Of a stretch of DNA of 64,000 bases, positions 1 through 64,000 are shown piece after piece. Source of the DNA: Candidatus Polarisedimenticolia bacterium. Its GTDB lineage: Bacteria; Acidobacteriota; Polarisedimenticolia; Gp22-AA2; AA152. The notes under the pieces were generated by a model. That model did not search any database and had not been told where the DNA came from. It was given only the letters and a program-made list of their open reading frames with translations. The stretch covers positions 1 to 64,000 of the forward strand of contig DASYRE010000011.1 in the NCBI GenBank assembly GCA_036004685.1, in the 5' to 3' direction. The first letter of the stretch is position 1; every line of letters starts with the position of its first letter. Made by a program: the position numbers and the translations under genes.

Positions 1-124
1 AGGCTTTGTCCCCCAGGATGCCGACGCGGTACACCTTCCCGGCCGGCTGCGCGCCGGCGGCGAGGGGCGCGGTGAGCATTAGGAGGGCGAGAACGGTGCT
101 GAGCCTAGCGACACCTGGTTTCAT
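1..124 (-). CDS. ABC-type periplasmic substrate-binding protein, N-terminal part (cut by window edge)
   Basis: The minus-strand reading frame starts with ATG at 124-122, preceded by an AAAGGAC ribosome site. It encodes a signal peptide (MKPGVARLSTVLALLMLTAP then an ALA-type cleavage region) and then QPAGKVYRVGILGDKA, where the window ends. The signal peptide plus RVGIL opening is typical of the ABC_sub_bind family of putative ABC transporter substrate-binding proteins. It is the first gene after the attC at 153-245 and so is a cassette gene. Only about 41 residues are visible, so the substrate and completeness are unknown. A second, broken copy of the same kind of opening lies one cassette upstream (247-675). 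Confidence 0.7.
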   Translation of the reverse strand, partial: MKPGVARLSTVLALLMLTAPLAAGAQPAGKVYRVGILGDKA

Positions 125-152
125 ATTGTCCTTTATGGACCGCCAGTAGTCT

Positions 153-245
153 GCCCAACGACCCGCGGTTGAGCGGCCGGCGACCACCGCCGCTCGCATG
201 AAGCAGCCCGGTTGCTCGCCGGTCCGCTCCAACCGCTTGTTAGGC
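153..245 (-). other. attC recombination site (93 bp)
   Basis: Read on the minus strand, the site begins with GCCTAAC (245-239) and ends with GTTGGGC (159-153). The inner arms GCGGTTGGAGC and GCTCAACCGC pair with a single extrahelical base, the hallmark of attC bottom-strand recognition. The upstream gene remnant stops two bases before the site. Confidence 0.85.
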
Positions 246-246
246 G

Positions 247-675
247 TCACGCCGATATCGTTGAGAGGGTCCAACGTAGCAGCGAGTCTGGATATCTCGC
301 GATCATCGTCTCCATGACGTAAACGTCGTTCCTCAAGACTTCGCCGTTCCAGGTATCCGTATCTACGTACCGCCATTACTGGGCTCGAACGGACCCGGTT
401 CGGCGAAGCCCTCGATCGATTCGACCTTTGCGTAGTTCTCGGCGATGCTCTCGGGTGTCAGACGTGCATCGTAGAAGCCAGGTCCCATGACGATAGCGAT
501 ACGCTGGATTACGCCGGAAGGCTTCAACCGGTGGCGTAGCGCGTGCCAGCCCGACTGTCAGGACTCCGATCCGGACGGCCTTTGCTGGCGGCTGCGCATC
601 CGAGGCGAGCGGCAGAGCGAACAGGAGGACTACGACGGCGGTAGCGAGCTTGGTCACGGCGAACCTCACAACCAT
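247..675 (-). pseudogene. Decayed chimeric cassette gene: binding-protein start joined to unrelated tail
   Basis: From ATG 675-673 the first 53 or so codons encode a signal peptide and AKAVRIGVLTVG, like the start of an ABC_sub_bind binding protein. After VEAFR the frame loses sense. A neighbouring frame then carries a plausible protein tail (IAIVMGPGFYDARLTPESIA onward, ending near 368), and a third frame carries WNGEVLRNDVYVMETMIARY onward to a TGA at 249-247, two bases before attC. The last two pieces could be one protein tail split by a frameshift. I see a deletion or fusion plus at least one frameshift. What the tail belongs to is not certain; the first part resembles the end of a short-chain dehydrogenase-like protein. 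Confidence 0.55.
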
Positions 676-753
676 CCCTCCCGGGGAAGCACTCTACCGA
701 ACACTACCTCAATGATCGCTTCAGTCCTCATCGGTGGTCGGCTCCACTTGTCT

Positions 754-823
754 GCCGAACGTCGGCGCTGAGCGGTCGGGGCGAGCAACGCGAGCCCCGG
801 TCCGCTCCAGCGGCTTGTTCGCC
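754..823 (-). other. attC recombination site (70 bp)
   Basis: Minus-strand reading: GGCGAAC (823-817) at the start and GTTCGGC (760-754) at the end. The arms GCTGGAGC and GCTCAGC pair with one extrahelical base, around a central stem GGGGCTCG/CGCCCC. It follows the stop codon of the metallophosphoesterase gene by 23 bases. Confidence 0.8.
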
Positions 824-846
824 GCCTCACGAGCGCGCGGACGCGA

Positions 847-1899
847 CTACTGTCGTGGGGTGACATTCGCGGCAACCAGACGCGGCCGGAACGTGAACAC
901 GTTCGGATCGCTGGCGTCAACCGTGACGTGGACCCAGTGGTGATACGGAGAACCAAACGTCTCGACGCGCGTAAAGTTTTCGAGTGCCGGAGTCACCACG
1001 GTGCCACGCACAGGTCTCGGACTCAGCGGCTTGTCAATCCTGAAGAAGTGGCTGTCCCCGTGGACCAGCACCACCGGCTTGCCGAAAGCCGCGGCCTCAT
1101 TCTGAAGATTCAAACGGAGATCGGCATAGCCACTGGGATTCTGCGGCGTACCCGGAAATGGTGGAAACTCAGGAAAGGGGTTCGCCTGTTGCAGGATCAT
1201 GATGGCTCGGCTGTGGCTAGCCCTTGCATGATCGAAACCCTGCCGCTGCCAGGCGACATTGGCCCGGGTGCGCTCGGCGTATTCCGCGTCGCCCTCGGGA
1301 GTGCGCCCGAGCCCGTTGTTGCTGCCTGTGACGTGCAACGTGAGAAAGGTCACGCCGCCCATATCCCAGCGGACGTTCTCTCGGTACTTGGCGAATGCGG
1401 CATCCGGACCCTGACTTTGTCGGGTCAGCGCGAACGTGCGTTGGCCGAGCGTGTGATTGCCGTCGAAGAAGACCGTCCTCAACTTGGCGAGGCGCTCGAT
1501 CGGATCGCCGCCGGGGACAGCCGGCTCGTGGCAGTCGGTCCATTCGTTGTCGCCTGGGGTGTACACGAGTGGGTGGATCGACGCGCGGAACTGCGCCAAG
1601 CGTCGGGCCCAGAACTCATTCGTGCAGCTGTATCGCGGCGAGGACAGATCGCCAACATGAACGATGAACGCGAGCCCAGTGTTCCGATTCAGATCAGCGA
1701 ACACGTTCTCGAGCCATGGTTCCTCCCGGGGGAAGTAGCCAAGGTCCCCGATGAGCGCGAACGTGAACCCAGGGCCAAGAGCGGCCGGAGCCTGGCTCCG
1801 CGCCAGCGTGGACGCCGTGACGACGAATCCGACGGCGACCGCGACCACGGCGACGACGAACAGAGTCGCTCGCACGCCTCCTGGCTTCAAGGTCTTCAT
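847..1899 (-). CDS. Membrane-anchored or exported metallophosphoesterase (cassette gene)
   Basis: A 350-residue protein that starts with ATG at 1899 after GGGAGACGG. Residues 10-35 form a hydrophobic signal or anchor segment. The calcineurin-type metallophosphoesterase motifs follow in order: IGDLG, VHVGDLS, PGDNEW, then a late VHGDSHFF supplying the metal-binding histidines. The family hydrolyses phosphomonoesters or phosphodiesters with two metal ions. The exported location suggests action outside the cytoplasm, but the substrate cannot be told. It sits between two attC sites and fills its cassette, so it is mobile cargo; at about 1 kb it is long for a cassette gene. Confidence 0.85.
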   Translation of the reverse strand: MKTLKPGGVRATLFVVAVVAVAVGFVVTASTLARSQAPAALGPGFTFALIGDLGYFPREEPWLENVFADLNRNTGLAFIVHVGDLSSPRYSCTNEFWARRLAQFRASIHPLVYTPGDNEWTDCHEPAVPGGDPIERLAKLRTVFFDGNHTLGQRTFALTRQSQGPDAAFAKYRENVRWDMGGVTFLTLHVTGSNNGLGRTPEGDAEYAERTRANVAWQRQGFDHARASHSRAIMILQQANPFPEFPPFPGTPQNPSGYADLRLNLQNEAAAFGKPVVLVHGDSHFFRIDKPLSPRPVRGTVVTPALENFTRVETFGSPYHHWVHVTVDASDPNVFTFRPRLVAANVTPRQ

Positions 1900-1995
1900 G
1901 AGCCGTCTCCCGTACTTCGCAATCGGAATGGTCCTCGAACTGGGGTTGAGCGTTGCGACCTCGATAAGGGCTCCACGTATCAGACACTCCCCGGC

Positions 1996-2055
1996 GGCGA
2001 ACGCCTGAATTAAGCCGCGCCGCGAAGCGGCGTCGGCTTGAATGAATTGTTAGGC
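1996..2055 (-). other. attC recombination site (60 bp)
   Basis: Minus-strand reading: GCCTAAC (2055-2049), then arms TTCAAGCCG and CGGCTTAA around a GCCGC-TTCG-CGGCG stem-loop, ending with GTTCGCC (2002-1996). The 60-bp size and the extrahelical base fit a classical 59-base-element. The final R' box departs from GTTRRRY in its last bases. If read through, the site gives the peptide SFKPTPLRG, a known translation of this kind of attC. Confidence 0.85.
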
Positions 2056-2085
2056 CGCACTTGCCGCGCCATTTCAGTGTCGCCC

Positions 2086-2427
2086 TTAGGATTGTGGGTC
2101 GAACCCGAAGACGCGCAGTTCTTGGTCGCACCGACAGGCCTTGGCGATACGCGCCGCCCACGCGATGGCCTCGTCGCGCGAAGGCAGTTCCAACACGGTG
2201 AAGCCGCCGTCGAGCGTGGGCGCCCAAGGATAGCCACCCATTGCAACCGTGCCGTCAGCCGAGACGAGCACGGGCGGTACGTCTTCGTCGATTCCGCCGC
2301 CGAAGACGTAAACACCGGCGGCTTTCGCCTCATCAATCACAGCGTGCGCGTCGCGGCCTACCGCTCCCCATTCGCTATCGGGCACAACCATTGCCGCGCT
2401 TGGAAAAGAGATCAGGTATTTGGCCAT
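2086..2427 (-). CDS. YCII-related domain protein (cassette gene)
   Basis: A 113-residue protein with an excellent ribosome site (CAGGAGGAGCACC) before ATG 2427. It starts MAKYLISFPSAAM, has VYVFGGGIDEDVPPV and a DGGFTVLELPSRDEAI segment, and ends in a cysteine-containing region. This matches the YCII/DGPF family of small dimeric alpha-beta proteins related to YciI, whose physiological roles are mostly unknown. It occupies one complete cassette between the attC sites at 1996-2055 and 2473-2540. YCII-type proteins are frequent cargo in environmental cassettes (general knowledge). Confidence 0.8.
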   Translation of the reverse strand: MAKYLISFPSAAMVVPDSEWGAVGRDAHAVIDEAKAAGVYVFGGGIDEDVPPVLVSADGTVAMGGYPWAPTLDGGFTVLELPSRDEAIAWAARIAKACRCDQELRVFGFDPQS

Positions 2428-2472
2428 GGTGCTCCTCCTGGGAATTGACGGCGGTCGTGAAACGTATGTGCG

Positions 2473-2540
2473 GCCTAACGCATAGCCGTTAACCCGCGGG
2501 CGCGCCCTTCGCGACCGTCGGGTTCAAGGGCTGGTTCGGC
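2473..2540 (-). other. attC recombination site (68 bp)
   Basis: Minus-strand reading: GCCGAAC (2540-2534), arms TTGAACCCG and CGGGTTAA with the extrahelical C, a GC-rich central loop, and GTTAGGC (2479-2473). It lies 7 bases after the stop of the upstream gene (2548). Confidence 0.85.
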
Positions 2541-2547
2541 TGCGTGC

Positions 2548-3369
2548 TCATGGCGTGTCGCTGCTAATTCGAATTTCAAGTACAACTTTCGTCTCAGCCC
2601 CACGGTCAAACGACTTTTTCCGATGACGCTGGAGTACGTAGTCAATTTCGACCCGTCGTCCGGGAGCGTAATTGCGAGCGAGATTTACAGAATTGGCTTC
2701 GCGAGTCCATTGCGAAAGCTCACCCTCCCCAGACAGAACCTCGAACTCGGGCCAATCATTCATGCTGCCCATGTAAACGCGTTCGATAATGCCGGAGGTA
2801 GTGTGTACGGGAAGATCGCCGTTATCGATCTTGCCCCACCACTCAGCCGAGCCTATGAGTCCATGAGTGGGCTCGATCCCGAATTCCTGAGTGGTGAGCG
2901 TCGCCTGCCGAATCGTTCCCAGCCTGTCTGGATCGTCCTTCAGGCAGTAAATGGTCTTCATAGGGCCAGCTACCGGTCGCGGCAAGGGAAGATTTGTGAC
3001 CGGGTCGATGGTTCCCATGAACGCCGGACCCGGATAGGCTGCCACGACGCGAATAGACCCGACGATACTCCCGTTGAGACCAAGAAGGTGTTCGGCCGGC
3101 ACCCACAACTCCCGATGAGAACTTCCACCGACAGTGCGCACAGGATATTTCTGAGCGAACGTGTCCTTCAGCTCGAATTCAGTCACGAACCCCGCAAATC
3201 CTGAAAATTCGTCCCTCGTGTTCCAATCGCGGGCGATTTGCTCCGCGTACGATCGTTCTAGAACCGGGTAGAACACTTCCTGTCCGGCGAGGCGGGGCGG
3301 GAAAGCGCGAAACCTGCTCCCCATAATCAAATGAAGTTCTGATAGACCCACGGGTCTAAAGAGGATCAC
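2548..3369 (-). CDS. Two-domain hypothetical protein (cassette gene)
   Basis: A 273-residue protein with GTG start at 3369 and a GAGGTAAT ribosome site. No signal peptide is present. The first 110 residues (MILFRPVGLSELHLI, FYPVLERSYAEQIARDWNTR, GFAGFVTEFEL) resemble a domain often annotated as ADP-ribosylation/crystallin J1-like; I know this from annotation habits, not from a catalytic motif I can verify. From residue 138 a second block (KTIYCLKDDPDRLG, GLIGSAEWWGKI, VYMGSMNDWPEF, KSFDRGAETK) resembles small stand-alone hypothetical proteins. It may therefore be a fusion of two cassette genes. The function is unknown. It is the first recognisable cassette at the right end of the array. Confidence 0.7.
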   Translation of the reverse strand: MILFRPVGLSELHLIMGSRFRAFPPRLAGQEVFYPVLERSYAEQIARDWNTRDEFSGFAGFVTEFELKDTFAQKYPVRTVGGSSHRELWVPAEHLLGLNGSIVGSIRVVAAYPGPAFMGTIDPVTNLPLPRPVAGPMKTIYCLKDDPDRLGTIRQATLTTQEFGIEPTHGLIGSAEWWGKIDNGDLPVHTTSGIIERVYMGSMNDWPEFEVLSGEGELSQWTREANSVNLARNYAPGRRVEIDYVLQRHRKKSFDRGAETKVVLEIRISSDTP

Positions 3370-3383
3370 CTATTACCTCGTTC

Positions 3384-3692
3384 GCCGAACTAGTCTTGTG
3401 CCGATCTCCGATATTTTGTAGTCGCGCAAGCCTGCAGCATCTGCCGGGTATTCCACGGGACGGGTCCGGAGCCCAAGGGAATGATGATACAGGCGTTCGT
3501 GGGAAGGATGCGGCGATAAAAAAATAGGGACGGACGATAGAGCCTGTCTCGAATAGATTTTGGGGCTGACGGGCGTGTTGAAAAAGGCGAAGGGCATCGG
3601 GAGCGCGGAGGAGTGTCCAGTTCCCGGACTATGGCTGAACATGGGGGTAAATGGAGCCTCTCCAGTGAAGGCTGGGTGAACGGCTCCGATCC
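3384..3692. other. Gene-poor junction to the right of the cassette array
   Basis: On the minus strand GTTCGGC (3390-3384) lies 15 bases before the first cassette gene and could be the crossover box of an attI or of a lost attC. No matching R'' arm or palindrome is found within 150 bases to the right, so I do not call it attC. The rest of the stretch holds no convincing gene. A 30-codon minus-strand tail ending at 3373 could be a gene remnant, and GTGTTGAAAAAGGC near 3570 resembles some insertion-sequence ends but has no partner. Confidence 0.4.
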
Positions 3693-5102
3693 GTGGGTGC
3701 TGAGGAAACTATAGTCCGGGGAGGGGCGGGGCGCAAGAAGTGGTGCTGGAAGGGCGCAGCAGGCTTCAACAGGAGAGGCCGCGAATCCTCTCCCACATTA
3801 AAAGTCGCACGGCCGTATCCGCACCGGGCTCTCGCGGCTCCGCCGCCTGGCCCGGGGCACGGTGCCCTTGGGACACTTGGGACGTTCGGCTCCTACCTCG
3901 GCAGTGGCGGCTGGGGAAATGCGGGTTGGGACGGGTGCATTTACTACATCCCCGAAAGTGAGATCAGCTGCAGTGGACGCCCCGACCTCGGAGTCGTGGA
4001 TTACGTGATCGCCGGAATCGATCCCGAGTCTCCCAACGTGGCCAGGATGGCGGCGGTCTCGGTGGACTTCAACGAGTTGTTGGATGCGTACGTTCTCGAC
4101 AACGCCGGTGCGCAGCCGGTGGATGGAGACCCTTGCGGAGGGGACGCTGTGTCCAGCATCTCAGGTCCCGTGAACTGCATACCGATCCCGGTACCGGCCA
4201 TCGTCGCATCGACCGGCGGCGAGGCGCCCACCCTCACGCTGGGAATCGGGGAGGTGTCTGGAATTCCGCTCCTCGATGACTGCCTCATCGCCGAGACCCG
4301 CGCCACGAACTGCCCGAGGAACCTCTATGCGGCTCGCGTCCTCATGTACCAGCGCGCTTCCTGCGCCACCGGAACCGGCGCCGGGCTCGACCTGAGGGCC
4401 TTTCTTTACCTCCCGCCTCCGCCGGCGGGCACCCTCGCGGTGCTGGCGAACTGGCGAGTATTCAGCGTGGAGGACCAGAACCTGAACCAGGCTCTGGACG
4501 CCGGCGAGGACGGATCGAACGGCGGCGAGGTCGACGGCCTGTTGGACCCGTTGCTCATTGGAGGGACCGCGGCCACCGAGGTCACTGTTTCGCTCCCGAC
4601 CATGCCGGGCGCCACGGACTGTCTCTACTTCGCCCTCGCCATCGGTCTGGACAACAACCGCCTGTTCGTCGATCAACCGACCAACACCATCGTCGGCGAG
4701 ATGGTCTTCAGCCCGATGGTCTCCGTCAACCCCACCCCGATAGCCCTCAATGTCCCGCCCCCGTCCGACACGGTACTCTCGATCACCGCCCGCAAATCCG
4801 GCGGCACAGTCACCGTCGCCTGGACCAGCGGGAACGAGCTGGCCACGGCGGGGTTCAACGTCATCGGGGTCGGCAAGAACGGCAGTGAGAGGAGACTCAA
4901 TGCCAGCTTGATCCCGGCCAAGGAGGGAACGACCGGGCTGGGCGCCGATTATGGTGTGACCTTCGAGACGGCCCGGCTCAAGGGCTCCAGCGCCGTCATC
5001 GTCGAGCTGGTCAAGTTCGACGGTTCCACTCAGCGCTTCGGGCCGGTCCTCGTATCGGGCAGGGCCGCCTGCGACGGCCGCTGCCCCGGGCCATCGGACT
5101 AA
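3693..5102 (+). CDS. Secreted or surface hypothetical protein, probably 5'-truncated
   Basis: The open frame runs 469 codons from a GTG at 3693, but the first 55 or so residues are arginine- and glycine-rich and unlike a protein start, and no signal peptide is present. Natural-looking sequence begins near GTLGTFGSYLGSGGWGN. The middle has paired cysteines and acidic repeats (EDQNLNQALDAGEDGSNGG) that suggest an extracytoplasmic, possibly calcium-binding protein. The end (VTVAWTSGNELATAGFNVIG) is like the beta-sandwich modules seen before the C terminus of exported proteins in Acidobacteriota-type genomes. I infer that the 5' end was lost at the junction with the cassette array or by a frameshift. 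The function is unknown. Confidence 0.6.
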   Translation: MGAEETIVRGGAGRKKWCWKGAAGFNRRGRESSPTLKVARPYPHRALAAPPPGPGHGALGTLGTFGSYLGSGGWGNAGWDGCIYYIPESEISCSGRPDLGVVDYVIAGIDPESPNVARMAAVSVDFNELLDAYVLDNAGAQPVDGDPCGGDAVSSISGPVNCIPIPVPAIVASTGGEAPTLTLGIGEVSGIPLLDDCLIAETRATNCPRNLYAARVLMYQRASCATGTGAGLDLRAFLYLPPPPAGTLAVLANWRVFSVEDQNLNQALDAGEDGSNGGEVDGLLDPLLIGGTAATEVTVSLPTMPGATDCLYFALAIGLDNNRLFVDQPTNTIVGEMVFSPMVSVNPTPIALNVPPPSDTVLSITARKSGGTVTVAWTSGNELATAGFNVIGVGKNGSERRLNASLIPAKEGTTGLGADYGVTFETARLKGSSAVIVELVKFDGSTQRFGPVLVSGRAACDGRCPGPSD

Positions 5103-5107
5103 GGACG

Positions 5108-5147
5108 CCGCGGGCACTCCCATGCCGCGAAGCTACGGCGCCCGCGG
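5108..5147. terminator. Possible bidirectional stem between convergent genes
   Basis: The inverted repeat CCGCGGGC (5108-5115) and GCCCGCGG (5140-5147) with a 24-base loop lies between the convergent genes ending at 5102 and 5235. There is no T tract, so intrinsic termination is uncertain. Confidence 0.3.
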
Positions 5148-5234
5148 TCATCATTCTACCGTCGGCTCTCCGAAATCTCGCCATGCGGCGGGTTGACCCG
5201 CGGCGGGACTTCCGCCGTCGGGTCCAAACCGCTC

Positions 5235-6986
5235 CTAATTCTTCGGCTTCGCCGGGGCCGCCGCCGGGGACTTCCCGGCCGGAGCCTTCGGCGGATCCCC
5301 CTTGCCGGAGCCGGACGCGACGTCGGGGGCGAGACCCTGAAGGTATCCGAGGGATCTCAGCACCTCGCGCAACCGGGGATCGGGGGAGGGAGCGCCGGCG
5401 TCGGGGACGAGCTGCGGCTTCCCTTTGACGAGCCGCCATCCCTCCAGGAAGTCCCTTCTCTTTTGCGCCAGGATGGGAGCGGCCATGTAGACGCTCCGCT
5501 TCTCCCACCCCGTCGGATCGTTGGCGCGGAAGAACTCCGCCTCCGGCCGGGCATAACCTTGCGGCGCCTCTTCGTAGAGGATCAGCTTGGTGGGCATCTC
5601 GCAGATCATCGAGGCGCGCCCGGTCGGCAGCGCCCCGGCGGGGGAAGTCTCGGCGAAGGCGGGCCGCTGCGTCTCCTTGCGGGTGGCAACCGTCGGCTCG
5701 ACGTTGCGCTGGATCCCCTGGAGGCCGGATGGCACGGGGAGGCCCATCATGCTCAGGAGCGTCGGAAAGAGGTCGACCGTGTCGCAGGTCCGGCGCATCT
5801 GGTCCGCCCTCGCCAGGATTGCCGGGTAGCTCATGACGACGGGGACGCGGAGCGCCGAGTCGTACAGGGAGGCGCCGTGCCCGAACAGCCCGCGCTCGCC
5901 GAAATCCTCCCCGTGCGTCGACGTCACGACGAACAGCGCCTTCTTCCAGTAGCCGCGCGAGTTGAGCGCGTCCCGCAGCGAGCGCAGTTGGGCGTCGTTG
6001 TAATAAAGGGCCCCGTCGTAGACGTTGCGGGCGGCGCGGGCGAACCGATCGGGGTCGGCCTTCAGCGCTTTCAGGTCCGCGACGGTCGTCATGCCGAGGT
6101 TGCCCGGTCGGATCCGCAGGAGCCTGGCGCGGACTTCCGAGTACCACTTGTATTCGGCGTCGTCGGTGAAGCGGCGCCCTTCCGGGGCGGGGGCGCCGAA
6201 CGGTTCGAGCGGATCGCCGGAAAGGACCACGACGAAGACGGGGGCCGGAGAATTCCGCCGGTCGAGCCAGGCCAGGATGCTCCGGTTGAGCGTCGCGGAG
6301 GTCTCGCCGGGACCCCGGGGCGGCGCCGGACCGAAGGGTCCCGGGATCTCCTCGATCCAGTCGAAGCCCTGGTCGAGTCCGCTGAGCGCCCCGACAAGCG
6401 GATGGGCCGAGAAAAGGGCGGTTTGGTAGCCGTTTTCCCTCATCACTTCGGCCAGGGTCTTGGCGGACGCGGGCAGGCGATCGCCCGCTTTCTGGAGGCC
6501 GTGCGCGGACGGGTAGAGGGAAGTGAGAATCGACGCCACCGACGTCACGGTCCAGGGCGAGACGGAGTAGGCGGCGAGATAGGTCATCCCTTCCCCCATC
6601 AGCGTCGAGACATTCGTCATGGTCATCCGATCGTAGCCGTGGGCCGGGAGCTCGAACGCGCCCAGACCGTCGATCAGGTAGAGGAAGAGATGGTGCCTCG
6701 AGCCGGGCGGCGCGGCGAGACGCTCCCCTTGGGGCCGGGGAGGGGGCGCTGCGATTTTCTTTCCCTCTTGATCCAGGAGAACGGGGGGCGCGGGGTCCGC
6801 GCCGTTCGCAGAGCCTTGGGCCGCGGCGGACAAGGGAGCTTCGCCCGGCGTCGCCGCCGGCTCGCGGGACGGGCTGGGAGCTTTCGCAGGGGACGCCGCC
6901 TTTCCGGCCCCCGCGGGGAGCGCCATGACGATGACGAGAAGCAGCGCCGGCGGAAGGCGCAGACGGCGACGAGGGACGGCCCTCAC
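5235..6986 (-). CDS. Sulfatase-like (alkaline phosphatase superfamily) exported hydrolase
   Basis: A 583-residue protein. GTG at 6986 overlaps the stop of the upstream cysM-like gene by 4 bases (GTGA) and gives a clean signal peptide (RRRLRLPP ALLLVIVMALPAGAG); a longer frame upstream is a shadow. The core has the sulfatase/phosphodiesterase fold signatures: LYLIDGLGAF for metal binding, a nucleophile region SPWTVTSVASILTSLYP, STHGEDFGERGLFGHG and LFPTLLSMMGLP. The CxPxR motif needed for formylglycine is absent and the nucleophile position aligns to threonine, as in LtaS-like and other sulfatase-like transferases or hydrolases. It is thus probably not a formylglycine-dependent sulfatase. Alanine/proline/lysine-rich tails flank the domain. 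It is the last gene of the sulfur-carrier operon. Confidence 0.8.
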   Translation of the reverse strand: MRAVPRRRLRLPPALLLVIVMALPAGAGKAASPAKAPSPSREPAATPGEAPLSAAAQGSANGADPAPPVLLDQEGKKIAAPPPRPQGERLAAPPGSRHHLFLYLIDGLGAFELPAHGYDRMTMTNVSTLMGEGMTYLAAYSVSPWTVTSVASILTSLYPSAHGLQKAGDRLPASAKTLAEVMRENGYQTALFSAHPLVGALSGLDQGFDWIEEIPGPFGPAPPRGPGETSATLNRSILAWLDRRNSPAPVFVVVLSGDPLEPFGAPAPEGRRFTDDAEYKWYSEVRARLLRIRPGNLGMTTVADLKALKADPDRFARAARNVYDGALYYNDAQLRSLRDALNSRGYWKKALFVVTSTHGEDFGERGLFGHGASLYDSALRVPVVMSYPAILARADQMRRTCDTVDLFPTLLSMMGLPVPSGLQGIQRNVEPTVATRKETQRPAFAETSPAGALPTGRASMICEMPTKLILYEEAPQGYARPEAEFFRANDPTGWEKRSVYMAAPILAQKRRDFLEGWRLVKGKPQLVPDAGAPSPDPRLREVLRSLGYLQGLAPDVASGSGKGDPPKAPAGKSPAAAPAKPKN

Positions 6987-7912
6987 AGATCCCACAGCCT
7001 CGTGCTGAAGTAGCGCTCCCCCAGATCGGAGAAGACGGTGACGATCCGCGCCCCGGGGGCGTCCCGGGCCACGGTCAAAGCCGCGCTGAGATAGGCTCCC
7101 GAAGATTGTCCCACGAACAGGCCGCGCCGGGCGAGACTGTGGCACAGCGCGTAGGCCTCCTCGATGGTCACTCGGATCCGCCGGTCGATCACGCCGGCAT
7201 CGAGAATCTTCGGCACGATGTCTTCCGGCCTCTCCAAGGGCTTGAGCCCTTCGATGCCGGGAAAGGACTCGGGGACGACGCAGACGACCTGGATCTTCGG
7301 GTCGTGGGACTTGAGGCGGCGGCCGACCCCGGTGATCGTCCCGCCGGTGCCGATGCCGGCGACGAAGTGGGTGATCCGGCCGCCGCTCTGCTCCAGGATC
7401 TCCTCCGCCGTCGTCTCGTAGTGCGCTCTCCAGTTCTGCTCGTTGGCGTACTGGTCCGGCATGAAGTAGCGGGGGGGATCCGATTCGGCGATCCGGTGCG
7501 CCTCCCGCAGCGCCGCGTCGTACCCCTCCACCGGATCGGTCTCGACCAACTGCGCCCCGTGGGACAGGATTCGCTTCTTCCGCTCGACCGAAGCGTTGCC
7601 GGGGACGACCAGCTTCACGTCGAGACCCATCATCGAGCCGATCATGGCGTAGGCGATTCCGGCGTTGCCGCTGGAGGAATCGATCAGCGTCCGGCCGGGG
7701 GTGAGCTCGCCGGAGAGCGCGGCCTGCAGAAGCATGAACAGGACGGGGCGATCCTTGATCGAGCCGCCGGGGTTCGTCCATTCCGCTTTGGCGAGGACCT
7801 CGGAGCCGTTCCGGGGGAGCTCCGGCACCTCGACGCGGAAGAGGCGCGTTCCCCCAATCAGGGCGAGGGACGGATATTTCTCGAGGAACGGGCGGAAGCG
7901 CTCGGGAAGCAT
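6983..7912 (-). CDS. cysM: CysM-like cysteine synthase (PLP-dependent)
   Basis: A 309-residue fold-type II PLP enzyme with ATG at 7912, 14 bases after the previous gene. The PLP lysine lies in NPGGSIKDRP, the substrate loop in SSSGNAGIAYA and the phosphate-binding loop in GIGTGGTITGVG. The family forms cysteine from O-acetylserine or O-phosphoserine and a sulfur donor. Its placement directly after a ubiquitin-like carrier/E1 fusion and a JAMM protease mirrors the CysM-CysO-Mec+ route of Mycobacterium, in which thiocarboxylated carrier protein supplies the sulfur. I infer that this enzyme uses the carrier in the same way. Cystathionine beta-synthase-type activity is the main alternative. Confidence 0.88.
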   Translation of the reverse strand: MLPERFRPFLEKYPSLALIGGTRLFRVEVPELPRNGSEVLAKAEWTNPGGSIKDRPVLFMLLQAALSGELTPGRTLIDSSSGNAGIAYAMIGSMMGLDVKLVVPGNASVERKKRILSHGAQLVETDPVEGYDAALREAHRIAESDPPRYFMPDQYANEQNWRAHYETTAEEILEQSGGRITHFVAGIGTGGTITGVGRRLKSHDPKIQVVCVVPESFPGIEGLKPLERPEDIVPKILDAGVIDRRIRVTIEEAYALCHSLARRGLFVGQSSGAYLSAALTVARDAPGARIVTVFSDLGERYFSTRLWDL

Positions 7913-7926
7913 CGCCCCGGCGCCCC

Positions 7927-9378
7927 TCAGCGCGCCGCGCCGGCGGGAGCGGCGCAGAAGGCCTCGTAGTCGATGAAGCCGGGGAATCGCGCGCCGTCGC
8001 CGCAATAGGCGCAGCCCGGATCGCGGCGCAGCCGCAACGTCCGGAACTCCGCCTTGAGCGCGTCGTAATGGATCAGGCGCCCGATGAGGGGATCGCCCGC
8101 GCCGAGGAGCAGCTTCACCGTCTCCACCGCTTCGAGCAGCCCGATCACGCCGGGCAGCACGCCCAGGACGCCGGCGTCGGCGCAGGAGGGGGCCAGATCG
8201 GCGGGGGGCGGCTCCGGGTAGAGGCAGCGGTAACAAGGCCCTTCCGGCGGCTTGAAGATCGTCACCTGGCCCTCGAAGCGATAGACGCTGCCGTGGACGT
8301 TCGGCTTCTTCAGGAGGACACAGGCGTCGTTGACCAGGTAGCGAGTGGGGAAGTTGTCGCTGCCGTCGACAATCAGGTCGTAATCCCTGAAGATCTCCTC
8401 GACGTTGGCGCTGCTCAGACGCGCCTCGATGGCGTTCACCTTGATGCCGGGGTTCAGGCCCAGGATCGTCTTGCGCGCCGATTCGGTCTTGGGCATTCCG
8501 ACCCGATCCACCGCGTGCAGAATCTGCCTCTGGAGATTGCTCTCGTCCACGACGTCGAAATCGACGATGCCGAGCGTCCCGACGCCCGCGGCGGCCAGAT
8601 AGTAGGCCGCCGGCGAGCCGAGTCCCCCGGCGCCGACGAGGAGAACCTTCGCGGCGAGCAGCTTGAGCTGTCCCGTCTCCCCCACCTCCGGGATCATCAG
8701 GTGACGGCTGTAGCGCCGGCGGTCCGCCTCGGAAAGGGTCCGGGGGACGACCACCTCGTTTCCCTCGTTGCGCCACTGGTTGAACCCGCCCGACATCGAG
8801 GCGACGTTCTCGTACCCGAGGCGCTGCAGGCTCTCGGCCGCGAGGAGGGAGCGATTCCCGCCGGCGCAATAGGCGACGATCGGGGTCTTCCGGTCGGGGA
8901 CCAGCCCTTCGATCCGCATCTCGAGAAAGCCGCGCGGGATGGGGACGGCGCCCGGGAGGTGGCCTTGCTCCACTTCGTCCTTCTCGCGCACGTCCAGCAG
9001 CACGAAGGGCTCCCGGCGCTGCCGGCGGGACTTCACCTCGGAAGGCACGACCTCCTTGACGGTCTTGCGGATCTGGTTCATGAGATCCCGGATGGTCGGG
9101 GCCGCCCCGCCGGCGATCGCCGGCACGATCGCCAGCACGTCGCCGTCCTTCACCTCGGAGTCGAGTCCCTTGAGATGGCGGATCTCCTCCTCGTTCAGGA
9201 AAAGGTTCACGAAACGCCGGAGCTCCCCTCGATCGTCGCAGAGCCGGGCGCGGATTCCGGCGCATTCCTCCTCGAGGCTCGCCAGGACCTCCCGGACGGT
9301 GCGGCCCGCGACGCGCACCTCGTCCCGGCCCTGGGTCAGGGGACGCAGCGGCGTGGGAATCTTGACCTGAATCGACAT
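7927..9378 (-). CDS. Sulfur-carrier protein / rhodanese / E1-like (MoeB-ThiF) fusion
   Basis: A 483-residue protein, ATG 9378 after AAGGAGGAAAGC. Residues 1-91 are a MoaD/ThiS/CysO-like ubiquitin fold ending in the diglycine 90-91 (VPAIAGG). Residues 100-215 are a rhodanese with catalytic Cys171 in CAGGNRS. From about 225 to the end is a MoeB/ThiF adenylyltransferase with the ATP loop GAGGLG (249-254), VDFDVVDESNLQRQ and zinc pairs CYRC and CAYC. E1 enzymes adenylate the carrier C terminus and rhodanese supplies persulfide sulfur, so all steps of thiocarboxylate formation are on one chain. Unusually, the diglycine is internal, so it must be exposed by cleavage or the carrier role passed to another protein. 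MoeB with an uncleaved accessory domain is the alternative. Confidence 0.9.
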   Translation of the reverse strand: MSIQVKIPTPLRPLTQGRDEVRVAGRTVREVLASLEEECAGIRARLCDDRGELRRFVNLFLNEEEIRHLKGLDSEVKDGDVLAIVPAIAGGAAPTIRDLMNQIRKTVKEVVPSEVKSRRQRREPFVLLDVREKDEVEQGHLPGAVPIPRGFLEMRIEGLVPDRKTPIVAYCAGGNRSLLAAESLQRLGYENVASMSGGFNQWRNEGNEVVVPRTLSEADRRRYSRHLMIPEVGETGQLKLLAAKVLLVGAGGLGSPAAYYLAAAGVGTLGIVDFDVVDESNLQRQILHAVDRVGMPKTESARKTILGLNPGIKVNAIEARLSSANVEEIFRDYDLIVDGSDNFPTRYLVNDACVLLKKPNVHGSVYRFEGQVTIFKPPEGPCYRCLYPEPPPADLAPSCADAGVLGVLPGVIGLLEAVETVKLLLGAGDPLIGRLIHYDALKAEFRTLRLRRDPGCAYCGDGARFPGFIDYEAFCAAPAGAAR

Positions 9379-9402
9379 ATCCGCTTTCCTCCTTGCTGCG
9401 AT

Positions 9403-9867
9403 TTACGACCCGGCGATCCGGGACGGCTCCTCGTGAAAGATCCCGTCTCGGAGCACCCACGAGCGCCAGGAGGCCACGCGGCCCGCCGCGACTTCGAGGA
9501 TGACGTAGGACCAGGACTCGGAGGCCTGCCAGATCTCCTCGGCGCGCTGCCGGTCGGTCTCAGAGGGCCGCGAGGGATGATCGGGATGCGAATGGTAGAC
9601 GCCGACCACCTCCAGCCGGCGAGCCTGGGCCTGGCGCTCGATCCGGATGTAGTCGAGGGGATCGAGATCGTAGCGATCCGCGGCGCGCTCGCGGTTCAGG
9701 TTGCGGGCGGGGTGAATCTCGAGGACGTTGCGGACGCTCCTTCCCTCCTCGTAGCTGCCGATGAGGAGGCCGCACACCTCGTGCGGATAGCCTTCTTCGC
9801 CGTGACGCTTCAACCGATCGAGCCCCCGCGCTTCCAGGATCAACACGTCCGCCTCACCGCCGCGCAC
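9403..9867 (-). CDS. mec: Mec+-like JAMM/MPN+ metalloprotease
   Basis: A 154-residue single-domain protein. The JAMM zinc site is complete: Glu30 in PHEVCGLL and His92-x-His94-x10-Asp105 in YHSHPDHPSRPSETD. In Mycobacterium the homologue Mec+ releases cysteine from the CysO-cysteine adduct. Here the gene is first in an operon with the carrier/rhodanese/E1 fusion (24 bases downstream) and the CysM-like synthase. It could also cut the fusion after the internal diglycine; this second role is my inference. Iyer and Aravind's group described bacterial JAB/E1/ubiquitin-like operons of this kind, so the association itself is known. Confidence 0.9.
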   Translation of the reverse strand: MRGGEADVLILEARGLDRLKRHGEEGYPHEVCGLLIGSYEEGRSVRNVLEIHPARNLNRERAADRYDLDPLDYIRIERQAQARRLEVVGVYHSHPDHPSRPSETDRQRAEEIWQASESWSYVILEVAAGRVASWRSWVLRDGIFHEEPSRIAGS

Positions 9868-9932
9868 GCAACTATCCAGAAATGCTTGAGAAGCGAGTAT
9901 AGCACAGGCGTTTCGGCGCCCTCTTGGAATGG

Positions 9933-9958
9933 AAAAGGGGCAGGCTTGCGCCTGCCCC
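9933..9958 (-). terminator. Rho-independent terminator
   Basis: A perfect 9-bp stem GGGGCAGGC/GCCTGCCCC with a 4-base loop is followed on the minus strand by TTTTCC. It lies downstream of tRNA-Lys and just upstream of the JAMM protease gene, so it should end the tRNA transcript. Confidence 0.8.
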
Positions 9959-9991
9959 GTCCCGACTCCGCAATGCCGGAGCGATGAATCC

Positions 9992-10067
<76 letters not shown>

Positions 10068-10154
10068 GTCTCTTCGAAAAAGGGGCGCATTCTATTACGC
10101 CCGCGAAAGCGGCGTCAACGGCTTCCAGTGAGAAGACCGCTCTGGAGATAAGGT

Positions 10155-10230
10155 TGGGGTGAGTGGAGGGTTTCGAACCCTCAACCCCCTGGGCCACAGC
10201 CAGGTGCTCTGCCGTTGAGCTACACCCACC
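10155..10230 (-). tRNA. tRNA-His (anticodon GTG)
   Basis: The anticodon loop is CTGTGGC in a CCTGG/CCAGG stem, with T arm GGTTCGAAACC. The extra 5' G opposite discriminator C, typical of tRNA-His, is encoded and CCA is encoded. Confidence 0.95.
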
Positions 10231-10252
10231 GCACTGAGGAACGATCGCATTC

Positions 10253-10330
10253 TGGCGCGCCTGGAGGGATTTGAACCCCCGGCCAACGGCTTAGAAGGCC
10301 GTTGCTCTATCCGGGCTGAGCTACAGGCGC
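10253..10330 (-). tRNA. tRNA-Arg (anticodon TCT)
   Basis: Acceptor GCGCCTG/CAGGCGC, anticodon loop CTTCTAA, T arm GGTTCAAATCC, discriminator G and encoded CCA. It is the first member of the three-tRNA cluster. Confidence 0.95.
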
Positions 10331-10348
10331 CTGAGGCTGAGACCCCCA

Positions 10349-10378
10349 ACTCTACCACGCGCGCGCAGCGAGTGTAAA
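10349..10378 (-). promoter_or_regulatory. Sigma-70-type promoter of the tRNA-Arg/His/Lys cluster
   Basis: On the minus strand TTTACA (10378-10373), an 18-base spacer, then TAGAGT (10354-10349). The -10 ends 19 bases before the tRNA-Arg 5' end. Confidence 0.55.
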
Positions 10379-11068
10379 TCACGGCGCGGACCGACTGAAG
10401 CGCTTCCCATCGCCGGGGAGCTGGACGATCTCGCGATGCGCGTCGAACCAGCCCGCCCAGAAAGGAAACAGCCAGGTGGCGGCGCCGACGAGGGCGAGCG
10501 CCCGCACGCCGGGCGGCGGGGTGCCCTGCGCGGCCCCGGCATAGGCGGCCGTCAGGAAGAGGACCAGGGACCAAAAGCCATAGGTTCCCGCCCGGTCGCG
10601 CGGGCGCGTCACCGACGCGTAGAGCCAAACTGCGGCGGCGAACATGGCGCTCTCCACGAGAACGGTTCCGGCGATCGAGTTCCAGAGACCCAGGCCGACG
10701 CGCGGCCCGCCGGGGTAAAGCGGCATGTCGGGACGGTGCATCACGACGTCGAGAAACCAGTGGCTGAGGACTCCGGCGGCGATCACGACGGCGCCTTCGC
10801 GGTATCGGGAGAAGGCGAAGTATCCAAGCGCGAAAGCGGCCGCCCACCCCGCCGCCGCCAGAAGGCTGTGCGACCAGGGATAGCTGACGAATTCCAGCGG
10901 CGTGAACCGCGTGTCGCCGGGAGCGATTCGGACGCGCTCCCAGCCCGCCAGCACGAACAGAGGCCAGAGGAGATCGAGAAGCAGCGGCGCCGCCATCAGA
11001 GGCCCGAGCGACGCCTTCGGGGCGATCTTCTTCGAGGCGAAGCCGACGGCGAAATGGCCGATGAACAT
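10379..11068 (-). CDS. YdjM-like (DUF457) membrane-bound metal-dependent hydrolase family protein
   Basis: A 229-residue integral membrane protein with about five or six hydrophobic segments. The family signature histidines and aspartates are seen in GHFAVGFASKK at the start, PWSHSLLAA, and LSHWFLDVVMHRPDMPL in the middle. The family is related to LexA-induced YdjM and annotated as a putative membrane metal-dependent hydrolase, with no proven substrate. It lies 27 bases downstream of the ABC-F gene on the same strand and may be co-transcribed with it. Confidence 0.75.
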   Translation of the reverse strand: MFIGHFAVGFASKKIAPKASLGPLMAAPLLLDLLWPLFVLAGWERVRIAPGDTRFTPLEFVSYPWSHSLLAAAGWAAAFALGYFAFSRYREGAVVIAAGVLSHWFLDVVMHRPDMPLYPGGPRVGLGLWNSIAGTVLVESAMFAAAVWLYASVTRPRDRAGTYGFWSLVLFLTAAYAGAAQGTPPPGVRALALVGAATWLFPFWAGWFDAHREIVQLPGDGKRFSRSAP

Positions 11069-11095
11069 ACGGCGACTCTCCTCTCCGTGCCGGAT

Positions 11096-13084
11096 TCAAG
11101 AGCTCCGCGAATCCTCACGCTGCAGATCCGAGGTCGCTTCGTCCCACTCGTCGTAGAGATGAGCCAGCTCGATCTCGATGCTCTTCTTCTCCTCGCCGAG
11201 GGCGCGGGCGACTCCGGGCTCCTTGTAGGTCTCGCCCGCGGAGAGAAGGGATTCGATCTCCTTGAGGCGCGTCTCGTGCGGCAGGATCTTCTCCTCGAGC
11301 CGGACGATCCGGTCGCGATAGATTTTCAGCTCGCGCCCGCGCCGGTTGCGCGCCTCGGCGTCGAGGCGGCGCTGTTCGCGCGCCGGAGGCGCGGAGGACG
11401 GCGCCTTCGACGCGCCTCGGGAGGGCGCGGTGGAGGCCGACCCCGTCGCCGCCGCGCGCGCCCTGGCCGAGGGCGGGACCGCCGCGGGAACCTGCGACGC
11501 GGCCAGGTAATCGTCGTACCCGCCCCGGGTCAGAAGGAGGCGGCCCGCCTGGAAGGCGGCGACGCGGGTCGCCACCTTGTTGATGAAATAGCGGTCGTGC
11601 GACACGAACAGCAGCGTTCCGCTGAATCCGGCGAGCGCCTCTTCGAGCGCTTCGCGCGTCGGCAGGTCGAGATGGTTCGTCGGCTCGTCGAGGAGCAGGA
11701 AATTCCCGGGATCCAGCGTCAGGCGCGCCAAAGCCAGGCGGTTCTTCTCGCCGCCGCTGAGGACTTCGACCTTCTTGAAGACCTCCACTCCCGAGAACTG
11801 GAAGATTCCCAGAAGGGAGCGAAGCTGACCCACGGTCTTCGAAGGCGCCCAGGCCTGCATCTCCTCCAGCACCGTCCGGCCGGGGGTCAGGCTCTCGAGG
11901 ACGTGCTGCGCGAAGTAATGCAGGATCACCTTCTCGCCCAGCTCCAGCGTGCCGCCGTCGGGGCCGAGGCGCCCGGCGATGATCTGGAGCAGGGTGCTCT
12001 TGCCGCAGCCGTTCGGGCCCACCAGGGCGATCCGATCGCCCCGATGGATCTCCAGATCGACGCCGTCGAGGACCCGGTTGGCGCCGTAGGCCTTCCTGAT
12101 TCCGGTGAGAATCGCCACGCGCTGCCCCGATCGCGCCACCGCCGGAAAATTGAACCGCCACGAGAACTCCTCCGACATCGTCTCGGTGCGCTCCATCTTC
12201 TCCAGCATCTTGATCCGGCTCTGGACCTGCCGGGCCTTCGTCGCCTTGTAGCGAAATCGCTCGATGAACCGCTCGATCTCGTCCACCCGATGGGCTTCCT
12301 GCGCCGCCTTCTTGGCGGCCAGCTCGCGGGCTTCCTCTTTCTGGAGGCGAAAGCGATCGTAGTTGCCGGCCCAGACGCGGACGCGTCCGCTGTCCACTTC
12401 CGCGATCGAGCCGGCCAAGCGGTTCAGGAAAGTCCGATCGTGCGAGACGATGATGAGCGCGGAGGGGGAATCGGACAGGAACGACTCGAGCCACCCGATC
12501 GCCTCGAGGTCGAGGTGGTTGGTGGGCTCGTCAAGCAAAAGGTAATCGGGACGCCGGAGCAGGAGCGCCCCCAGGGCGGCCCGCATCCGGTAGCCGCCGG
12601 AGAACTCCCTGAGAGGCCGGGCGTGATCCTCCGGCGCGAAGCCGAGACCGCCGAGGATGATCTTGGCGCGGATCTCCAAATCGAAGCCGCCGGCGACTTC
12701 GAAACGGTGCTGGACGTCCCCGGAGAGGCGGGTGAGGCTCTCGAGCCTCTCTCCCGTGGCGGTGGCCATTTCGTGATGCAGCCGCTCCAACTCCTTTTCG
12801 AGCGCCGCCACTTCGGCGAAAGGCTCTAGCAGGGCGTCGAGAAGCGTCCCTTCCGGAAGGCGCGCCCCCTCCTGGGGGAGATAGCCGAGCGCAAGATGGC
12901 GCGGGACGTCCACCTGTCCCTCGTCGGGCTCCTCGAGACCGGCAATCAGCCGGAGGAGCGTCGTCTTGCCGGCCCCGTTCGGGCCGACCAAGCCGACGCG
13001 CACCTGGACGGGAATCGACCAATCGACCCCTTTGAGGACCTCATGGACGCCGTAGTTGCGAGCGACCTTCTGCAGACGAATCAT
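11096..13084 (-). CDS. ABC-F family ATPase (ribosome-associated type)
   Basis: A 662-residue protein with two ABC cassettes and no membrane domain: first Walker [10 protein letters not shown], signature [21 protein letters not shown]; second Walker [10 protein letters not shown], signature [21 protein letters not shown] linker rich in charged residues (the P-site tRNA interaction motif region) joins them. The C-terminal 130 residues are an alanine/serine linker and a coiled coil as in Uup and YheS. ABC-F proteins act on the ribosomal E site to rescue stalled translation or resist antibiotics. Which subgroup this is cannot be decided here. It is preceded by tRNA-Arg and tRNA-Pro on the same strand. 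Confidence 0.92.
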
Positions 13085-13132
13085 GGATCAGCTGCCGGAT
13101 GTTCGGGTGGTTGTTGCCCGGTGAGGAGGAAG

Positions 13133-13209
13133 TGGCGCGCCCGAGAGGATTCGAACCTCCGACCCCCAGCTCCGGAGGCTGGTGCTCTATCCAGCTGAGC
13201 TACAGGCGC
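13133..13209 (-). tRNA. tRNA-Arg (anticodon CCG)
   Basis: Acceptor GCGCCTG/CGGGCGC, anticodon loop CTCCGGA in CCAGC/GCTGG, T arm GGTTCGAATCC, discriminator G and encoded CCA. Confidence 0.95.
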
Positions 13210-13242
13210 GCAATTCCGGACCGGCGGGAAAGACCTCAGGAT

Positions 13243-13319
<77 letters not shown>

Positions 13320-13349
13320 CAAAATCGTCAAAGCCCCGTGGAGCAGTGA

Positions 13350-13378
13350 ATTATGTCGCAGGGTGCGGTTGAAGTCAA
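13350..13378 (-). promoter_or_regulatory. Promoter of the tRNA-Pro/tRNA-Arg pair
   Basis: On the minus strand TTGACT (13378-13373), a 17-base spacer and CATAAT (13355-13350). The -10 lies 30 bases before the tRNA-Pro 5' end. Confidence 0.75.
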
Positions 13379-13393
13379 CGCCGGCGGAAGAGG

Positions 13394-13990
13394 TCAGGCG
13401 ACGGGACCCTGTCCGCCGGGGGCCCAGGTCGGAAGCGCGTCGGGGTTCACTCCCACCGCGCCGAGGGCGTGGGTCCAGACTCCGTCGGGCTCGGGAGAGA
13501 ACAGGATCTCCTGGCGCGGCGGCGCGGTGAGCCAGTCGTTGCGCAGGATCTCCTGAAGGAGCTGTCCGGGCCCCCATCCCGCGTATCCCAGGAAAAGCCG
13601 GAAGAGGTCGGGGGGCCGCGCCGCGATCTGGGTCAAGTCGGTGATGCTCCGGGTGAGCCTCAATCCAGGCAGTCCCGGGATGATCGAGTCGCCCGGCCCG
13701 GCGTCGGCGGTGCCCGCCACGCTCACGTCGTACAGCACCGTTCCGAGGTGGGGATGGACCGGGCCGCCGAAGTAGACGGCGAGATCGGGCTTCCCCTTCC
13801 ACTCGATCCCCATCTCCTTGAGCATCTCCCGGACGGGACTCCCCGTCCGCCGGTTGACAATGAATCCGAGGCTCCCCTCGGCGTCGTGGTGCACCAGAAG
13901 GATGACGCTGCGATGGAAAAAGGGGTCCTGGATCTGGGGCATGGCCAGCAGGACGAGGGGAGCGCTCAGCTCCGCGTGGCTAGCGGTCAT
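13394..13990 (-). CDS. yqgE: YqgE/AlgH family protein
   Basis: A 198-residue protein of the UPF0301 family: [43 protein letters not shown] and [17 protein letters not shown] are the conserved blocks. The first of these is the family's entry motif. AlgH was first linked to alginate regulation in Pseudomonas but the biochemical role is unsettled. The gene is divergent from ychF across a 390-bp region that contains the 87-bp repeats. Confidence 0.9.
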
Positions 13991-14058
13991 CAGCGTCCCC
14001 CGTAGGCCGCGGGCCGAGCGCGCCGTCCGCCGCCCGACTCATGAGATTTCCGGCCATG

Positions 14059-14255
14059 CCGTACACCGTCGGCTTCATTATCTTGTCATGCTCCGCATAA
14101 GCCGCGGCTGGCGAGCCACGACGCCTCTCTTGCCAGGCGCGAACATACCGTACGCCGTAGGCTTCATGTGTATCACGCTCCGCATAAGCCGCGGCGGGCC
14201 AGCGACGATGCTTCCTGCCATTCGCGAGCGTAACGCACGCCGTCGGCTTCATGCG
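14059..14255. repeat. 87-bp imperfect tandem repeat, about 2.3 copies
   Basis: The core CCGTACRCCGTMGGCTTCAT occurs at 14059-14078 and 14148-14167, with a variant at 14233-14252, giving periods of 89 and 85 bases. Between the cores, CGCTCCGCATAAGCCGCGGC (with a one-base variant in the first copy) and a GCCAGG-type segment are also repeated. The whole unit is therefore tandem, not just the core. It fills the intergenic space between yqgE and the ychF promoter. Each unit contains short self-complementary stretches (GCCGCGGC). Read on the minus strand the units stay open in one frame, but I see no ribosome site and do not call a gene. Confidence 0.75.
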
Positions 14256-14307
14256 GTCTTTTATTGTACTGCAATCCCGCCGACTTCCTTCCCGCACAAT
14301 GCGAAGT

Positions 14308-14336
14308 TTGACAGCTCCCGGACCGGTCCCTAGAAT
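14308..14336 (+). promoter_or_regulatory. Sigma-70-type promoter of ychF
   Basis: TTGACA (14308-14313), a 17-base spacer, TAGAAT (14331-14336). It lies 44 bases before the GTG start of ychF and directly beside the tandem repeat. Confidence 0.85.
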
Positions 14337-14380
14337 GCCTTGGTTTCCCTCCCTGCTCGCAGACTCCCCGGAGGAGCGCG

Positions 14381-15466
14381 GTGAAGATCGGCCTGCTGGG
14401 CTTTCCCAAGGTCGGCAAGACCAGCTTGTTCAACATCCTGACCGGCTCCACGCTTTCGGTCGAGAAGTTCTCGACCGGGAAGGCGGAGCCTCACCTGGGG
14501 ATCGCCAAGGTCCCCGACGGAAGGCTCGACAGGCTCGCCGCGATGTTCAAGCCGCGCAAGCTCACCCCGGCGGCCGTGGAATACCTCGACGTCCAGGGTC
14601 TGGCGAAGGGGGAGACGAAGGATCCCCTTTTCCTGCGGGAGATGCGCAACGTCGACGCCATCGCCCACGTCGTCAGGGCGTTCGCGGACGAGGAGATTCC
14701 CCACCCCGAAGGATCGCTGGATCCGGCGCGCGACCTGGAGACGATGGAGACGGAGTTCCTCCTGTCGGATCTGGACGTCGCCTCCCGGCGCGTCGAGAGG
14801 CTGAATCAGAATCTGAAGAAGGCGAAAAGCCCGGAGGACGAGAAAGAGCTCGCGGTCCTGAGCCGCTGCCTCGAGGCGCTGGAGCGCGAGACGCCGATCC
14901 GCTCGCTGTCGTTCTCTCCGGAGGACGAGAAGCGCTTGCGAGGCTTCGCCTTCCTCACCGCGAAGCCGCTCTTGGGGGTCGTCAACATGGGAGAGGAGGA
15001 CGCGTCGAGGATCGACGCGTTCCAGGGCCACTACGGTCTCGATGCCTTCGCCGCCAAGCCGAAGGTGGCGCTGTGCGCCGTCTCCGCCAAGATCGAGATG
15101 GAGATCGCTTCCCTTTCTCCGGAGGATGCCGCCGAATTCCTGCGGGATCTCGGGATGCGGGAGCCGTGCCTCGATCGCATCCTGCGGGCTTCCCACCGCC
15201 TCCTCGGGCTCTCGGTCTTCTTCACCGCCGGCGAGGACGAGGTCAAGGCGTGGTCGATCCCGGCGGGATGCCCGGCCCAGCGGGCCGCCGGGGCGATTCA
15301 CTCCGACATCGAGCGGGGATTCATCCGGGCCGAGGTGGTGGCCTACGATCGGCTCATGGAAGCCGGCTCGCTGGCGATCGCCCGCGAGAAAGGCTGGTTC
15401 CGGCAGGAAGGCAAGGAATACCGCGTCGCCGACGGCGACGTGATCAACTTCAAGTTCAACGTTTAG
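14381..15466 (+). CDS. ychF: YchF/OLA1-type ATPase/GTPase
   Basis: A 361-residue protein starting at GTG 14381 after GGAGGAG. The G1 loop is GFPKVGKTS, the G3 region reads EYLDVQGLA and the G4 site is VVNMGEED, where YchF proteins replace NKxD with NxxE and bind ATP as well as GTP. A coiled-coil insertion (residues 120-180) and the C-terminal TGS-type domain (AIHSDIERGFIRAEVV to DGDVINFKFNV) complete the family layout. YchF associates with ribosomes and stress responses. The G1 sequence differs from the usual GLPNVGKST, marking a divergent branch of the family. Confidence 0.92.
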   Translation: MKIGLLGFPKVGKTSLFNILTGSTLSVEKFSTGKAEPHLGIAKVPDGRLDRLAAMFKPRKLTPAAVEYLDVQGLAKGETKDPLFLREMRNVDAIAHVVRAFADEEIPHPEGSLDPARDLETMETEFLLSDLDVASRRVERLNQNLKKAKSPEDEKELAVLSRCLEALERETPIRSLSFSPEDEKRLRGFAFLTAKPLLGVVNMGEEDASRIDAFQGHYGLDAFAAKPKVALCAVSAKIEMEIASLSPEDAAEFLRDLGMREPCLDRILRASHRLLGLSVFFTAGEDEVKAWSIPAGCPAQRAAGAIHSDIERGFIRAEVVAYDRLMEAGSLAIAREKGWFRQEGKEYRVADGDVINFKFNV

Positions 15467-16891
15467 CTAGCGCTCCGTCTCGCTCCCCAGCGCCGCCACT
15501 GCTTCCACCAGCTCGGCTTCCCGGTCCTCGGGCACCGTCCGCAGGTCGAGGACGAGCCGATCGGATTCGATCCGCCCGATGACGGCGGGGCGGCCCCGAC
15601 GAAGGCCTTGTTCCAGAGCGTCGGACGAGCGCGACTCCGCTGAGAGCGCCAGGAGCCTCGTGGGGATTTTCGTCCCCGGCGCCGCCCCTCCGCCCATCAC
15701 CGAGGCCCCCGGGACGACTTCCGCACGGATCGCGCCCCCGCTTCTTTGCTCGATAGCATCGGCGCATCTTTGGGCGCGCCGGCCCACGGAATCCTCCGAC
15801 TCCTCCAGCATTCTGAGCAGGGGCAGGTCGCGCGAGGCGCGCCCGCGGAGATGGGAGGCGAGCGTCGCCTCCAGAGCGGCGAGGGTGATCTTGTCCGGGC
15901 GCAGCGCGCGGCTCAGGGGGTTCCGGGCGATCCGTTCGAGGAGGTCGCGCCTCCCGACGAGGATCCCCGCCTGCGGGCCCCCCAGGAGCTTGTCGCCGCT
16001 GAAAGTGACGAGATCGGCCCCGTCGGCGAGGAGGCGAGCCACGGAGGGCTCGTCTTCGATTCCGAAGGAGGCGAGATCGCTCAAGCATCCGCTCCCCTGA
16101 TCCACCATCACCGGCAACCCCCGCCGCCGGCCGAGCTCCGCCAGCTCGGCGAGGGTGGGGCGGGCCGTGAACCCGACGATCCGATAATTGCTCGTGTGCA
16201 CCTTGAGAAGAAGCCCCGTCGCCGCCCCGACCGCCTCCTCGTAATCGGCGATCCGGGTGCGATTCGTGGTCCCGACCTCCCGGAGGACCGCCTGGCTCTT
16301 GCGCATCACGTCCGGGATCCGGAAGCTGCCGCCGATCTCGACCAGCTCGCCGCGGGAGACGATCACTTCCTTTCCCTCGGCGAGGGTGTTCAGCGCCAGG
16401 AGGACCGCGGCGGCGTTGTTGTTGACCACGGCCGAGGAGGCTCCGGGGAACAGACGTCCGAGCAGCCGCTGCGCGTGCACCGAGCGGGAACCCCTCTCGC
16501 CGCGGGCGAGATCGTACTCCAGCGTGCTGTAGCCGGCCGTCACGGAATGGATCCGGCGCACCGCCTCCGCGGAGAGCGGGGACCGCCCTAGGTTCGTGTG
16601 GATGAGAACCCCGGTTGCGTTGATGACGGGAATGAGAAGCGACTCCAGGTCCGACTCGAGCCGCCGGCGGAGAGCCTCGCCCACTTCCCCGGTCCATCGG
16701 CCGATTCGATCCTCCGGGGCCTTCCCCGCGCCGATTTCGGCCCGCAGCTCCTCCACCATCTCCCGGAGGACGGCCGTGACCCGCTCCCTGCCGTGCTCGT
16801 CGGCGAGCGCCCCGACGGCCGGGAGTCGGAGGAGGAGGTCGATCTTGGGAAGCTGCCTAAGAAGATGGCTGGAACGCTCCGACGTCTTCAA
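15467..16891 (-). CDS. selA: L-seryl-tRNA(Sec) selenium transferase
   Basis: A 474-residue PLP enzyme that converts Ser-tRNA(Sec) to Sec-tRNA(Sec) with selenophosphate. I chose the TTG at 16891 because GGGAGGGGG stands just before it; a longer frame reaches 16921 (another TTG). The SelA N-terminal domain (LRQLPKIDLLLRLPAV), INATGVLIHTNLGRSPL, the glycine-rich VMVDQGSGC and the PLP lysine in TFSGDKLLGGPQAG are all present, as is the C-terminal domain. SelB, SelD and tRNA-Sec are not in this window. The gene ends back to back with ychF (one base apart, convergent). Confidence 0.9.
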   Translation of the reverse strand: MKTSERSSHLLRQLPKIDLLLRLPAVGALADEHGRERVTAVLREMVEELRAEIGAGKAPEDRIGRWTGEVGEALRRRLESDLESLLIPVINATGVLIHTNLGRSPLSAEAVRRIHSVTAGYSTLEYDLARGERGSRSVHAQRLLGRLFPGASSAVVNNNAAAVLLALNTLAEGKEVIVSRGELVEIGGSFRIPDVMRKSQAVLREVGTTNRTRIADYEEAVGAATGLLLKVHTSNYRIVGFTARPTLAELAELGRRRGLPVMVDQGSGCLSDLASFGIEDEPSVARLLADGADLVTFSGDKLLGGPQAGILVGRRDLLERIARNPLSRALRPDKITLAALEATLASHLRGRASRDLPLLRMLEESEDSVGRRAQRCADAIEQRSGGAIRAEVVPGASVMGGGAAPGTKIPTRLLALSAESRSSDALEQGLRRGRPAVIGRIESDRLVLDLRTVPEDREAELVEAVAALGSETER

Positions 16892-16996
16892 GCAAGCCCC
16901 CTCCCAGGCCGTAAATGACAATAACCTTATGGTTTAAAAGAGGTTATTCCGTCACATTTGACCATTTCAGCCACGCTTTGTCAAAGGGAATCGGCG

Positions 16997-17026
16997 TTGA
17001 AGTCAGCAGCCTTTCGACCCTATATT
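16997..17026 (+). promoter_or_regulatory. Promoter of the 17072-19323 gene group
   Basis: TTGAAG (16997-17002), an 18-base spacer and TATATT (17021-17026). It lies 45 bases before the ATG at 17072 and rules out the upstream in-frame start at 16958 for a transcript made here. Confidence 0.65.
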
Positions 17027-17071
17027 CTCCGGATAGGATTTCGGGACCCCGGCCGCTTCAGGGTGGAGGCC

Positions 17072-17728
17072 ATGACTCTCGAAGGCGAGATTGAAGCTCT
17101 CAATGCCCGGCTTCGCCAGCTGAAATCGCAGTTCAACCTCTTCTTTTCCGGGGCGCTTCCCAAGCCTCCGTTGGAAGTCCGCGATCTCCTCGACAAGGAC
17201 GTCAAGAGGCTGGGAATGATCCGGGAAATGAAGCTGTCCCAGCGGTTCCTCTACAACAACTTCGTGAATCGCTGGAACCTCTACTCCGAGCTCTGGAACA
17301 AGAAGCTCCAGGAGCGGGAGGAAGGAGCCCGGACGTTGGTCCTGGCGCGCCGGCGCCTCGGAACCGAAGCCCCGCCGGGACCCGCGCTGCCCCCTCCCCA
17401 GGCGACCGCCCCCGCGAAGCGGCTCGTCGCCCGGGCGGCGATTCGCAACGCGGTCGACGACGCGGGCGCCGATCTGAAGGCGTTCTACAAGTCGTTTCTC
17501 GAGGCGAGGCAGGAGGCCGGCGGAGGAAAGGCGCCCAGCTTCGAGAAGTTCCGCCAGGAGATCGAGCGGCAGGCCAAGACCATCCGCGAAAAGACCTCCT
17601 GTGAGAAGGTGGACTTTCGTCTTTACCTGGAGGACAATAAGGTATCTTTGCGCGCCAAGCCGGTAAGCGAGTCAGTAAAGAAGTCAGCGGAGAACGATCC
17701 ATCCGACGCCGAGGAGAATCGCACTTGA
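17072..17728 (+). CDS. Coiled-coil protein resembling the MXAN_5187 C-terminal domain family
   Basis: A 218-residue soluble protein; ATG 17072 follows GGTGGAGGC. Residues 1-75 (LEGEIEALNARLRQLKSQFNLFFSGALPKPPLE) and the end (FEKFRQEIERQAKTIREKTSCEKVDFRLYLEDNKVSLRAKP) match what I remember of proteins sharing the C-terminal domain of Myxococcus MXAN_5187. A proline/alanine linker (about 100-115) separates two helical halves. No enzyme motif is visible. Its stop overlaps the start of the TPR gene by 4 bases, so the two are translationally coupled and probably work together. Confidence 0.55.
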   Translation: MTLEGEIEALNARLRQLKSQFNLFFSGALPKPPLEVRDLLDKDVKRLGMIREMKLSQRFLYNNFVNRWNLYSELWNKKLQEREEGARTLVLARRRLGTEAPPGPALPPPQATAPAKRLVARAAIRNAVDDAGADLKAFYKSFLEARQEAGGGKAPSFEKFRQEIERQAKTIREKTSCEKVDFRLYLEDNKVSLRAKPVSESVKKSAENDPSDAEENRT

Positions 17729-18435
17729 TCCTTCCGCGGAAGCTCTCGTCCCTGGCGATCGCGATCGTGGCCTCCGCGGGCCTGGCGGGCGCCCAGGACG
17801 CTCCGGAGACCCAGCAGGCCCCGCCGCCCCCCGCGGCGCAGGAAGCTCCCGAACCCCAGCCGGTCCCGCCTCCCGAGGGCAGCGTCGTCGACGAGGTCGC
17901 TCCGGACAAGGCGGAGCCGCCGCCGCGCACCGTCGACGCGCAGACGGCCGCCGACGTCGCCTACTGGGAGGAGATGGCGGCGGCCACCCCGAAGGACGTC
18001 ACCGTCCGTCTCGCCCTGGGGAACGCCTACGCTCTGAGCAACCGCTTTTCCGACGCGGTTCGCCAGTATCGACTGGTGCTTCACGACTACCCCCAGTACA
18101 AGGAAGCCTGGAACAACCTCGGCTCCGCCTACCGGGCGATGGGCAGGAAGAGCCGCGCCGTGGAGGCCTATCACAAGGCGCTGAAGATCGACCCGCGCTA
18201 TGCGCTCGCCTACTACAACATCGGCGTGGTCTACGACAGCGCCGGTCATTACGAGAAGGCGATCGCCTATTACGGCGAAGCGGTGAAATACGATCCCAAC
18301 CTGCTCGATCCCAGGAAGAACCCCCAGGTGGTCAAGAACCGCAAAGTGTTCGCCATCCTGCTGCACAATTACGTGAAGTCGTCGGGCGCCCTGGCCTTGC
18401 CGCTCGAGCCGGCCTATCCCGCGCCGGAGGAATAG
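17725..18435 (+). CDS. Exported TPR protein
   Basis: A 236-residue protein with TTG start at 17725 in the TTGA overlap with the previous gene. It has a signal peptide (LSSLAIAIVASAGLAGAQ) and a proline/glutamate-rich stretch to residue 70. Three TPR units follow, with typical residues (VRLALGNAYALSNRFSDAVRQY; EAWNNLGSAYRAMGRKSRAV; ALAYYNIGVVYDSAGHYEKA). TPRs mediate protein contacts, here in the periplasm or on the envelope. The coupled upstream coiled-coil gene is a likely partner. Confidence 0.75.
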   Translation: MILPRKLSSLAIAIVASAGLAGAQDAPETQQAPPPPAAQEAPEPQPVPPPEGSVVDEVAPDKAEPPPRTVDAQTAADVAYWEEMAAATPKDVTVRLALGNAYALSNRFSDAVRQYRLVLHDYPQYKEAWNNLGSAYRAMGRKSRAVEAYHKALKIDPRYALAYYNIGVVYDSAGHYEKAIAYYGEAVKYDPNLLDPRKNPQVVKNRKVFAILLHNYVKSSGALALPLEPAYPAPEE

Positions 18436-18504
18436 GCCCGGGGCCGGAAGGCGCCCGGAACGCGGCGCAGCCTCTCTCTTCAGCATCTCCAATCGGTTTC
18501 CCCG

Positions 18505-19323
18505 ATGCGTCTCCAGTCGATCGCGATCGCCCTCCTGCTGCTCCTCACCCCGCTTCATGCTCTCGCCTGGACCGACTCCGCCCGCCGGCGGATGGTCGAC
18601 GATGCCATGAAGATGACCCCTCCCGCGCTGAATGCCATCCTCGAACGCTACCGCAGCGACTTGATCCACGGGATGCTCGATCCCTCCCGGGACGAAATGG
18701 GCGAAGAGCACCGCCAGAGAAGCTCCGGGGAATACGGCAAGGCGGCCTCGCTCCTCGCGGCGCGCGCCGGCCAGGCGGTCACGATCATCGGACAACCGGG
18801 CCGGCTCAGCCTCGCCGTCTACGCGATGGGCTCCGCGGCGCATTACGTGGCGGACGTCGATTTTCCGCTCAACGCCGGCGGGGGAGGCGGTCGCGATCCG
18901 ATTTTCTACGCCTCCTACGACCGCTACGTCGAGAAGATGCTGGGAAGATTTCCGATCGTCCTGGATCGGAAACCGCTGCCGGAGCTGGTCGATTATCGCC
19001 TGGAGGATTTCGGCAAGGCGGCGGCGTTGCGCGCCTCGCACTTTATCGAACCCATCCGAAACGCTTATACTCCCGACGGCCGGCCCCGATCGGCCTCGGC
19101 GTTCGACGACCGCTCCCTGCCGTTCGGGGTCGCTTCGCTGAGCTTCTCGCAGTCGGTCAATGACATCGCCCGGGTCTGGACGTCGATCTGGCAACAGGCG
19201 GGCGGTGACGTGGGGGGCCTTCCCTTCCCGGCGAGCCCCGGCGAAACGGGGAAGAAGACCTCGAAGGTGAAGAAGCGTGCCAAGTCGGCATCGAAGGCTG
19301 GCGCTGCTGAGCGTCCACGATAA
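18505..19323 (+). CDS. Exported zinc-dependent phospholipase C / S1-P1 nuclease-like protein
   Basis: A 272-residue protein with signal peptide LQSIAIALLLLLTPLHALA, cleaved before Trp. In zinc phospholipase C and S1/P1 nucleases the mature N-terminal Trp itself binds zinc, and here WTDSARRRMVDDAMKM follows. HGMLDPSRDEMGEEH, SAAHYVADVDFPLN (H..D) and later H and D residues could complete a trinuclear zinc site. The Lys/Ala-rich tail ([17 protein letters not shown]) is low complexity. The assignment rests on the N-terminal Trp and the His/Asp pattern and is moderate. The last 47 bases overlap purH. Confidence 0.6.
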   Translation: MRLQSIAIALLLLLTPLHALAWTDSARRRMVDDAMKMTPPALNAILERYRSDLIHGMLDPSRDEMGEEHRQRSSGEYGKAASLLAARAGQAVTIIGQPGRLSLAVYAMGSAAHYVADVDFPLNAGGGGGRDPIFYASYDRYVEKMLGRFPIVLDRKPLPELVDYRLEDFGKAAALRASHFIEPIRNAYTPDGRPRSASAFDDRSLPFGVASLSFSQSVNDIARVWTSIWQQAGGDVGGLPFPASPGETGKKTSKVKKRAKSASKAGAAERPR

Positions 19324-20833
19324 GGCCGGAATCATCGATCTGGCCCGCACCCTGGCCGCCTCCGGCTTCACGATCCTCTCCACCGGCGGCACCGCGCGGA
19401 CGCTCTCCGAAGCGCAGATCGCGGTCACCGAGGTGTCGGATCACACCGGCTTCCCGGAGATGCTCGACGGCCGGGTGAAGACCCTGCATCCGCGCATCCA
19501 TGGAGGGCTTCTGGCGCGCCGCGATCGGCCGGATCACCTCGCCGCCCTCCACGAGTCGGGGATCGAGCCGATCGAGCTGGTCGTCATCAACCTCTATCCG
19601 TTCGAGGCGACGGCGCTCCGCCCCGGCGCCAAGCGCGAGGAAATCATCGAGATGATCGACATCGGCGGCCCGGCGATGATCCGTTCCGCCGCCAAGAACC
19701 ACCGCGACGTGGCGGTGGTCGTGGATCCCGCCGACTATGCGCGCGTCGGCGCCGCCTTGACGCAGCTCGGAGCGCTTCCGGACGACCTCCGGACGGAGCT
19801 GGCGGTGAAGGCGTTCGAACGGACCGCCGCTTACGACGCCGCCATCCACCGCTATCTCTCGGGGGCCGGGACGGAGACGACCGGCGACTTCCCGTCCGCC
19901 CTCGAGCTTTCCTTCGAGAAGATCGGCGCTCTGCGGTACGGCGAGAATCCCCATCAAGCGGCGGCGTTCTATCGCGAGACGGGAGCCCCGGCGGGGAGCC
20001 TGGCCCGCGCCGAGCAGATTCACGGCAAGGAGCTTTCATTCAACAATCTGCTCGACCTCGATTCGGGATGGCGGCTGGTCGGGGAGTTCTCCGGCACGGC
20101 GGCGGTGGTGATCAAGCACAACAACCCTTGCGGGGCGGCCCTCGGGGAGAGCGTGGCCGAAGCCTTCGCGCAGGCCCGCGACGCCGACCCCCTTTCCGCT
20201 TTCGGCGGGGTGGTGGCCTTGAACCGGCCGCTCGACGCCGCCGCGGCGCGGGAAATCGGCACGCTCTTCTTGGAGGCGATCATCGCGCCCTCGTTCGAGG
20301 ACGCGGCGCTGGAGATCCTCAGGAGGAAGACGAACCTGAGACTGCTGCGCGCCGGGGCCGGCTCCGTCGCGCTGTCGGGCAGCGATTTCAAGCGGATCAG
20401 CGGCGGACTGCTCCTCCAGTCCTGGGATCGCGCCACGAAGCCCCCGGCCGCCGGCCAGGTCGTCACGAAGCGGGCGCCGGAGCCGAAGGAGATGGAGGAT
20501 CTCGACTTCGCGTGGCGCGTCGCGAAGCACGTCCGGTCCAACGCCATCGTCTACGCGGCCGGCGGGCGGACGCTCGGAATTGGCGCGGGCCAGATGAGCC
20601 GCGTCGACTCGGCGCGCTTCGGCGCGCTGAAGGCATTGTCGCCTCTCGCGGGATCGGTCCTGGCGTCCGACGCCTTCTTTCCCTTCCGGGACGGGATCGA
20701 CGCCGCCGCCGGGGCGGGCGTGGCGGCGGTGGTCCAGCCGGGGGGATCGATCCGCGATGCGGAAGTCATCGCCGCAGCCGACGAGCACGGCATGAGCATG
20801 GTGTTCACCGGCGAGCGCCATTTCCGACACTGA
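19277..20833 (+). CDS. purH: Bifunctional AICAR formyltransferase / IMP cyclohydrolase
   Basis: A 518-residue protein that catalyses the last two steps of IMP synthesis. The IMP cyclohydrolase (MGS-like) domain covers residues 1-150 ([37 protein letters not shown]). The AICAR transformylase domain follows, with [35 protein letters not shown] and the C-terminal TGERHFRH. The GTG at 19277 lies inside the end of the upstream gene; a start a few codons later cannot be excluded. Confidence 0.95.
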
Positions 20834-20849
20834 GGAGAAACCACCCATC

Positions 20850-22286
20850 ATGCCCACGATGACCAAGACGGCGGGAGAGGACCTCAACCTCTGGCACACC
20901 GTCTGCCGTCTGTTCGACAAGGCGGCGGCCACCCTCGGGGTCCCTCAAGGGCTTCTCGAGCAGATCCGGGTCTGCAACGCCGTCTACTACGTGCAGTTCC
21001 CCGTCCGGATCGAGGGGCGCTACGAGATTTTCCAGGGATGGCGAGCGGAGCATTCCCAGCACCGGAAGCCGACGAAGGGGGGCATCCGCTACAGCAAGCA
21101 CGTCACCCAGGACGAGATCATGGCCCTGGCGGCGCTGATGACCTACAAGTGCGCCCTGGTCGACGTCCCGTTCGGCGGCTCCAAAGGCGGGGTCGACGTC
21201 GATCCGCGGGACTACACGGCGGAGCAGCTGGAGAAGATCACGCGGCGCTACACGATGGAGCTGGTGCGGAAGAACTTCATCGGCCCCGGGATCAACGTCC
21301 CCGCCCCCGATCTGGGGACGGGAGAAAGGGAGATGGCCTGGATCGCCGACACGTACGACGCCCTCACCCCGGGGCAAATCGACTCCCTCGCCTGCGTGAC
21401 GGGAAAGCCGGTCTCTCAGGGGGGGATCCGGGGAAGGCGCGAAGCCACGGGGCGGGGCGTCCAGTACGGCATCCGCGAAGCCTTCCGTTATCCCGAAGAC
21501 CTGCGGGCGTGCGGCCTCGAAGGATCCCTCGAAGGCAAGCGGGTCGCCGTCCAGGGGTTCGGGAACGTCGGGTTCCACGCCGCCAAGTTCCTCTCCGAGG
21601 AGGATGGATGCCGGATCGTCGCCGTCGGGGACGTGGACGGCGGCGTGCTCGATCCCGAGGGGCTGAACATCGCCGCGCTGGCGGACTACCGGGCCAAGAC
21701 GGGGTCCCTCCAAGGCTTCCCGGGATCGAAGCCGCTGAACGGATCCACCGAGGTGCTGGAGGTGGACTGCGATTTGCTGGTCCCCGCGGCGCTGGAGAAC
21801 CAGGTCACCCTGGAGAACGCCGACCGGATCCGGGCGAAGCTCGTGGCCGAGGCGGCGAACGGCCCCACGACCCCCGGGGCGGACGAGAAGCTGCGGCGGC
21901 GCGGCGTGATGATCATCCCCGACCTCTACCTGAACGCCGGCGGGGTGACAGTCTCCTATTTCGAATGGACGAAGAACCTGTCACACATCCGGTACGGCCG
22001 GATGGAGAAGAGGCTCGACGAGATTTACAAGGGGAAGATGGTCACGGCCCTGGAGCAGGTCGCCGCCGGGCGGATCCCGGACAAGCTCCGGCGGGAGCTG
22101 ATTCAAGCTCCGGACGAGGTCGACCTGGTCAATTCCGGGTTGGAAGGGACGATGCAGAACGCCTACCGGGAGATTCGCGAGCGGCTGCTCGAGGACCGGC
22201 GACTGGACGACCTGCGCACCGCCGCGTACGCGGTCGCGATCCGCAAAGTGGCGCGAGCCTACGAAGAGCTGGGGGTCTTCCCGTGA
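20850..22286 (+). CDS. gdhA: Glutamate dehydrogenase family (Glu/Leu/Phe/Val dehydrogenase)
   Basis: A 478-residue NAD(P)-dependent amino acid dehydrogenase, ATG 20850, 16 bases after purH with TGAGGAGAAA. The catalytic lysine region is [19 protein letters not shown] and substrate binding is in [10 protein letters not shown]. The Rossmann loop is [12 protein letters not shown], and [11 protein letters not shown] and [14 protein letters not shown] follow. It interconverts glutamate and 2-oxoglutarate plus ammonia. Cofactor choice cannot be read with confidence. The C-terminal extension ([15 protein letters not shown]) is of the long type seen in deep-branching bacteria. Confidence 0.9.
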
Positions 22287-22304
22287 GAGGATGGGGCCGG
22301 GGTC

Positions 22305-24203
22305 TTATTTCTGGTTGAGCGTCCGGTAGGTGATCCGATCGGCGTAGGCGTAGAAGACCTTGTCCTTGGGCTTGTCCTTGTAGGTTTCCGCGACTTCCTG
22401 CAGCTTGGAAGCTTCCGAGTCGCCGGGGTCCACCGTGAGCGCCTCCTTCAGGCGGTTGAGCGCGTCCACGCAGTTGCCGCCTTTCATCGAAACCACCGCC
22501 CAGTTGTACCAGGCGTTCCGGATGAAGAGGTCGACCTCCCCGAGGTTGCGATCCCGCGGCAGGCGGTAGAATTTCCGCAAAGCGCTCTCGTAGTCCTTCT
22601 CCACGAAGAACTCCTTCGCCGTCTGCAGGTCCTCCTCGAGGCGCTTCTGCTCCAGGACCTTGCTCGCCGCCTGGTCTAGCTGCTCCTTGGCTTCGATATT
22701 CGCGGGATCGAGATCGAGCACGGCCGAAAAGGACCTCACGGCCTCCGGATATTTTCCCTTTTCCAGATAGGCCCGGCCCTCGCCGGTGAGCCGCGCGATC
22801 TCCCGGCGCGCGTCCTGAGCGGAAGGCTGCGGAGCCGGAGTGGACGGCTCGACGCCGGGGACCTCCACGCCGGCCGAGGCGGCGCCTCCCGAGCCGCGGC
22901 TGCCGCTGCTGCTCAGGCCGAGATTGGTGCGTCCCGGCGACGCGGCCCCCGCGCCGGGAGCCCCGGGGGAGGCGCGGCGCGGCGCGCGCACGGGAGGAGG
23001 AGCCGGAGGGTCTCCTCCGTGACCCGAGGAGGCGGGTTTCATCGCGAAATACCACCAGGCTGCGGTCCCGCCAATCAGGAGTCCCATCATCGGAAGCGCG
23101 AATTTCGCGACCGAGCTTCCCCCACGCGGGCGGAGCTCGGCGGGAGGAGTGCGCGGCGCCGGCCGCCGGCGGGGGGCCGCTTCCGGCTCCGGGGACATCT
23201 CGAGCCCTTCGCCCGCGAGCCCGGAGAGATCGAGGTCGGCCTCCGGTGAAACCGCCGCGGGGCCCGATCTTGGCGCCTCGGGCGCGGGCTCCGCGGCGGG
23301 CGCCCGGCTCGGCTCCTCCGAAAGATCCATAATCTCGAGCTTCTCGACCGGCTCTTCCGTTTTGCCGGTCGTCGCGGCGTCGGCGGGGGCGGCCGCGGGA
23401 GCCGAGGAAGTCCCCAGGTTCAGCTGCGCCAGCTCGGCTTCCCAATTCTCAGCCGGCGCCTCTTGATGCTCTTTGACGGCCGATTCCCCGCCCGCGGCCG
23501 GGGGCTCCGGCAGATCGAGCGTGTCGCCGAAATCGGGGGGCGCGCTCACGCGTTGCGTGGCGGAAGAATCCGGATGCGGGGGGTCGCTTGCCACGGAGGC
23601 AGGCGCGGCCGCGGGAGCCGGCTCGGAGAGCGCGGCCGCGGGGGCCCGCTTCTGCCGCAAGGTCTCGATCTTCGCTTGAAGCTTCTTGGCTTCCGCATGA
23701 TTGGGATTCAGGAAGAAGACCTTGTGCAGCTCCGAATCGGCTTCCTCCAGCCGCTCCTGGACGAAGAGCTCGCGCGCGATCTCGAGGTGCTCGGCGATGA
23801 AGGGCTGGGCTTCGTAGGCCTCCCGGGCCTCGTCCACGATCTCGTGCACCGCCGCGGAGCGGGGCGCCAGCGCCAGCAGCGACTGGCAGATTTCCATCGC
23901 CTCGATGTGCTTGGAGGCGGCGAGGAGCTCCCGGACCTTCAGGATTCCCGTCCGGACCTTGGCGATCACCTCCAAGGACTCGGGAGCCGCGGCGGCCTCC
24001 CCGGCCGCCTGGCTGGCCGCGGCGGCGATTTGCGCCTCTTCCAGCAGCAGCGAGGCCATCCGAATGCCTTCTTTGGCTCTCTGATTGTTCGGCTCCGACG
24101 CCAGGACCTTTCGCCAGGCCTCGATCGCCTGCCGGTAGTTGCCGGAGTGATAGAGAGACGTGGCTTCCTGGAGGAGCTGCTGGAGGGAAGCGTTTTCGGG
24201 CAT
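22305..24203 (-). CDS. TPR protein with central membrane anchor
   Basis: A 632-residue protein of unknown function. Residues 1-190 hold TPR units (SLYHSGNYRQAIEAWRKVLASEPNN; ERLEEADSELHKVFFLNPNHAEA). Residues 200-365 are an alanine/proline/glutamate-rich disordered linker. One membrane span (FALPMMGLLIGGTAAWWYFA, near residue 375) is followed by a second low-complexity linker and a C-terminal TPR half (GRAYLEKGKYPEAVRSFSAVLDLDP; LKEALTVDPGDSEASKLQ). The two TPR halves would lie on opposite sides of the inner membrane. It is a candidate envelope scaffold. A promoter stands 40 bases upstream. It is convergent with gdhA. Confidence 0.7.
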   Translation of the reverse strand: MPENASLQQLLQEATSLYHSGNYRQAIEAWRKVLASEPNNQRAKEGIRMASLLLEEAQIAAAASQAAGEAAAAPESLEVIAKVRTGILKVRELLAASKHIEAMEICQSLLALAPRSAAVHEIVDEAREAYEAQPFIAEHLEIARELFVQERLEEADSELHKVFFLNPNHAEAKKLQAKIETLRQKRAPAAALSEPAPAAAPASVASDPPHPDSSATQRVSAPPDFGDTLDLPEPPAAGGESAVKEHQEAPAENWEAELAQLNLGTSSAPAAAPADAATTGKTEEPVEKLEIMDLSEEPSRAPAAEPAPEAPRSGPAAVSPEADLDLSGLAGEGLEMSPEPEAAPRRRPAPRTPPAELRPRGGSSVAKFALPMMGLLIGGTAAWWYFAMKPASSGHGGDPPAPPPVRAPRRASPGAPGAGAASPGRTNLGLSSSGSRGSGGAASAGVEVPGVEPSTPAPQPSAQDARREIARLTGEGRAYLEKGKYPEAVRSFSAVLDLDPANIEAKEQLDQAASKVLEQKRLEEDLQTAKEFFVEKDYESALRKFYRLPRDRNLGEVDLFIRNAWYNWAVVSMKGGNCVDALNRLKEALTVDPGDSEASKLQEVAETYKDKPKDKVFYAYADRITYRTLNQK

Positions 24204-24242
24204 CGAACTCCCTGTCGGCGCAGCGCGGCCGCTACTTGCCCA

Positions 24243-24270
24243 AATCTATGCCTTTTGCGCAGGGAGTCAA
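24243..24270 (-). promoter_or_regulatory. Promoter of the 22305-24203 gene
   Basis: On the minus strand TTGACT (24270-24265), 16 bases, TAGATT (24248-24243). Confidence 0.65.
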
Positions 24271-24331
24271 ACCGGCCGGAAGCTCGGGATCGGGAGTGTA
24301 ACTTGCCTGCAATGAGTTATTTATGCTGAGT

Positions 24332-25357
24332 TCAGAGACGCGGGTCGAGGATGACCTTCAGGGAATCGGCGGCCCGCGCGACGAGATCGAAACCCTCCTG
24401 AGCGCGCGACAGCGGCAGGCGGTGAGTCACCATCGCCCCGACGTCCAGGCGCTTCGAGGCGATGAGATCAAGCGCCACCCGCATCTCGGCCGGCGGCCCA
24501 GCGTAAGAATGCACCAGGGCGATCCCGTCGCTCCAGAGATCGAGCAGCGGCATCGGAAACGTCTCGCCCGGAGAGGCCGGCGCGAAGAGCAGAATCGTGC
24601 CGCCGCGGTCCACGCACCGGAGCGCCTGCGCGATCGCGGGAAGCGCGCCGGTGCAAACCAGGACCTGCTCCGCCAGTCGGCCGCCGTTCGCGGCGCGGAG
24701 CTTCTCCGGCAGATCCTCGCCGGCGCCGAAGACGGCGTCAGCCCCCAGGCGGCGCGCCGCTTCCCGGCGGTAGGGGCTCGGATCGGCCGCGAAGATCGGT
24801 CCGGCGCCGAGCGCCTTCGCATGCTGGATGTGCAGGATTCCCGAGATGCCGCTGCCGATCACGAGGACGCTTTGGCCCGGCGCGACCCGGGCGACGCCGT
24901 GGGCGCGAACCACGCAGGCCAGCGGCTCGACGAAGGAGGCTTCCTCCGAAGTGACCGAATCGGGGAGCGGCAGCGTCCCGCGCTCCACGTGGATCGCCGG
25001 CAGGCGGATGAGCTCGGAAAAGCCGCCCGGATCGAAATGGGTGGCGCGCAGGGTCTCGCAGACGCTTTCCCGGCCCGTGAGGCAGTAGCGGCAGGTCCCG
25101 CAGGGAACGTGGTGCGTGGCGACGATGCGGTCCCCGGCCCGGAACCGGGAGACGCCCGGCCCCGTTTCCGCGACGACTCCCGCCACTTCGTGACCGAGGA
25201 CGCAGGGGGCCTTGCGGATCCGGTACCATTCCATCACGTCCGAGCCACAGATCCCGCTCGCCTCGACCTTCATCAGGATCTCGCCCGGACCGGGAACGGG
25301 CCGGGAGCGCTCCTCGAGGCGCACGTCCCGGTTGCTGTAATAAACCGCGACGCGCAC
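24332..25357 (-). CDS. Zinc-dependent medium-chain alcohol/polyol dehydrogenase
   Basis: A 341-residue MDR protein; GTG start 25357, four bases after the aldolase stop. Catalytic zinc ligands are in SGICGSDVMEWY and LGHEVAGVV. The structural zinc loop is CGTCRYCLTGRESVC, and NAD binding is VLVIGSGISGILH. The family includes sorbitol, threonine and galactitol-1-phosphate dehydrogenases. The pairing with a DhnA-type aldolase suggests a step in sugar or sugar-phosphate breakdown, but no specific substrate can be named. Confidence 0.85.
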   Translation of the reverse strand: MRVAVYYSNRDVRLEERSRPVPGPGEILMKVEASGICGSDVMEWYRIRKAPCVLGHEVAGVVAETGPGVSRFRAGDRIVATHHVPCGTCRYCLTGRESVCETLRATHFDPGGFSELIRLPAIHVERGTLPLPDSVTSEEASFVEPLACVVRAHGVARVAPGQSVLVIGSGISGILHIQHAKALGAGPIFAADPSPYRREAARRLGADAVFGAGEDLPEKLRAANGGRLAEQVLVCTGALPAIAQALRCVDRGGTILLFAPASPGETFPMPLLDLWSDGIALVHSYAGPPAEMRVALDLIASKRLDVGAMVTHRLPLSRAQEGFDLVARAADSLKVILDPRL

Positions 25358-25360
25358 CCC

Positions 25361-26143
25361 TCAGCGCTCCTTCGCCTGGCGGTAGATCCCGGTCGCCTCC
25401 TCCACGGAGGCGTTCTCATGGACGACGGCGCGGACCGCCCGGATCATCCCCACGGGGCAGTCGGACTGGAAGATGTTCCGTCCCATGTCGACTCCCTTCG
25501 CCCCGGCGCGGATCGCGTTGAAGGCGAGCGCCACGGCGTCGCGCTCCGGGATTTTCTTGCCGCCGGCGATGACGAGCGGCACCGGCGTGCTGCGGACGAC
25601 CTCCTCGAACCCTTCGCAGTAATAGGTCTTGACCATGTGGGCCCCCAGCTCCGCGCCGATCCGGCAGGCGAGCCCCAGGTAGCGCGCGTCGCGGGTCATC
25701 TCCTTCCCCACGGCCGTCACCGCGAGCACCGGGATCCCGTGCCTCTCCCCCTCGTCGACGAGGCGCGCCAGGTTCAGCAGCGATTCGCGCTCCCCCTCCG
25801 CACCGACGAAGATCGACAGGGTCACGGCGCTGGCGTTCAGGCGGATCGCGTCCTCCATCGCCACGGTGAGGCCTTCGTTCGAGAGCTCCTTCAGGACGCT
25901 CGTCCCGCCCGAGACGCGGAGCACGATCGGGACGCTGGCCTGCGGGGGGACGCTGGTCCGCAGGACACCGCGCGTCAGCATCAGCGAATCGGCGTGAGGC
26001 AGCAGAGGCTCCAGGGTCTTGCGCGGCTCCTCGAGCCCCGAAGTCGGGCCCAGAAAGTAGCCGTGATCCACGGCCAGCATGACGGTGCGTCCGGTGGCCG
26101 GCTGCAGAATCCGGCTCATGCGGTTAGCCAGTCCCCAATCCAT
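25361..26143 (-). CDS. DhnA/LsrF-family class I aldolase or thiolase
   Basis: A 260-residue (beta-alpha)8 Schiff-base enzyme. ATG 26143 (MDWGLANRM) follows AAAGGAGTC; an upstream extension of the frame is not supported. Landmarks are LAVDHGYFLGP, SLMLTRGVL, the lysine in HMVKTYYCEGF and VIAGGKKIPE, ending in GAKGVDMGRNIFQ for phosphate binding. The family includes archaeal-type fructose-bisphosphate aldolase, LsrF (autoinducer-2 phosphate degradation) and ADH synthase for aromatic precursors. Similarity to LsrF seems strongest to me, but no other lsr gene is nearby. Confidence 0.8.
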   Translation of the reverse strand: MDWGLANRMSRILQPATGRTVMLAVDHGYFLGPTSGLEEPRKTLEPLLPHADSLMLTRGVLRTSVPPQASVPIVLRVSGGTSVLKELSNEGLTVAMEDAIRLNASAVTLSIFVGAEGERESLLNLARLVDEGERHGIPVLAVTAVGKEMTRDARYLGLACRIGAELGAHMVKTYYCEGFEEVVRSTPVPLVIAGGKKIPERDAVALAFNAIRAGAKGVDMGRNIFQSDCPVGMIRAVRAVVHENASVEEATGIYRQAKER

Positions 26144-26204
26144 GGTTTGCGACTCCTTTCCATCCGAGCCGGCATGGCTCAACGCGGCCCGCGCGGCCGG
26201 CGGC

Positions 26205-27932
26205 TCAGCGAAGCGCCTGGTTGAGGGTCGACGAATCATCCAACAGCAGCCACTCCACGATCGAAAGAGGCAGACTTCCGTTCTTCAGCAGATCGTCGTG
26301 GAACCTCCCCAGGCGGAAATCGGCCTCGGCACGATCGCGATAGCGGCCCAGCAAGCGCAGGATCTGCCACTTCCCGACGATGTAGGTGATCTTCTGGGTC
26401 GGATCGGAGGCGGCGCCGGCGGCCTCGCCTTCGGCCGCCTCCCGATCGAGCCCCCCGGCCTCCATGAAGTAGCGGACCGCCTGGTCGAACGTCCAGCGGC
26501 CGGTGTGGAGGTTCACGTCCACGCCGATGCGCGCGGCGCGGTACCGGGAGAGCCGCAGCACCTGCCCGTAGGCGGCGGAATTCTCCGGGTAGAGGCCGGA
26601 GCGCATCAGCATCTCCTCGGTGTACAGCGCCCATCCCTCGACGAACACGCCGTCCTGATGCTCCCGGCGGATCTCGTTGGTCAGGTGGTTGGCGATCGAT
26701 ATCTGCAGGAAGTGCCCCGGGATCCCCTCGTGCCCCAGGATGGGCCGCGGATCCTCGATGGCGGCCCGGATGTAGAAGTTCGAGCTGTGGGGATCGTAGG
26801 TGGGAATGAAGTAGAAGCCGCCGCTGTCCCGATCGTAGAGTCCCGGGGCGTTCATGAACCCGCCGGGGCTGGTGGGCTTGAAGGCTTCCGGCAGCTGGCG
26901 GATTCGGAACGCGCCGAGATAGTCGGGCAGCGACAGCAGGCCCTTGGCGCGGAGGAACTCGATCAGCTCCTGCTGCCGTCCTTCGTAGGCCCGCAGGAAG
27001 GCCTCTTGATCCCGGGGAATGCTCGCGCTGCGGCGTGGATCCGGCGAGGCGAGCGAGGGGTCGGGAAGCAGCGACTCCAGCGCCCGGTAGCGCGCCAGCT
27101 CCACCTCGCCGAGCATCGCCACCTGCCCGGCATCGAGGGGCAGCAGGTAGACGCGCTTGAGCAGCTCGTTGTAGTTCTTCTCTCCCATCGGCGTGAAAGC
27201 CACCATCCCGGGAAGGCGTTGCTCCAGATGATCCGCGAAGCCGTGGACGGCCCGGAGCGCCGCGTCGCGCGCCGCGACGAGCTCCTTTCTCTCGGCGCCG
27301 GGGAGGCCGGCCGCCAGCGTCATCAGGCTGTCGTTGAACAGGCCGTCGATCGAGCGCGCCGCGCCGATCGCCAGCTCGGCATAGAGCCTCACGGGGCGCA
27401 CGAGGTTCTTCTTGCCCTGATCGAGAAGCCCGGGCATCTTCCGCAGCCTCGCCGCGGCGGCAAGGGCGCGGCGGCGGGGAGTGTCGTAATCCTTCTTCAG
27501 GAGGGAGAAAATCCCGTTGCTGCACTCATTGACGTAGAGCTGGGGGTCGCTCCCCTCCGGACGCATCACCCGGCCGAAGAAAGAGGCGCGCTCCAGATCG
27601 GAGCGCAGGAGCAGGAAATCGACACGATCGTCGCGGCTCCAGGTCTGGGCCGGCATCGCCCGGATCTCGGAGAGGAGCTGCTCGACCTTCGCGCGGCGTG
27701 CCGCGACCGCGGCGCCCGAGAAATCGGTCAAGCGATCGTCCCAGCGGTGGAGCCCTTGATCGCTGGTGGCGACCGGGTTCTGCTCGTTGCGCCAGAGGAA
27801 ATAGTCGTGGGCGAGCGATCGGAGCCGCTTGGGCGAGTCTTTCTCCTCAATCTCGCGCGCCAGCGCCGTCCCGGGCAGGAGGCCCAGCAGGGAGATCAGA
27901 GCCCAGGCGGGGATCAGATCGCCTTCCAGCAT
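26205..27932 (-). CDS. Exported DUF885 family protein (putative zinc peptidase)
   Basis: A 575-residue protein with signal peptide (MLEGDLIPAWALISLLGLLPGTALA). The DUF885 hallmark ILGHEGIPGHFLQISIANH (HExxGH) and a later glutamate helix (FVEGWALYTEEMLM) give a gluzincin-like site. The opening LAHDYFLWRNEQNPVATSDQG is typical of the family. Members are annotated as peptidases or carboxypeptidase-like proteins. The end (DSSTLNQALR) is complete. It is probably periplasmic. Confidence 0.85.
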   Translation of the reverse strand: MLEGDLIPAWALISLLGLLPGTALAREIEEKDSPKRLRSLAHDYFLWRNEQNPVATSDQGLHRWDDRLTDFSGAAVAARRAKVEQLLSEIRAMPAQTWSRDDRVDFLLLRSDLERASFFGRVMRPEGSDPQLYVNECSNGIFSLLKKDYDTPRRRALAAAARLRKMPGLLDQGKKNLVRPVRLYAELAIGAARSIDGLFNDSLMTLAAGLPGAERKELVAARDAALRAVHGFADHLEQRLPGMVAFTPMGEKNYNELLKRVYLLPLDAGQVAMLGEVELARYRALESLLPDPSLASPDPRRSASIPRDQEAFLRAYEGRQQELIEFLRAKGLLSLPDYLGAFRIRQLPEAFKPTSPGGFMNAPGLYDRDSGGFYFIPTYDPHSSNFYIRAAIEDPRPILGHEGIPGHFLQISIANHLTNEIRREHQDGVFVEGWALYTEEMLMRSGLYPENSAAYGQVLRLSRYRAARIGVDVNLHTGRWTFDQAVRYFMEAGGLDREAAEGEAAGAASDPTQKITYIVGKWQILRLLGRYRDRAEADFRLGRFHDDLLKNGSLPLSIVEWLLLDDSSTLNQALR

Positions 27933-28069
27933 TCCCTCTCTCCCTTGACAACCGCTGCGCTGCGGAGCGCCGCGGCCGGCCGGAGCGCGCCGCGCCGCAT
28001 GGCCGGATGGTCCAGTCCGATTACCGGGGCTTCCCGCTCCAGCTCGAGCGCCGCGTCGCCGGCGCGACG

Positions 28070-29605
28070 TCAGGCGAAGACGGGCGCCGCCAGGGTCCGG
28101 AGGATGGCGGCGGAGGAATCCTCCACCTCGGCATGAAGCGAATTCCCGGAGGCGTCCATGGTGACGATCGCCGGAAAATCCTTCACCCGGAGGTGCCACA
28201 TCGCCTCCGGAATTCCCAGATCCAGGAGGTCCACCCCCTCCACCTTCTCGATGCAGCGGGCGTAGTACTGCGCCGCTCCGCCGATGGCGTTGAGGTAGAC
28301 GGCGCCGTGCTCCTTCAAGGCCTTCAGCGTCCTAGGGCCCATGCCCCCCTTTCCCATGACGGCCCGCAGGCCGAAGCGCGCGATCACGTCGGCCTCGTAC
28401 TGCTCCTCGCGGATGCTGGTGGTGGGCCCGGCGGCCGTGACGCGCCATCCGCCGGCGTCCTTCAAGGCGACCGGCCCGCAGTGATACAGAATCTGACCGC
28501 GGAGATCGACGGGCGGATCGTGCGCCGTGAGGTGATGATGAACGGCGTCGCGCCCCGTGTACAGCAGTCCGCTGATCCGCACCGCGTCCCCCACGCGGAG
28601 ATCGCGCGCCTGCGCTTCGGTCAGCGGCGGCTCCAGGACCTTCTCCTTCCCCGTCCGGACCGGCCCGGCCGCTTTCCCGCCGCCGGCGGGGGCCGCGAGA
28701 GGCTCCTCGGCCTTGTAAAGCCACCTCTTGATCGCGCCGCTCGCGGCGTCCAGCACGACCCCCAGGCGCCGGAAGGCCCAGCAGTCGTAGGCGACCGAAA
28801 CAAAGAACGAGGCTGGGAGCCGGTTGATCACGCCGATCTTGCAGCCGATCAGAGTCGTCGCCCCTCCGAAGCCCATCGTGCCGATTCCGAGAGCATTGGC
28901 CGTCTTGACGGTGTAATCCTCCAGCTCCGCGAGCCTCGGATCGGGATTCGAGTCGTCCAGGAGTCTGAAGAGCTGGAGCTTGGCGTGCTCGTAGCCGCTG
29001 GCGCGATCGCCGCCCACGCAAACGCCGAGGGCCCCCGCGCTGCATCCGTGCCCCTGGGCCTGCCAGACGGCGTGCAAGAGACATTTCCGGACGCCGTCGA
29101 GGTCGCGATCGGCGCGCCCGAGATGCGGAATCTCGGCCGGCAGCGAATACTGGATGTTCTTGTTCTCGCAGCCTCCCCCTTTCAGCAACAGCTTGACTTC
29201 GATCTCTCCCCGATTCTCCCACGGGTGGAAGTGGATGCTGGGAGTGCCCGGGCCCAGATTGTCGCCGCTGTTCTTCCCGGTCAGCGAGTCGACCGAGTTC
29301 GGGCGGAGCTTGCCGCGGCGCGTGGCTTCGACGAGCGCGGCGCGGATCGCCTCCTCGATCCGGATCGCGTCGACTCCCGACGGACTCCGGATGATGAAGG
29401 TCGGCCATCCCGTGTCCTGGCAGAGCGGCCCTTCGCAGCCCGCCGCCATGCCGATGTTGGAGGAGATGATGTCCAGGGCCTGGGCCGAGCGGCTTTCCTC
29501 GTCTTCCGATTCCACCGCCCGGGCGATGGCGCGGCGCACGTCGGGGGGAAGCCGGGTGGAGGTTTCCGTCACCAGGGCGAGCAGGCTTGCCGTGAGCTGC
29601 TCCAT
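28070..29605 (-). CDS. fumA: Class I fumarate hydratase (fused alpha/beta)
   Basis: A 511-residue iron-sulfur enzyme that interconverts fumarate and malate in the TCA cycle. I chose ATG 29605 after AAAGGACCG; ATG/GTG codons six residues upstream are less well placed. Cluster cysteines are expected in AAGCEGPLCQDTG, GGGCENKN and the GFGGATTLIGCKIG segment. The beta half has GLLYTGRDAVHHHL, AGPTTSIREEQYEADVI and KGGMGPRT. A proline/alanine linker near residue 300 joins the halves that are separate subunits in some bacteria. Confidence 0.93.
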   Translation of the reverse strand: MEQLTASLLALVTETSTRLPPDVRRAIARAVESEDEESRSAQALDIISSNIGMAAGCEGPLCQDTGWPTFIIRSPSGVDAIRIEEAIRAALVEATRRGKLRPNSVDSLTGKNSGDNLGPGTPSIHFHPWENRGEIEVKLLLKGGGCENKNIQYSLPAEIPHLGRADRDLDGVRKCLLHAVWQAQGHGCSAGALGVCVGGDRASGYEHAKLQLFRLLDDSNPDPRLAELEDYTVKTANALGIGTMGFGGATTLIGCKIGVINRLPASFFVSVAYDCWAFRRLGVVLDAASGAIKRWLYKAEEPLAAPAGGGKAAGPVRTGKEKVLEPPLTEAQARDLRVGDAVRISGLLYTGRDAVHHHLTAHDPPVDLRGQILYHCGPVALKDAGGWRVTAAGPTTSIREEQYEADVIARFGLRAVMGKGGMGPRTLKALKEHGAVYLNAIGGAAQYYARCIEKVEGVDLLDLGIPEAMWHLRVKDFPAIVTMDASGNSLHAEVEDSSAAILRTLAAPVFA

Positions 29606-29619
29606 GTCTCGGTCCTTTC

Positions 29620-30273
29620 TCACATCCGCGCGCCGCTCTTGGCCTGGTCGAGAGCCTGCTGGAGCTGCGGAAGTCCTTGGAAGCCGGGATTCAGCGCGCG
29701 CACCTTCGCGAACGCCTCTTCCGCCGTCTTCGTGTCGTTCTTGTCGAAGAGGGAGACGATTCCGAGGTTCAGCCAGGACTGCCAGTGATTCGGATCGATC
29801 GCGATCGACTCCCGGAACCGGCGGAGAGCCTCATCGGCCTGGCCGAGGCGCTGGAAGCAGATGCCCAGGTCGGTGCTGATGTTCGGGTTCTTCGGATCGC
29901 TCGCCAGCGATTGGGTATAGAAGTCGCGCGCCTTGTCGAACATCTCGGCATCGTAGTAGAGATCGCCCATCCGGCCGAGGACCGCGGCGTCCTTGGGATT
30001 GGACTCCAGGGCCTTCTTCAGCGCGGCCATTTCCCGCTGAACCCTCTGCATCGTCTGCTCGGCGGACTGGCCCCCGCCCCCCGCGGGGGGCGGCCCGGCC
30101 GCCTCGGCCGCGCCCGCCGAGCCGCTCGGATCCGAAGGGTTGGTTGGAGCGGCCATCCCCTCGGAGAATCCCGCCGGCGCCGGGGACTTGAGGAATTGGT
30201 GCGCGAAGAGGGTTCCCATGATGAAGCCGAAGAGAATCCCTCCGAGCAGGAAGCTGGCGTTCTCGCGCTTCAT
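29620..30273 (-). CDS. Membrane-anchored TPR protein
   Basis: A 217-residue protein: one N-terminal anchor (MKRENASFLLGGILFGFIMGTLFAHQFL), a Gly/Ala/Pro-rich linker to residue 70, then TPR units (AAVLGRMGDLYYDAEMFDKA; STDLGICFQRLGQADEALRR; WQSWLNLGIVSLFDKND). The start is ATG 30273. The layout recalls cytochrome-maturation-type and assembly TPR factors, but no specific partner is indicated. It shares a divergent promoter region with the transporter genes. Confidence 0.75.
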   Translation of the reverse strand: MKRENASFLLGGILFGFIMGTLFAHQFLKSPAPAGFSEGMAAPTNPSDPSGSAGAAEAAGPPPAGGGGQSAEQTMQRVQREMAALKKALESNPKDAAVLGRMGDLYYDAEMFDKARDFYTQSLASDPKNPNISTDLGICFQRLGQADEALRRFRESIAIDPNHWQSWLNLGIVSLFDKNDTKTAEEAFAKVRALNPGFQGLPQLQQALDQAKSGARM

Positions 30274-30341
30274 TCGAGCGATTTCCCCGAGAAATCGGGC
30301 CGGCGGGCCGGCGTGAGTCCTACGTGTCGCGAAGGGCTGGA

Positions 30342-30369
30342 AAATAACACGCCGCATCCGGCAAGTCAA
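30342..30369 (-). promoter_or_regulatory. Promoter of the TPR-fumarase transcript
   Basis: On the minus strand TTGACT (30369-30364), 16 bases, TTATTT (30347-30342). It serves the TPR gene at 30273 and possibly fumA behind it. Confidence 0.6.
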
Positions 30370-30383
30370 GGCTGGGCAGCGTG

Positions 30384-30412
30384 TTGCGGGCCGCAAGGGG
30401 GTGTGCTATAGA
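30384..30412 (+). promoter_or_regulatory. Promoter of the peptide transporter operon, implying a leaderless start
   Basis: TTGCGG (30384-30389), a 17-base spacer, TATAGA (30407-30412). The GTG at 30419 lies six bases after the -10, where transcription should begin. Confidence 0.65.
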
Positions 30413-30418
30413 GAGTCC

Positions 30419-31303
30419 GTGCTGATTCTCCCGACGCCCGCGAGCCGGATCGGACTGTGGATCATCCTGCTCCTCGCCCTGGTGGCCGCGGCTGCCCCGT
30501 TCCTTTCCCGGCACGTCATCGGTTGCGGTCCCTACGATCCCGTCGTTCCGGCGGGCCTAGTGCCGCCCACCCCTCCCGACGGGAGGCACCTGCTCGGCAC
30601 CGACGCGCTGGGGCGCGATCTTCTGGCCCGGATCGTCCATGGGGCCAGGATCTCGCTGACGGTGGGGATACTCTCGGAAGCGGTGGCGCTGCTCCTCGGC
30701 CTGGCGATCGGATCGGCCGCCGGGTATTTCGGCGGCAAGGTGGATGGCGCGCTGATGCGGCTCGCCGACGTCTTCTTGTCCCTTCCCGCGCCCCTAGTGG
30801 CCCTGGCGGTCATCGCCGCCTTCCCCGACCCCGAGACCCTTCCGGGCCTGCGCTCCCTGCCCTCGCCGAGCCTCGTCCTGGTCTTCCTGGTTCTCGGCCT
30901 CATCGGGTGGGCGGGCATCGCCCGGCTGGTGCGCGCCCAAATCCTGGTCGTGCGGGAGATGGAATATAGCTCGGCGGCGAAGGCCCTCGGCTCGGGCGAT
31001 CTCCGGGTCGTGCTGCGTCATCTCCTTCCCAACGCTCTGTCGCCCGTCGTCGTCGCCGCAACACTCGGAATCGCCGGGAACATCCTGGCCGAGTCCTGGC
31101 TGTCGTTCCTGGGACTCGGCGCCAGGCCGCCGCTGCCATCTTGGGGAACGATGATCACCGAAGGGCAGAGCTATCTCACGACTCGCCCATGGGTATGCGT
31201 CTATCCGGGGCTGGCGCTGCTGGTCACCGTGCTCGCATTCAACCTCCTGGGGGATGGACTCCGCGAAGCACTCGACCCCCGGGGGAGAGCTCCTCTCCGC
31301 TGA
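30419..31303 (+). CDS. Peptide/nickel-type ABC transporter permease (OppC/DppC family)
   Basis: A 294-residue inner-membrane permease. I take GTG 30419 because the -10 box overlaps the alternative start at 30401. It has an N-terminal span (IGLWIILLLALVAAAAPFL), the OppC-type periplasmic HLLGTDALGRDLLARIVHGARISL, and the EAA-type loop YSSAAKALGSGDLRVVLRHLLPNALSPVVV that docks to the ATPase. It ends with an SWLSFLGLGARPPLPSWG motif typical of the family. It works with the OppB-like permease and binding protein encoded next to it; no ATPase genes are in the cluster. Confidence 0.9.
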   Translation: MLILPTPASRIGLWIILLLALVAAAAPFLSRHVIGCGPYDPVVPAGLVPPTPPDGRHLLGTDALGRDLLARIVHGARISLTVGILSEAVALLLGLAIGSAAGYFGGKVDGALMRLADVFLSLPAPLVALAVIAAFPDPETLPGLRSLPSPSLVLVFLVLGLIGWAGIARLVRAQILVVREMEYSSAAKALGSGDLRVVLRHLLPNALSPVVVAATLGIAGNILAESWLSFLGLGARPPLPSWGTMITEGQSYLTTRPWVCVYPGLALLVTVLAFNLLGDGLREALDPRGRAPLR

Positions 31304-31343
31304 CCCGCCCGAACCCGGGCCAACTTTCGAGGGCTGGACGCCG

Positions 31344-33014
31344 ATGACACCACGATGGATCGTCCGCACCGGATCCCGGTCCGCCGCCCCGGCGCTGCTT
31401 CTCGGGGCGATGCTGCTGTCGCTGTGCTCCTGGGCGGGCTGTTCGGTGGCCGAGCCGACCCGGCCGCGGCCGGAGCAGGTCCTGCGCGTCCGGATGCGCG
31501 AGGATCCTCCCGACACCGATCCGGCCCAGTCATCCGACTCGCTGTCGGATCGCCTCAACCTCGAGGTCCATGACGGGCTGGTCGACTTCGAGCCTCTGAC
31601 CCTGGAGATCATCTCCGCCGTGGCCGAAGCCTGGGAGGTCACGGCGGACGGGCGGCGCTACACGTTCCACCTCCGGCCCGGAGTCCGGTTCCAGAACGGC
31701 CGCGCCCTCACGTCCGACGACGTCCTTTACTCCTTCCGGCGGATCCTCGATCCGAAGGTCCATTCGCAGCGCAGCGAGATTCTCTCCGGCGTGCAGGGGG
31801 CGAAGGAGTTCCTCGCGGGAAAGAGCTCGCGGTTGGAGGGGCTCGAGGCCGTGGATCCGCTCACCGTCCGGATCACCCTGACGCATCCGATTCCCTACTT
31901 CCTGCAGCTGCTGGCCACGCCCGCCGCCGCGATCGTGCCGCGGGAGGTGTACGACGACCCGCGCAAGGGGTTCCTCGAGCACCCGGTCGGCTGCGGCCCG
32001 TTCAAGGTCGCCCGGTGGGAGCGCTCCAACTACCTCGAGCTCGCCGCTTTCGGAGACTACTACCGCGGGCGCCCGAAGCTGGACCGGGTGGTGATCCGCT
32101 TCATCGAGAACCCGGCCAGCGCCATGGAAGAATACAAGGCTGGAGGGCTGGAATGGATGGACGAGATGGCGGGAAGCGAGACGGAAATCGCCCGGAGCCT
32201 GCCGCAGGACTACCGGAAGGGGCCGTACCTGGCGACCTATTACTACGGAATGAACCTGGCGCGCGCCCCTTTCCGCGGCAACGTCAACCTCCGTAAAGCG
32301 TTCAACTACGCGGTGAACCGCGCGGCGATCTGCACGCAGCTGTTCGAAGGCACCCATACCGTCGCCCACGGAATTCTCCCGCCCGGAACGCCGGGATTCA
32401 ACCCCGACCTCAGGGGCTTCGAATACGATCCGGAGAAGGCGCGAGAGTATCTGGCCAAGGCGGGATACCCCGGCGGCAAGGGGCTGTCGCCGATCGATCT
32501 CTGGGTCAACAACAACGAGAAAATGCTTCAGGTCGCCCAAAAGGTCCAGGCCGACCTCAAGGCGGTGGATGTGCCGGTCCGGATCCAGGCGGTCGACTTC
32601 GCCCATTTCCTCCAGGCGGTCCGGGGAACTCCGGAGACGCCGGGCGAGGCGCTCTTCTACAAGTTCGGCTGGCAGGCCGATTATCCCGATCCCGACGCGT
32701 TTCTCTATTGGCTCCTCCATTCCCGCAACGCCGGTCCGGCGGGGAACATGGCCCGCTATTCGAACCCGAAGGTGGACGAGCTGCTGGATCGCGCCCGCGG
32801 CCTGCTCCGGATGGAGGAGAGGATCCCCCTCTACCGCGAGGCCGAGCGGATCGCCGTGGAGGAGGACGCCGCCTGGCTCTTCGTGTCGAATTACACCGAG
32901 CGGTTCCTGGTGAAACCTTACGTCAAGGGCGTGGTCCTCTCCCCCCTCGGCATGAGCCGGACCCCGTTCGACCGGATGTGGCTCGAAGGATCCCCTGCGT
33001 CGGAGCGCCGGTGA
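31344..33014 (+). CDS. Peptide-type ABC transporter substrate-binding lipoprotein (SBP family 5)
   Basis: A 556-residue protein. ATG 31344 gives a lipoprotein signal (APALLLGAMLLSLCSWAGC) with Cys as lipidation site; a GTG-type start further upstream inside the permease gene is not needed. Family 5 landmarks are the RVRMREDPPDTDPAQ opening, YTFHLRPGVRFQNGRALTSDD, PVGCGPFKVARWE and NLRKAFNYAVNRAAI. It binds peptides or similar solutes for the flanking permeases. Its stop overlaps the start of the OppB-like gene. Confidence 0.9.
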   Translation: MTPRWIVRTGSRSAAPALLLGAMLLSLCSWAGCSVAEPTRPRPEQVLRVRMREDPPDTDPAQSSDSLSDRLNLEVHDGLVDFEPLTLEIISAVAEAWEVTADGRRYTFHLRPGVRFQNGRALTSDDVLYSFRRILDPKVHSQRSEILSGVQGAKEFLAGKSSRLEGLEAVDPLTVRITLTHPIPYFLQLLATPAAAIVPREVYDDPRKGFLEHPVGCGPFKVARWERSNYLELAAFGDYYRGRPKLDRVVIRFIENPASAMEEYKAGGLEWMDEMAGSETEIARSLPQDYRKGPYLATYYYGMNLARAPFRGNVNLRKAFNYAVNRAAICTQLFEGTHTVAHGILPPGTPGFNPDLRGFEYDPEKAREYLAKAGYPGGKGLSPIDLWVNNNEKMLQVAQKVQADLKAVDVPVRIQAVDFAHFLQAVRGTPETPGEALFYKFGWQADYPDPDAFLYWLLHSRNAGPAGNMARYSNPKVDELLDRARGLLRMEERIPLYREAERIAVEEDAAWLFVSNYTERFLVKPYVKGVVLSPLGMSRTPFDRMWLEGSPASERR

Positions 33015-33982
33015 TCTCGTACGTCCTGCGGCGGTTGCTGAGCCTGCTCCCCGTCCTATGGGCCGTGGTCACGATCATCTGGGTTTGCGTCTTCCTCCTG
33101 CCCGGCGATCCGGCGAGTCTCCTGGCGGGCGGGCAGCGCTCCGACCCGCGCGTGATCGCCCGGATCCGCTCGGAATGGGGGCTGGACGATCCGGCGGGAA
33201 AGCAGTACCTGCGATACCTGGCCCGCCTGGCGCGCGGCGATCTCGGGACTTCGTACCTCCAGGGCCGGCCCGTCGCCCGCGTGATCGGAGAGGCTTTCCC
33301 CCCGACCGCCTTCCTCGCCGTGTCGGCGATGCTCCTGGCATCCCTCGGGGGGATCGGCCTCGGGCTCCTCTCCGCCGCCCACGCGCGGCGCTGGCTGGAT
33401 GACCTGCTGACCTTTCTCTCGCTCGTGTTCGTCTCGCTTCCCGCCTTCTGGCTGGGACTGATGCTCATCCTTCTGTTCGCCTCGCGCCTGGGGTGGCTGC
33501 CGGTCCTCGGCTACGGGATGGAGGGGTTGCGGATCCCGGGGACGGGAATCCGCCTCCCCGAGCTGAGGCACCTGGTCCTTCCCGCGTTCACCCTCGGCCT
33601 GATCTCCATGGGAACGGTCGCCCGGATCACGCGGGCCGCCCTGCTGGACGTCCTCGGCAGCGACTTCATCCGCAGCTCCGCCGCCCGGGGGAGCGCCCCC
33701 ACCGTCCTCTACCTGCGTCATGCGCTGCGCAACGCCCTGATCCCCGTCGTGACGGTCATCGGAATCGATTTCGCCGCGCTGCTCGGCGGGGCGGTCGCCA
33801 CCGAGTTCGTCTTCGCGTGGCCCGGCCTCGGGAAGGCCATCGTCCGGGGCATCGCCGATCGGGACCTCCCCCTCGTGGAAGGCGGGGTCCTCTGCCTGAG
33901 CCTCGCGTTCATCCTCGTGAACCTGGCGGTCGATCTCTGCTATCTGGCCGTGGATCCGCGGGTCCGGCTCCGAAACTCCTGA
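33011..33982 (+). CDS. Peptide/nickel-type ABC transporter permease (OppB/DppB family)
   Basis: A 323-residue permease beginning at GTG 33011, overlapping the previous stop (GTGA). The N terminus ISYVLRRLLSLLPVLWAVVTIIWVCVFLLPGDPA is the OppB signature. RYLARLARGDLGTSY and the ATPase-docking loop DFIRSSAARGSAPTVLYLRHALRNALIPVVTV are present. The gene order C-A-B, without OppD/OppF ATPases, differs from the usual operon, so the ATPases must be encoded elsewhere. Confidence 0.9.
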   Translation: MISYVLRRLLSLLPVLWAVVTIIWVCVFLLPGDPASLLAGGQRSDPRVIARIRSEWGLDDPAGKQYLRYLARLARGDLGTSYLQGRPVARVIGEAFPPTAFLAVSAMLLASLGGIGLGLLSAAHARRWLDDLLTFLSLVFVSLPAFWLGLMLILLFASRLGWLPVLGYGMEGLRIPGTGIRLPELRHLVLPAFTLGLISMGTVARITRAALLDVLGSDFIRSSAARGSAPTVLYLRHALRNALIPVVTVIGIDFAALLGGAVATEFVFAWPGLGKAIVRGIADRDLPLVEGGVLCLSLAFILVNLAVDLCYLAVDPRVRLRNS

Positions 33983-33994
33983 TAGAATAAGGTC

Positions 33995-35065
33995 ATGCAC
34001 CGAAATCTCTACGGCAGCAGCCGGGAGGATCTCCGGGAGATCCTCTCGCCTCTCTCCGACAAGCCCTTTCATGCCGGGCAGATCTACCGCTGGATGCACG
34101 CGCGCGGCGAGCGCGATTTCGCCCGCATGAGCAATCTTCCACGCTCCCTGCGCGCGGGGCTCTCGGAGCGTTATCGCGTCGGGCTGCCGGAGGTGGAGCA
34201 GCGCCTCCGATCCTCCGACGGGACGATCAAGTACCTTCTGCGGCTGGACGACGGCAAGGCCGTGGAGTCGGTATACATCCCGGAGCGTGAGCGCCTCACC
34301 TTCTGCATCTCCTCCCAGATCGGCTGCCCCCTGGCGTGCACTTTCTGCCTGACCGGAAGGATGGGGCTCGTGCGCCAGCTCTCCGCCGGAGAGATCGCGG
34401 GACAGGTTGCCGTGCTCGCCGGCGATCACCGCCTCGCCGCCAACGACTACAACCTGGTCTTCATGGGGATGGGGGAGCCGCTCAACAATTATGAGAACGT
34501 CCTGGCGGCGTTCCGCCTCCTGACGGATCCGGAGGGGTTCGGCATCGCGCCGAGGCACGTCACCCTTTCCACCGCGGGAGTCCTGCCGGGACTGCGGCGG
34601 CTGGCGGGGGAGAGCCCGCGGCCCCGGATCGCCGTGTCGCTGTCGGCCACGACCGACGCGCTTCGGAACGAGCTGATGCCGATCAACAAGGCCTATCCTC
34701 TCGCCGCGCTCTTCGAGGCGCTGCGGGCCATCCCGCTCGCGCCGCGCGAGCGGATCACACTCGAATACGTCCTGCTGCAGGGGATCAACGATTCCCTCGC
34801 CGACGCCCTTCGCCTGGCCGCGCTCGCCGGCCAGCTGCCGGTCAAGATCAATCTGATCCCCTACAACGAGGCGTCGGTCGACGGATACGCCGCTTCGGCG
34901 CCGCCGGCGGCCCGGGCGTTCCGCGACCTGCTCATGAGCCGCGGACTGCGCGCCTCGATCCGCCGGCGCCGGGGCGCCGACGTCTCCGCCGCCTGCGGAC
35001 AGCTGGCGATCCTCGACGCGAACACTCTCCAACGTCCCGTCCGGGCATTCGAGGAGCTGCGATGA
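33995..35065 (+). CDS. rlmN: 23S rRNA (A2503-C2)/tRNA (A37-C2) methyltransferase
   Basis: A 356-residue radical SAM enzyme with cluster cysteines 111, 115 and 118 in CPLACTFC. It has the GEPLNNYENV SAM-binding block and the C-terminal catalytic cysteine in VSAACGQL, which is needed to resolve the methyl-protein intermediate. The N-terminal domain (KPFHAGQIYRWMHARG) binds RNA. TAGAAT (33983-33988) stands six bases before the ATG, which suggests that the gene can also be transcribed as a leaderless mRNA. Confidence 0.95.
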   Translation: MHRNLYGSSREDLREILSPLSDKPFHAGQIYRWMHARGERDFARMSNLPRSLRAGLSERYRVGLPEVEQRLRSSDGTIKYLLRLDDGKAVESVYIPERERLTFCISSQIGCPLACTFCLTGRMGLVRQLSAGEIAGQVAVLAGDHRLAANDYNLVFMGMGEPLNNYENVLAAFRLLTDPEGFGIAPRHVTLSTAGVLPGLRRLAGESPRPRIAVSLSATTDALRNELMPINKAYPLAALFEALRAIPLAPRERITLEYVLLQGINDSLADALRLAALAGQLPVKINLIPYNEASVDGYAASAPPAARAFRDLLMSRGLRASIRRRRGADVSAACGQLAILDANTLQRPVRAFEELR

Positions 35066-35817
35066 TCGATCTGACGGGGAAGAAGGCAGTCGTGACCGGG
35101 GGCTCCCGCGGCATCGGGCGGGCCGCCTGCCGGCTGCTGGCGCGCGCGGGAGCCGACGTGACGCTCGGATATCGCCGGGACGGCGAAGCGGCCGCCGGCG
35201 CGGCGGCGGAGATCCGGAAGATGGGAAGAGCGGCGCTGGCCGTCGCCGGCGATCTCTCCCGGCCGAAGGACGCCGAGACGCTCATCGGGGCCGCGCTGGA
35301 AGCCATGGGCCGCGTCGACATCCTGGTCAACAACCATGGGATCTGGAAGGACGGGCCGATCGACTCCATGACCGAGGAGGACTGGGACGAGACGCTCGAA
35401 GTCAACCTGAAGGGGATCTTCCTTTGCACGCGCGCCGTCCTGCCCGCGATGTTCCGCCAGGGCTCGGGCCGGATCATCAACATCGCCTCCACGGCCGGGC
35501 AGCGCGGCGAGGCGGGACATTCCCATTACGCCGCTTCGAAAGGGGGCGTCATCTCCTTCACCAAAAGCCTCGGCCCGGAGCTGTGCGGGCGCGGCATCTT
35601 GGTGAATTGCGTGGCCCCGGGCTGGGTCGACACCGACATGAGCGCCGCGGCGCTGGCAGGTCCCGAACGGGAGAAGATCCTCGCCACGATCCCGATGCGC
35701 CGGGCCGGCAGCGCCGAGGAGATCGCCGGCGGGATTCTCTTCTTCGCCTCCGATCTCTCGACCTATTGCTGCGGCGAGGTCCTGAACATCAACGGCGCTT
35801 CGGTGCTGTGCGGTTGA
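35062..35817 (+). CDS. Short-chain dehydrogenase, FabG-like
   Basis: A 251-residue classical SDR coupled to rlmN by an ATGA overlap. The cofactor loop is TGGSRGIG, followed by NNHG, catalytic Ser in NIASTAG and YxxxK in HYAASKGG. The pattern fits NADPH-dependent 3-oxoacyl-ACP reductase, but many SDRs share it and no other fatty-acid gene is adjacent, so the substrate is open. Confidence 0.85.
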   Translation: MIDLTGKKAVVTGGSRGIGRAACRLLARAGADVTLGYRRDGEAAAGAAAEIRKMGRAALAVAGDLSRPKDAETLIGAALEAMGRVDILVNNHGIWKDGPIDSMTEEDWDETLEVNLKGIFLCTRAVLPAMFRQGSGRIINIASTAGQRGEAGHSHYAASKGGVISFTKSLGPELCGRGILVNCVAPGWVDTDMSAAALAGPEREKILATIPMRRAGSAEEIAGGILFFASDLSTYCCGEVLNINGASVLCG

Positions 35818-35843
35818 CAAAAGAGCCCTGTTTCAGGCATAAA
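35814..35843 (+). promoter_or_regulatory. Promoter of the ferredoxin gene
   Basis: TTGACA (35814-35819) overlaps the stop of the SDR gene; after 18 bases follows CATAAA (35838-35843). Confidence 0.6.
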
Positions 35844-35916
35844 TTCCCCCACACACCGGCGGCATCGGATGGATGCCCCTCCCGGGGCCCGCGGCCGCTT
35901 TGAGGAGAACGAAGCA

Positions 35917-36228
35917 ATGGCTTACGTCATCACCGAGAAATGCCTGGGAGAGCGTTACGCCACCTGCGTGGCGGTCTGCCCGGTCGACTGCATCTATCCC
36001 GGGGACTATCAGGGACAGGAATTCATGGTGATCGATCCGGTCGTGTGCATCGACTGCGGCGCTTGCCTTCCCGAGTGCCCCATTGAGGCGATCGTCGAAA
36101 CCCCCGAGGAGGATCCCGAGTACGCGAAGATCAACGCCGACCTTTCCCCGCAGTGCAAGGGGAACTCTCCGGTGACGCCGCGTCCCTCCAACGACCCGCC
36201 GCGCAAGCCGACCAACAAGCTGGCGTAG
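35917..36228 (+). CDS. 7Fe-type ferredoxin (3Fe-4S / 4Fe-4S)
   Basis: A 103-residue electron carrier; ATG 35917 follows TGAGGAGAACG, and a longer frame to 35869 is not supported. The first half, CLGERYATCVAVCPVDC, has the spacing of the FdxA-like 7Fe proteins. The second, CIDCGACLPECP, is a standard 4Fe-4S motif. A proline-rich tail follows. It stands alone between its promoter and a strong terminator and probably serves several reductases. Confidence 0.9.
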   Translation: MAYVITEKCLGERYATCVAVCPVDCIYPGDYQGQEFMVIDPVVCIDCGACLPECPIEAIVETPEEDPEYAKINADLSPQCKGNSPVTPRPSNDPPRKPTNKLA

Positions 36229-36244
36229 TCCTCTCACCGACCCA

Positions 36245-36274
36245 GGCCCTTCCGGCAATCCGGAAGGGCCTTTT
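36245..36274 (+). terminator. Rho-independent terminator after the ferredoxin gene
   Basis: A perfect 11-bp stem GGCCCTTCCGG/CCGGAAGGGCC with loop CAAT is followed by TTTT. It also sits at the 3' end of the convergent thiE gene, so it may act in both directions. Confidence 0.92.
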
Positions 36275-36885
36275 CATTCCCAGGAACGTCCGTGGACGAG
36301 CCGGATCAGCTCCGGAACGCTCGCGGCCCGCACGAAGGCCGCGATCATGGCCACCCCGATGAGGGGCAGCCCCCGCAGCTGCCTTAGGTTATCGGGGCCG
36401 ATCCCCCCGATGGCGTAGACGGGAATCCGCACCCTCCGGAGGACCGCCTCCAGCCCGGCGATCCCCACGGGCGGGCCGAACTCCGCTTTCGACGGGGTCG
36501 GGAAGACGGGACCGAAGAAGAGGTAATCCGCCCCCTCCTCTTGGGCTTCCATCGCTTCCTCCAGGGTATGGGCGGAAGCTCCCAGGACGAGGTCCTCCCC
36601 GCCCCATCGTCGCACGGCCCCCAGGGGAAGCCCCGACCTCCCGAGATGCAGGCCCGGGGCCGAGGCGGCGAGAGCGACATCCAGCCGGTCATTCACGAAG
36701 ACGGTGGCCCGGGTGTCGCGGGCCGCCTCCATGGCGTCCCGCGCCAGGTGAAGCAGCGCCCGGCCGCCCAGGTCCTTCTCGCGGACTTGAATCCTGTCCA
36801 CGCCCGCGGCCGCCGCCTCCCGGACGAGGCGAGGCAGGAAGCTCTCCGAGGCAAGGCGCCGGTCGGTGACCAGATAGGCTTCCAC
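36274..36885 (-). CDS. thiE: Thiamine-phosphate synthase
   Basis: A 203-residue TIM-barrel enzyme joining HMP-PP and HET-P to thiamine phosphate. GTG 36885 (VEAYLVTDRR) is the likely start. Landmarks are the pyrophosphate loop IQVREKDLGG, the Asp in VFVNDRLDVA, GLHLGRSGLPLG, FFGPVFPTPSK and the C-terminal YAIGGIGPDNL. No other thi gene is nearby. Some members of this family are TenI-type isomerases, but the VREK and GPV.PT motifs favour ThiE. Confidence 0.88.
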   Translation of the reverse strand: MEAYLVTDRRLASESFLPRLVREAAAAGVDRIQVREKDLGGRALLHLARDAMEAARDTRATVFVNDRLDVALAASAPGLHLGRSGLPLGAVRRWGGEDLVLGASAHTLEEAMEAQEEGADYLFFGPVFPTPSKAEFGPPVGIAGLEAVLRRVRIPVYAIGGIGPDNLRQLRGLPLIGVAMIAAFVRAASVPELIRLVHGRSWE

Positions 36886-36896
36886 GCGCGGGCTCG

Positions 36897-37136
36897 CTAA
36901 CGTCGTTCCATCCGGATGAATCCCACCGAATCGATCACGCCCACGAGAAGGTGCAGCAGGCCGACGCCCGAGACGGCGCCGCGGGTGAAGGGGCTCAGGC
37001 AGAGGGCGCGGACGGCGGGGAGCTTCGCCACGAAGTAGTTCCCCTCCCAAAGGGAGGACCAGGGAACGAGGAGGAGGAAGAGGCCCGCTTCGAAAAGATA
37101 GAAGAGATAGACGAGCGCGCCGATTCGCTCCTTCAT
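36897..37136 (-). CDS. Small two-span membrane protein
   Basis: A 79-residue protein with hydrophobic segments at residues 7-26 (ALVYLFYLFEAGLFLLLVPW) and 54-74 (AVSGVGLLHLLVGVIDSVGF). No family is recognised. It lies between the Lon-type protease and thiE on the same strand with short spacers (11 bases each side), so it is probably in their operon. It could be an adaptor or substrate of the protease; this is speculation from position only. Confidence 0.6.
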   Translation of the reverse strand: MKERIGALVYLFYLFEAGLFLLLVPWSSLWEGNYFVAKLPAVRALCLSPFTRGAVSGVGLLHLLVGVIDSVGFIRMERR

Positions 37137-37147
37137 CCCCGCCCGCC

Positions 37148-39586
37148 TCAGTCCGACGGCGGCGGGGCGAAGTTCCGGATCTTCTGGGCGAGATCGAGCA
37201 GGCGGCGATTGACCCGGAAGTTGACCGATTCCTCCGGATAGCCCCCGCCGGGCAGCGGCTCCCCCGCCTGGACTCCGCTGAGAAGGGTGATCCCCTCGTC
37301 GACGTTGCGGTGGGCGTAGATGTGGAACTTCCCCTCCTCCACCGCCTTCGTGACGTCGTGCCGGAGCATGAGGTCCGGGACGTTGCGGTCGGGAATCAGG
37401 ACGCCTTGAGTTCCGCTGATACCGCGCGCCCGGCAGGCGTCGAAGAACCCCTCCACTTTTTCGTTGACGCCGCCGATGGGCTGGATCTCCCCCGCCTGGT
37501 TGATCGAGCCGGTGACCGCGAGGTCCTGGCGGATCGGCAGCTGGGCGAGAGCCGAGAGGATCGCGTAGGCCTCGGCAGAGGAGGCCGAATCGCCGTCGAC
37601 GCCCGAGTAATTCTGCTCGAAGGCGAGCGAGGCGGTCATCGTGAGCGGCTTGTCCTGGGCGTATTTTCGGCGCAGGTAGCCCGACAGGATGAGAACCCCC
37701 TTGTCGTGGGTGGCCCCCGAGAGCCGGGCCTCCCTCTCGATGTTGACGACCCCCGACCGGCCCATCGCCACGGTGGCGCTGACGCGCGCCGGGATGCCGA
37801 ACGTGTGGTCCCCCAGGTCGTACAGGGCGAGAGCGTTGACCTGGCCGATTTTCTTTCCGGAGACGTCGAGCAGGATCGTCCCCTGCGCGATGCGCTCCTG
37901 GATCCGGTTCTCGATCAGGTTGGTGCGATAGACCTGGTGCTCGAGGGCCTGGGCTACGTGGCGGCGCTCCACGAGCTTCTTTCCCTCCTGCACGGCCCAG
38001 AAGGAGGACTCGCGAACGAGATCGGCCAGGTCGTCGAAGCGGGTGGAGATCTTCCCCGTCCGCCCCGACATCCGCATGGCCGTCTCGATGATCTCCTCGA
38101 GCGCCTCCCGCTCGAACGGCAGGAGCCCGTCGTCATTGCACTTCTTCTTCACGTAGCAGATCACGTTCATCAGGTTCTCGTCGTTGAGCTCGATGGCGTT
38201 GTCGAACTCCGCCTTGACCTTGAAGACCTTGGCGAAGTCCTCGTCCCGCAGCAGGAGCAGGCGATAGATCGACTCCGTGCCGATCAGCACCACCTTCACG
38301 GACAGCGGAATCGGCTCCGGCTTCAAGGTCGTCGTCGGGCCCAGGATCCACTCCTGGCTCTGAATCTCCGTGACCTTGTTGCGGAGGTTCCGCTTGAGCG
38401 TATGGTAGACTCCGGGCTCCGCCAGGACATCCATCGCGTTGAGAACGAGGAACCCGCCGTTGGCGTGCAGGAGAGAGCCCGCCCGGATCTGGGTGAAGTT
38501 CGTGTGCTCCACGCCGCGGAGGTCGCGGAACCGCTCCACCATCCCGAAAAGGTTCTTGTAGCTGGGCGAGGTCTCGAAGATGACCGGGGATCCCTTCAAC
38601 TCCGAGTTGTCGACGATGACGTTGACCTGGTATTCGAGGAATTCGTCCTTGCTCCGCTCGCCCGTCAGCTCCTGCAAGGGGCTGGGCGGCTCGGCGGGCG
38701 GCTCGCGGAAGCGATCGAGCTCCTCGAGGATCGACTCGGCCGCCTCGTCCAGGTATTCGGAGACGTTCTCCTCGGGAAAGTCCTTCCGCACCTCGTCCAC
38801 CGTCTCCTTGATGAGGGGCATCGTCGCGTTTCGATCGAGACGGTCGATTTCCTCGCGAATCCGGCGCTCCACCTTGCGGACGTCCCGGGAGAGGTTCTCC
38901 ATCTCGACCTGGAGGGTGCCGAGGGTCTCCCGGATCCTCTTGAGGTCCTCCGCCTTGAACTTCCCCGCCTCCACGAGGTTCTCGAGCTGATCGATTTCGA
39001 TGGCGTTGCCGGCGACCAGGGGCATGAGAACGGGGCGGGGGATGGGGCCGGCCTGGACCTGGACCAGGGCGAAGCCGCTGCTCTCGACCTTCTTCTCGAA
39101 CTGCTTGATGCGCTCCCGCTCCTCCTCCTTGAGCTTCTCGATCGTCTGCTTCCGGCGCTCGCGGTAATCGGGAGCTTCGAAGATCTGCGGGAGATTGCGC
39201 TTCAGGTTGACCACCACCTCTTCCATCGCGTCCCGGAAGGCGCAGCCGCGGCCCGCCGGGAAGACCAGCAGCCGCGGGCGATCCGGCTCCCGGAAGTTGT
39301 TGAGGTAGCAGAGATCCTCGGGGGGTTTCCCGCGCCCGCGGCGCTCCTCCAGCAGCCGCCGGACCGCGGTGGTGCGGCCGACCCCGACCTCCCCGGAGAC
39401 GAAGATGTTGTATCCCGTCTCGCGAACCCCGAAGCCGAGCTTCAGGGAGGAAAGCGCCCGATCCTGCCCGATCAGGACCTGGCAGGGATCGACGTCGTCG
39501 GTCGTCTTGAACCCGAACCGCGAGAGATCGCAGCGCCAGCGCACCTCGTCGGAACCGAGCTCGTGCGGATCGCGCTCCTTGGCCAT
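37148..39586 (-). CDS. Lon-type (LonB/LonC-like) AAA-family protease
   Basis: An 812-residue protein, ATG 39586 after AGGAGACCTG; a longer frame upstream is not supported. The N-terminal part has a Walker A-like SGEVGVGRTT and a long charged coiled coil (IEKLKEEERERIKQFEKKVE). HANGGFLVLNAMDVL and IGTESIYRLLLLRDEDF belong to the AAA core with an unusual insertion. The C-terminal S16 protease domain has the catalytic serine in VDGDSASSAEAYA and lysine in GVNEKVEGFF. This is the AAA_32/Lon-like group common in bacteria, not classical LonA. Substrates are unknown. Confidence 0.92.
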   Translation of the reverse strand: MAKERDPHELGSDEVRWRCDLSRFGFKTTDDVDPCQVLIGQDRALSSLKLGFGVRETGYNIFVSGEVGVGRTTAVRRLLEERRGRGKPPEDLCYLNNFREPDRPRLLVFPAGRGCAFRDAMEEVVVNLKRNLPQIFEAPDYRERRKQTIEKLKEEERERIKQFEKKVESSGFALVQVQAGPIPRPVLMPLVAGNAIEIDQLENLVEAGKFKAEDLKRIRETLGTLQVEMENLSRDVRKVERRIREEIDRLDRNATMPLIKETVDEVRKDFPEENVSEYLDEAAESILEELDRFREPPAEPPSPLQELTGERSKDEFLEYQVNVIVDNSELKGSPVIFETSPSYKNLFGMVERFRDLRGVEHTNFTQIRAGSLLHANGGFLVLNAMDVLAEPGVYHTLKRNLRNKVTEIQSQEWILGPTTTLKPEPIPLSVKVVLIGTESIYRLLLLRDEDFAKVFKVKAEFDNAIELNDENLMNVICYVKKKCNDDGLLPFEREALEEIIETAMRMSGRTGKISTRFDDLADLVRESSFWAVQEGKKLVERRHVAQALEHQVYRTNLIENRIQERIAQGTILLDVSGKKIGQVNALALYDLGDHTFGIPARVSATVAMGRSGVVNIEREARLSGATHDKGVLILSGYLRRKYAQDKPLTMTASLAFEQNYSGVDGDSASSAEAYAILSALAQLPIRQDLAVTGSINQAGEIQPIGGVNEKVEGFFDACRARGISGTQGVLIPDRNVPDLMLRHDVTKAVEEGKFHIYAHRNVDEGITLLSGVQAGEPLPGGGYPEESVNFRVNRRLLDLAQKIRNFAPPPSD

Positions 39587-39684
39587 CAGGTCTCCTGCCG
39601 CATCATTCTCGAAAGAGCGCTGCGATGATAACATCCCCTTGAATTCCACTGCAAAAGTCGGGCACGCCGGTGGCGGCCCGGCGT

Positions 39685-39712
39685 TTGACACCCCGGCCTC
39701 ACCTGCTAGAAT
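39685..39712 (+). promoter_or_regulatory. Promoter of mqnA-mqnC
   Basis: TTGACA (39685-39690), 16 bases, TAGAAT (39707-39712). Because the ATG at 39711 is inside the -10 box, the mqnA start must lie downstream, at the GTG at 39738. Confidence 0.85.
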
Positions 39713-39737
39713 GCGGCTTCCTTCTCGGTCCAAAGAC

Positions 39738-40571
39738 GTGAGCCCACTGCGAATCGCGACCGTCTCCTATCTCAACGCGAAACCGCTGACGCGGGGCCTC
39801 CGGACGCGCGCGCTCGGAGGGGACTACGCCGTCACAGAGTCTTCCCCCGCTCTCTGCGCCCGCGACCTCGCTTCCGGCAAAGTCGACGTGGCGCTTATCC
39901 CGAGCATCGAGTACCAGCGGATCCAGGGCCTCCGCGTGCTTCCCGGGATGGCGATCGCCTCGCGGCGCCGGGCGCGCTCGGTTCTGCTCCTTTCCAAGGT
40001 CGCGGCCCCGGAGATCCGCCGCCTGGCCCTGGACGCCTCCTCCAGAACCTCGGCGGTCCTGGCGAGAATCTGGCTGGATCGCCGCGCCCGGAATCGCGTC
40101 GAATACCTCGAGGCGCCGCCGCGGCTGGGAGCAATGCTGGAGCGCTCGGACGCCGCCCTGCTCATCGGCGACGCCGCCTTGCAGGCCGACACCGCGGGGC
40201 TGCGGGTCTACGATCTCGCCGCGGAGTGGTTCGAGATGACGGGGCTCCCCTTCGTCTTCGCCTTCTGGGCGGTGCGGGCCGGGGTCCGCCTGCCGGAGGG
40301 AATCGAGCCGTTCACCGCGTCCCTGGCGCTCGGGCTGGGCTCGCTGTCCGCCATCATCGAAGAGGAAGCGGAGCGGCTGGAGCTGCCGCGGGACCTCCTG
40401 GAGAGCTACTTCCGCCAGAACATCCATTACGATCTGGGGGCGGAGGAGGCGCGCTCCTTCTGGCTCTTCAGCCGTCTGGCGCGCGAGGCGGGGGCGGTCG
40501 AATCGGTTCGCGAGCTCGCGTATCATGAGCCGGCCGCCGGGAGTCTCCGGCAGGCGGGGGAGAGCGGATGA
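39738..40571 (+). CDS. mqnA: Chorismate dehydratase (futalosine menaquinone pathway)
   Basis: A 277-residue MqnA: periplasmic-binding-protein fold, beginning SPLRIATVSYLNAKPLTRG. It has DVALIPSIEYQRIQG, LLIGDAAL and LAAEWFEMTGLPFVFAFWAVR, all typical of the family. It forms 3-(1-carboxyvinyloxy)benzoate from chorismate. It is translationally coupled to mqnC (ATGA overlap). MqnB and MqnD must be elsewhere. Confidence 0.92.
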   Translation: MSPLRIATVSYLNAKPLTRGLRTRALGGDYAVTESSPALCARDLASGKVDVALIPSIEYQRIQGLRVLPGMAIASRRRARSVLLLSKVAAPEIRRLALDASSRTSAVLARIWLDRRARNRVEYLEAPPRLGAMLERSDAALLIGDAALQADTAGLRVYDLAAEWFEMTGLPFVFAFWAVRAGVRLPEGIEPFTASLALGLGSLSAIIEEEAERLELPRDLLESYFRQNIHYDLGAEEARSFWLFSRLAREAGAVESVRELAYHEPAAGSLRQAGESG

Positions 40572-41740
40572 GCGGGACCACGCCGCGAGCGAGAGCGATT
40601 CTGGAGCGGGCCGCCGACGGGGAGCGCCTGTCGACGGCGGAGGCACGGCAGCTTTTCGACGAGGCCAGCCTGATCGATTTGGGACTGGCCGCCGACGCGG
40701 CCCGGACGCGGCTGCATCCCGATCCGATTGTCACCTTCATCGTCGACCGGAACATCAACTACACGAACTTCTGCGTCACCAAATGCTCCTTCTGCGCCTT
40801 CTATCGCCTCCCCGGCGACACGGAGGAGGGATACCTGCACCCGAAGGAGACCCTTTACCGCAAGATCGAGGAGACGATCGACCTCGGCGGAACCGGCATC
40901 CTGATGCAGGGCGGCCATCACCCCACCCTGCCGCTCGAGTGGTACGAGGATCTCCTCGCCTCGTTCAAGGAGCGCTATCCGATCCACATCCATGCTTTCT
41001 CCCCGCCGGAGATCCAGCACATCGTCCACGTGAGCAAGCGGCCGCTTCCGGAGGTCCTGGAGCGCCTCAAGAAGGCGGGGCTCGATTCGATCCCGGGCGG
41101 CGGCGCCGAGATTCTGGTGGACCGCGTCCGGGAGAGGATCGCGCCGCTCAAGCTGAAGTCCGAGGACTGGATGGCGGTGATGGACTGCGCCCACCGGCTG
41201 GGAATTCCGTCGACGGTGACCATGATGTTCGGCCACGTCGAATCGCTGGACGATCGGGTGGAGCATCTCCGCCGGGTCCGGGAGCAGCAGGATCGGACCG
41301 GAGGATTCACCGCCTTCATCGCCTGGACCTATAAGCCCGGCAACACGGAGATGGGAGGACGCGAGACGACCTCGGCCGATTACCTCCGCACGCAGGCAAT
41401 CTCCCGGTTGTTCGTGGACAACATCATGAACATCCAATCCTCCTGGGTGACCCAGGGGACGGAGATCGGCCAGATCGCCCTGCGGTACGGAGCGAACGAC
41501 ATGGGATCGGTGATGATCGAGGAGAACGTCGTCCGGTCGGCCGGAAACACCTATTCCACGTCCCGGGAGGAGCTGGAGCGGCTGATCGTCGAAGCCGGCT
41601 TCCATCCCCGCCAGCGGGACACGCTCTACCGCCTCGTCGACTCCCGCGCCTGGCCGCCGGAAGGAAGCGCGCAGCCGGCCGCCAACCGGCGGGAGCCCGT
41701 GTTCCGTCTGCCGCGGGGCGGGGCGGAGGCCTCCGCCTGA
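40568..41740 (+). CDS. mqnC: Cyclic dehypoxanthine futalosine synthase
   Basis: A 390-residue radical SAM enzyme with the cluster motif CVTKCSFCAF. Further family blocks are GGTGILMQGGHHP, HAFSPPEIQHI, DSIPGGGAEIL and SSWVTQGTEIGQIALRYGAND. It cyclises dehypoxanthinyl futalosine in menaquinone synthesis. MqnE shares the fold, but the IPGGGAEIL and GGHHP blocks favour MqnC. The arginine/alanine-rich tail is probably disordered. Confidence 0.92.
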   Translation: MSGTTPRARAILERAADGERLSTAEARQLFDEASLIDLGLAADAARTRLHPDPIVTFIVDRNINYTNFCVTKCSFCAFYRLPGDTEEGYLHPKETLYRKIEETIDLGGTGILMQGGHHPTLPLEWYEDLLASFKERYPIHIHAFSPPEIQHIVHVSKRPLPEVLERLKKAGLDSIPGGGAEILVDRVRERIAPLKLKSEDWMAVMDCAHRLGIPSTVTMMFGHVESLDDRVEHLRRVREQQDRTGGFTAFIAWTYKPGNTEMGGRETTSADYLRTQAISRLFVDNIMNIQSSWVTQGTEIGQIALRYGANDMGSVMIEENVVRSAGNTYSTSREELERLIVEAGFHPRQRDTLYRLVDSRAWPPEGSAQPAANRREPVFRLPRGGAEASA

Positions 41741-41759
41741 ACCGCCGCGCGGCCGGGCG

Positions 41760-41788
41760 TTGACTTGCCGGGATCCGGGGCCTAGAAT
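41760..41788 (+). promoter_or_regulatory. Promoter of the histidine kinase gene, implying a near-leaderless mRNA
   Basis: TTGACT (41760-41765), 17 bases, TAGAAT (41783-41788). The ATG at 41797 lies eight bases after the -10, leaving room for a leader of only about two bases. Confidence 0.8.
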
Positions 41789-41796
41789 CGCGCCCA

Positions 41797-43278
41797 ATGA
41801 CACATTTCCTGCGCGATCTTCGGATCCGTACGAAACTCGCCATCATGGTGCTGACGATGATGGCGCTCACCCTGGGAATCCTGTTTCTCATCTACGACCA
41901 TTACGAGAGGGTGCTGGTCGACCTGGTCCTGGATCAAACCGAGGACCTTTCCAAGGCGCTCGAGATCAGCGTCCAGCAGCTCACCTCGAAGGGTCAGAGC
42001 GATCAGCAGCTTCTCCAGGATTACACCGGCCGCCTCTCGGCGCTCGGGGTCACGGAGATCTCGATCCTCAGCAGCGAGAGACAGGTGGTGGCCTCCTCCA
42101 ACCAGGCCCGGATCGGGACGCGGGTCCATGCCCCGCGGCGTGCCGCGGCCGGACCGCTCATCATCACCGGCACCATCGGCGAGGACGCCGAAGACGCGCA
42201 GAAGAAGATCTCCTACAACCTGGACATCCCCATCATCGTGGACGACCAGAAACGAGGCTACGTGCGGCTGCATATCATCCTGGACGACTTCGCGGCGCTT
42301 CTGCGCTCCATCTACCTCAAGCGAAGCCTGGCCACCTCCGGGGTCTTTCTGGCGGGCGTCGGAGCTTCGCTGGCACTCGCCTACCGGATGACTTCGCCGC
42401 TCAAGCACCTCGCCGCCGCCGCGGAGCGGGTCGCCGGCGGCGATCTGGAGGTCACCGTCCCGGTGGAGCGGGGAGACGAGATCGGCAGGCTTCAGGGGAA
42501 TTTCCGGCACATGCTGGAGGCCCTGCGGGAGAATCGCCGGCTCGAATCGCGGCTTCGCCGGGCCGAGCGGGCCGGCGCCATGGGCCGCCTCGCTTCGGCC
42601 GTCGCTCATGAAATCCGCAATCCCCTGAACTACATCAGCCTGAGCATGGATCATCTGCGAGCCGCCTCGAGGCCCAGCGAGCCGGCGCGCGCGCAGAAAT
42701 TCGACGAGAGCATGGAGCAAATCCGGCAGGAGCTCCGCCGGGTGAACGCCCTGGTCACGGAGTTCCTGAACTTCGGCCGGCCGCCGCGCCTGAGGCTTCA
42801 GCCGTGCCGCGTGGAGGAGGTCCTCCAGGAAGTCGTCCGCTTCACCGCGGAAGGGGCCGGGCAGCGCAACGTGGCGGTCCAGGTCCGCATCGCGCCGGGT
42901 TTCCCGGCTTTGCGGGCCGACGCCGAAGGCTTGAGGACCTGCTTCCTGAACCTGGTCACCAACGCCATTCAGGCGATGCCCCACGGCGGGACCCTGGAGC
43001 TGCGCGCCGAAACCGACGAACCGGGCCTGGTCCGATTCGAAGCGAAGGACACCGGCGTCGGGATCGCCGAGCGCGATCTGGAGCGCATCTTCGAGCCCTA
43101 CTTCTCGACGAAGGAGGCGGGGGTCGGCCTGGGACTGGCCATCAGCCAGCGGATCGTCCAGGACCACGACGGCCGGATCGAGGTGTCGAGCCGTCCGGGC
43201 GAGGGGACGGAATTCCGGATCGTCCTGCCGGTGGATGGTCCGGCGGAGCTGCGGGAGGGGGCGCCCGCTCGGGCGTAA
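41797..43278 (+). CDS. Membrane sensor histidine kinase (NtrB/AtoS-like)
   Basis: A 493-residue kinase. The first span is at about 13-33, an extracytoplasmic sensor of about 145 residues follows, and the second span is near 178-197. A HAMP domain, a HisKA helix pair with phospho-acceptor His271 (VAHEIRNPLNYISL) and a HATPase domain (LVTNAIQAM, DTGVGIAERDLERIFEPYFSTK, GVGLGLAISQ) come next. It is separated from the response regulator gene by 9 bases. The sensor has no fold I recognise, so the signal is unknown. The pair controls a sigma-54 regulator. Confidence 0.92.
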   Translation: MTHFLRDLRIRTKLAIMVLTMMALTLGILFLIYDHYERVLVDLVLDQTEDLSKALEISVQQLTSKGQSDQQLLQDYTGRLSALGVTEISILSSERQVVASSNQARIGTRVHAPRRAAAGPLIITGTIGEDAEDAQKKISYNLDIPIIVDDQKRGYVRLHIILDDFAALLRSIYLKRSLATSGVFLAGVGASLALAYRMTSPLKHLAAAAERVAGGDLEVTVPVERGDEIGRLQGNFRHMLEALRENRRLESRLRRAERAGAMGRLASAVAHEIRNPLNYISLSMDHLRAASRPSEPARAQKFDESMEQIRQELRRVNALVTEFLNFGRPPRLRLQPCRVEEVLQEVVRFTAEGAGQRNVAVQVRIAPGFPALRADAEGLRTCFLNLVTNAIQAMPHGGTLELRAETDEPGLVRFEAKDTGVGIAERDLERIFEPYFSTKEAGVGLGLAISQRIVQDHDGRIEVSSRPGEGTEFRIVLPVDGPAELREGAPARA

Positions 43279-43287
43279 AGGAGAGTC

Positions 43288-44721
43288 ATGAGTCGAGGCA
43301 CGGTGCTGGTGGTGGACGACGAGCCCCGGCAGCTGGAGATCCTGCGGACCATTCTGATCGACGAGGGATACGAGGCCGAAACCTGTCTCACCGGCGAGGA
43401 AGCGGTCCGTATCCTCCGGACCTCGCCGCCGCAGGTCCTGCTGACCGATCTGAAGATGCCGGGAATGGACGGAATCGCCCTCTTGGAGGAGGCGCAACGG
43501 GAGGCGCCCGGCTGCTCCTCCATCGTCATGACGGCCCATGGGGCGGTCGACACCGCCGTCGAGGCGATGAAGAAAGGGGCTTTCGACTACCTGACGAAGC
43601 CGCTCGAAGCCGACCGCCTCCTTCTGGTGCTCGAGAGGGCCATGGAGACGGTGCTGTTGCGAGGCGAGAACCGGAGCCTCCGGGCTCAGCTCCGGGATCG
43701 GTTCCGGCTGGAGAACATCGTCGGCCAGCACGGCTCGATGCAGGAGGTGTTCCGGCTCGTCCAGAAAGTGGCCCCGTCGCCCGCCACGGTGATCATCTAC
43801 GGCGAGAGCGGCACCGGCAAGGAGCTGATCGCCAGGGCCCTGCACTACAATTCTCCGCGCGCTTCCCGCCCGTTCCTCGCGGTGAACTGCTCCGCCATCC
43901 CCGAGCCCCTGCTCGAATCGGAGCTCTTCGGCCATGAAAAGGGCTCGTTCACGGGAGCGGTCGCCCGCAAGCTGGGACTGTTCGAGCAGGCCCATACCGG
44001 CACGCTCCTTCTGGACGAGGTGGGCGAGCTCCCGTCTTCCATGCAGGCCAAGATCCTGCGGGTCCTGCAGGAAAAGGAGATCCGCCGCGTGGGCGGCGCC
44101 TCGACGATTCCGGTGGATGTCCGGATCGTCGCGGCGACGAACCGCAACCTGGGGCGCGAGATGAAGGAGGGCCGATTCCGGGAGGACCTCTATTACCGTC
44201 TCAACGTCCTGCCGATCTTTCTGCCGCCGCTCCGCGAGCGGGCCACCGACATCCCCGGACTCGCCGAGCACTTTCTCGCGCGTTACGCGCGCGAATCGGG
44301 GAAAAAGGCGCCGCGGCTGCCCGCCGAGACACTTTCCATGCTGATGCGTTATCGATGGCCGGGGAACGTCCGCGAGCTGGAGTCGGCCCTGGAGCGCGCC
44401 GTCCTCCTGGCGGAGGCGGACGAGATCTCCCCCGATCTCCTGCCGCCGGAGGTCCGGGAGAACCTTTCCGCCTCGTTCCCGGCTCTCGGGATCGATCTTC
44501 CCGACGAAGGGATCTCTCTCGAGTCGCTGGAGCGCGAACTGCTGGAGAAGGCGGTGAGAAAGGCGGGCGGCACGCTCACGCGGGCGGCCCGACTGCTCGG
44601 CATATCATACCGGACGCTGCAGTACCGGCTCGAGAAGTTCGGCATCTCGCGCGACGTCGCCGCACCATTTGGGGAGGCGGGTGAACCAAATGGTGCACCT
44701 CCCGCGAAACCGGAGTCCTAG
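43288..44721 (+). CDS. NtrC-family sigma-54-dependent response regulator
   Basis: A 477-residue activator: receiver domain with acidic pocket D10-D11 and phospho-acceptor Asp54 (LLTDLKMPGMDG), a AAA+ domain with Walker A GESGTGKE (172-179), the sigma-54 contact loop GSFTGA (219-224) and LLLDEVGELP. A Fis-type helix-turn-helix (GTLTRAARLLGISYRTLQYRLEKFG) lies near the end. ATG 43288 follows AAAGGAGA. The last 35 codons contain an 11-bp inverted repeat in the DNA. The gene is followed by a sigma-54 promoter, so its first target is probably the next gene. Confidence 0.95.
   Translation: MSRGTVLVVDDEPRQLEILRTILIDEGYEAETCLTGEEAVRILRTSPPQVLLTDLKMPGMDGIALLEEAQREAPGCSSIVMTAHGAVDTAVEAMKKGAFDYLTKPLEADRLLLVLERAMETVLLRGENRSLRAQLRDRFRLENIVGQHGSMQEVFRLVQKVAPSPATVIIYGESGTGKELIARALHYNSPRASRPFLAVNCSAIPEPLLESELFGHEKGSFTGAVARKLGLFEQAHTGTLLLDEVGELPSSMQAKILRVLQEKEIRRVGGASTIPVDVRIVAATNRNLGREMKEGRFREDLYYRLNVLPIFLPPLRERATDIPGLAEHFLARYARESGKKAPRLPAETLSMLMRYRWPGNVRELESALERAVLLAEADEISPDLLPPEVRENLSASFPALGIDLPDEGISLESLERELLEKAVRKAGGTLTRAARLLGISYRTLQYRLEKFGISRDVAAPFGEAGEPNGAPPAKPES
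44662..44696. promoter_or_regulatory. Perfect 11-bp inverted repeat: candidate activator binding site
   Basis: GCACCATTTGG (44662-44672) and CCAAATGGTGC (44686-44696) are separated by 13 bases, inside the 3' end of the response regulator gene. The centre is about 140 bases upstream of the predicted start of the sigma-54 promoter, the usual place for an NtrC-type upstream activating sequence. There is no T tract and it lies inside a coding region, so a terminator is unlikely. The assignment to this regulator is inferred from position. Confidence 0.65.
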
Positions 44722-44794
44722 GCTCTTCCTCCCTGGCGCAAGAAAAGCCTTCATCGGCCGCCCGTTAGACCCCGATTGAGGGATTCCTCCGCGC

Positions 44795-44810
44795 TGGCAC
44801 AATGGTTGCT
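44795..44810 (+). promoter_or_regulatory. Sigma-54 (-24/-12) promoter
   Basis: TGGCAC (44795-44800), five bases, TTGCT (44806-44810), with exactly ten bases between GG and GC as required for sigma-54. Transcription would start near 44821, about 18 bases before the ATG at 44839. Confidence 0.8.
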
Positions 44811-44838
44811 GAGTGCTTCCGGCAGGAGGTGTTACCCC

Positions 44839-45216
44839 ATGAAGAAGTCGTTGATGGTTCTGTTCGTCGCGCTGTTCGTCCTGTCCTGCGTTTCGGTGTT
44901 CGCCGGCGAGGCCCGCAAGGCCTCTTCCGGAAAGGCCCGCTCCAGCCACGTGATGGGCGAGGTGGTCTCCGTCGATTCCGCCACCAGCACCTTCGTGGTC
45001 CGCGAGACCCTGAAGGACAAGAGCACCAAGGAGATCACGATCACGACGGAGCCCGGAACCAAGATCCAGCAGGCCGGCAAGATGGTCACTTTGACCGACC
45101 TGGCCGCCGGAGACACCGTGACCGTGTCCTACAATCCCAGCGCCGATGGGAAGAACATGGCGCGCACGGTGTCGATTTCCAAGCCGAAGACGGCCGAGCC
45201 CCCGAGCAAGAGCTAG
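44839..45216 (+). CDS. Small secreted protein with beta-rich (DUF5666-like) domain
   Basis: A 125-residue protein with ATG 44839 behind AGGAGGTG. The signal peptide is MKKSLMVLFVALFVLSCVSVFAG. The mature part (MGEVVSVDSATSTFVVRETL, KITIQ-type turns, MVTLTDLAAGDTVTVSYN) looks like a small OB-like beta barrel similar to DUF5666 proteins, whose role is not known. It is preceded by a sigma-54 promoter and an activator gene, so it is very likely produced on demand by the neighbouring two-component system. A longer frame from 44776 would run through the promoter. Confidence 0.75.
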   Translation: MKKSLMVLFVALFVLSCVSVFAGEARKASSGKARSSHVMGEVVSVDSATSTFVVRETLKDKSTKEITITTEPGTKIQQAGKMVTLTDLAAGDTVTVSYNPSADGKNMARTVSISKPKTAEPPSKS

Positions 45217-45318
45217 TCGGACTTCTCGCATTCCGCCGGAGGCGCCCGTCCGAGCCGGGCCCTCCGGCGTTGCCGCCCTGCTCCCCCCTTGTCCCGCCGC
45301 CTCTGATAAGATTCGCGC

Positions 45319-46458
45319 ATGGCCGTGCCTCTTCTCGATCTGAAGGCGCAGTACCCCCCTCTCCAGGGCGCGATCCGCGCCGCGCTCGATCGGGTGCTCG
45401 ACTCGCAGCAGTTCATTTTGGGAGAAGAGGTCGCCGCCTTCGAGCGCGAGATCGGCGGCTGGCTGGACGGTGGGGAGGCGATCGGCGTGGCCTCGGGCAC
45501 CGACGCGCTCCTGCTCGCCTTGATGGCCCTGGAGATCGGCGAGGGGGACGAGGTCGTCACGACCCCTTATTCCTTTTTCGCCACTGCCGGAGCGATTCAC
45601 CGGGTCGGAGCCCGCCCCGTCTTCGCCGACATCGATCCGCGGACCTTCCTCATGCGCCCGGAGCTGGCGGCTCGGGCGATCACCCGGCGCACCCGGGCCC
45701 TTCTTCCCGTCCACCTCTTCGGACAGATGGTAGAGATGGAGCCGCTGCTCGAGATCGCCCGCGCGCGAAACCTCAGCGTGATTGAGGATGCGGCGCAGGC
45801 GATCGGCGCGACCACCGGATTCGAGGGGAAGACCGGGCAGGCCGGAACGCTGGGAACGATCGGCTGTTTTTCCTTCTTCCCTTCCAAGAACCTGGGAGGC
45901 GCGGGCGACGGAGGGCTGGTCGTGACGCGGGACGCGGGACTGGCCGACCGGATCCGCTCGCTCCGGCGGCACGGCGAGGAGGCTGCCTACGTCCATACCC
46001 GGGTGGGGCTGAACAGCCGGCTCGACGCCCTCCAGGCGGCCGTTCTGCGCGTCAAGCTCCCCCACCTCGACCGATGGAGCGCCGCCCGGGCCGCGAACGC
46101 CCAGCGCTACGGGCGTCTTTTCTCAGGCGCCGGCCTCGCGGGGCCCGACTCGCCGCTGATCCTGCCCGAGACGCGCCCCGGAGCGCGGCACATCTTCCAC
46201 CAGTACGTCGTCCGGGCGCGGCGGCGAGATGACCTGCTCTCGCACCTCCGCGCCGCTTCGATCGGCTGCGCCGTCTACTATCCTATTCCCCTCCACCTGC
46301 AGCGCTGCTTCGCCGGGCTGCATCACCACCCGGGCGATTTTCCGGTCGCTGAAAGCGCCTCGGCCTCGAGCCTTGCCCTTCCCATCTACCCCGAGCTGAC
46401 GGCGGCGATGCAGGAGGAGGTCGTCGGCGTCATCCGGGAGTTCTATTCCTCGGAATGA
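45319..46458 (+). CDS. DegT/DnrJ/EryC1/StrS-family PLP aminotransferase
   Basis: A 379-residue sugar aminotransferase-type enzyme: PLLDLKAQYPPL opening, GVASGTDALLLAL, VIEDAAQAIGA, the PLP lysine in CFSFFPSKNLGGAGDGG and the RVGLNSRLDALQAAVL block. The family transfers an amino group from glutamate to keto-sugars bound to nucleotides, for surface polysaccharide or antibiotic sugars. No other sugar-nucleotide gene is adjacent. TAAGAT (45307-45312) stands six bases before the ATG with no leader ribosome site, so this may also be a leaderless mRNA. Confidence 0.9.
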   Translation: MAVPLLDLKAQYPPLQGAIRAALDRVLDSQQFILGEEVAAFEREIGGWLDGGEAIGVASGTDALLLALMALEIGEGDEVVTTPYSFFATAGAIHRVGARPVFADIDPRTFLMRPELAARAITRRTRALLPVHLFGQMVEMEPLLEIARARNLSVIEDAAQAIGATTGFEGKTGQAGTLGTIGCFSFFPSKNLGGAGDGGLVVTRDAGLADRIRSLRRHGEEAAYVHTRVGLNSRLDALQAAVLRVKLPHLDRWSAARAANAQRYGRLFSGAGLAGPDSPLILPETRPGARHIFHQYVVRARRRDDLLSHLRAASIGCAVYYPIPLHLQRCFAGLHHHPGDFPVAESASASSLALPIYPELTAAMQEEVVGVIREFYSSE

Positions 46459-46524
46459 ATGAGGCGGAAATCGGGAGAGCGCCGGAACGGCCGCCGAGGT
46501 TGAGGGGATTTCCGAGACGCCGCC

Positions 46525-47850
46525 CTAGACCGCCTGGCTGACGCTGCTGAAGGTGAACTCGCGCGATCGGAGGGCGGGCATGGCCATGGGGATCGGACCG
46601 CCGGCCACCTGGCGGGGCGCGGAGATCATCTCCACGTTCTTCAGCACCGTGATCGGGCTCTCGTTGAACCGGAAATTCCTCACGGCATGGGCGATCTTGC
46701 CGTGCTCGACCAGGAAGGTGCCGTCCCGCGTGATGCCCGTCAGGAGAAGGGTCTGGGGATCGACGAACCGGATGTACCAGAACCGCGTGACCAGGATGGC
46801 GCGCTCGGCGGTTCGAACCATCTCCTCGACCGTGTCGGTGCCGCCCGGCAGGATGAGATTCGCCACCGGTCCGGTCGACCGGTTCGCCGTCTTGCGGGCC
46901 CAGTAGCGCGACATCTGAAGGTGACGCAGCACTCCCCGGTCGAACCAGGTGATCCGCTGGGCCGGCAGGCCGTCCTCGTCGAAAAGGACCCCGGAAAGGC
47001 CGGCGGCCGTCGGATCCGAGATCAGGTCCACTTTCTCACTCAGCATCTTCTCGCCAATCCGCGTTCCGCCGCCGGGCCGGGAGAAGACGGAGCGCCCTTC
47101 GTCCGCGCTGCGCGCCTCCAGGCTGAGGGCGAGGGAACCCAGCAGGTCGGCCACCGCCTGCGGCTCCAGGATCACGGTGTACTTCCCCGGCGGGAGCTCC
47201 TTCGGAGAAGCGGAGCGGGCGGCCTTCTCCATGGCGGAGCGCCCGAGCCGCTGCGCGTCCAAGTCGATCAGACGCCCGAAGTCGAGCCCGGCCCAGCCGC
47301 TGCCCGCTCCGTCGCGGGTCCGTGCAGTGGTGGAAAAGGACCCGTCGGTCCTGGCCGAATAGGCGAACAGGCTCGCGGAGCTGGCGAGCGCCGTGGCCGA
47401 CGAGGAGTGCTCGAAAAAACCGGAGGAGAGCAGGCCTTTCGATTTCGACCGTTCCGTCAGGGCGGCGATTCGCGAGGCTCTCGCCTCCGGGCCGAGGTCG
47501 TCCAGGGCGGAATCGATGCCTTGCGTCTTGAGATAGGTTTGCGGCGGAAGGACCGGCATCCACTCCGGATCTTCCGGGGAAAGCCGGGCCAGCTCTTCGC
47601 TCCGCCGCACCACCCGCGCGAGCGACGCTTCGTCGGTGACGTTGGTCCGCGCCGCTCCGTGGCGCTTTCCGAAGACCGACACCACCGTGACGGTCAGATC
47701 CTCGGCCGAGCCGGCGGTGGTGATGCCATTGTTGGCGAAGCGGGTGTTCCCCCGCCGCTCGGCGCCGAGGCGCACGAGCGCCTCCTCGGCCCCCGAGAAG
47801 CCCAGGATCTTCGACGCCATGGCACGGAGCGCCTCGGCGGACGGGATCAA
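46525..47850 (-). CDS. pmbA: TldD/PmbA protease family, PmbA (TldE) subunit
   Basis: A 441-residue partner subunit lacking the HExxxH zinc motif. TTG 47850 overlaps the tldD stop (TTGA); an ATG ten codons later is an alternative. Landmarks are FANNGITTAGSAEDLTVTV near the start, GLLSSGFFEHSSSATA, VILEPQAVADLLGSLA and the final FRFNESPITVLKNVEMIS. With TldD it forms a heterodimeric protease that degrades small unfolded peptides and matures some ribosomal peptides such as microcin B17 (known for Escherichia coli). Confidence 0.92.
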   Translation of the reverse strand: MIPSAEALRAMASKILGFSGAEEALVRLGAERRGNTRFANNGITTAGSAEDLTVTVVSVFGKRHGAARTNVTDEASLARVVRRSEELARLSPEDPEWMPVLPPQTYLKTQGIDSALDDLGPEARASRIAALTERSKSKGLLSSGFFEHSSSATALASSASLFAYSARTDGSFSTTARTRDGAGSGWAGLDFGRLIDLDAQRLGRSAMEKAARSASPKELPPGKYTVILEPQAVADLLGSLALSLEARSADEGRSVFSRPGGGTRIGEKMLSEKVDLISDPTAAGLSGVLFDEDGLPAQRITWFDRGVLRHLQMSRYWARKTANRSTGPVANLILPGGTDTVEEMVRTAERAILVTRFWYIRFVDPQTLLLTGITRDGTFLVEHGKIAHAVRNFRFNESPITVLKNVEMISAPRQVAGGPIPMAMPALRSREFTFSSVSQAV

Positions 47851-49301
47851 AGCTTCCTCTCCGTGCTCAGGACGTTGATCCCGCGGAAGCGCGCGACGGG
47901 GGAGGCGTGGCTGACGGCGTTGACCTGTCCGGGCTCGCCCTTGCCGTCGTAGAAGGTGCCGTGGGTCATCCAGGTTTCGGGCCCCCCGAGCCCGTCGCAG
48001 GCGTTCCAGAACTCGGTCGTGTTGGACTGATAGGCCAGATCGCGCAGCGCATCGCCCAGCTTCCCGTCCCTGATCTCCCGGAAGGACTGCCCGGAGAACT
48101 GGAAGTTGTAGCGCTGCTGATCGATGCTGTAGGAGCCGTCCCCGACGATGTAGATTCCGTCCTTCACCTCGGCGATCAGCTCCTCGGCGCTCCGCGCGGC
48201 GGTCCCGGGCAGCAGCGAGACGTTCGGCATGCGCTGGAACGGGATGGAGGCCCAGGAGTCGGCGTGGGCGCATCCCTTGCTGGAGTTCTGCCCGATCCAC
48301 CGGGCCTGCTCGCGCGTCGTCTGGTAATCGACGAAGAGGCCGTCCTTGACCAGGTGCCATCGCCGCGCCTTCACGCCGTCGTCGTCGTAGCCCACCGTCG
48401 CCAGCCCGCCGGGGAGGATCCGGTCGGCGATGAAGTTCACCCGGGGGGAGCCGAACCGGAGCTTGCCCAGCTTGTCGGGCGTCGCGAAAGAGGTGCCGGC
48501 AAAATTCGCCTCGTATCCAAGGGCGCGATCCAGCTCGGTCGGGTGGCCGACCGACTCGTGGATCGTGAGCCAGAGATTGGAAGGATGCAGCACCAGGTCT
48601 TTGCGCCCCGCCCCGGCCGGGCGCGCCCGCAGCTTCTGCACCGCCTCCTCGGCGATTCGTCCCGCCGCGTCAGCCAGATGCGCCTCCTCGACGTACTCGT
48701 AGCCGTACGCCGCGGGCGGGATGTCGTGGGATCGCGTCGCGAATCTTCCCGTCTTTCCATCCACGGCCGTCACGGTGTAGGCCGGGTTGCAGCGGACCAG
48801 CGTCTGCGAAAGCAGCGTCCCGGCGGTCGACGCGAAACTCTTGTCTTCACGGACGAAATGGAGCGACGAGGAGCAGTATTTCGCCCCTTTCACCCGGAGG
48901 GCCTCGCGGTTGATGGCGAGCAGCAGCTCCACCTTGCGGTCGAGCGGCACCTCGAAGGGATCTTTGACGTAGGGGGTCTGCCAGACGTCCTCGTACCGCT
49001 CCACGGGGACGAGGCGGACCGCCTCGCTCCGGCCGGCGACGTTCGCTTTCGCGGTGGCCACCGCCAGCGCGGCGACCCTCGGCACTTCCTCCCGGGTGAC
49101 CCGGCTGCTGGCCGCGAACCCCCAGGTCCCCTTGACGAGCACCCGGATCCCCATGCCGTACGATTCTTCGTCGGAGATCGCCGTGAGGTGGTCCTCGCGG
49201 GCGGCGAGCCGCTGGTTCCGGTACCGGTTGATACGCACGTCGGCGTATCCCGCCCCGGCGGAGCGCGCCGCCTCCAGCCCCAGGGCGGCCAGCTCGTTCA
49301 T
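47847..49301 (-). CDS. tldD: TldD/PmbA protease family, TldD metalloprotease subunit
   Basis: A 484-residue subunit with the zinc motif HESVGHPTE. ADVRINRYRNQRLAAREDHL near the start and the C-terminal GDGSYSIDQQRYNFQFSGQ are family blocks. ATG 49301 overlaps the stop of the small Tat-signal gene (ATGA). The protein itself has no export signal, while some relatives in other phyla carry a Tat signal. It is coupled on both sides: the Tat-signal gene upstream and pmbA downstream. Confidence 0.93.
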   Translation of the reverse strand: MNELAALGLEAARSAGAGYADVRINRYRNQRLAAREDHLTAISDEESYGMGIRVLVKGTWGFAASSRVTREEVPRVAALAVATAKANVAGRSEAVRLVPVERYEDVWQTPYVKDPFEVPLDRKVELLLAINREALRVKGAKYCSSSLHFVREDKSFASTAGTLLSQTLVRCNPAYTVTAVDGKTGRFATRSHDIPPAAYGYEYVEEAHLADAAGRIAEEAVQKLRARPAGAGRKDLVLHPSNLWLTIHESVGHPTELDRALGYEANFAGTSFATPDKLGKLRFGSPRVNFIADRILPGGLATVGYDDDGVKARRWHLVKDGLFVDYQTTREQARWIGQNSSKGCAHADSWASIPFQRMPNVSLLPGTAARSAEELIAEVKDGIYIVGDGSYSIDQQRYNFQFSGQSFREIRDGKLGDALRDLAYQSNTTEFWNACDGLGGPETWMTHGTFYDGKGEPGQVNAVSHASPVARFRGINVLSTERKL

Positions 49302-49588
49302 TCGGCGATCCCCAGGACGAGCCGGTCGCGCCAGGCATCGGGCATGCGGTGGTGAATCCAATCCTCCCGGATGAGAGCGGGATCGCGTCGGCCGCCGGCG
49401 GCCGCCACGGCGTCGCACGATTTGCGGTAGGGGGACCCGTACTCCACGAACTCAGGCGACGGGGATCCGGCGGTGGATTGCACGCGGCGGGCGTCCCGTG
49501 GGGCGGAGAACCCGGGAAGGGCGGGAAGCACGGCGCCGAGGGCCGCCACGAGATGAAGCGAGGACCTGAGGAAAGCGCGTCGATCCAT
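49298..49588 (-). CDS. Small Tat-signal protein coupled to tldD
   Basis: A 96-residue protein with a twin-arginine signal (MDRRAFLRSSLHLVAALGAVLPALPG). A 60-residue mature part follows that has no recognised domain (FVEYGSPYRKSCDAVAAAGG, IREDWIHHRMPDAWRDRL). It overlaps tldD by 4 bases. It may be a substrate or partner of TldD/PmbA, or the Tat signal of an ancestral exported TldD now on a separate chain. The single cysteine and conserved-looking tryptophans are the only notable residues. Confidence 0.65.
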   Translation of the reverse strand: MDRRAFLRSSLHLVAALGAVLPALPGFSAPRDARRVQSTAGSPSPEFVEYGSPYRKSCDAVAAAGGRRDPALIREDWIHHRMPDAWRDRLVLGIAE

Positions 49589-49636
49589 GGGCCCTCCTCC
49601 CGGAGCCCGTACGGTATTCGAACCGCTTTCGGGCTG

Positions 49637-50953
49637 TCAACCCTTGCGCCGCTCCGGGGGGAGCCGTTCCGTCTCGACGTGAGAGATCGACTCGACCACG
49701 CGCGCCGTCGCCGGACCGCCCGCGCGGCCCGGGAAGACCAGCCGGAGCAGAATGGGCGTCACCATCGTCGTGGCGAGGACCATCACCACCATGACGGAGA
49801 ACACCTCCCGCTCGATCACCCCCGCCGCCAGACCGTAGCCGGCGACGATCAATCCGACCTCGCCACGGGAGATCATGCCGATTCCGACCCGCAGCGATTC
49901 CCTGGGGCTGAATCCCGAGAGCCGGGCGAGCGCGCCGCAGCCGGCGATTTTCGAGAGAATCGCAACGGCCACGATCACCGACGCGAAAAAGATACCCCGC
50001 CCCGAAGCGGCGATCTCGCGGCCGTTGGCCTGCAAGCCGATGTCCACGAAGAAAATCGGCACGAAGAGGGAATAGGTGACGGAATGGATTCCCCGATCGA
50101 TTTCCGCCTTGAAGCGGGTCTGGGCGAAGAGGAGGCCGGCCAGGTACGAGCCGGTAATCGCGGCGACGCGCCCCACGAACTCGGCGGCGAACGCGTACCC
50201 GAACGCGACGAGCAGCACGAACGCCATCAGCGGCTGGCTCGTGGGAAGGCGCCTGACGCGCTCGGTGATTCTCTCGAGGAAGCGGCGGCCGGCAAGCCAC
50301 CCGAGCCCGAAGAAGAACGCCATCCGCACGCCGATCAGTAGGATATCCGTGATCCCGAACCGCTCCCCCGAGGCGGCGGCCCCGGCGCCCGTGAAGGCGA
50401 TGACGAGCGACAGGACGAAGATCCCCATGACGTCGTCGATCACCGCGGCGCCGAGGATGGTGGTCCCTTCGCGGGTGCGCAGCGCCCCGAGCTCGAAGAG
50501 AGTCTGCGCCGAGATGCTCACGCTGGTCGCGGTGAGGACCGTCCCGACGAAGATGCACTCGACCCAGGGGCGTCCGAAGAGCCGCGCGGTGAGGATCCCC
50601 AGAAGGAACGGCAGGACGACTCCTCCGGCGGCGGACCAGAAGGCGGCCCGGCCGACCCGCCTCATCTCCTGCAAATCGGTCTCCATGCCGGCCACGAACA
50701 TCAACAAGATGACCCCAATCTCCGCGAGATCGTGGACGATCCCCCCCAGAGCGGGATGAAGCGAATCTCCCATTCCGGACGGCGCGAAGATCCGGAGCCC
50801 CAGGACGTCGAAGAGAGTCGGGCCGAGAAGAAGCCCGGCGAGAATCTCGCCGAACACCGCCGGCAGCCCGAGCCGGCTGCTCAAGGAGCCCGCCCCTTTG
50901 GCGGCTACGAGAATCACGGCTAGGAATAGAAGGAGTTGAAGAAGATGGGTCAA
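49637..50953 (-). CDS. Cation/proton antiporter (CPA2, Kef-type)
   Basis: A 438-residue membrane protein with about 12 hydrophobic segments. AAKGAGSLSSRLGLPAVFGEILAGLLLGP is the family opening. LTATSVSISAQTLFELGAL, GAAVIDDVMGIFVLSLV (the ion-binding Asp pair) and GMISRGEVGLIVAGYG are the conserved transport helices. It exchanges Na+ or K+ for protons. No TrkA-N regulatory domain is fused. The ORF stands alone. Confidence 0.9.
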   Translation of the reverse strand: MTHLLQLLLFLAVILVAAKGAGSLSSRLGLPAVFGEILAGLLLGPTLFDVLGLRIFAPSGMGDSLHPALGGIVHDLAEIGVILLMFVAGMETDLQEMRRVGRAAFWSAAGGVVLPFLLGILTARLFGRPWVECIFVGTVLTATSVSISAQTLFELGALRTREGTTILGAAVIDDVMGIFVLSLVIAFTGAGAAASGERFGITDILLIGVRMAFFFGLGWLAGRRFLERITERVRRLPTSQPLMAFVLLVAFGYAFAAEFVGRVAAITGSYLAGLLFAQTRFKAEIDRGIHSVTYSLFVPIFFVDIGLQANGREIAASGRGIFFASVIVAVAILSKIAGCGALARLSGFSPRESLRVGIGMISRGEVGLIVAGYGLAAGVIEREVFSVMVVMVLATTMVTPILLRLVFPGRAGGPATARVVESISHVETERLPPERRKG

Positions 50954-51068
50954 GCGGCTCTCCGTCGCCGGACGACCCAGAAAGCCGTCCGGCGGCTACC
51001 TTATAAGTGGTCGAGCGACGTTCTGTCAAAGCCCCGCGCCGGCCCGCAATCCCAGCGGGGGTGCGAAA

Positions 51069-51097
51069 TTGACTCTCCCCCCGAATCATGATAAAAA
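51069..51097 (+). promoter_or_regulatory. Promoter of the glycosyltransferase gene
   Basis: TTGACT (51069-51074), 17 bases, TAAAAA (51092-51097). It lies at the head of a 116-base leader to the ATG at 51214; an alternative -10 (ATAAAA) starts one base earlier. Confidence 0.5.
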
Positions 51098-51213
51098 CTC
51101 ACGCCTTTTTCGTCAGATGCGTCACGCGTGCTTGCCGGGGATCGGAAGTGTTCCCCGTCCGGAGATCGAGGGCTCCGACCGCCTCCTGAACCCGGTTTTG
51201 GGATCGTCAGAAC

Positions 51214-52569
51214 ATGCTCGAACGAGTCGGTCGCCGCGAGGAATGGGTGGGCCCTCCGGCTCCGCTGGACCGCGTCCAAAGCACCGAAAAGCTCACCAAG
51301 ACCGTCGTCTTCCTCGCCTTCAGCCTCATCCTGTTCTCCGCCTACATCAGCGGCTCGTTCGCTCGGGCGCATTACTGGTACAACATCAGCTTCGTCACGC
51401 GCTTCCTGTCGCTTCCGCTGCTCGCCTACAGCTGCCTGATCATGATTCATCTTCCCTACCGGGCCATCCTCTGCTTTCTGTACAAACCCTATCCCGTGCG
51501 GGACGACCTTCCGACGATCAGCTTCATCATTCCCGCCTTCAACGAGGGGGCGATGGTGGAGAAGGCGATCGAGTCCAGCGCCACCTCCAACTATCCCCGG
51601 GAGCGGATGGAGGTGGTCTGCATCGACGACGGCTCCACCGACGACACCTGGAAGTACATCCAGCGTGCGGCCGCCCGGCATCCGGGAATGGTCCAGGTGC
51701 TGCGCCATTCCCGCAATCGCGGCAAGCGCCAGGCGCTCGCCACCGGCTTCAACCACTCCAAGGGGGAGATCCTGATCACGCTGGATTCCGACAGCGTCAT
51801 CGCGGCCGACGCCGCGCGCCATCTCGTGGCGCCGTTCGCGGATCCTCAGGTGGGCGCCACGACGGCGCGGGTGAAGGTCTACAACAAGGCGGAGAACCTG
51901 TTGACGCGCATGCTGGCCGTCCGGTACGTGATGGCCTTCGAGTTCTTCCGGGCCTCGACCTCGGTCTTCAAGACCGTCATGTGCTGCTCCGGGGTCCTGT
52001 CGGCCTACCGGCGCAAGGTCGTGAAGAGGTTTCAGCAGGCCTGGCTGGACCAGGAGTTCATCGGCCAAAGCTGCACGTACGGGGACGACCGGGCGCTCAC
52101 GAATTTCATCCTGCGCGAAGGCTACCACACGATCTACCAAAGGACGGCCGAAGTGAAGACCCTCGCCCCCACGACGCTTCCGAAGCTCGCCCGGATGCTC
52201 ACCCGGTGGCACAAGAGCTTCATTCGCGAGAGCATCATCTTCTCCACCTTCATGTTCACCCGGTATCGCGAGAAGTACCGGTTCCCGGCCGCCTTCGATT
52301 TCATCCTCACCACCTTGCTGATCCCGTTGCAGTTCTACGTGACGCTGTACTCCATCTACCACATCTTCGTCGACCCCATCCTAATCCTCCGGTTCCTGGC
52401 GCTCATCGTCATCATGGGAATCACCTACATGCTCTTTTACATACGGTTCGAGAAGAACACGGACTTTCTCTACGGGGTCCTTTACTCGTTCCTGCATGTC
52501 TTCTTCCTGATGTGGACCGTCCCCTACGCCCTCCTGACCTTCAAGAACAATTCCTGGCTGACGCGTTGA
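51214..52569 (+). CDS. Processive family 2 glycosyltransferase (hyaluronan/chitin synthase-like)
   Basis: A 451-residue membrane enzyme. N-terminal spans (VVFLAFSLILFSAYISG; FLSLPLLAYSCLIMIHL) precede the GT-A domain with SFIIPAFNEGAMVEKAI, CIDDGSTDD, TLDSDS, the catalytic YGDDRALT and the processive-type RMLTRWHKSFIRE (Q/RxxRW-like). Three or four C-terminal spans follow. The layout is that of HasA/NodC-type synthases that polymerise and export a polysaccharide, using UDP-sugars. The sugar is not predictable. No ribosome site is clear before the ATG. Confidence 0.88.
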   Translation: MLERVGRREEWVGPPAPLDRVQSTEKLTKTVVFLAFSLILFSAYISGSFARAHYWYNISFVTRFLSLPLLAYSCLIMIHLPYRAILCFLYKPYPVRDDLPTISFIIPAFNEGAMVEKAIESSATSNYPRERMEVVCIDDGSTDDTWKYIQRAAARHPGMVQVLRHSRNRGKRQALATGFNHSKGEILITLDSDSVIAADAARHLVAPFADPQVGATTARVKVYNKAENLLTRMLAVRYVMAFEFFRASTSVFKTVMCCSGVLSAYRRKVVKRFQQAWLDQEFIGQSCTYGDDRALTNFILREGYHTIYQRTAEVKTLAPTTLPKLARMLTRWHKSFIRESIIFSTFMFTRYREKYRFPAAFDFILTTLLIPLQFYVTLYSIYHIFVDPILILRFLALIVIMGITYMLFYIRFEKNTDFLYGVLYSFLHVFFLMWTVPYALLTFKNNSWLTR

Positions 52570-52659
52570 TCGGGTCTCTCAGGAACCGGTCTGGCGGCGC
52601 CGGCTTGCCGCCTTTCAGGCCCCTATGCTAGGCTGCGGGCCGAATCGATCGATCACCCC

Positions 52660-53280
52660 ATGGCATCTCAAGAAGCGGACCAATTGACGGGCGATCGGGA
52701 CGCGGCTCTCGTCGAGCGCACCCGGCACGGGGATCCCTCCGCGTTCGACGCGTTGATGGAGCGGTATGAAGGAAAGGTCTATCGCCTGGCCCTGGGAATG
52801 ATGAAGAACCGGGAGGACGCTCTGGATGCGGTCCAGGACGCTTTCCTCAGCGTTTTCCGCAAAATCGACTCCTTCAAGGGGGAATCGGCCTTCTCCACCT
52901 GGCTCTACCGGATCGCGCTCAATTCGGTCTACATGAAGCTGCGCTCCAAGAGCCGGCACGACAAGGCGATCCCCCTGGATGACGAGGAATCCTTCGATTC
53001 CGCGACCGGCCACGCCCGGGGCGCCATTCGCGATTGGAGCGAGCGGGCCGACGACGCGCTGCTGCGCCAGGAGCTCGGCGGCATCATTCGCGAGGCGGTG
53101 GCGGCCCTGCCGGAAGAGTACCGGGCGATCTTCACGCTGCGGGACGTCGAGGAGCTGTCGAACCAGGAGGTGGCGGAAATCCTGGGCCTGACGGTGGCGG
53201 CCACCAAGACGAGGCTTCACCGGGCGCGGATGTTTCTGCGAAACCGGCTCTCACGCCATCTTCAGGGGATTCCCCGATGA
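52660..53280 (+). CDS. ECF sigma factor
   Basis: A 206-residue extracytoplasmic-function sigma factor. Region 2 (SAFDALMERYEGKVYRLALGMMKNREDALDAVQDAFLSVF, FSTWLYRIALNSV) and region 4 (AALPEEYRAIFTLRDVEELSNQEVAEILGLTVAATKTRLHRAR) are complete. It is coupled by an ATGA overlap to a zinc-finger anti-sigma factor. The nearby TATGCT/TAGGCT (about 52620) could be its own promoter but I cannot match a clear -35. Confidence 0.95.
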   Translation: MASQEADQLTGDRDAALVERTRHGDPSAFDALMERYEGKVYRLALGMMKNREDALDAVQDAFLSVFRKIDSFKGESAFSTWLYRIALNSVYMKLRSKSRHDKAIPLDDEESFDSATGHARGAIRDWSERADDALLRQELGGIIREAVAALPEEYRAIFTLRDVEELSNQEVAEILGLTVAATKTRLHRARMFLRNRLSRHLQGIPR

Positions 53281-53537
53281 GCGACCCTCAGCGTCCCGCC
53301 GGACCGGGCTGCCGGGAAGTCTTCGGACTCCTCAGCGACTACGTGGACGGCGAGCTTTCCCCGGAGACCCGCGGGGCTCTGGAGGAGCATCTGGGAGCCT
53401 GTCCGCCGTGCGAGCGATTCCTGAAGACCTTTCAAAAAACGCGCGCCCTTTGCCGCGAGAACCTTCTGGAAGAGATGCCCGACGAGCTTCGCACCCGCCT
53501 CCACTCCTTCCTCAAGGACAGGATCCGCGGCAAGTAG
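53277..53537 (+). CDS. Zinc-finger anti-sigma factor (ZAS, soluble)
   Basis: An 86-residue protein with HLGACPPCERF (HxxxCxxC) after VFGLLSDYVDGELSP, the signature of anti-sigma factors with a zinc-binding domain. It has no membrane span, so sensing is probably cytoplasmic and may be redox-based. The ATG overlaps the sigma stop, which fits a sigma/anti-sigma pair made in equal amounts. Confidence 0.88.
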   Translation: MSDPQRPAGPGCREVFGLLSDYVDGELSPETRGALEEHLGACPPCERFLKTFQKTRALCRENLLEEMPDELRTRLHSFLKDRIRGK

Positions 53538-53561
53538 GTTCTGCCGAAAGGCCCATAGGGC

Positions 53562-53590
53562 TTGTAGTTTCACCGCCCTCACGATAAAAT
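53562..53590 (+). promoter_or_regulatory. Promoter of the XRE regulator gene
   Basis: TTGTAG (53562-53567), 17 bases, TAAAAT (53585-53590), 60 bases before the ATG at 53651. Confidence 0.65.
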
Positions 53591-53650
53591 GACCGCGGGT
53601 TTTCCCCGAAGAAACCATTCAAGCGTCGCCGCACGGCGGGAGCCTTTTTC

Positions 53651-54247
53651 ATGGATCCTCTCAACAAGAAGGAAATCGGCAAGCGAATCAAGCGTTTGCG
53701 CAAGGAAAAAGACCTCAAGCAATGGCAGATGGCCGACATCCTCGGCGCCACCCAGCCGGCCATTCACAAATATGAAAATGGGATTCTTCCCGAAGTGAAG
53801 CGTCTCTTGGAGCTGGCGCGGGTGGGTAACACGACGGTGGAATGGATCCTGACCGGCCGGCACTGGGAGAACGGCTCGGAGGAGCGCGAGAAGATTCCCG
53901 TGGACGTCTACCGGCTGGCGGAGCGCTTTCATCGTTTCACGGATGGGCAGCGCCGAACTCTCACCTCCGCCCTCGACATGCTCGAGAAGGCCTGCCAGCG
54001 GATCCGCGAGAAGGCCCAGCGCGAGTTTTCCGATGCCGATCTTCAGGACGTGGGCCGGGTCCTCCGCGACTTCGATCTCGTGACCCGCAAAGCGATTGCC
54101 GCCGCCCTGGGAGTCCATGAAGCGGTCATGGAGTCCCTGGTCGATTCACAGGTCCGGGATTTCCAGACTCTCTCCTCGCCACCGGCCGTCGACCCCGACG
54201 AAGAAAAGGAGACGCGCCTGACCGGCGCCGCCGACGTCCAGGAGTAG
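53651..54247 (+). CDS. XRE-type helix-turn-helix regulator
   Basis: A 198-residue protein: HTH_3 at residues 8-62 (IGKRIKRLRKEKDLKQWQMADILGATQPAIHKYENG), then a helical domain with no recognised function and an acidic tail. The HTH resembles SinR/repressor-type regulators. The C-terminal half (VYRLAERFHRFTDGQRRTLTSALDML, DVGRVLRDFDLVTRKAIAAAL) may bind a ligand or another protein. Targets are unknown. It is followed 34 bases later by rarA. Confidence 0.85.
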   Translation: MDPLNKKEIGKRIKRLRKEKDLKQWQMADILGATQPAIHKYENGILPEVKRLLELARVGNTTVEWILTGRHWENGSEEREKIPVDVYRLAERFHRFTDGQRRTLTSALDMLEKACQRIREKAQREFSDADLQDVGRVLRDFDLVTRKAIAAALGVHEAVMESLVDSQVRDFQTLSSPPAVDPDEEKETRLTGAADVQE

Positions 54248-54281
54248 CTTCGGGGTCCCGAGCTTTTTCCCCGGTCGTGCC

Positions 54282-55622
54282 ATGGAACTCTTTCCCGAAC
54301 CTGCCCCCGCCCGCGCCGCCCCGCTTCCGCCCCTGGCGGATCGCATGCGTCCCCGGACCCTCGACGAGATGGTGGGCCAGGAGGACCTGCTCGGGCCGGG
54401 CCGGCCGCTTCGCGTCGGCCTCGACAGCGGGGAAATCCACTCCCACATCCTCTGGGGCCCCCCGGGATCGGGGAAGACGACCCTGGCCCGCCTGATGGCT
54501 TCGGTCACCGGGGCGCCATTCGTTCCCTTCTCGGCGGTCCTTTCCGGGATTAAAGAGGTCCGGGAAGTCATGACCCGGGCGGAGCGGCATCTCCGGTCGA
54601 CGGGCCGAAGGACCCTGGTTTTCGTGGACGAGATTCACCGGTTCAATCGCTCCCAGCAGGATGCCTTCCTGCCCTTCGTCGAATCCGGGGGGATTGTCCT
54701 GGTCGGGGCGACCACGGAGAACCCCTCATTCGAGATCAACGCCGCGCTGCTCTCACGCCTCAAAGTCTACGTTCTCACGCCCCTTGGCGAGGAGCCTCTC
54801 CTGGCGATCCTGAAGCGGGCCCTGCGGGACTCGAGGGGCCTCGGAGGAAGCGTCGAGATCGCGGAGGCGGAGGCTCGGCTCGTGGCCTCCATGGCCGCAG
54901 GGGACGCGCGGAGGATGCTGAACACGCTGGAGCTCGTCTCCCGGATGACCAAGCCGGATTCCGAGGGGCGGCGGCGCGTCTCCGGCGGGACGATTCGCCG
55001 GGCGGTCGAGAGAGAGCCGCTGGTGTACGACAAGTCGGGGGAGGAGCACTACAACGCCATCTCCGCGTTGCACAAGAGCCTGAGGAACTCCGACCCCCAC
55101 GCCTCCGTGTACTGGCTGGCGAGAATGCTCGAGGCGGGCGAAGATCCACTCTACGTGGCGCGCCGCATGATCCGCTTCGCCAGCGAGGACGTCGGGAACG
55201 CCGATCCTCAGGCGCTGACGGTCGCCATGGCCGCCCAGCAGGCGGTGCACTTCCTCGGGATGCCGGAAGGATCCCTCGCCCTCGCGCAGGCCGCCGTCTA
55301 CCTGGCCACCGCCCCCAAGAGCAACTCGATCTACGAGGCCTACGAAGAGGCCGTCGGCACGATTCGGGAAGGGCACACGGAGCCGGTTCCCCTGCACCTC
55401 CGAAATGCCGAAACGCCGCTCATGAAGAATCTTGGATACGGCCGGGACTACCGGTACGCCCACGATTTCGAAACCGGGGCGACGTCGATGGAATGTCTGC
55501 CGGAGAGCCTGCGCGGATCCCTGTTCTACCGCCCGAGCGCGGAGGGATACGAAAAGGTGATCGCGGAAAGGATGAAAGAGTGGGCTTTGAAGCGCCGGGC
55601 TCCGGTCAAGAAGCCTTCCTGA
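54282..55622 (+). CDS. rarA: Replication-associated recombination protein A (MgsA)
   Basis: A 446-residue AAA+ clamp-loader-like ATPase acting at stalled forks. The N terminus has [23 protein letters not shown], Walker [10 protein letters not shown], Walker [16 protein letters not shown] and sensor [12 protein letters not shown]. The C-terminal tetramer region has [22 protein letters not shown] and [12 protein letters not shown]-type blocks. The 3' end overlaps the convergent zinc-ribbon gene by 17 bases. Confidence 0.95.
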
Positions 55623-55791
55623 AGTGCCACGTGGTGTCCGGGTCCTTGCAGGTGGCGCACATCGGGAGGATCGAGTCCTTTTCCATCTGGATCTTCGTCT
55701 CCGTTCCGGAATACTTGCAGTTCAGGCACTCGTAGGTTCCGGAAAGACCCGCCTTCTCTCCAATCTTGCAGGTGCGGGAGCTGTTCGGCAT
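55606..55791 (-). CDS. Small zinc-ribbon protein
   Basis: A 61-residue protein with ATG 55791. Two cysteine pairs, CLNC (YECLNCKYSG) and CATC (LPMCATCKDPD), form a zinc-ribbon, in a hydrophilic chain ending TTWHFRKAS. Such proteins are widely annotated as zinc-ribbon-containing with no proven role. A longer frame upstream (80 codons) begins in arginine-rich sequence and is less likely. Its tail overlaps rarA. Confidence 0.75.
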   Translation of the reverse strand: MPNSSRTCKIGEKAGLSGTYECLNCKYSGTETKIQMEKDSILPMCATCKDPDTTWHFRKAS

Positions 55792-55892
55792 CGCATCCTT
55801 CCTCTCGGCGGCCCGGGTCCTCGCGCGGCCGGCTTTCCGGCGACGCAAAGACTAGCACACCTTTCGGCCCCTTGTCCGGGCGGCCGCCCGGC

Positions 55893-55921
55893 AAAAAAAT
55901 AGGGGTGATTGCTCACCCCTT
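55893..55921 (-). terminator. Rho-independent terminator of the lysine-rich ORF transcript
   Basis: On the minus strand AGGGGTGA/TCACCCCT with loop GCAA is followed by a run of seven T in nine bases. It is 27 bases past the lysine-rich ORF stop and 100 bases before the zinc-ribbon start, so it separates the two. Confidence 0.88.
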
Positions 55922-55947
55922 TGAGTCGCTGAAGAAACGGCTCGAGC

Positions 55948-56016
55948 TTATCTCTTTTTCTTCGTAGCCTTCTTCTTCGCGGTCTTCTTAGCCTTCTTCT
56001 TGGCAGCTATGGTCAC
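55948..56016 (-). CDS. Lysine-rich micro-protein (22 aa; 20 aa if started at ATA)
   Basis: The frame reads AAKKKAKKTAKKKATKKKR to a TAA at 55950-55948. It resembles the tails of histone-like and nucleoid proteins with KKxAKK repeats. The best SD (AGGAGGTGA) lies eight bases before an ATA at 56010, where an ATG would make GACCATGGCTGCC; GTG at 56016 is in frame but only three bases behind the SD. I take GTG as the formal start. The presence of a promoter (56085-56112), SD and terminator supports a real small gene. A 20-codon upstream ORF ends just before the ATA. Confidence 0.5.
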   Translation of the reverse strand: MTIAAKKKAKKTAKKKATKKKR

Positions 56017-56084
56017 TCACCTCCTTTCCCGGATGATGGTGTGAGGATTCTTTCGTCAGCTTCTCGCGCATCCATCACAGGGGG

Positions 56085-56112
56085 AATGTAGCGTTCCCCA
56101 TCTCGATGTCAA
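56085..56112 (-). promoter_or_regulatory. Promoter of the lysine-rich ORF
   Basis: On the minus strand TTGACA (56112-56107), 16 bases, TACATT (56090-56085). The transcript to the terminator at 55893 would be about 185 bases. Confidence 0.7.
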
Positions 56113-56364
56113 GTTCTGGCGAAACGGGCCGGCGGACGGATGATGGAGAAAGAAAGAAGAATGAATCCAGAGGAAGGAGGGGACGGACCTGAGGATCGTT
56201 CGGAGGTTCGAGTTTGGGTCTGACATCCGGGATCGTTTTTCACCGCTTCTGTTGCCCGGGTTCACTCTTCGTCGGGCCGAATCCTCTTTCTTCAGCCCTT
56301 CGATTCTGTTTCATCTCCTTCGAGTGAAGACCGGGATCAGAGTTCACGATCACGTTCGACATTT
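56113..56364. other. Intergenic stretch with no recognised gene
   Basis: About 250 bases downstream (minus strand) of a strong promoter and upstream of the lysine-rich ORF promoter. Minus-strand frames are short and lack SD/ATG pairs that I trust. The sequence is lower in GC than its neighbours. It could be an untranslated leader or a small RNA. Confidence 0.35.
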
Positions 56365-56393
56365 TTTATATCACGCACCTGATCACGTGTCAA
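56365..56393 (-). promoter_or_regulatory. Consensus-like promoter reading leftward
   Basis: On the minus strand TTGACA (56393-56388), 17 bases, TATAAA (56370-56365). It is one of the best sigma-70-type matches in the window. It lies in an AT-rich patch with two CACGATCA copies (56345 and 56408 areas). Confidence 0.75.
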
Positions 56394-56606
56394 CGACTTT
56401 TCGGCGTCACGATCATATTTTTTGATCGCTCCTCATCGATCGACGACCCGCGATCGGCCGCCGGGAGTAACGCGGCCCGAGTCCCGACCGAGGACGCGCG
56501 GGCGATTTTCCCCCAGCACCGGGGAATCGAAGAGCGTCCGAGCTCGCGGGATCCGACCGGCGGCGGAACGCGGGAGCTGCGCCGGGATCGGCGCGCGGCG
56601 GGGAGA
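56394..56606. other. Intergenic stretch between promoter and tRNA-Leu
   Basis: About 210 bases with no gene that I can support. It contains ATCATATTTTTTGATCGC next to the promoter and GC-rich sequence up to tRNA-Leu. Confidence 0.35.
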
Positions 56607-56692
56607 TGCCGGGAGTCGGAATCGAACCGACATGGGGCTTGCGCCCCGAGGGATTTTAAGTCCCTTGCGTCTACCTGTTTCGCCATCCCGGC
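56607..56692 (-). tRNA. tRNA-Leu (anticodon TAA)
   Basis: An 86-base class II tRNA: acceptor GCCGGGA/TCCCGGC, anticodon loop CTTAAAA in AGGGA/TCCCT, long variable arm CGGGGCGCAAGCCCC, T arm GGTTCGATTCC, discriminator A. CCA is not encoded. A TTGACA (56730-56725) with a weak -10 near 56701-56706 may be its promoter. Confidence 0.95.
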
Positions 56693-56747
56693 ACGGCGTC
56701 ATCTTGGAGGAGTTGCGAGGAGGCTGTCAAGACTTCGAGAAGAGACC

Positions 56748-59700
56748 TCAGAAGTCGAAGCGGATTCCGAACTGGTACCGACGGCCGAAGCGGCGCTGCT
56801 CGTCCGCCTGCAGGATGTCCCGGCTCGAGCTCAGGGAGGTGATGCGGAGATCGTCGCTGTTGAGGAGATTGAAGATCTCGAAGAAGGCCGCGGCCGAGGT
56901 TTTTCCGAAGACGAAGCTCTTCTCCGTCCTCGTGTTGAAGGTGTAGACGGAATGGTTGCGATGGCCGTTCCGGTGCTCCGTGAGGAAGCCCCCCTGCGTG
57001 TCCGGCGTCCCGAAACGGCGGCGCCGCTGAACGTAGCCGACGTTGTCGAGGGCGTTGAAGGTATCCTCCACGGAGTAGGGCAGGCCCGAAGCCCACTGGG
57101 CGGTCCCGCCGAGCTGCCAATCGCCCGGCAGGTAGGCCGCGGCGTTGATCTTGACGACGTGACGCTGGTCGTAGTCGAGGAACCCCGATTCGAATTCGGT
57201 GAGCGAGGGATCGTCCCCGCTCTCGGAAAGGAAGGTCTCGGCCGCGCCCTGGCTCCTCGAGTAGGTGTAGCTTCCCTCCATTTGCCATTTTCGGCTCAGA
57301 CGCTTGACCAGTTCCAGCTCGACCCCCCGGTAGGTCTGGTCGTTGTAATTGCCCAGCCGGAAAACCCGGTTGAAGAAGATGTTCTCGATGAAGAGATCGG
57401 GGCGACCGTCGGGAACGGCCACGTCGGCGACCGTCGCGGTGCCCTCGTCCCCAAACCCCCCGACCACCTCCTGCCTGCCCAGATCGTCCCTGAATCTCCC
57501 CGTGAACGGGTCGATGCGGGTGCTGTGATTCAGATCGATGTCCTGGAGCTGATGACGGTAATCCCTCCGGACGTAAGTCACCGACAGGGAGCACTCGGGG
57601 GCGAGCTCCCTCTCGAAACCCACCGTGAGCTCGTCGGTATAGGGAGTGGCGAGCCGGCGATCGATCTGGAACGCGGTGGGAGGGGACATGGATCGGCTCC
57701 TGCCGATCTGGTTGTTCGGCCTGCCGAAGAAGTCGACCCCATTCGCGTCGAAATTGTAATACCGCGTCACCGTGTCGGGGCCTTCCTCGAGGACCATCGT
57801 GTTCAGGAACAGCTTGTCGTAGAAGCGGCCCCAGGAAGCGAAGGCCTTGGACTTCCCGTCGGCCCAGGGGTCCCAGCTCAGACTCACCCGAGGGGCCACG
57901 TTCGCGTTCCGGATGCGGACGTCCTCGTCGCGCCGGAGGTTGATCCCGTGCTCGAAGAAATCCTGGACATCCACGTTCTGGCCGAGAACGGTGGAAAGAT
58001 AGGGCCCCAGAATCAGGGTCTGGAATTCATGCTGCGTAAAGCGCCGCGCCCCCAGGCTTCTCAGCTCGCTGATGATGTGCTCGAGACGGAGGCGAAAGTC
58101 GGCGCTCACCGCCCCTGAATACAAGGGATCCGAGTCGGCGAGTCCAAGATCGACGATCCCGTCGAAATTGGCGTCGTGGGGGCTCACGTCGTTCTCGATG
58201 CCGCTCAGATTGAGCAGGGCGTCGTAGTCGTTCCTTTCGGCCGCCGGATCGAAAACCTCATGCCCGAAGGAGCGGAGATCCTCGAAATCGAACCGGAGGC
58301 CGAGGCCCAAGGTCAGGTTCGGCAGCGGCTTGTAGGTATCCTGGACGTAGAGGCCCAGATTGTTCCCGGAGGCGCTGTTGTCGATGCCGGGTATGGTCGG
58401 CAGGTGGGCCGTGACGGAACCTCCCTGTTGAAGGTTCCCCGGATCGGCGATCCCGAGCCCGGTCTTGACCTCCAGAATCGTGCGCTGGTGGGTGTTCCGC
58501 TCGAACCGCTCGCGCTCGTAGACCAGCCCCGCCTTGAGCTCGTGGCTTCCTCCGCCGTCCAAGTAAAGGGAGAAGTCCTCCCGGACCGTGAAGCGCTGCC
58601 GATGGTCGTCGAATTGCCAGGAGTTCGGACCTGAGACGCGGCCCGAGCTCTCTTCGACGCGATAATCGCGATCCGGGAACAATGGCGACTTGAATTCTCC
58701 GAAGTCCCGGCGGCGGTTGCCGTTCCGGTCGACGTAGAAGGGAAACGGCGTCGGCCCCGAGTTGCCCACCGTATCGAGGAGATTGTTGTGGTTGACGTCC
58801 TCGGAGTCGAAGAGGCCGTTTCCGGCCGTGCCGTCGAGCCCGTCAATCCCCAGATCCTCGTCGGGATCCAGCTGCCCGTTCTCGTTGAGGTCGAACTCCC
58901 GATCGAGAAGGCCGTTGCAATTCAAATCTTCGTTCTCGACGCCTTCGCACCCACCCGGGGGCGTCACCCGGCCATCCCCGTCCCGATCCTCACGGTTGTC
59001 GAGTCGCCCGTTGTGGTTGAAATCCTCGAAAAGATCGTAGACCCTGTCGCGATCGAAGTCTTCTCCCGGATCCCTCTCACGCGCCTGGAAGAACCCGTCG
59101 TTGTTCCCTCCGAGCTCCCGCACGTCGTCGATGAACAGTATCCCATTGTGGTTCGTGTCGGGATCCAGCGTCGGCGCGCGCCGGAACGAGTTATCGAACC
59201 AGGAGACGGAGGATTCCAGCAGATGGGCGGGTGAGAAGACGGCGGTCTCCTTGAGCGTGTAGGTCGGCCCGCCGCGCTGGAACTGATACCCCGACTCGAC
59301 GGCAGTCTGGCTGTCGAGCCCCTGATTCTCGTCCCGCGTGTAATCGAGCGCGAGGGCGAACGCCATGCGATGGCTCTCGTTGATCTCCCAGGTCGTCTTC
59401 CCGAACTCCCGAAGACCGCGCGTGCGCGTCACGAAGGCCTGGGTGACGGCGTTGATGGGAGTCTCCACCTGGATGAACTCATTGGCCAGATAATACCAGG
59501 CCCGATCCTTGACGATGGGGCCCGCCAGGGACAGAAAGGGGTAGAGGTCGGTGAAGCTTAACTCGCGCAGCCCGTCGATCTCGCCCAGACCGCCTCGGAC
59601 GTCGGGACGATCGATTCCCGCGCCGTCTCCGTCGAGCCGGGAGGTCCGCAGAAAGAACTTGAAGCTCCCCTCGAATTGGTTCCCGCCCGATTTGGTGACG

Positions 59701-60404
59701 ATGTTGGCGAACCCTCCCTGAGCCCGGCTGTACTCGGCGGCGGCCCCGGAGGTGATGACCTCGATCTGCTCGATTGATTCGATATTGAGCTGCTGCCCGT
59801 AGTAGCCCGTGAAGGGATCGGTGGTGCTCACGCCGTCGACCAGCGTCACCACCCCGGTGTCCCGCGCGCCGTGGATGTTCGGATTTCCCGTGTCGTTCAC
59901 GTCGGTGACGCCGGGCGCGAGACTCAGGATATCCTGATATCTCCTTCCGAGGACCGGTAGCCCGGAGATGAACTCCGAGGAAAAGGTGGTCGAGGTCACG
60001 ACACTCTCGGTGTCCACCAAATCGGAATGCCCCTTCACCCGAATCGTCTCCTGGAGCTCGCTGGCGGGACGCAGGACGACGTCGAGGACGTAGACCTGGT
60101 TCGCGGTCAGCTCGATGTCGGAGAATTCCAGAGGGGCGAACGAGGCGAGGGCGACGCGGACGCGGTAACCCCTCCCGGGCGGCAGGCGGAAGAGCCTGAA
60201 GTTCCCTTCCCGATCGGCGATGGCCCCGAGTTCGCCGACGGCGAGCGCGTCGTTGCGCACGACGATCGTCGCCCCGGGAAGGGGCTGGCCGGATTTGTCG
60301 ACGACCCTGCCCTTGAGGTCGGCCGTCGTCCCCGGCCAGGAGGGGGACGAGGCGAGGAGAAGCAGGACGGCGAGCAGCCCCAGCCTTTGCTTCGTGCGGC
60401 CCAT
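56748..60404 (-). CDS. TonB-dependent receptor, Oar-like, with calcium-binding-type repeat insertion
   Basis: A 1218-residue outer-membrane protein; ATG 60404 follows GGGGGTGG. Signal peptide is at 1-27. A carboxypeptidase-regulatory-like domain (ADLKGRVVDKSGQPLPGATIVVRND) occupies about 28-115. The plug has GLPVLGRRYQDILSLAPGVTD and VDGVSTTDPFTG. The barrel ends in the C-terminal aromatic RYQFGIRFDF. At residues 414-546 an insertion carries seven or more DxNxNGxLD units (DTNHNGILFIDD, DFNHNGRLDNRED, DLNCNGLLDRE, DLNENGQLDPDED, DVNHNNLLDT). They resemble EF-hand/dockerin calcium loops and would sit in an extracellular loop. Oar-like receptors are abundant in Acidobacteriota and import or export large substrates. 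Its ligand is not predictable. Confidence 0.92.
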   Translation of the reverse strand: MGRTKQRLGLLAVLLLLASSPSWPGTTADLKGRVVDKSGQPLPGATIVVRNDALAVGELGAIADREGNFRLFRLPPGRGYRVRVALASFAPLEFSDIELTANQVYVLDVVLRPASELQETIRVKGHSDLVDTESVVTSTTFSSEFISGLPVLGRRYQDILSLAPGVTDVNDTGNPNIHGARDTGVVTLVDGVSTTDPFTGYYGQQLNIESIEQIEVITSGAAAEYSRAQGGFANIVTKSGGNQFEGSFKFFLRTSRLDGDGAGIDRPDVRGGLGEIDGLRELSFTDLYPFLSLAGPIVKDRAWYYLANEFIQVETPINAVTQAFVTRTRGLREFGKTTWEINESHRMAFALALDYTRDENQGLDSQTAVESGYQFQRGGPTYTLKETAVFSPAHLLESSVSWFDNSFRRAPTLDPDTNHNGILFIDDVRELGGNNDGFFQARERDPGEDFDRDRVYDLFEDFNHNGRLDNREDRDGDGRVTPPGGCEGVENEDLNCNGLLDREFDLNENGQLDPDEDLGIDGLDGTAGNGLFDSEDVNHNNLLDTVGNSGPTPFPFYVDRNGNRRRDFGEFKSPLFPDRDYRVEESSGRVSGPNSWQFDDHRQRFTVREDFSLYLDGGGSHELKAGLVYERERFERNTHQRTILEVKTGLGIADPGNLQQGGSVTAHLPTIPGIDNSASGNNLGLYVQDTYKPLPNLTLGLGLRFDFEDLRSFGHEVFDPAAERNDYDALLNLSGIENDVSPHDANFDGIVDLGLADSDPLYSGAVSADFRLRLEHIISELRSLGARRFTQHEFQTLILGPYLSTVLGQNVDVQDFFEHGINLRRDEDVRIRNANVAPRVSLSWDPWADGKSKAFASWGRFYDKLFLNTMVLEEGPDTVTRYYNFDANGVDFFGRPNNQIGRSRSMSPPTAFQIDRRLATPYTDELTVGFERELAPECSLSVTYVRRDYRHQLQDIDLNHSTRIDPFTGRFRDDLGRQEVVGGFGDEGTATVADVAVPDGRPDLFIENIFFNRVFRLGNYNDQTYRGVELELVKRLSRKWQMEGSYTYSRSQGAAETFLSESGDDPSLTEFESGFLDYDQRHVVKINAAAYLPGDWQLGGTAQWASGLPYSVEDTFNALDNVGYVQRRRRFGTPDTQGGFLTEHRNGHRNHSVYTFNTRTEKSFVFGKTSAAAFFEIFNLLNSDDLRITSLSSSRDILQADEQRRFGRRYQFGIRFDF

Positions 60405-60453
60405 GATGCCACCCCCGACGGGGCTCACCTGTTCGGAACCGAGAGTTGGCCTG

Positions 60454-60482
60454 ATTATAGGACCGGTGTCGGGGCGGCGCAA
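60454..60482 (-). promoter_or_regulatory. Promoter of the TonB-dependent receptor gene
   Basis: On the minus strand TTGCGC (60482-60477), 17 bases, TATAAT (60459-60454), 50 bases before the ATG. Confidence 0.75.
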
Positions 60483-60567
60483 TGGCAACAGCGCGGGGGC
60501 GGCACCAGGCGCTGAATCCAAGCAGCAGGCTCAGGTCCGCCGGACCTCGGGAAGAACGGGAAGAAGA

Positions 60568-60642
60568 TGGAGGCGGCGATCGGAATTGAACCGATGTATG
60601 GAGGTTTTGCAGACCTCTGCCTTACCGCTTGGCTACGCCGCC
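60568..60642 (-). tRNA. tRNA-Cys (anticodon GCA)
   Basis: Acceptor GGCGGCG/CGCCGCC, anticodon loop CTGCAAA in GAGGT/ACCTC, T arm GGTTCAATTCC, discriminator T and encoded CCA. Confidence 0.95.
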
Positions 60643-60751
60643 CCGGAGCCAGGATTCAGACTCGACTGCCGGATTTGACCCCCATTATAAGGATGGTATG
60701 GATCGGGTGCAACAGGATTTGGCGGGAGGGGGAAGGCGGCGGGGGAAGGAA

Positions 60752-60826
<75 letters not shown>

Positions 60827-60873
60827 TCGAGCGGAACTTCGCTCCGGGGTAGAGTTCCCGGAACAGACCGTGA

Positions 60874-60902
60874 CATATAGCAAACGACCGTGGCCATGTC
60901 AA
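60874..60902 (-). promoter_or_regulatory. Promoter of tRNA-Gly and tRNA-Cys
   Basis: On the minus strand TTGACA (60902-60897), 17 bases, TATATG (60879-60874), 47 bases before the tRNA-Gly 5' end. Confidence 0.75.
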
Positions 60903-60914
60903 GAAGGAACCCGC

Positions 60915-61340
60915 TCAGGAGTCGGCCCGGAACGCGCCCCGGACGTGCTCGAGTTGCGTTCCTTCGGTGCCGATCCGGACCGCCACCAGGTCGAAACGGC
61001 ACGGGCGGTCCCACCGGCCGGAGGCCTGCAGGTACACGGAAGCCGCCCGCAGAATCCGGCGGCGCTTGGCGAGAGTAATCGCCTCGAGAGGGTCGCCGCA
61101 AGCGGCGGAGGTGCGCGTCTTCACCTCGACGAAGACGATTTCCTCTCCCTCGCGCGCGATCAGATCGATCTCGCCGCAGCGCGCCCGGAATCCCCTTTGG
61201 AGAATCGAGAATCCCCTCTCCAGAAGGTAGCGGGCGGCCGCTTCTTCTCCGAGATTCCCGAGCGACCGGAGATCCCGGGACTCCTCGGACAGACGCCAGA
61301 CGGGGAGGGACAACTCAGAACTCCTCGTCTTCGGACGCAT
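60915..61340 (-). CDS. yraN: YraN/UPF0102 family endonuclease-like protein
   Basis: A 141-residue protein: LGNLGEEAAARYLLERGFSILQRGFRARCGEIDLIAREGEEIVFVEVKTR contains the GEIDLI.R and FVEVK residues of the restriction-endonuclease-like fold. The family is a predicted Holliday junction resolvase-like nuclease with no settled role. The N-terminal 28 residues are longer than usual; a start at a later codon is possible. The first 26 bases overlap the upstream Spy-like gene. Confidence 0.88.
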   Translation of the reverse strand: MRPKTRSSELSLPVWRLSEESRDLRSLGNLGEEAAARYLLERGFSILQRGFRARCGEIDLIAREGEEIVFVEVKTRTSAACGDPLEAITLAKRRRILRAASVYLQASGRWDRPCRFDLVAVRIGTEGTQLEHVRGAFRADS

Positions 61341-61902
61341 CGTGATCCTCCAGGGCCGGCGGCGCCGGGCTCGGCTGGCGTCTTTCGTGAAGGCGGCGAG
61401 CCTCGTCGATGTGCATCTGCATCTGCTGGCGAAAACGGGGAACGAAAAGCCGCAGTTCGGCCTGCTGCCGGGGACTCAGGGAGCGATCGATTTCGTTCCG
61501 CAGCCGGCTCTCCATCTCCCGGTGCTGCCTTTCGATCTCCTCGAGGCGGACGACCCCGGTCCGGAACTCCTGCTCCGGGACCGAGTCTTCGCCGAGCTTG
61601 ACCTGCATCCGATGCATGACATTGCGGCGCTGCCGGGCGAAGCTCTCGCGCTCGTCGAAGATTTGCCGGACCTTCGGGACGACCTGCATCTCCTGCTCCG
61701 GGCTCAGCTCCAGGGCTTTTTTCATGGAGACGATCATGAGGACCTGGAGCGTGCCGCGCAGCTCGTCGTTTTCGGCGGGAGGCGCGGGCCGGGGCGACGG
61801 CGCCGGAGCGCCCAGAAGCGGCGCCACGGTCACGGCGCCCAGCATCGCCAGGATGAGGACGCGACGTCCGGCGATGGAAGGGGTTCGAAGGATTCGTATC
61901 AT
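61315..61902 (-). CDS. Periplasmic Spy/CpxP-like helical protein
   Basis: A 195-residue protein with a signal peptide (RRVLILAMLGAVTVAPLLG). A helical region follows with ELSPEQEMQVVPKV, RQRRNVMHRMQVKLGED, RQHREMESRLRNEIDRSLSPRQQAEL, the LTPxQ-like helical pattern of Spy/CpxP chaperones and metal-resistance sensors. The tail is acidic. It follows an anti-sigma gene at 22 bases, in the same direction, and is a plausible output of that ECF module. Homology is judged from the pattern only. Confidence 0.65.
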   Translation of the reverse strand: MIRILRTPSIAGRRVLILAMLGAVTVAPLLGAPAPSPRPAPPAENDELRGTLQVLMIVSMKKALELSPEQEMQVVPKVRQIFDERESFARQRRNVMHRMQVKLGEDSVPEQEFRTGVVRLEEIERQHREMESRLRNEIDRSLSPRQQAELRLFVPRFRQQMQMHIDEARRLHERRQPSPAPPALEDHDASEDEEF

Positions 61903-61924
61903 CGTCTTTCCTCCTTGGCAGGCT

Positions 61925-62533
61925 TCAGACCCGGTCGGAGATCAGCGCCTGCAGCAGCAGCTCACGGGCTTCCGGCGGGAGATCGCTTGCCGCCGTGTAG
62001 ATGTCGGAATCATCCTGGGGACACACCGTGTCCAGCGCGCCCTGGAGCTCGGTCGGCGGGGGCCAATTCAGGTCCTCGTCCGCGGCGGACGGATCGCCGA
62101 GGTCGCCGCCGGGCAGGATCTCCTCCAGGGTGTCGCTCATGGCATCGGGAGGAACCCCGGTCTTCAGCCATTGCAGGGCCATGCGTGGATTGCTCTCGAT
62201 CGACGGCTTCCAGGCCATCGACACCGCTCCGCCAAGGAGAAAGAGCGTCACGACCGCCGCCACGGCCCACCGGGACATCCCGGACCCGGGGCGGCGGGCC
62301 GTTTCCCGCGCGATCCGGTCCCGCAGGCGAGGCAGGAAAGAACTCCAGTACGCCTCTCCGGGATCGGGAACACGGGCCGGTCGCAGATTCTCCAGGACTT
62401 CGCGAAGATGCTCCGACTCCGACCGGCAGGCGGCGCAGTGCGCCAGGTGCTCCAGGATGGCAGCGGGCGCCTCCGGCCCGCCTTCCCCCACAAGGAGGAT
62501 CGACAAGGCGTCTTGAACGCTCCGGCAATTCAT
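61925..62533 (-). CDS. Membrane anti-sigma factor with zinc-finger domain
   Basis: A 202-residue protein: an N-terminal zinc-finger (HLAHCAACRSE; HxxxCxxC) at about 28-38, one span (WAVAAVVTLFLLGGAVSMAW, near residues 89-108) and a periplasmic domain of 95 residues rich in acidic residues. It is located between the ECF sigma gene (22 bases upstream) and a Spy-like gene, forming a three-gene envelope-stress-type module. Confidence 0.85.
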   Translation of the reverse strand: MNCRSVQDALSILLVGEGGPEAPAAILEHLAHCAACRSESEHLREVLENLRPARVPDPGEAYWSSFLPRLRDRIARETARRPGSGMSRWAVAAVVTLFLLGGAVSMAWKPSIESNPRMALQWLKTGVPPDAMSDTLEEILPGGDLGDPSAADEDLNWPPPTELQGALDTVCPQDDSDIYTAASDLPPEARELLLQALISDRV

Positions 62534-62555
62534 ATTCGGGGATCCCCCGTCCGAG

Positions 62556-63107
62556 TCAGACCCGGACCCTCCCTCTCAGCCCCTTTACGGCGTGAAAAAA
62601 ATTCGCCTTCGCGGTGCCCACCGTGCATCCCATCACCGCGGCGATCTCATGGAACTTCATCTCCTGGAAGATGCGCAGGATCAGCGTCTCGCGCTGGCGA
62701 GGGGGAAGCAGGCTGACGGCGCGATCCAGGTTCGCCTTTCTCAGGAGATCGGAGTTGCCCGGCGGGGAAACTCGGGGAAGGACCCCTTCCGGGACCTTCT
62801 CCAGCGGGACCAGGCACCGCGGCAGCCGCGCCTTGCCTCGGTCGGCCGCCAGATTCAGCACGACCCGAATCAACCAGGTCCGAAAAGCGGATTCGCCCCG
62901 AAATCGGGGCAGAGCCCGGAAAACCCTCAAGAAAGCCTCCTGAGCCAGGTCATCGGCATCGGCGTGATTGCCCGTCAGCCGGTGGGCGAGCCGGTAAACC
63001 TCCACGCGGTGCTCGCGTACCAGATGATCGAATGCCGTCTCGTCCCCCGCCTGGAACCGGCGGACCAGCGCCAGGTCCCTCTCGTTCCGCTCCGGCGAGG
63101 AGGTCAT
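62556..63107 (-). CDS. ECF sigma factor
   Basis: A 183-residue sigma factor with region 2 (ADADDLAQEAFLRVFRALPRFRGESAFRTWLIRVVLNLA) and region 4 (LPPRQRETLILRIFQEMKFHEIAAVMGCTVGTAKANFFHAVKGL). ATG 63107. It belongs to the group of RpoE-like ECF factors with ZAS-type anti-sigma genes downstream. Its recognition sequence cannot be predicted here. Confidence 0.93.
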   Translation of the reverse strand: MTSSPERNERDLALVRRFQAGDETAFDHLVREHRVEVYRLAHRLTGNHADADDLAQEAFLRVFRALPRFRGESAFRTWLIRVVLNLAADRGKARLPRCLVPLEKVPEGVLPRVSPPGNSDLLRKANLDRAVSLLPPRQRETLILRIFQEMKFHEIAAVMGCTVGTAKANFFHAVKGLRGRVRV

Positions 63108-63247
63108 CCGTGCTGCGCCCTCTTGTTTGATTCGACCATGTTGCCCCGGAGTTGGTTGAAGGAAATCGCTCTGCCCGCGGCCGGAAGCCGGCGGCGGGCC
63201 GCAGGAGGAGGTGGCCGGCGTCGCGCCGCCCGGAGCGCGGGAAGGGG

Positions 63248-64000
63248 TCAGAGACCGGAGGCGACTTCGGCCACCGCCTCCTCGAAGAGCCGGAGGCAAG
63301 TATCCACCTCTTCGGAAGTGACGACCAGCGGCGGGCAGAACCGGACGGTGTTGTCGCCGCACCCGAGCAGGAGCAGGCCGCGGTAGAAGGCCTTCTCCAC
63401 GATGGCGTCCCGGGCCTTCGGGTTCTTAGCGCGCTCGGCCCCCGGTTGGATGATCTCGGCGCCCGCCATGAGCCCGAGGCCCCGCACGTCCCCGATGATC
63501 GCCTGCCGGCTCATGACGCCCCGCAGGCCGGCGAGGAGGCGATCGCCCTGGATCCGCGCGTTCTCCAGGTACTGCTCCTTGAGCAGCCGGATGGTCGTCA
63601 AGGCGGCGGCGCAGGAGACCGGATTGCCCCCGAACGTGCTCGCGTGGGCCCCCGGCGTCCAGTTCATGATCGATTCGCGGGCGACGCAGAGACCGAGCGG
63701 AAGGCCGGAGGCGATGCCCTTGGCGAGCGTGATCATGTCCGGCTTCACGCCAAAATGCTCCGTGGCGAACATCCGGCCCGTCCGCCCCATTCCCGACTGC
63801 ACCTCGTCGACGATGATGAGGATGCCGTTTTCACGCGCCACTTTCTGAACTCGATCGAGGAATTTCTGGGGAGGCACCACGTACCCTCCCTCCCCCTGGA
63901 CGACCTCCAGGACGATCGCCGCCACTTCCTCCGGCGGCACGGTGCGGGTGAACAGGAAGTCGATCGCCTGGCCGAAGCACTCGACGTCGCAGGTCTCGAC
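63248..64000 (-). CDS. Class III PLP aminotransferase, C-terminal part (5' end beyond window)
   Basis: The frame is open to the window edge and 251 codons are visible. Landmarks are VLEVVQGEGGYVVPPQKFL, the internal aldimine-site region LIIVDEVQSGMGRTGRMF, PDMITLAKGIASGLPLGLCVA (PLP lysine in LAKGIASG) and STFGGNPVSCAAAL. The family covers 4-aminobutyrate, ornithine, acetylornithine and lysine-epsilon aminotransferases. The 4-aminobutyrate-like group is the best guess for this layout, but the substrate end is missing. Confidence 0.88.
   Translation of the reverse strand, partial: VETCDVECFGQAIDFLFTRTVPPEEVAAIVLEVVQGEGGYVVPPQKFLDRVQKVARENGILIIVDEVQSGMGRTGRMFATEHFGVKPDMITLAKGIASGLPLGLCVARESIMNWTPGAHASTFGGNPVSCAAALTTIRLLKEQYLENARIQGDRLLAGLRGVMSRQAIIGDVRGLGLMAGAEIIQPGAERAKNPKARDAIVEKAFYRGLLLLGCGDNTVRFCPPLVVTSEEVDTCLRLFEEAVAEVASGL

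Follow-up and report, generated by a model that had tools for sequence, protein, structure and literature searches.

A gene cassette array without an adjacent integrase gene, headed by a copy of the resident attI site, in an Acidobacteriota genome

Sedentary chromosomal integrons with an inverted integrase gene (intI) are found in Treponema denticola and in the Planctomycetes. The integrases of this layout form a sub-clade of IntI, and an acidobacterial attC model exists (PMC8352920), with integrons as such already known from the Acidobacteriota (PMC8618304). Clusters of attC sites lacking integron integrases (CALINs) are described as occurring at roughly the same frequency as complete integrons (PMC9024848), and off-target insertion, intI loss and rearrangement have been proposed as their origins (PMC8618304, citing Cury et al.). 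In Xanthomonas, cassette clusters lie at several chromosomal loci, with intI elsewhere or inactivated (PMC12444791). The origin of CALINs has so far mostly been argued from absence, that is, from a lost intI or from off-target insertion.

Here we describe an integrase-less array in a 3.84-Mb draft genome of 62 contigs, in which the arrays all reach contig ends. The window, the whole stretch of DNA that was analysed, comprises bases 1–64000 of contig C11, and its position 1 is the end of that contig. The "chromosomal edge" of an earlier note on this DNA is thus a mere contig end. That note had also taken the host for an Acidobacteriota-type bacterium, which agrees with the assignment of G002, a genome of the same family, to the Acidobacteria, and had called such arrays less often described in these hosts. 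An intI survey detected the gene in 26 of the 41 genomes of the class. Chromosomal integrons are therefore common in the class, and the presence of an array is in itself ordinary. With several attC sites in a single orientation and no intI nearby, the C11 array resembles the CALINs described in PMC9024848 and PMC8618304, and its four sites place it within their definition (at least two attC, no intI nearby). It differs in that CALINs, as described there, are defined by attC sites and the absence of intI only, whereas the C11 array has at its head an attI that is cognate to the resident integron.

The array runs on the minus strand from position 3389 to position 1, where the contig end cuts it off, and is recognised by four attC sites, the cassette junctions and the attI. 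For the attC sites we used a covariance model, R1, trained on 11 attC sites from four related genomes and from C60, the contig that carries the resident integron, with the window excluded. Since MAFFT set the 3' boxes out of register when given complete attC sites, we cut the training sites manually to one common length, which calls for some caution with the model; compensatory changes occur in 12 of its 20 pairs, and none of 500 shuffles scored equally high. The search, which the earlier note had proposed as a check on its four one-way attC sites with R''/R' boxes, recovered all four on the minus strand at 28.6–43.7 bits, each with these boxes and an attC fold: 2473–2540 (cassette 1, 28.6 bits), 1996–2055 (cassette 2, 43.7 bits), 754–823 (cassette 3, 32.6 bits, from a separate R1 run) and 153–245 (cassette 4, 39.7 bits, from a genome search that scored 150 of 8879 candidates). 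The outcome that the note had named as refuting its reading thus did not occur. The site at 754–823 is missing from the genome search because of this limit on scored candidates. The site at 153–245 reached its full score in the genome search only, with a partial match of 17.9 bits in another R1 run, and folds at −31 to −35 kcal/mol under DNA parameters. Scores on the opposite strand, where listed over the whole model, were lower (18.5 and 11.5 bits).

The idea that these palindromes arose by chance, or are REP-like chromosomal hairpins and not attC sites, draws on the presence in this genome of a REP-like repeat whose stem resembles that of attC. This repeat has no R boxes, however, whereas the four window sites carry R boxes that match the cassette starts, and the idea is refuted. 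The REP-like palindrome itself (TTGGACCCGnCGG...CCGCGGGTCAA) occurs at 5185–5235 (minus strand) and in at least 13 further copies, including on C9, C17, C25, C36, C41, C43, C48, C50 and C51. Its stem and bulges are those of the C60 attC sites (TTGGAGCCGACGG...CCGCGGCTCAA), with a compensatory change; it may bear on how attC sites arose, or the resemblance may be convergent. An attC-like hairpin at 14181–14253 (minus strand), in ordinary chromosome, likewise has no R boxes and scores 20.0 bits over model positions 13–49. Among the matches listed, an attC-like pair on C60 (25099–25158 and 27314–27376, minus strand) and a lone attC-like site on C31 (175242–175298, plus strand) lie away from any attI core. 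Two attC sites at the start of C15 (241–300 and 568–627, plus strand) resemble the window attC at 1996–2055 in sequence, and possibly represent the distal end of the window array.

Integron integrases cut the R' box between G and TT, so a cassette start should complement the R'' that belongs to its own attC and not the adjoining R'. The starts of the four window cassettes match their own R'' at 7, 7, 7 and 6 of 7 positions, as do three on C60 and C46 at 7/7, and random re-pairing of starts and R'' boxes among the seven cassettes gave an equal total with p 0.002. These G^TT junctions with own-R'' matches point to integrase action. Cassette 1 (2479–3389) begins with TT at position 3389, which makes the boundary that the earlier note placed at about 3390 exact; its start GTTCGGC matches its own R'' GCCGAAC at 7/7, and its open reading frame (2548–3369, 273 aa) belongs to no family. 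Cassette 2 (2002–2478, 7/7) has an open reading frame at 2086–2427 and cassette 3 (760–2001, 7/7) one at 847–1899, while the gene of cassette 4 (159–759, 6/7) is broken into short frames (376–675 and 363–527). Only the start of cassette 5 (1–158), with an ATG at 123, precedes the contig end; all five lie on the minus strand. The cargo names proposed earlier hold weakly or not at all: the YCII-like match of cassette 2 (19.5 bits) and the calcineurin-like phosphoesterase match of cassette 3 (Metallophos, PF00149, 18.6 bits) both fall under the Pfam cut-offs, and no Pfam family among the cassette genes supports a "binding protein". The change in composition across 3390, where a GC shift was to be looked for, is modest.

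At the head of the array lies a simple attI site (3388–3421, minus strand), whose core GATCGGCACAAGACTAGTT at 3406–3388 has its crossover G^TT at 3390/3389; the end of the site coincides with the crossover of cassette 1. The earlier reading of a cassette array without an adjacent integrase holds, but this cognate attI had been overlooked. A search of the whole 3.84-Mb genome with the core pattern GATCGGCACAANNCTAGTT gave exactly three occurrences (C11:3388–3406, C60:6330–6348 and C46:911–929), and all three copies head arrays with the same crossover. The C60 counterpart, GATCGGCACAAAGCTAGTT, stands at the same point of the first C60 cassette, beside the sole intI of the genome, and matches the C11 site at 17/17 fixed core bases; when these two attI regions were compared by gapped local alignment the result was no better than shuffles, and the match rests on the core compared without gaps and on the number of copies in the genome. 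In G001, a genome of another genus of the same family, the core is present on C180 and on C245, each time with one mismatch and close to a contig end. The same search found no core within two mismatches in ten other relatives, and viral contigs contained none. In relatives within the class, the corresponding site lies ~160–250 bp past the intI stop; in G004, a relative of the order with an intact intI, the attI is a different one (12/17 core bases).

An ordinary CALIN might also have formed by off-target insertion at an attG-like chromosomal site, its attI match being due to chance. Among the proposed CALIN origins is such insertion by an IntI encoded at a distant locus (PMC8618304), and Xanthomonas commonly has CALINs at places other than its intI locus (PMC12444791), but the agreement with the resident attI at 17/17 fixed bases, at the exact crossover, and three exact array-head copies against ~0.0005 expected (7.7 million positions / 4^17) make this course of events very unlikely. 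We give slightly less credence still to an assembly artefact, in which the C60 integron array was misjoined to C11 or the array is a strain variant. In draft genomes, assemblies tend to break within arrays, which raises the number of apparent CALINs (PMC9024848), and contig ends here fall within arrays; nevertheless, the C11 and C60 attI cores differ in 2 bases, the DNA upstream of them is unrelated, the junction is the exact crossover, and the C60 attI has an array of its own behind it. It also appears unlikely that the junction at 3390 is chimeric, as it coincides exactly with an attI crossover and as two further contigs have arrays headed by this attI. We also considered C11 and C60 as a single array and rejected this, since both run distally off contig ends in the same orientation, with unrelated DNA upstream of their attI cores.

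The attI copies differ in how much accompanying DNA they share. C60 and C46 have ~185 bp upstream of the crossover in common (z 21 versus shuffles), arranged as two near-identical boxes with diverged DNA between them, and the two G001 copies likewise show conserved boxes and a diverged middle (z 30). Each copy is closer to its genome-mate than to the copies of the other genome (z 9–10), and the C46 and G001 modules begin cleanly near the same 5' point. Conserved boxes round a diverged middle would fit purifying selection or co-evolution with one integrase. The C11 attI shares only ~34 bp (29/34 with C46, by eye), and no similarity was found further upstream (z 0.4–0.6), so we regard it as a simple attI without the accessory part. 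In the first C46 cassette the R'' of the attC matches the cassette start, although R1 did not report this attC.

About 460 bp separate the C11 attI from a 5'-truncated chromosomal gene (3885–5102, plus strand), whose homologues align only from ~base 3885; the N-terminal part of the best homologue, ~105 aa, is absent at C11. A search for the lost 5' part elsewhere in the genome returned only a paralogue on C48, and the truncation with loss of this part implies that the locus was rearranged. The flank at 3391–3900 has nothing over 27 bases in common with relatives, whose homologues of the flanking gene are non-syntenic, so that an empty site is not definable; an Rfam search returned tRNAs only. 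One alternative is that a second complete integron once stood at C11 and that its intI was deleted, leaving attI and array behind. The truncated flanking gene and an attI module reduced to its core would indicate DNA lost on that side, in line with the loss of intI proposed as an origin of CALINs (PMC8618304). However, a family HMM at maximum sensitivity detected no intI remnant beside C11 (upstream of 3421), C46 or either G001 site, and repeated random deletions would not yield the clean 5' start shared by the C46 and G001 modules. We therefore consider intI deletion at C11 unlikely, though it deserves some weight.

The genome's single intI lies on the minus strand of C60 in two parts (12177–11119 and ~6700–6533), followed by the attI (6330–6348) and the cassettes, all on the same strand. 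A search for intI proposed in the earlier note accordingly has a divided outcome: none on C11, where the array stands without a neighbouring integrase as claimed, and one interrupted copy on another contig. Of the features of a complete integron, C11 has an attI at the array head and has no intI next to it; in G001, no intI match was found at E 1e-40. With the 3' end of intI directed towards attI, C60 and its relatives in the class resemble the inverted-intI chromosomal integrons, from which the present system differs in that the window array has attI and cassettes with no intI and in that the C60 intI is interrupted. Family similarity in the C60 intI frame stops after HTFRHSFATHLLQ and is taken up again by a 32-residue segment 4.4 kb further on. 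The intervening DNA (C60 ~6700–11119) is a 4.4-kb TOTE-type element that splits intI after the codons HLLQ. It encodes a protein of 839 aa that combines a TOTE-type primase domain with a helicase (PF22548, 319 bits), along with double HTH, DUF433, DUF5615 and CcbP-like proteins; no recombinase was seen within it. An element of ~91% DNA identity occupies the same intI codon in another genus (G002, contig C144), where the intI is only 71% identical to that of C60 and a second, diverged copy lies in tandem. The element junctions share CTGCAAG or CTCGAG, and the element looks as if it were site-specific, targeting intI. In the assembled sequence the insert parts the catalytic tyrosine from the remainder of IntI, so the integrase should be inactive; we infer that the C11 array would now be frozen.

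Taken together, we consider it probable that window positions 1–3421 constitute an attI-headed cassette platform without an integrase of its own, filled in trans by the integrase of this lineage. It consists of one simple attI followed by at least five cassettes with four attC sites. In the usual reaction a folded single-stranded attC is joined to a double-stranded attI (PMC4792948); here the lineage's own integron integrase would act in trans on the C11 attI, joining folded attC sites to it at G^TT, so that cassettes would enter at 3390. The C60 IntI, or its intact ancestor, may be inferred to have made the C11 insertions, and the shared attI at the heads of at least three arrays suggests that one now-interrupted integrase once served several separate arrays. 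This platform reading is supported by the attC sites found with R1, the cassette starts matching their own R'', the three array-head cores and the single split intI. Against it count the retention at C11 of ~34 bp of attI and not the 185-bp module, the broken state of the assembled intI, which makes present activity doubtful, and the draft state of the genome, into which a contig of a close relative may have been mis-binned. The attI may have reached C11 by duplication or translocation, or as part of a second integron minus its intI. More tentatively, and with rather less confidence than we place in the C11 platform, the family as a whole could run a multi-platform integron, in which attI sites dispersed over the chromosome, each with an array of its own, would share one integrase; a TOTE-type element inserted at a fixed codon would have switched this system off in two genera.

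Judged from its sequence, the C11 array appears to be more than an anonymous attC cluster, namely one of several dispersed attI platforms, which any integrase would have to serve in trans. The Xanthomonas CALINs are comparable in their dispersal; the available text of PMC12444791 discusses attG-type insertion and reports no duplicated attI, whereas the array heads here carry attI. A limited set of open-access integron papers, as far as their text was available, makes no mention of resident-attI copies heading integrase-less arrays; what looks new is the dispersal of cognate attI sites, together with the insertion of the element in intI. That arrays without an integrase start at resident-attI copies, and do so in two genera, makes a third origin of CALINs testable, namely the use in trans of dispersed attI platforms, and annotation tools should check CALIN heads for the resident attI. 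If this is true, an integron would be not a single locus but a network, its docking sites sharing one integrase.

Two further observations concern the contigs that carry the other arrays. Several contigs, the C60 array included, break because of a shared insertion-sequence end with a DDE transposase, which is 93–100% identical among C60:1–125, C60:4455–4578, the right end of C60 and the starts of C34, C36, C40 and C51. On C46, the first cassette (226–906, minus strand) encodes an AbiU2-type HEPN protein (PF18734), likely the product of a phage-defence or toxin gene, and adjoins a chromosomal phage-tail baseplate hub gene.
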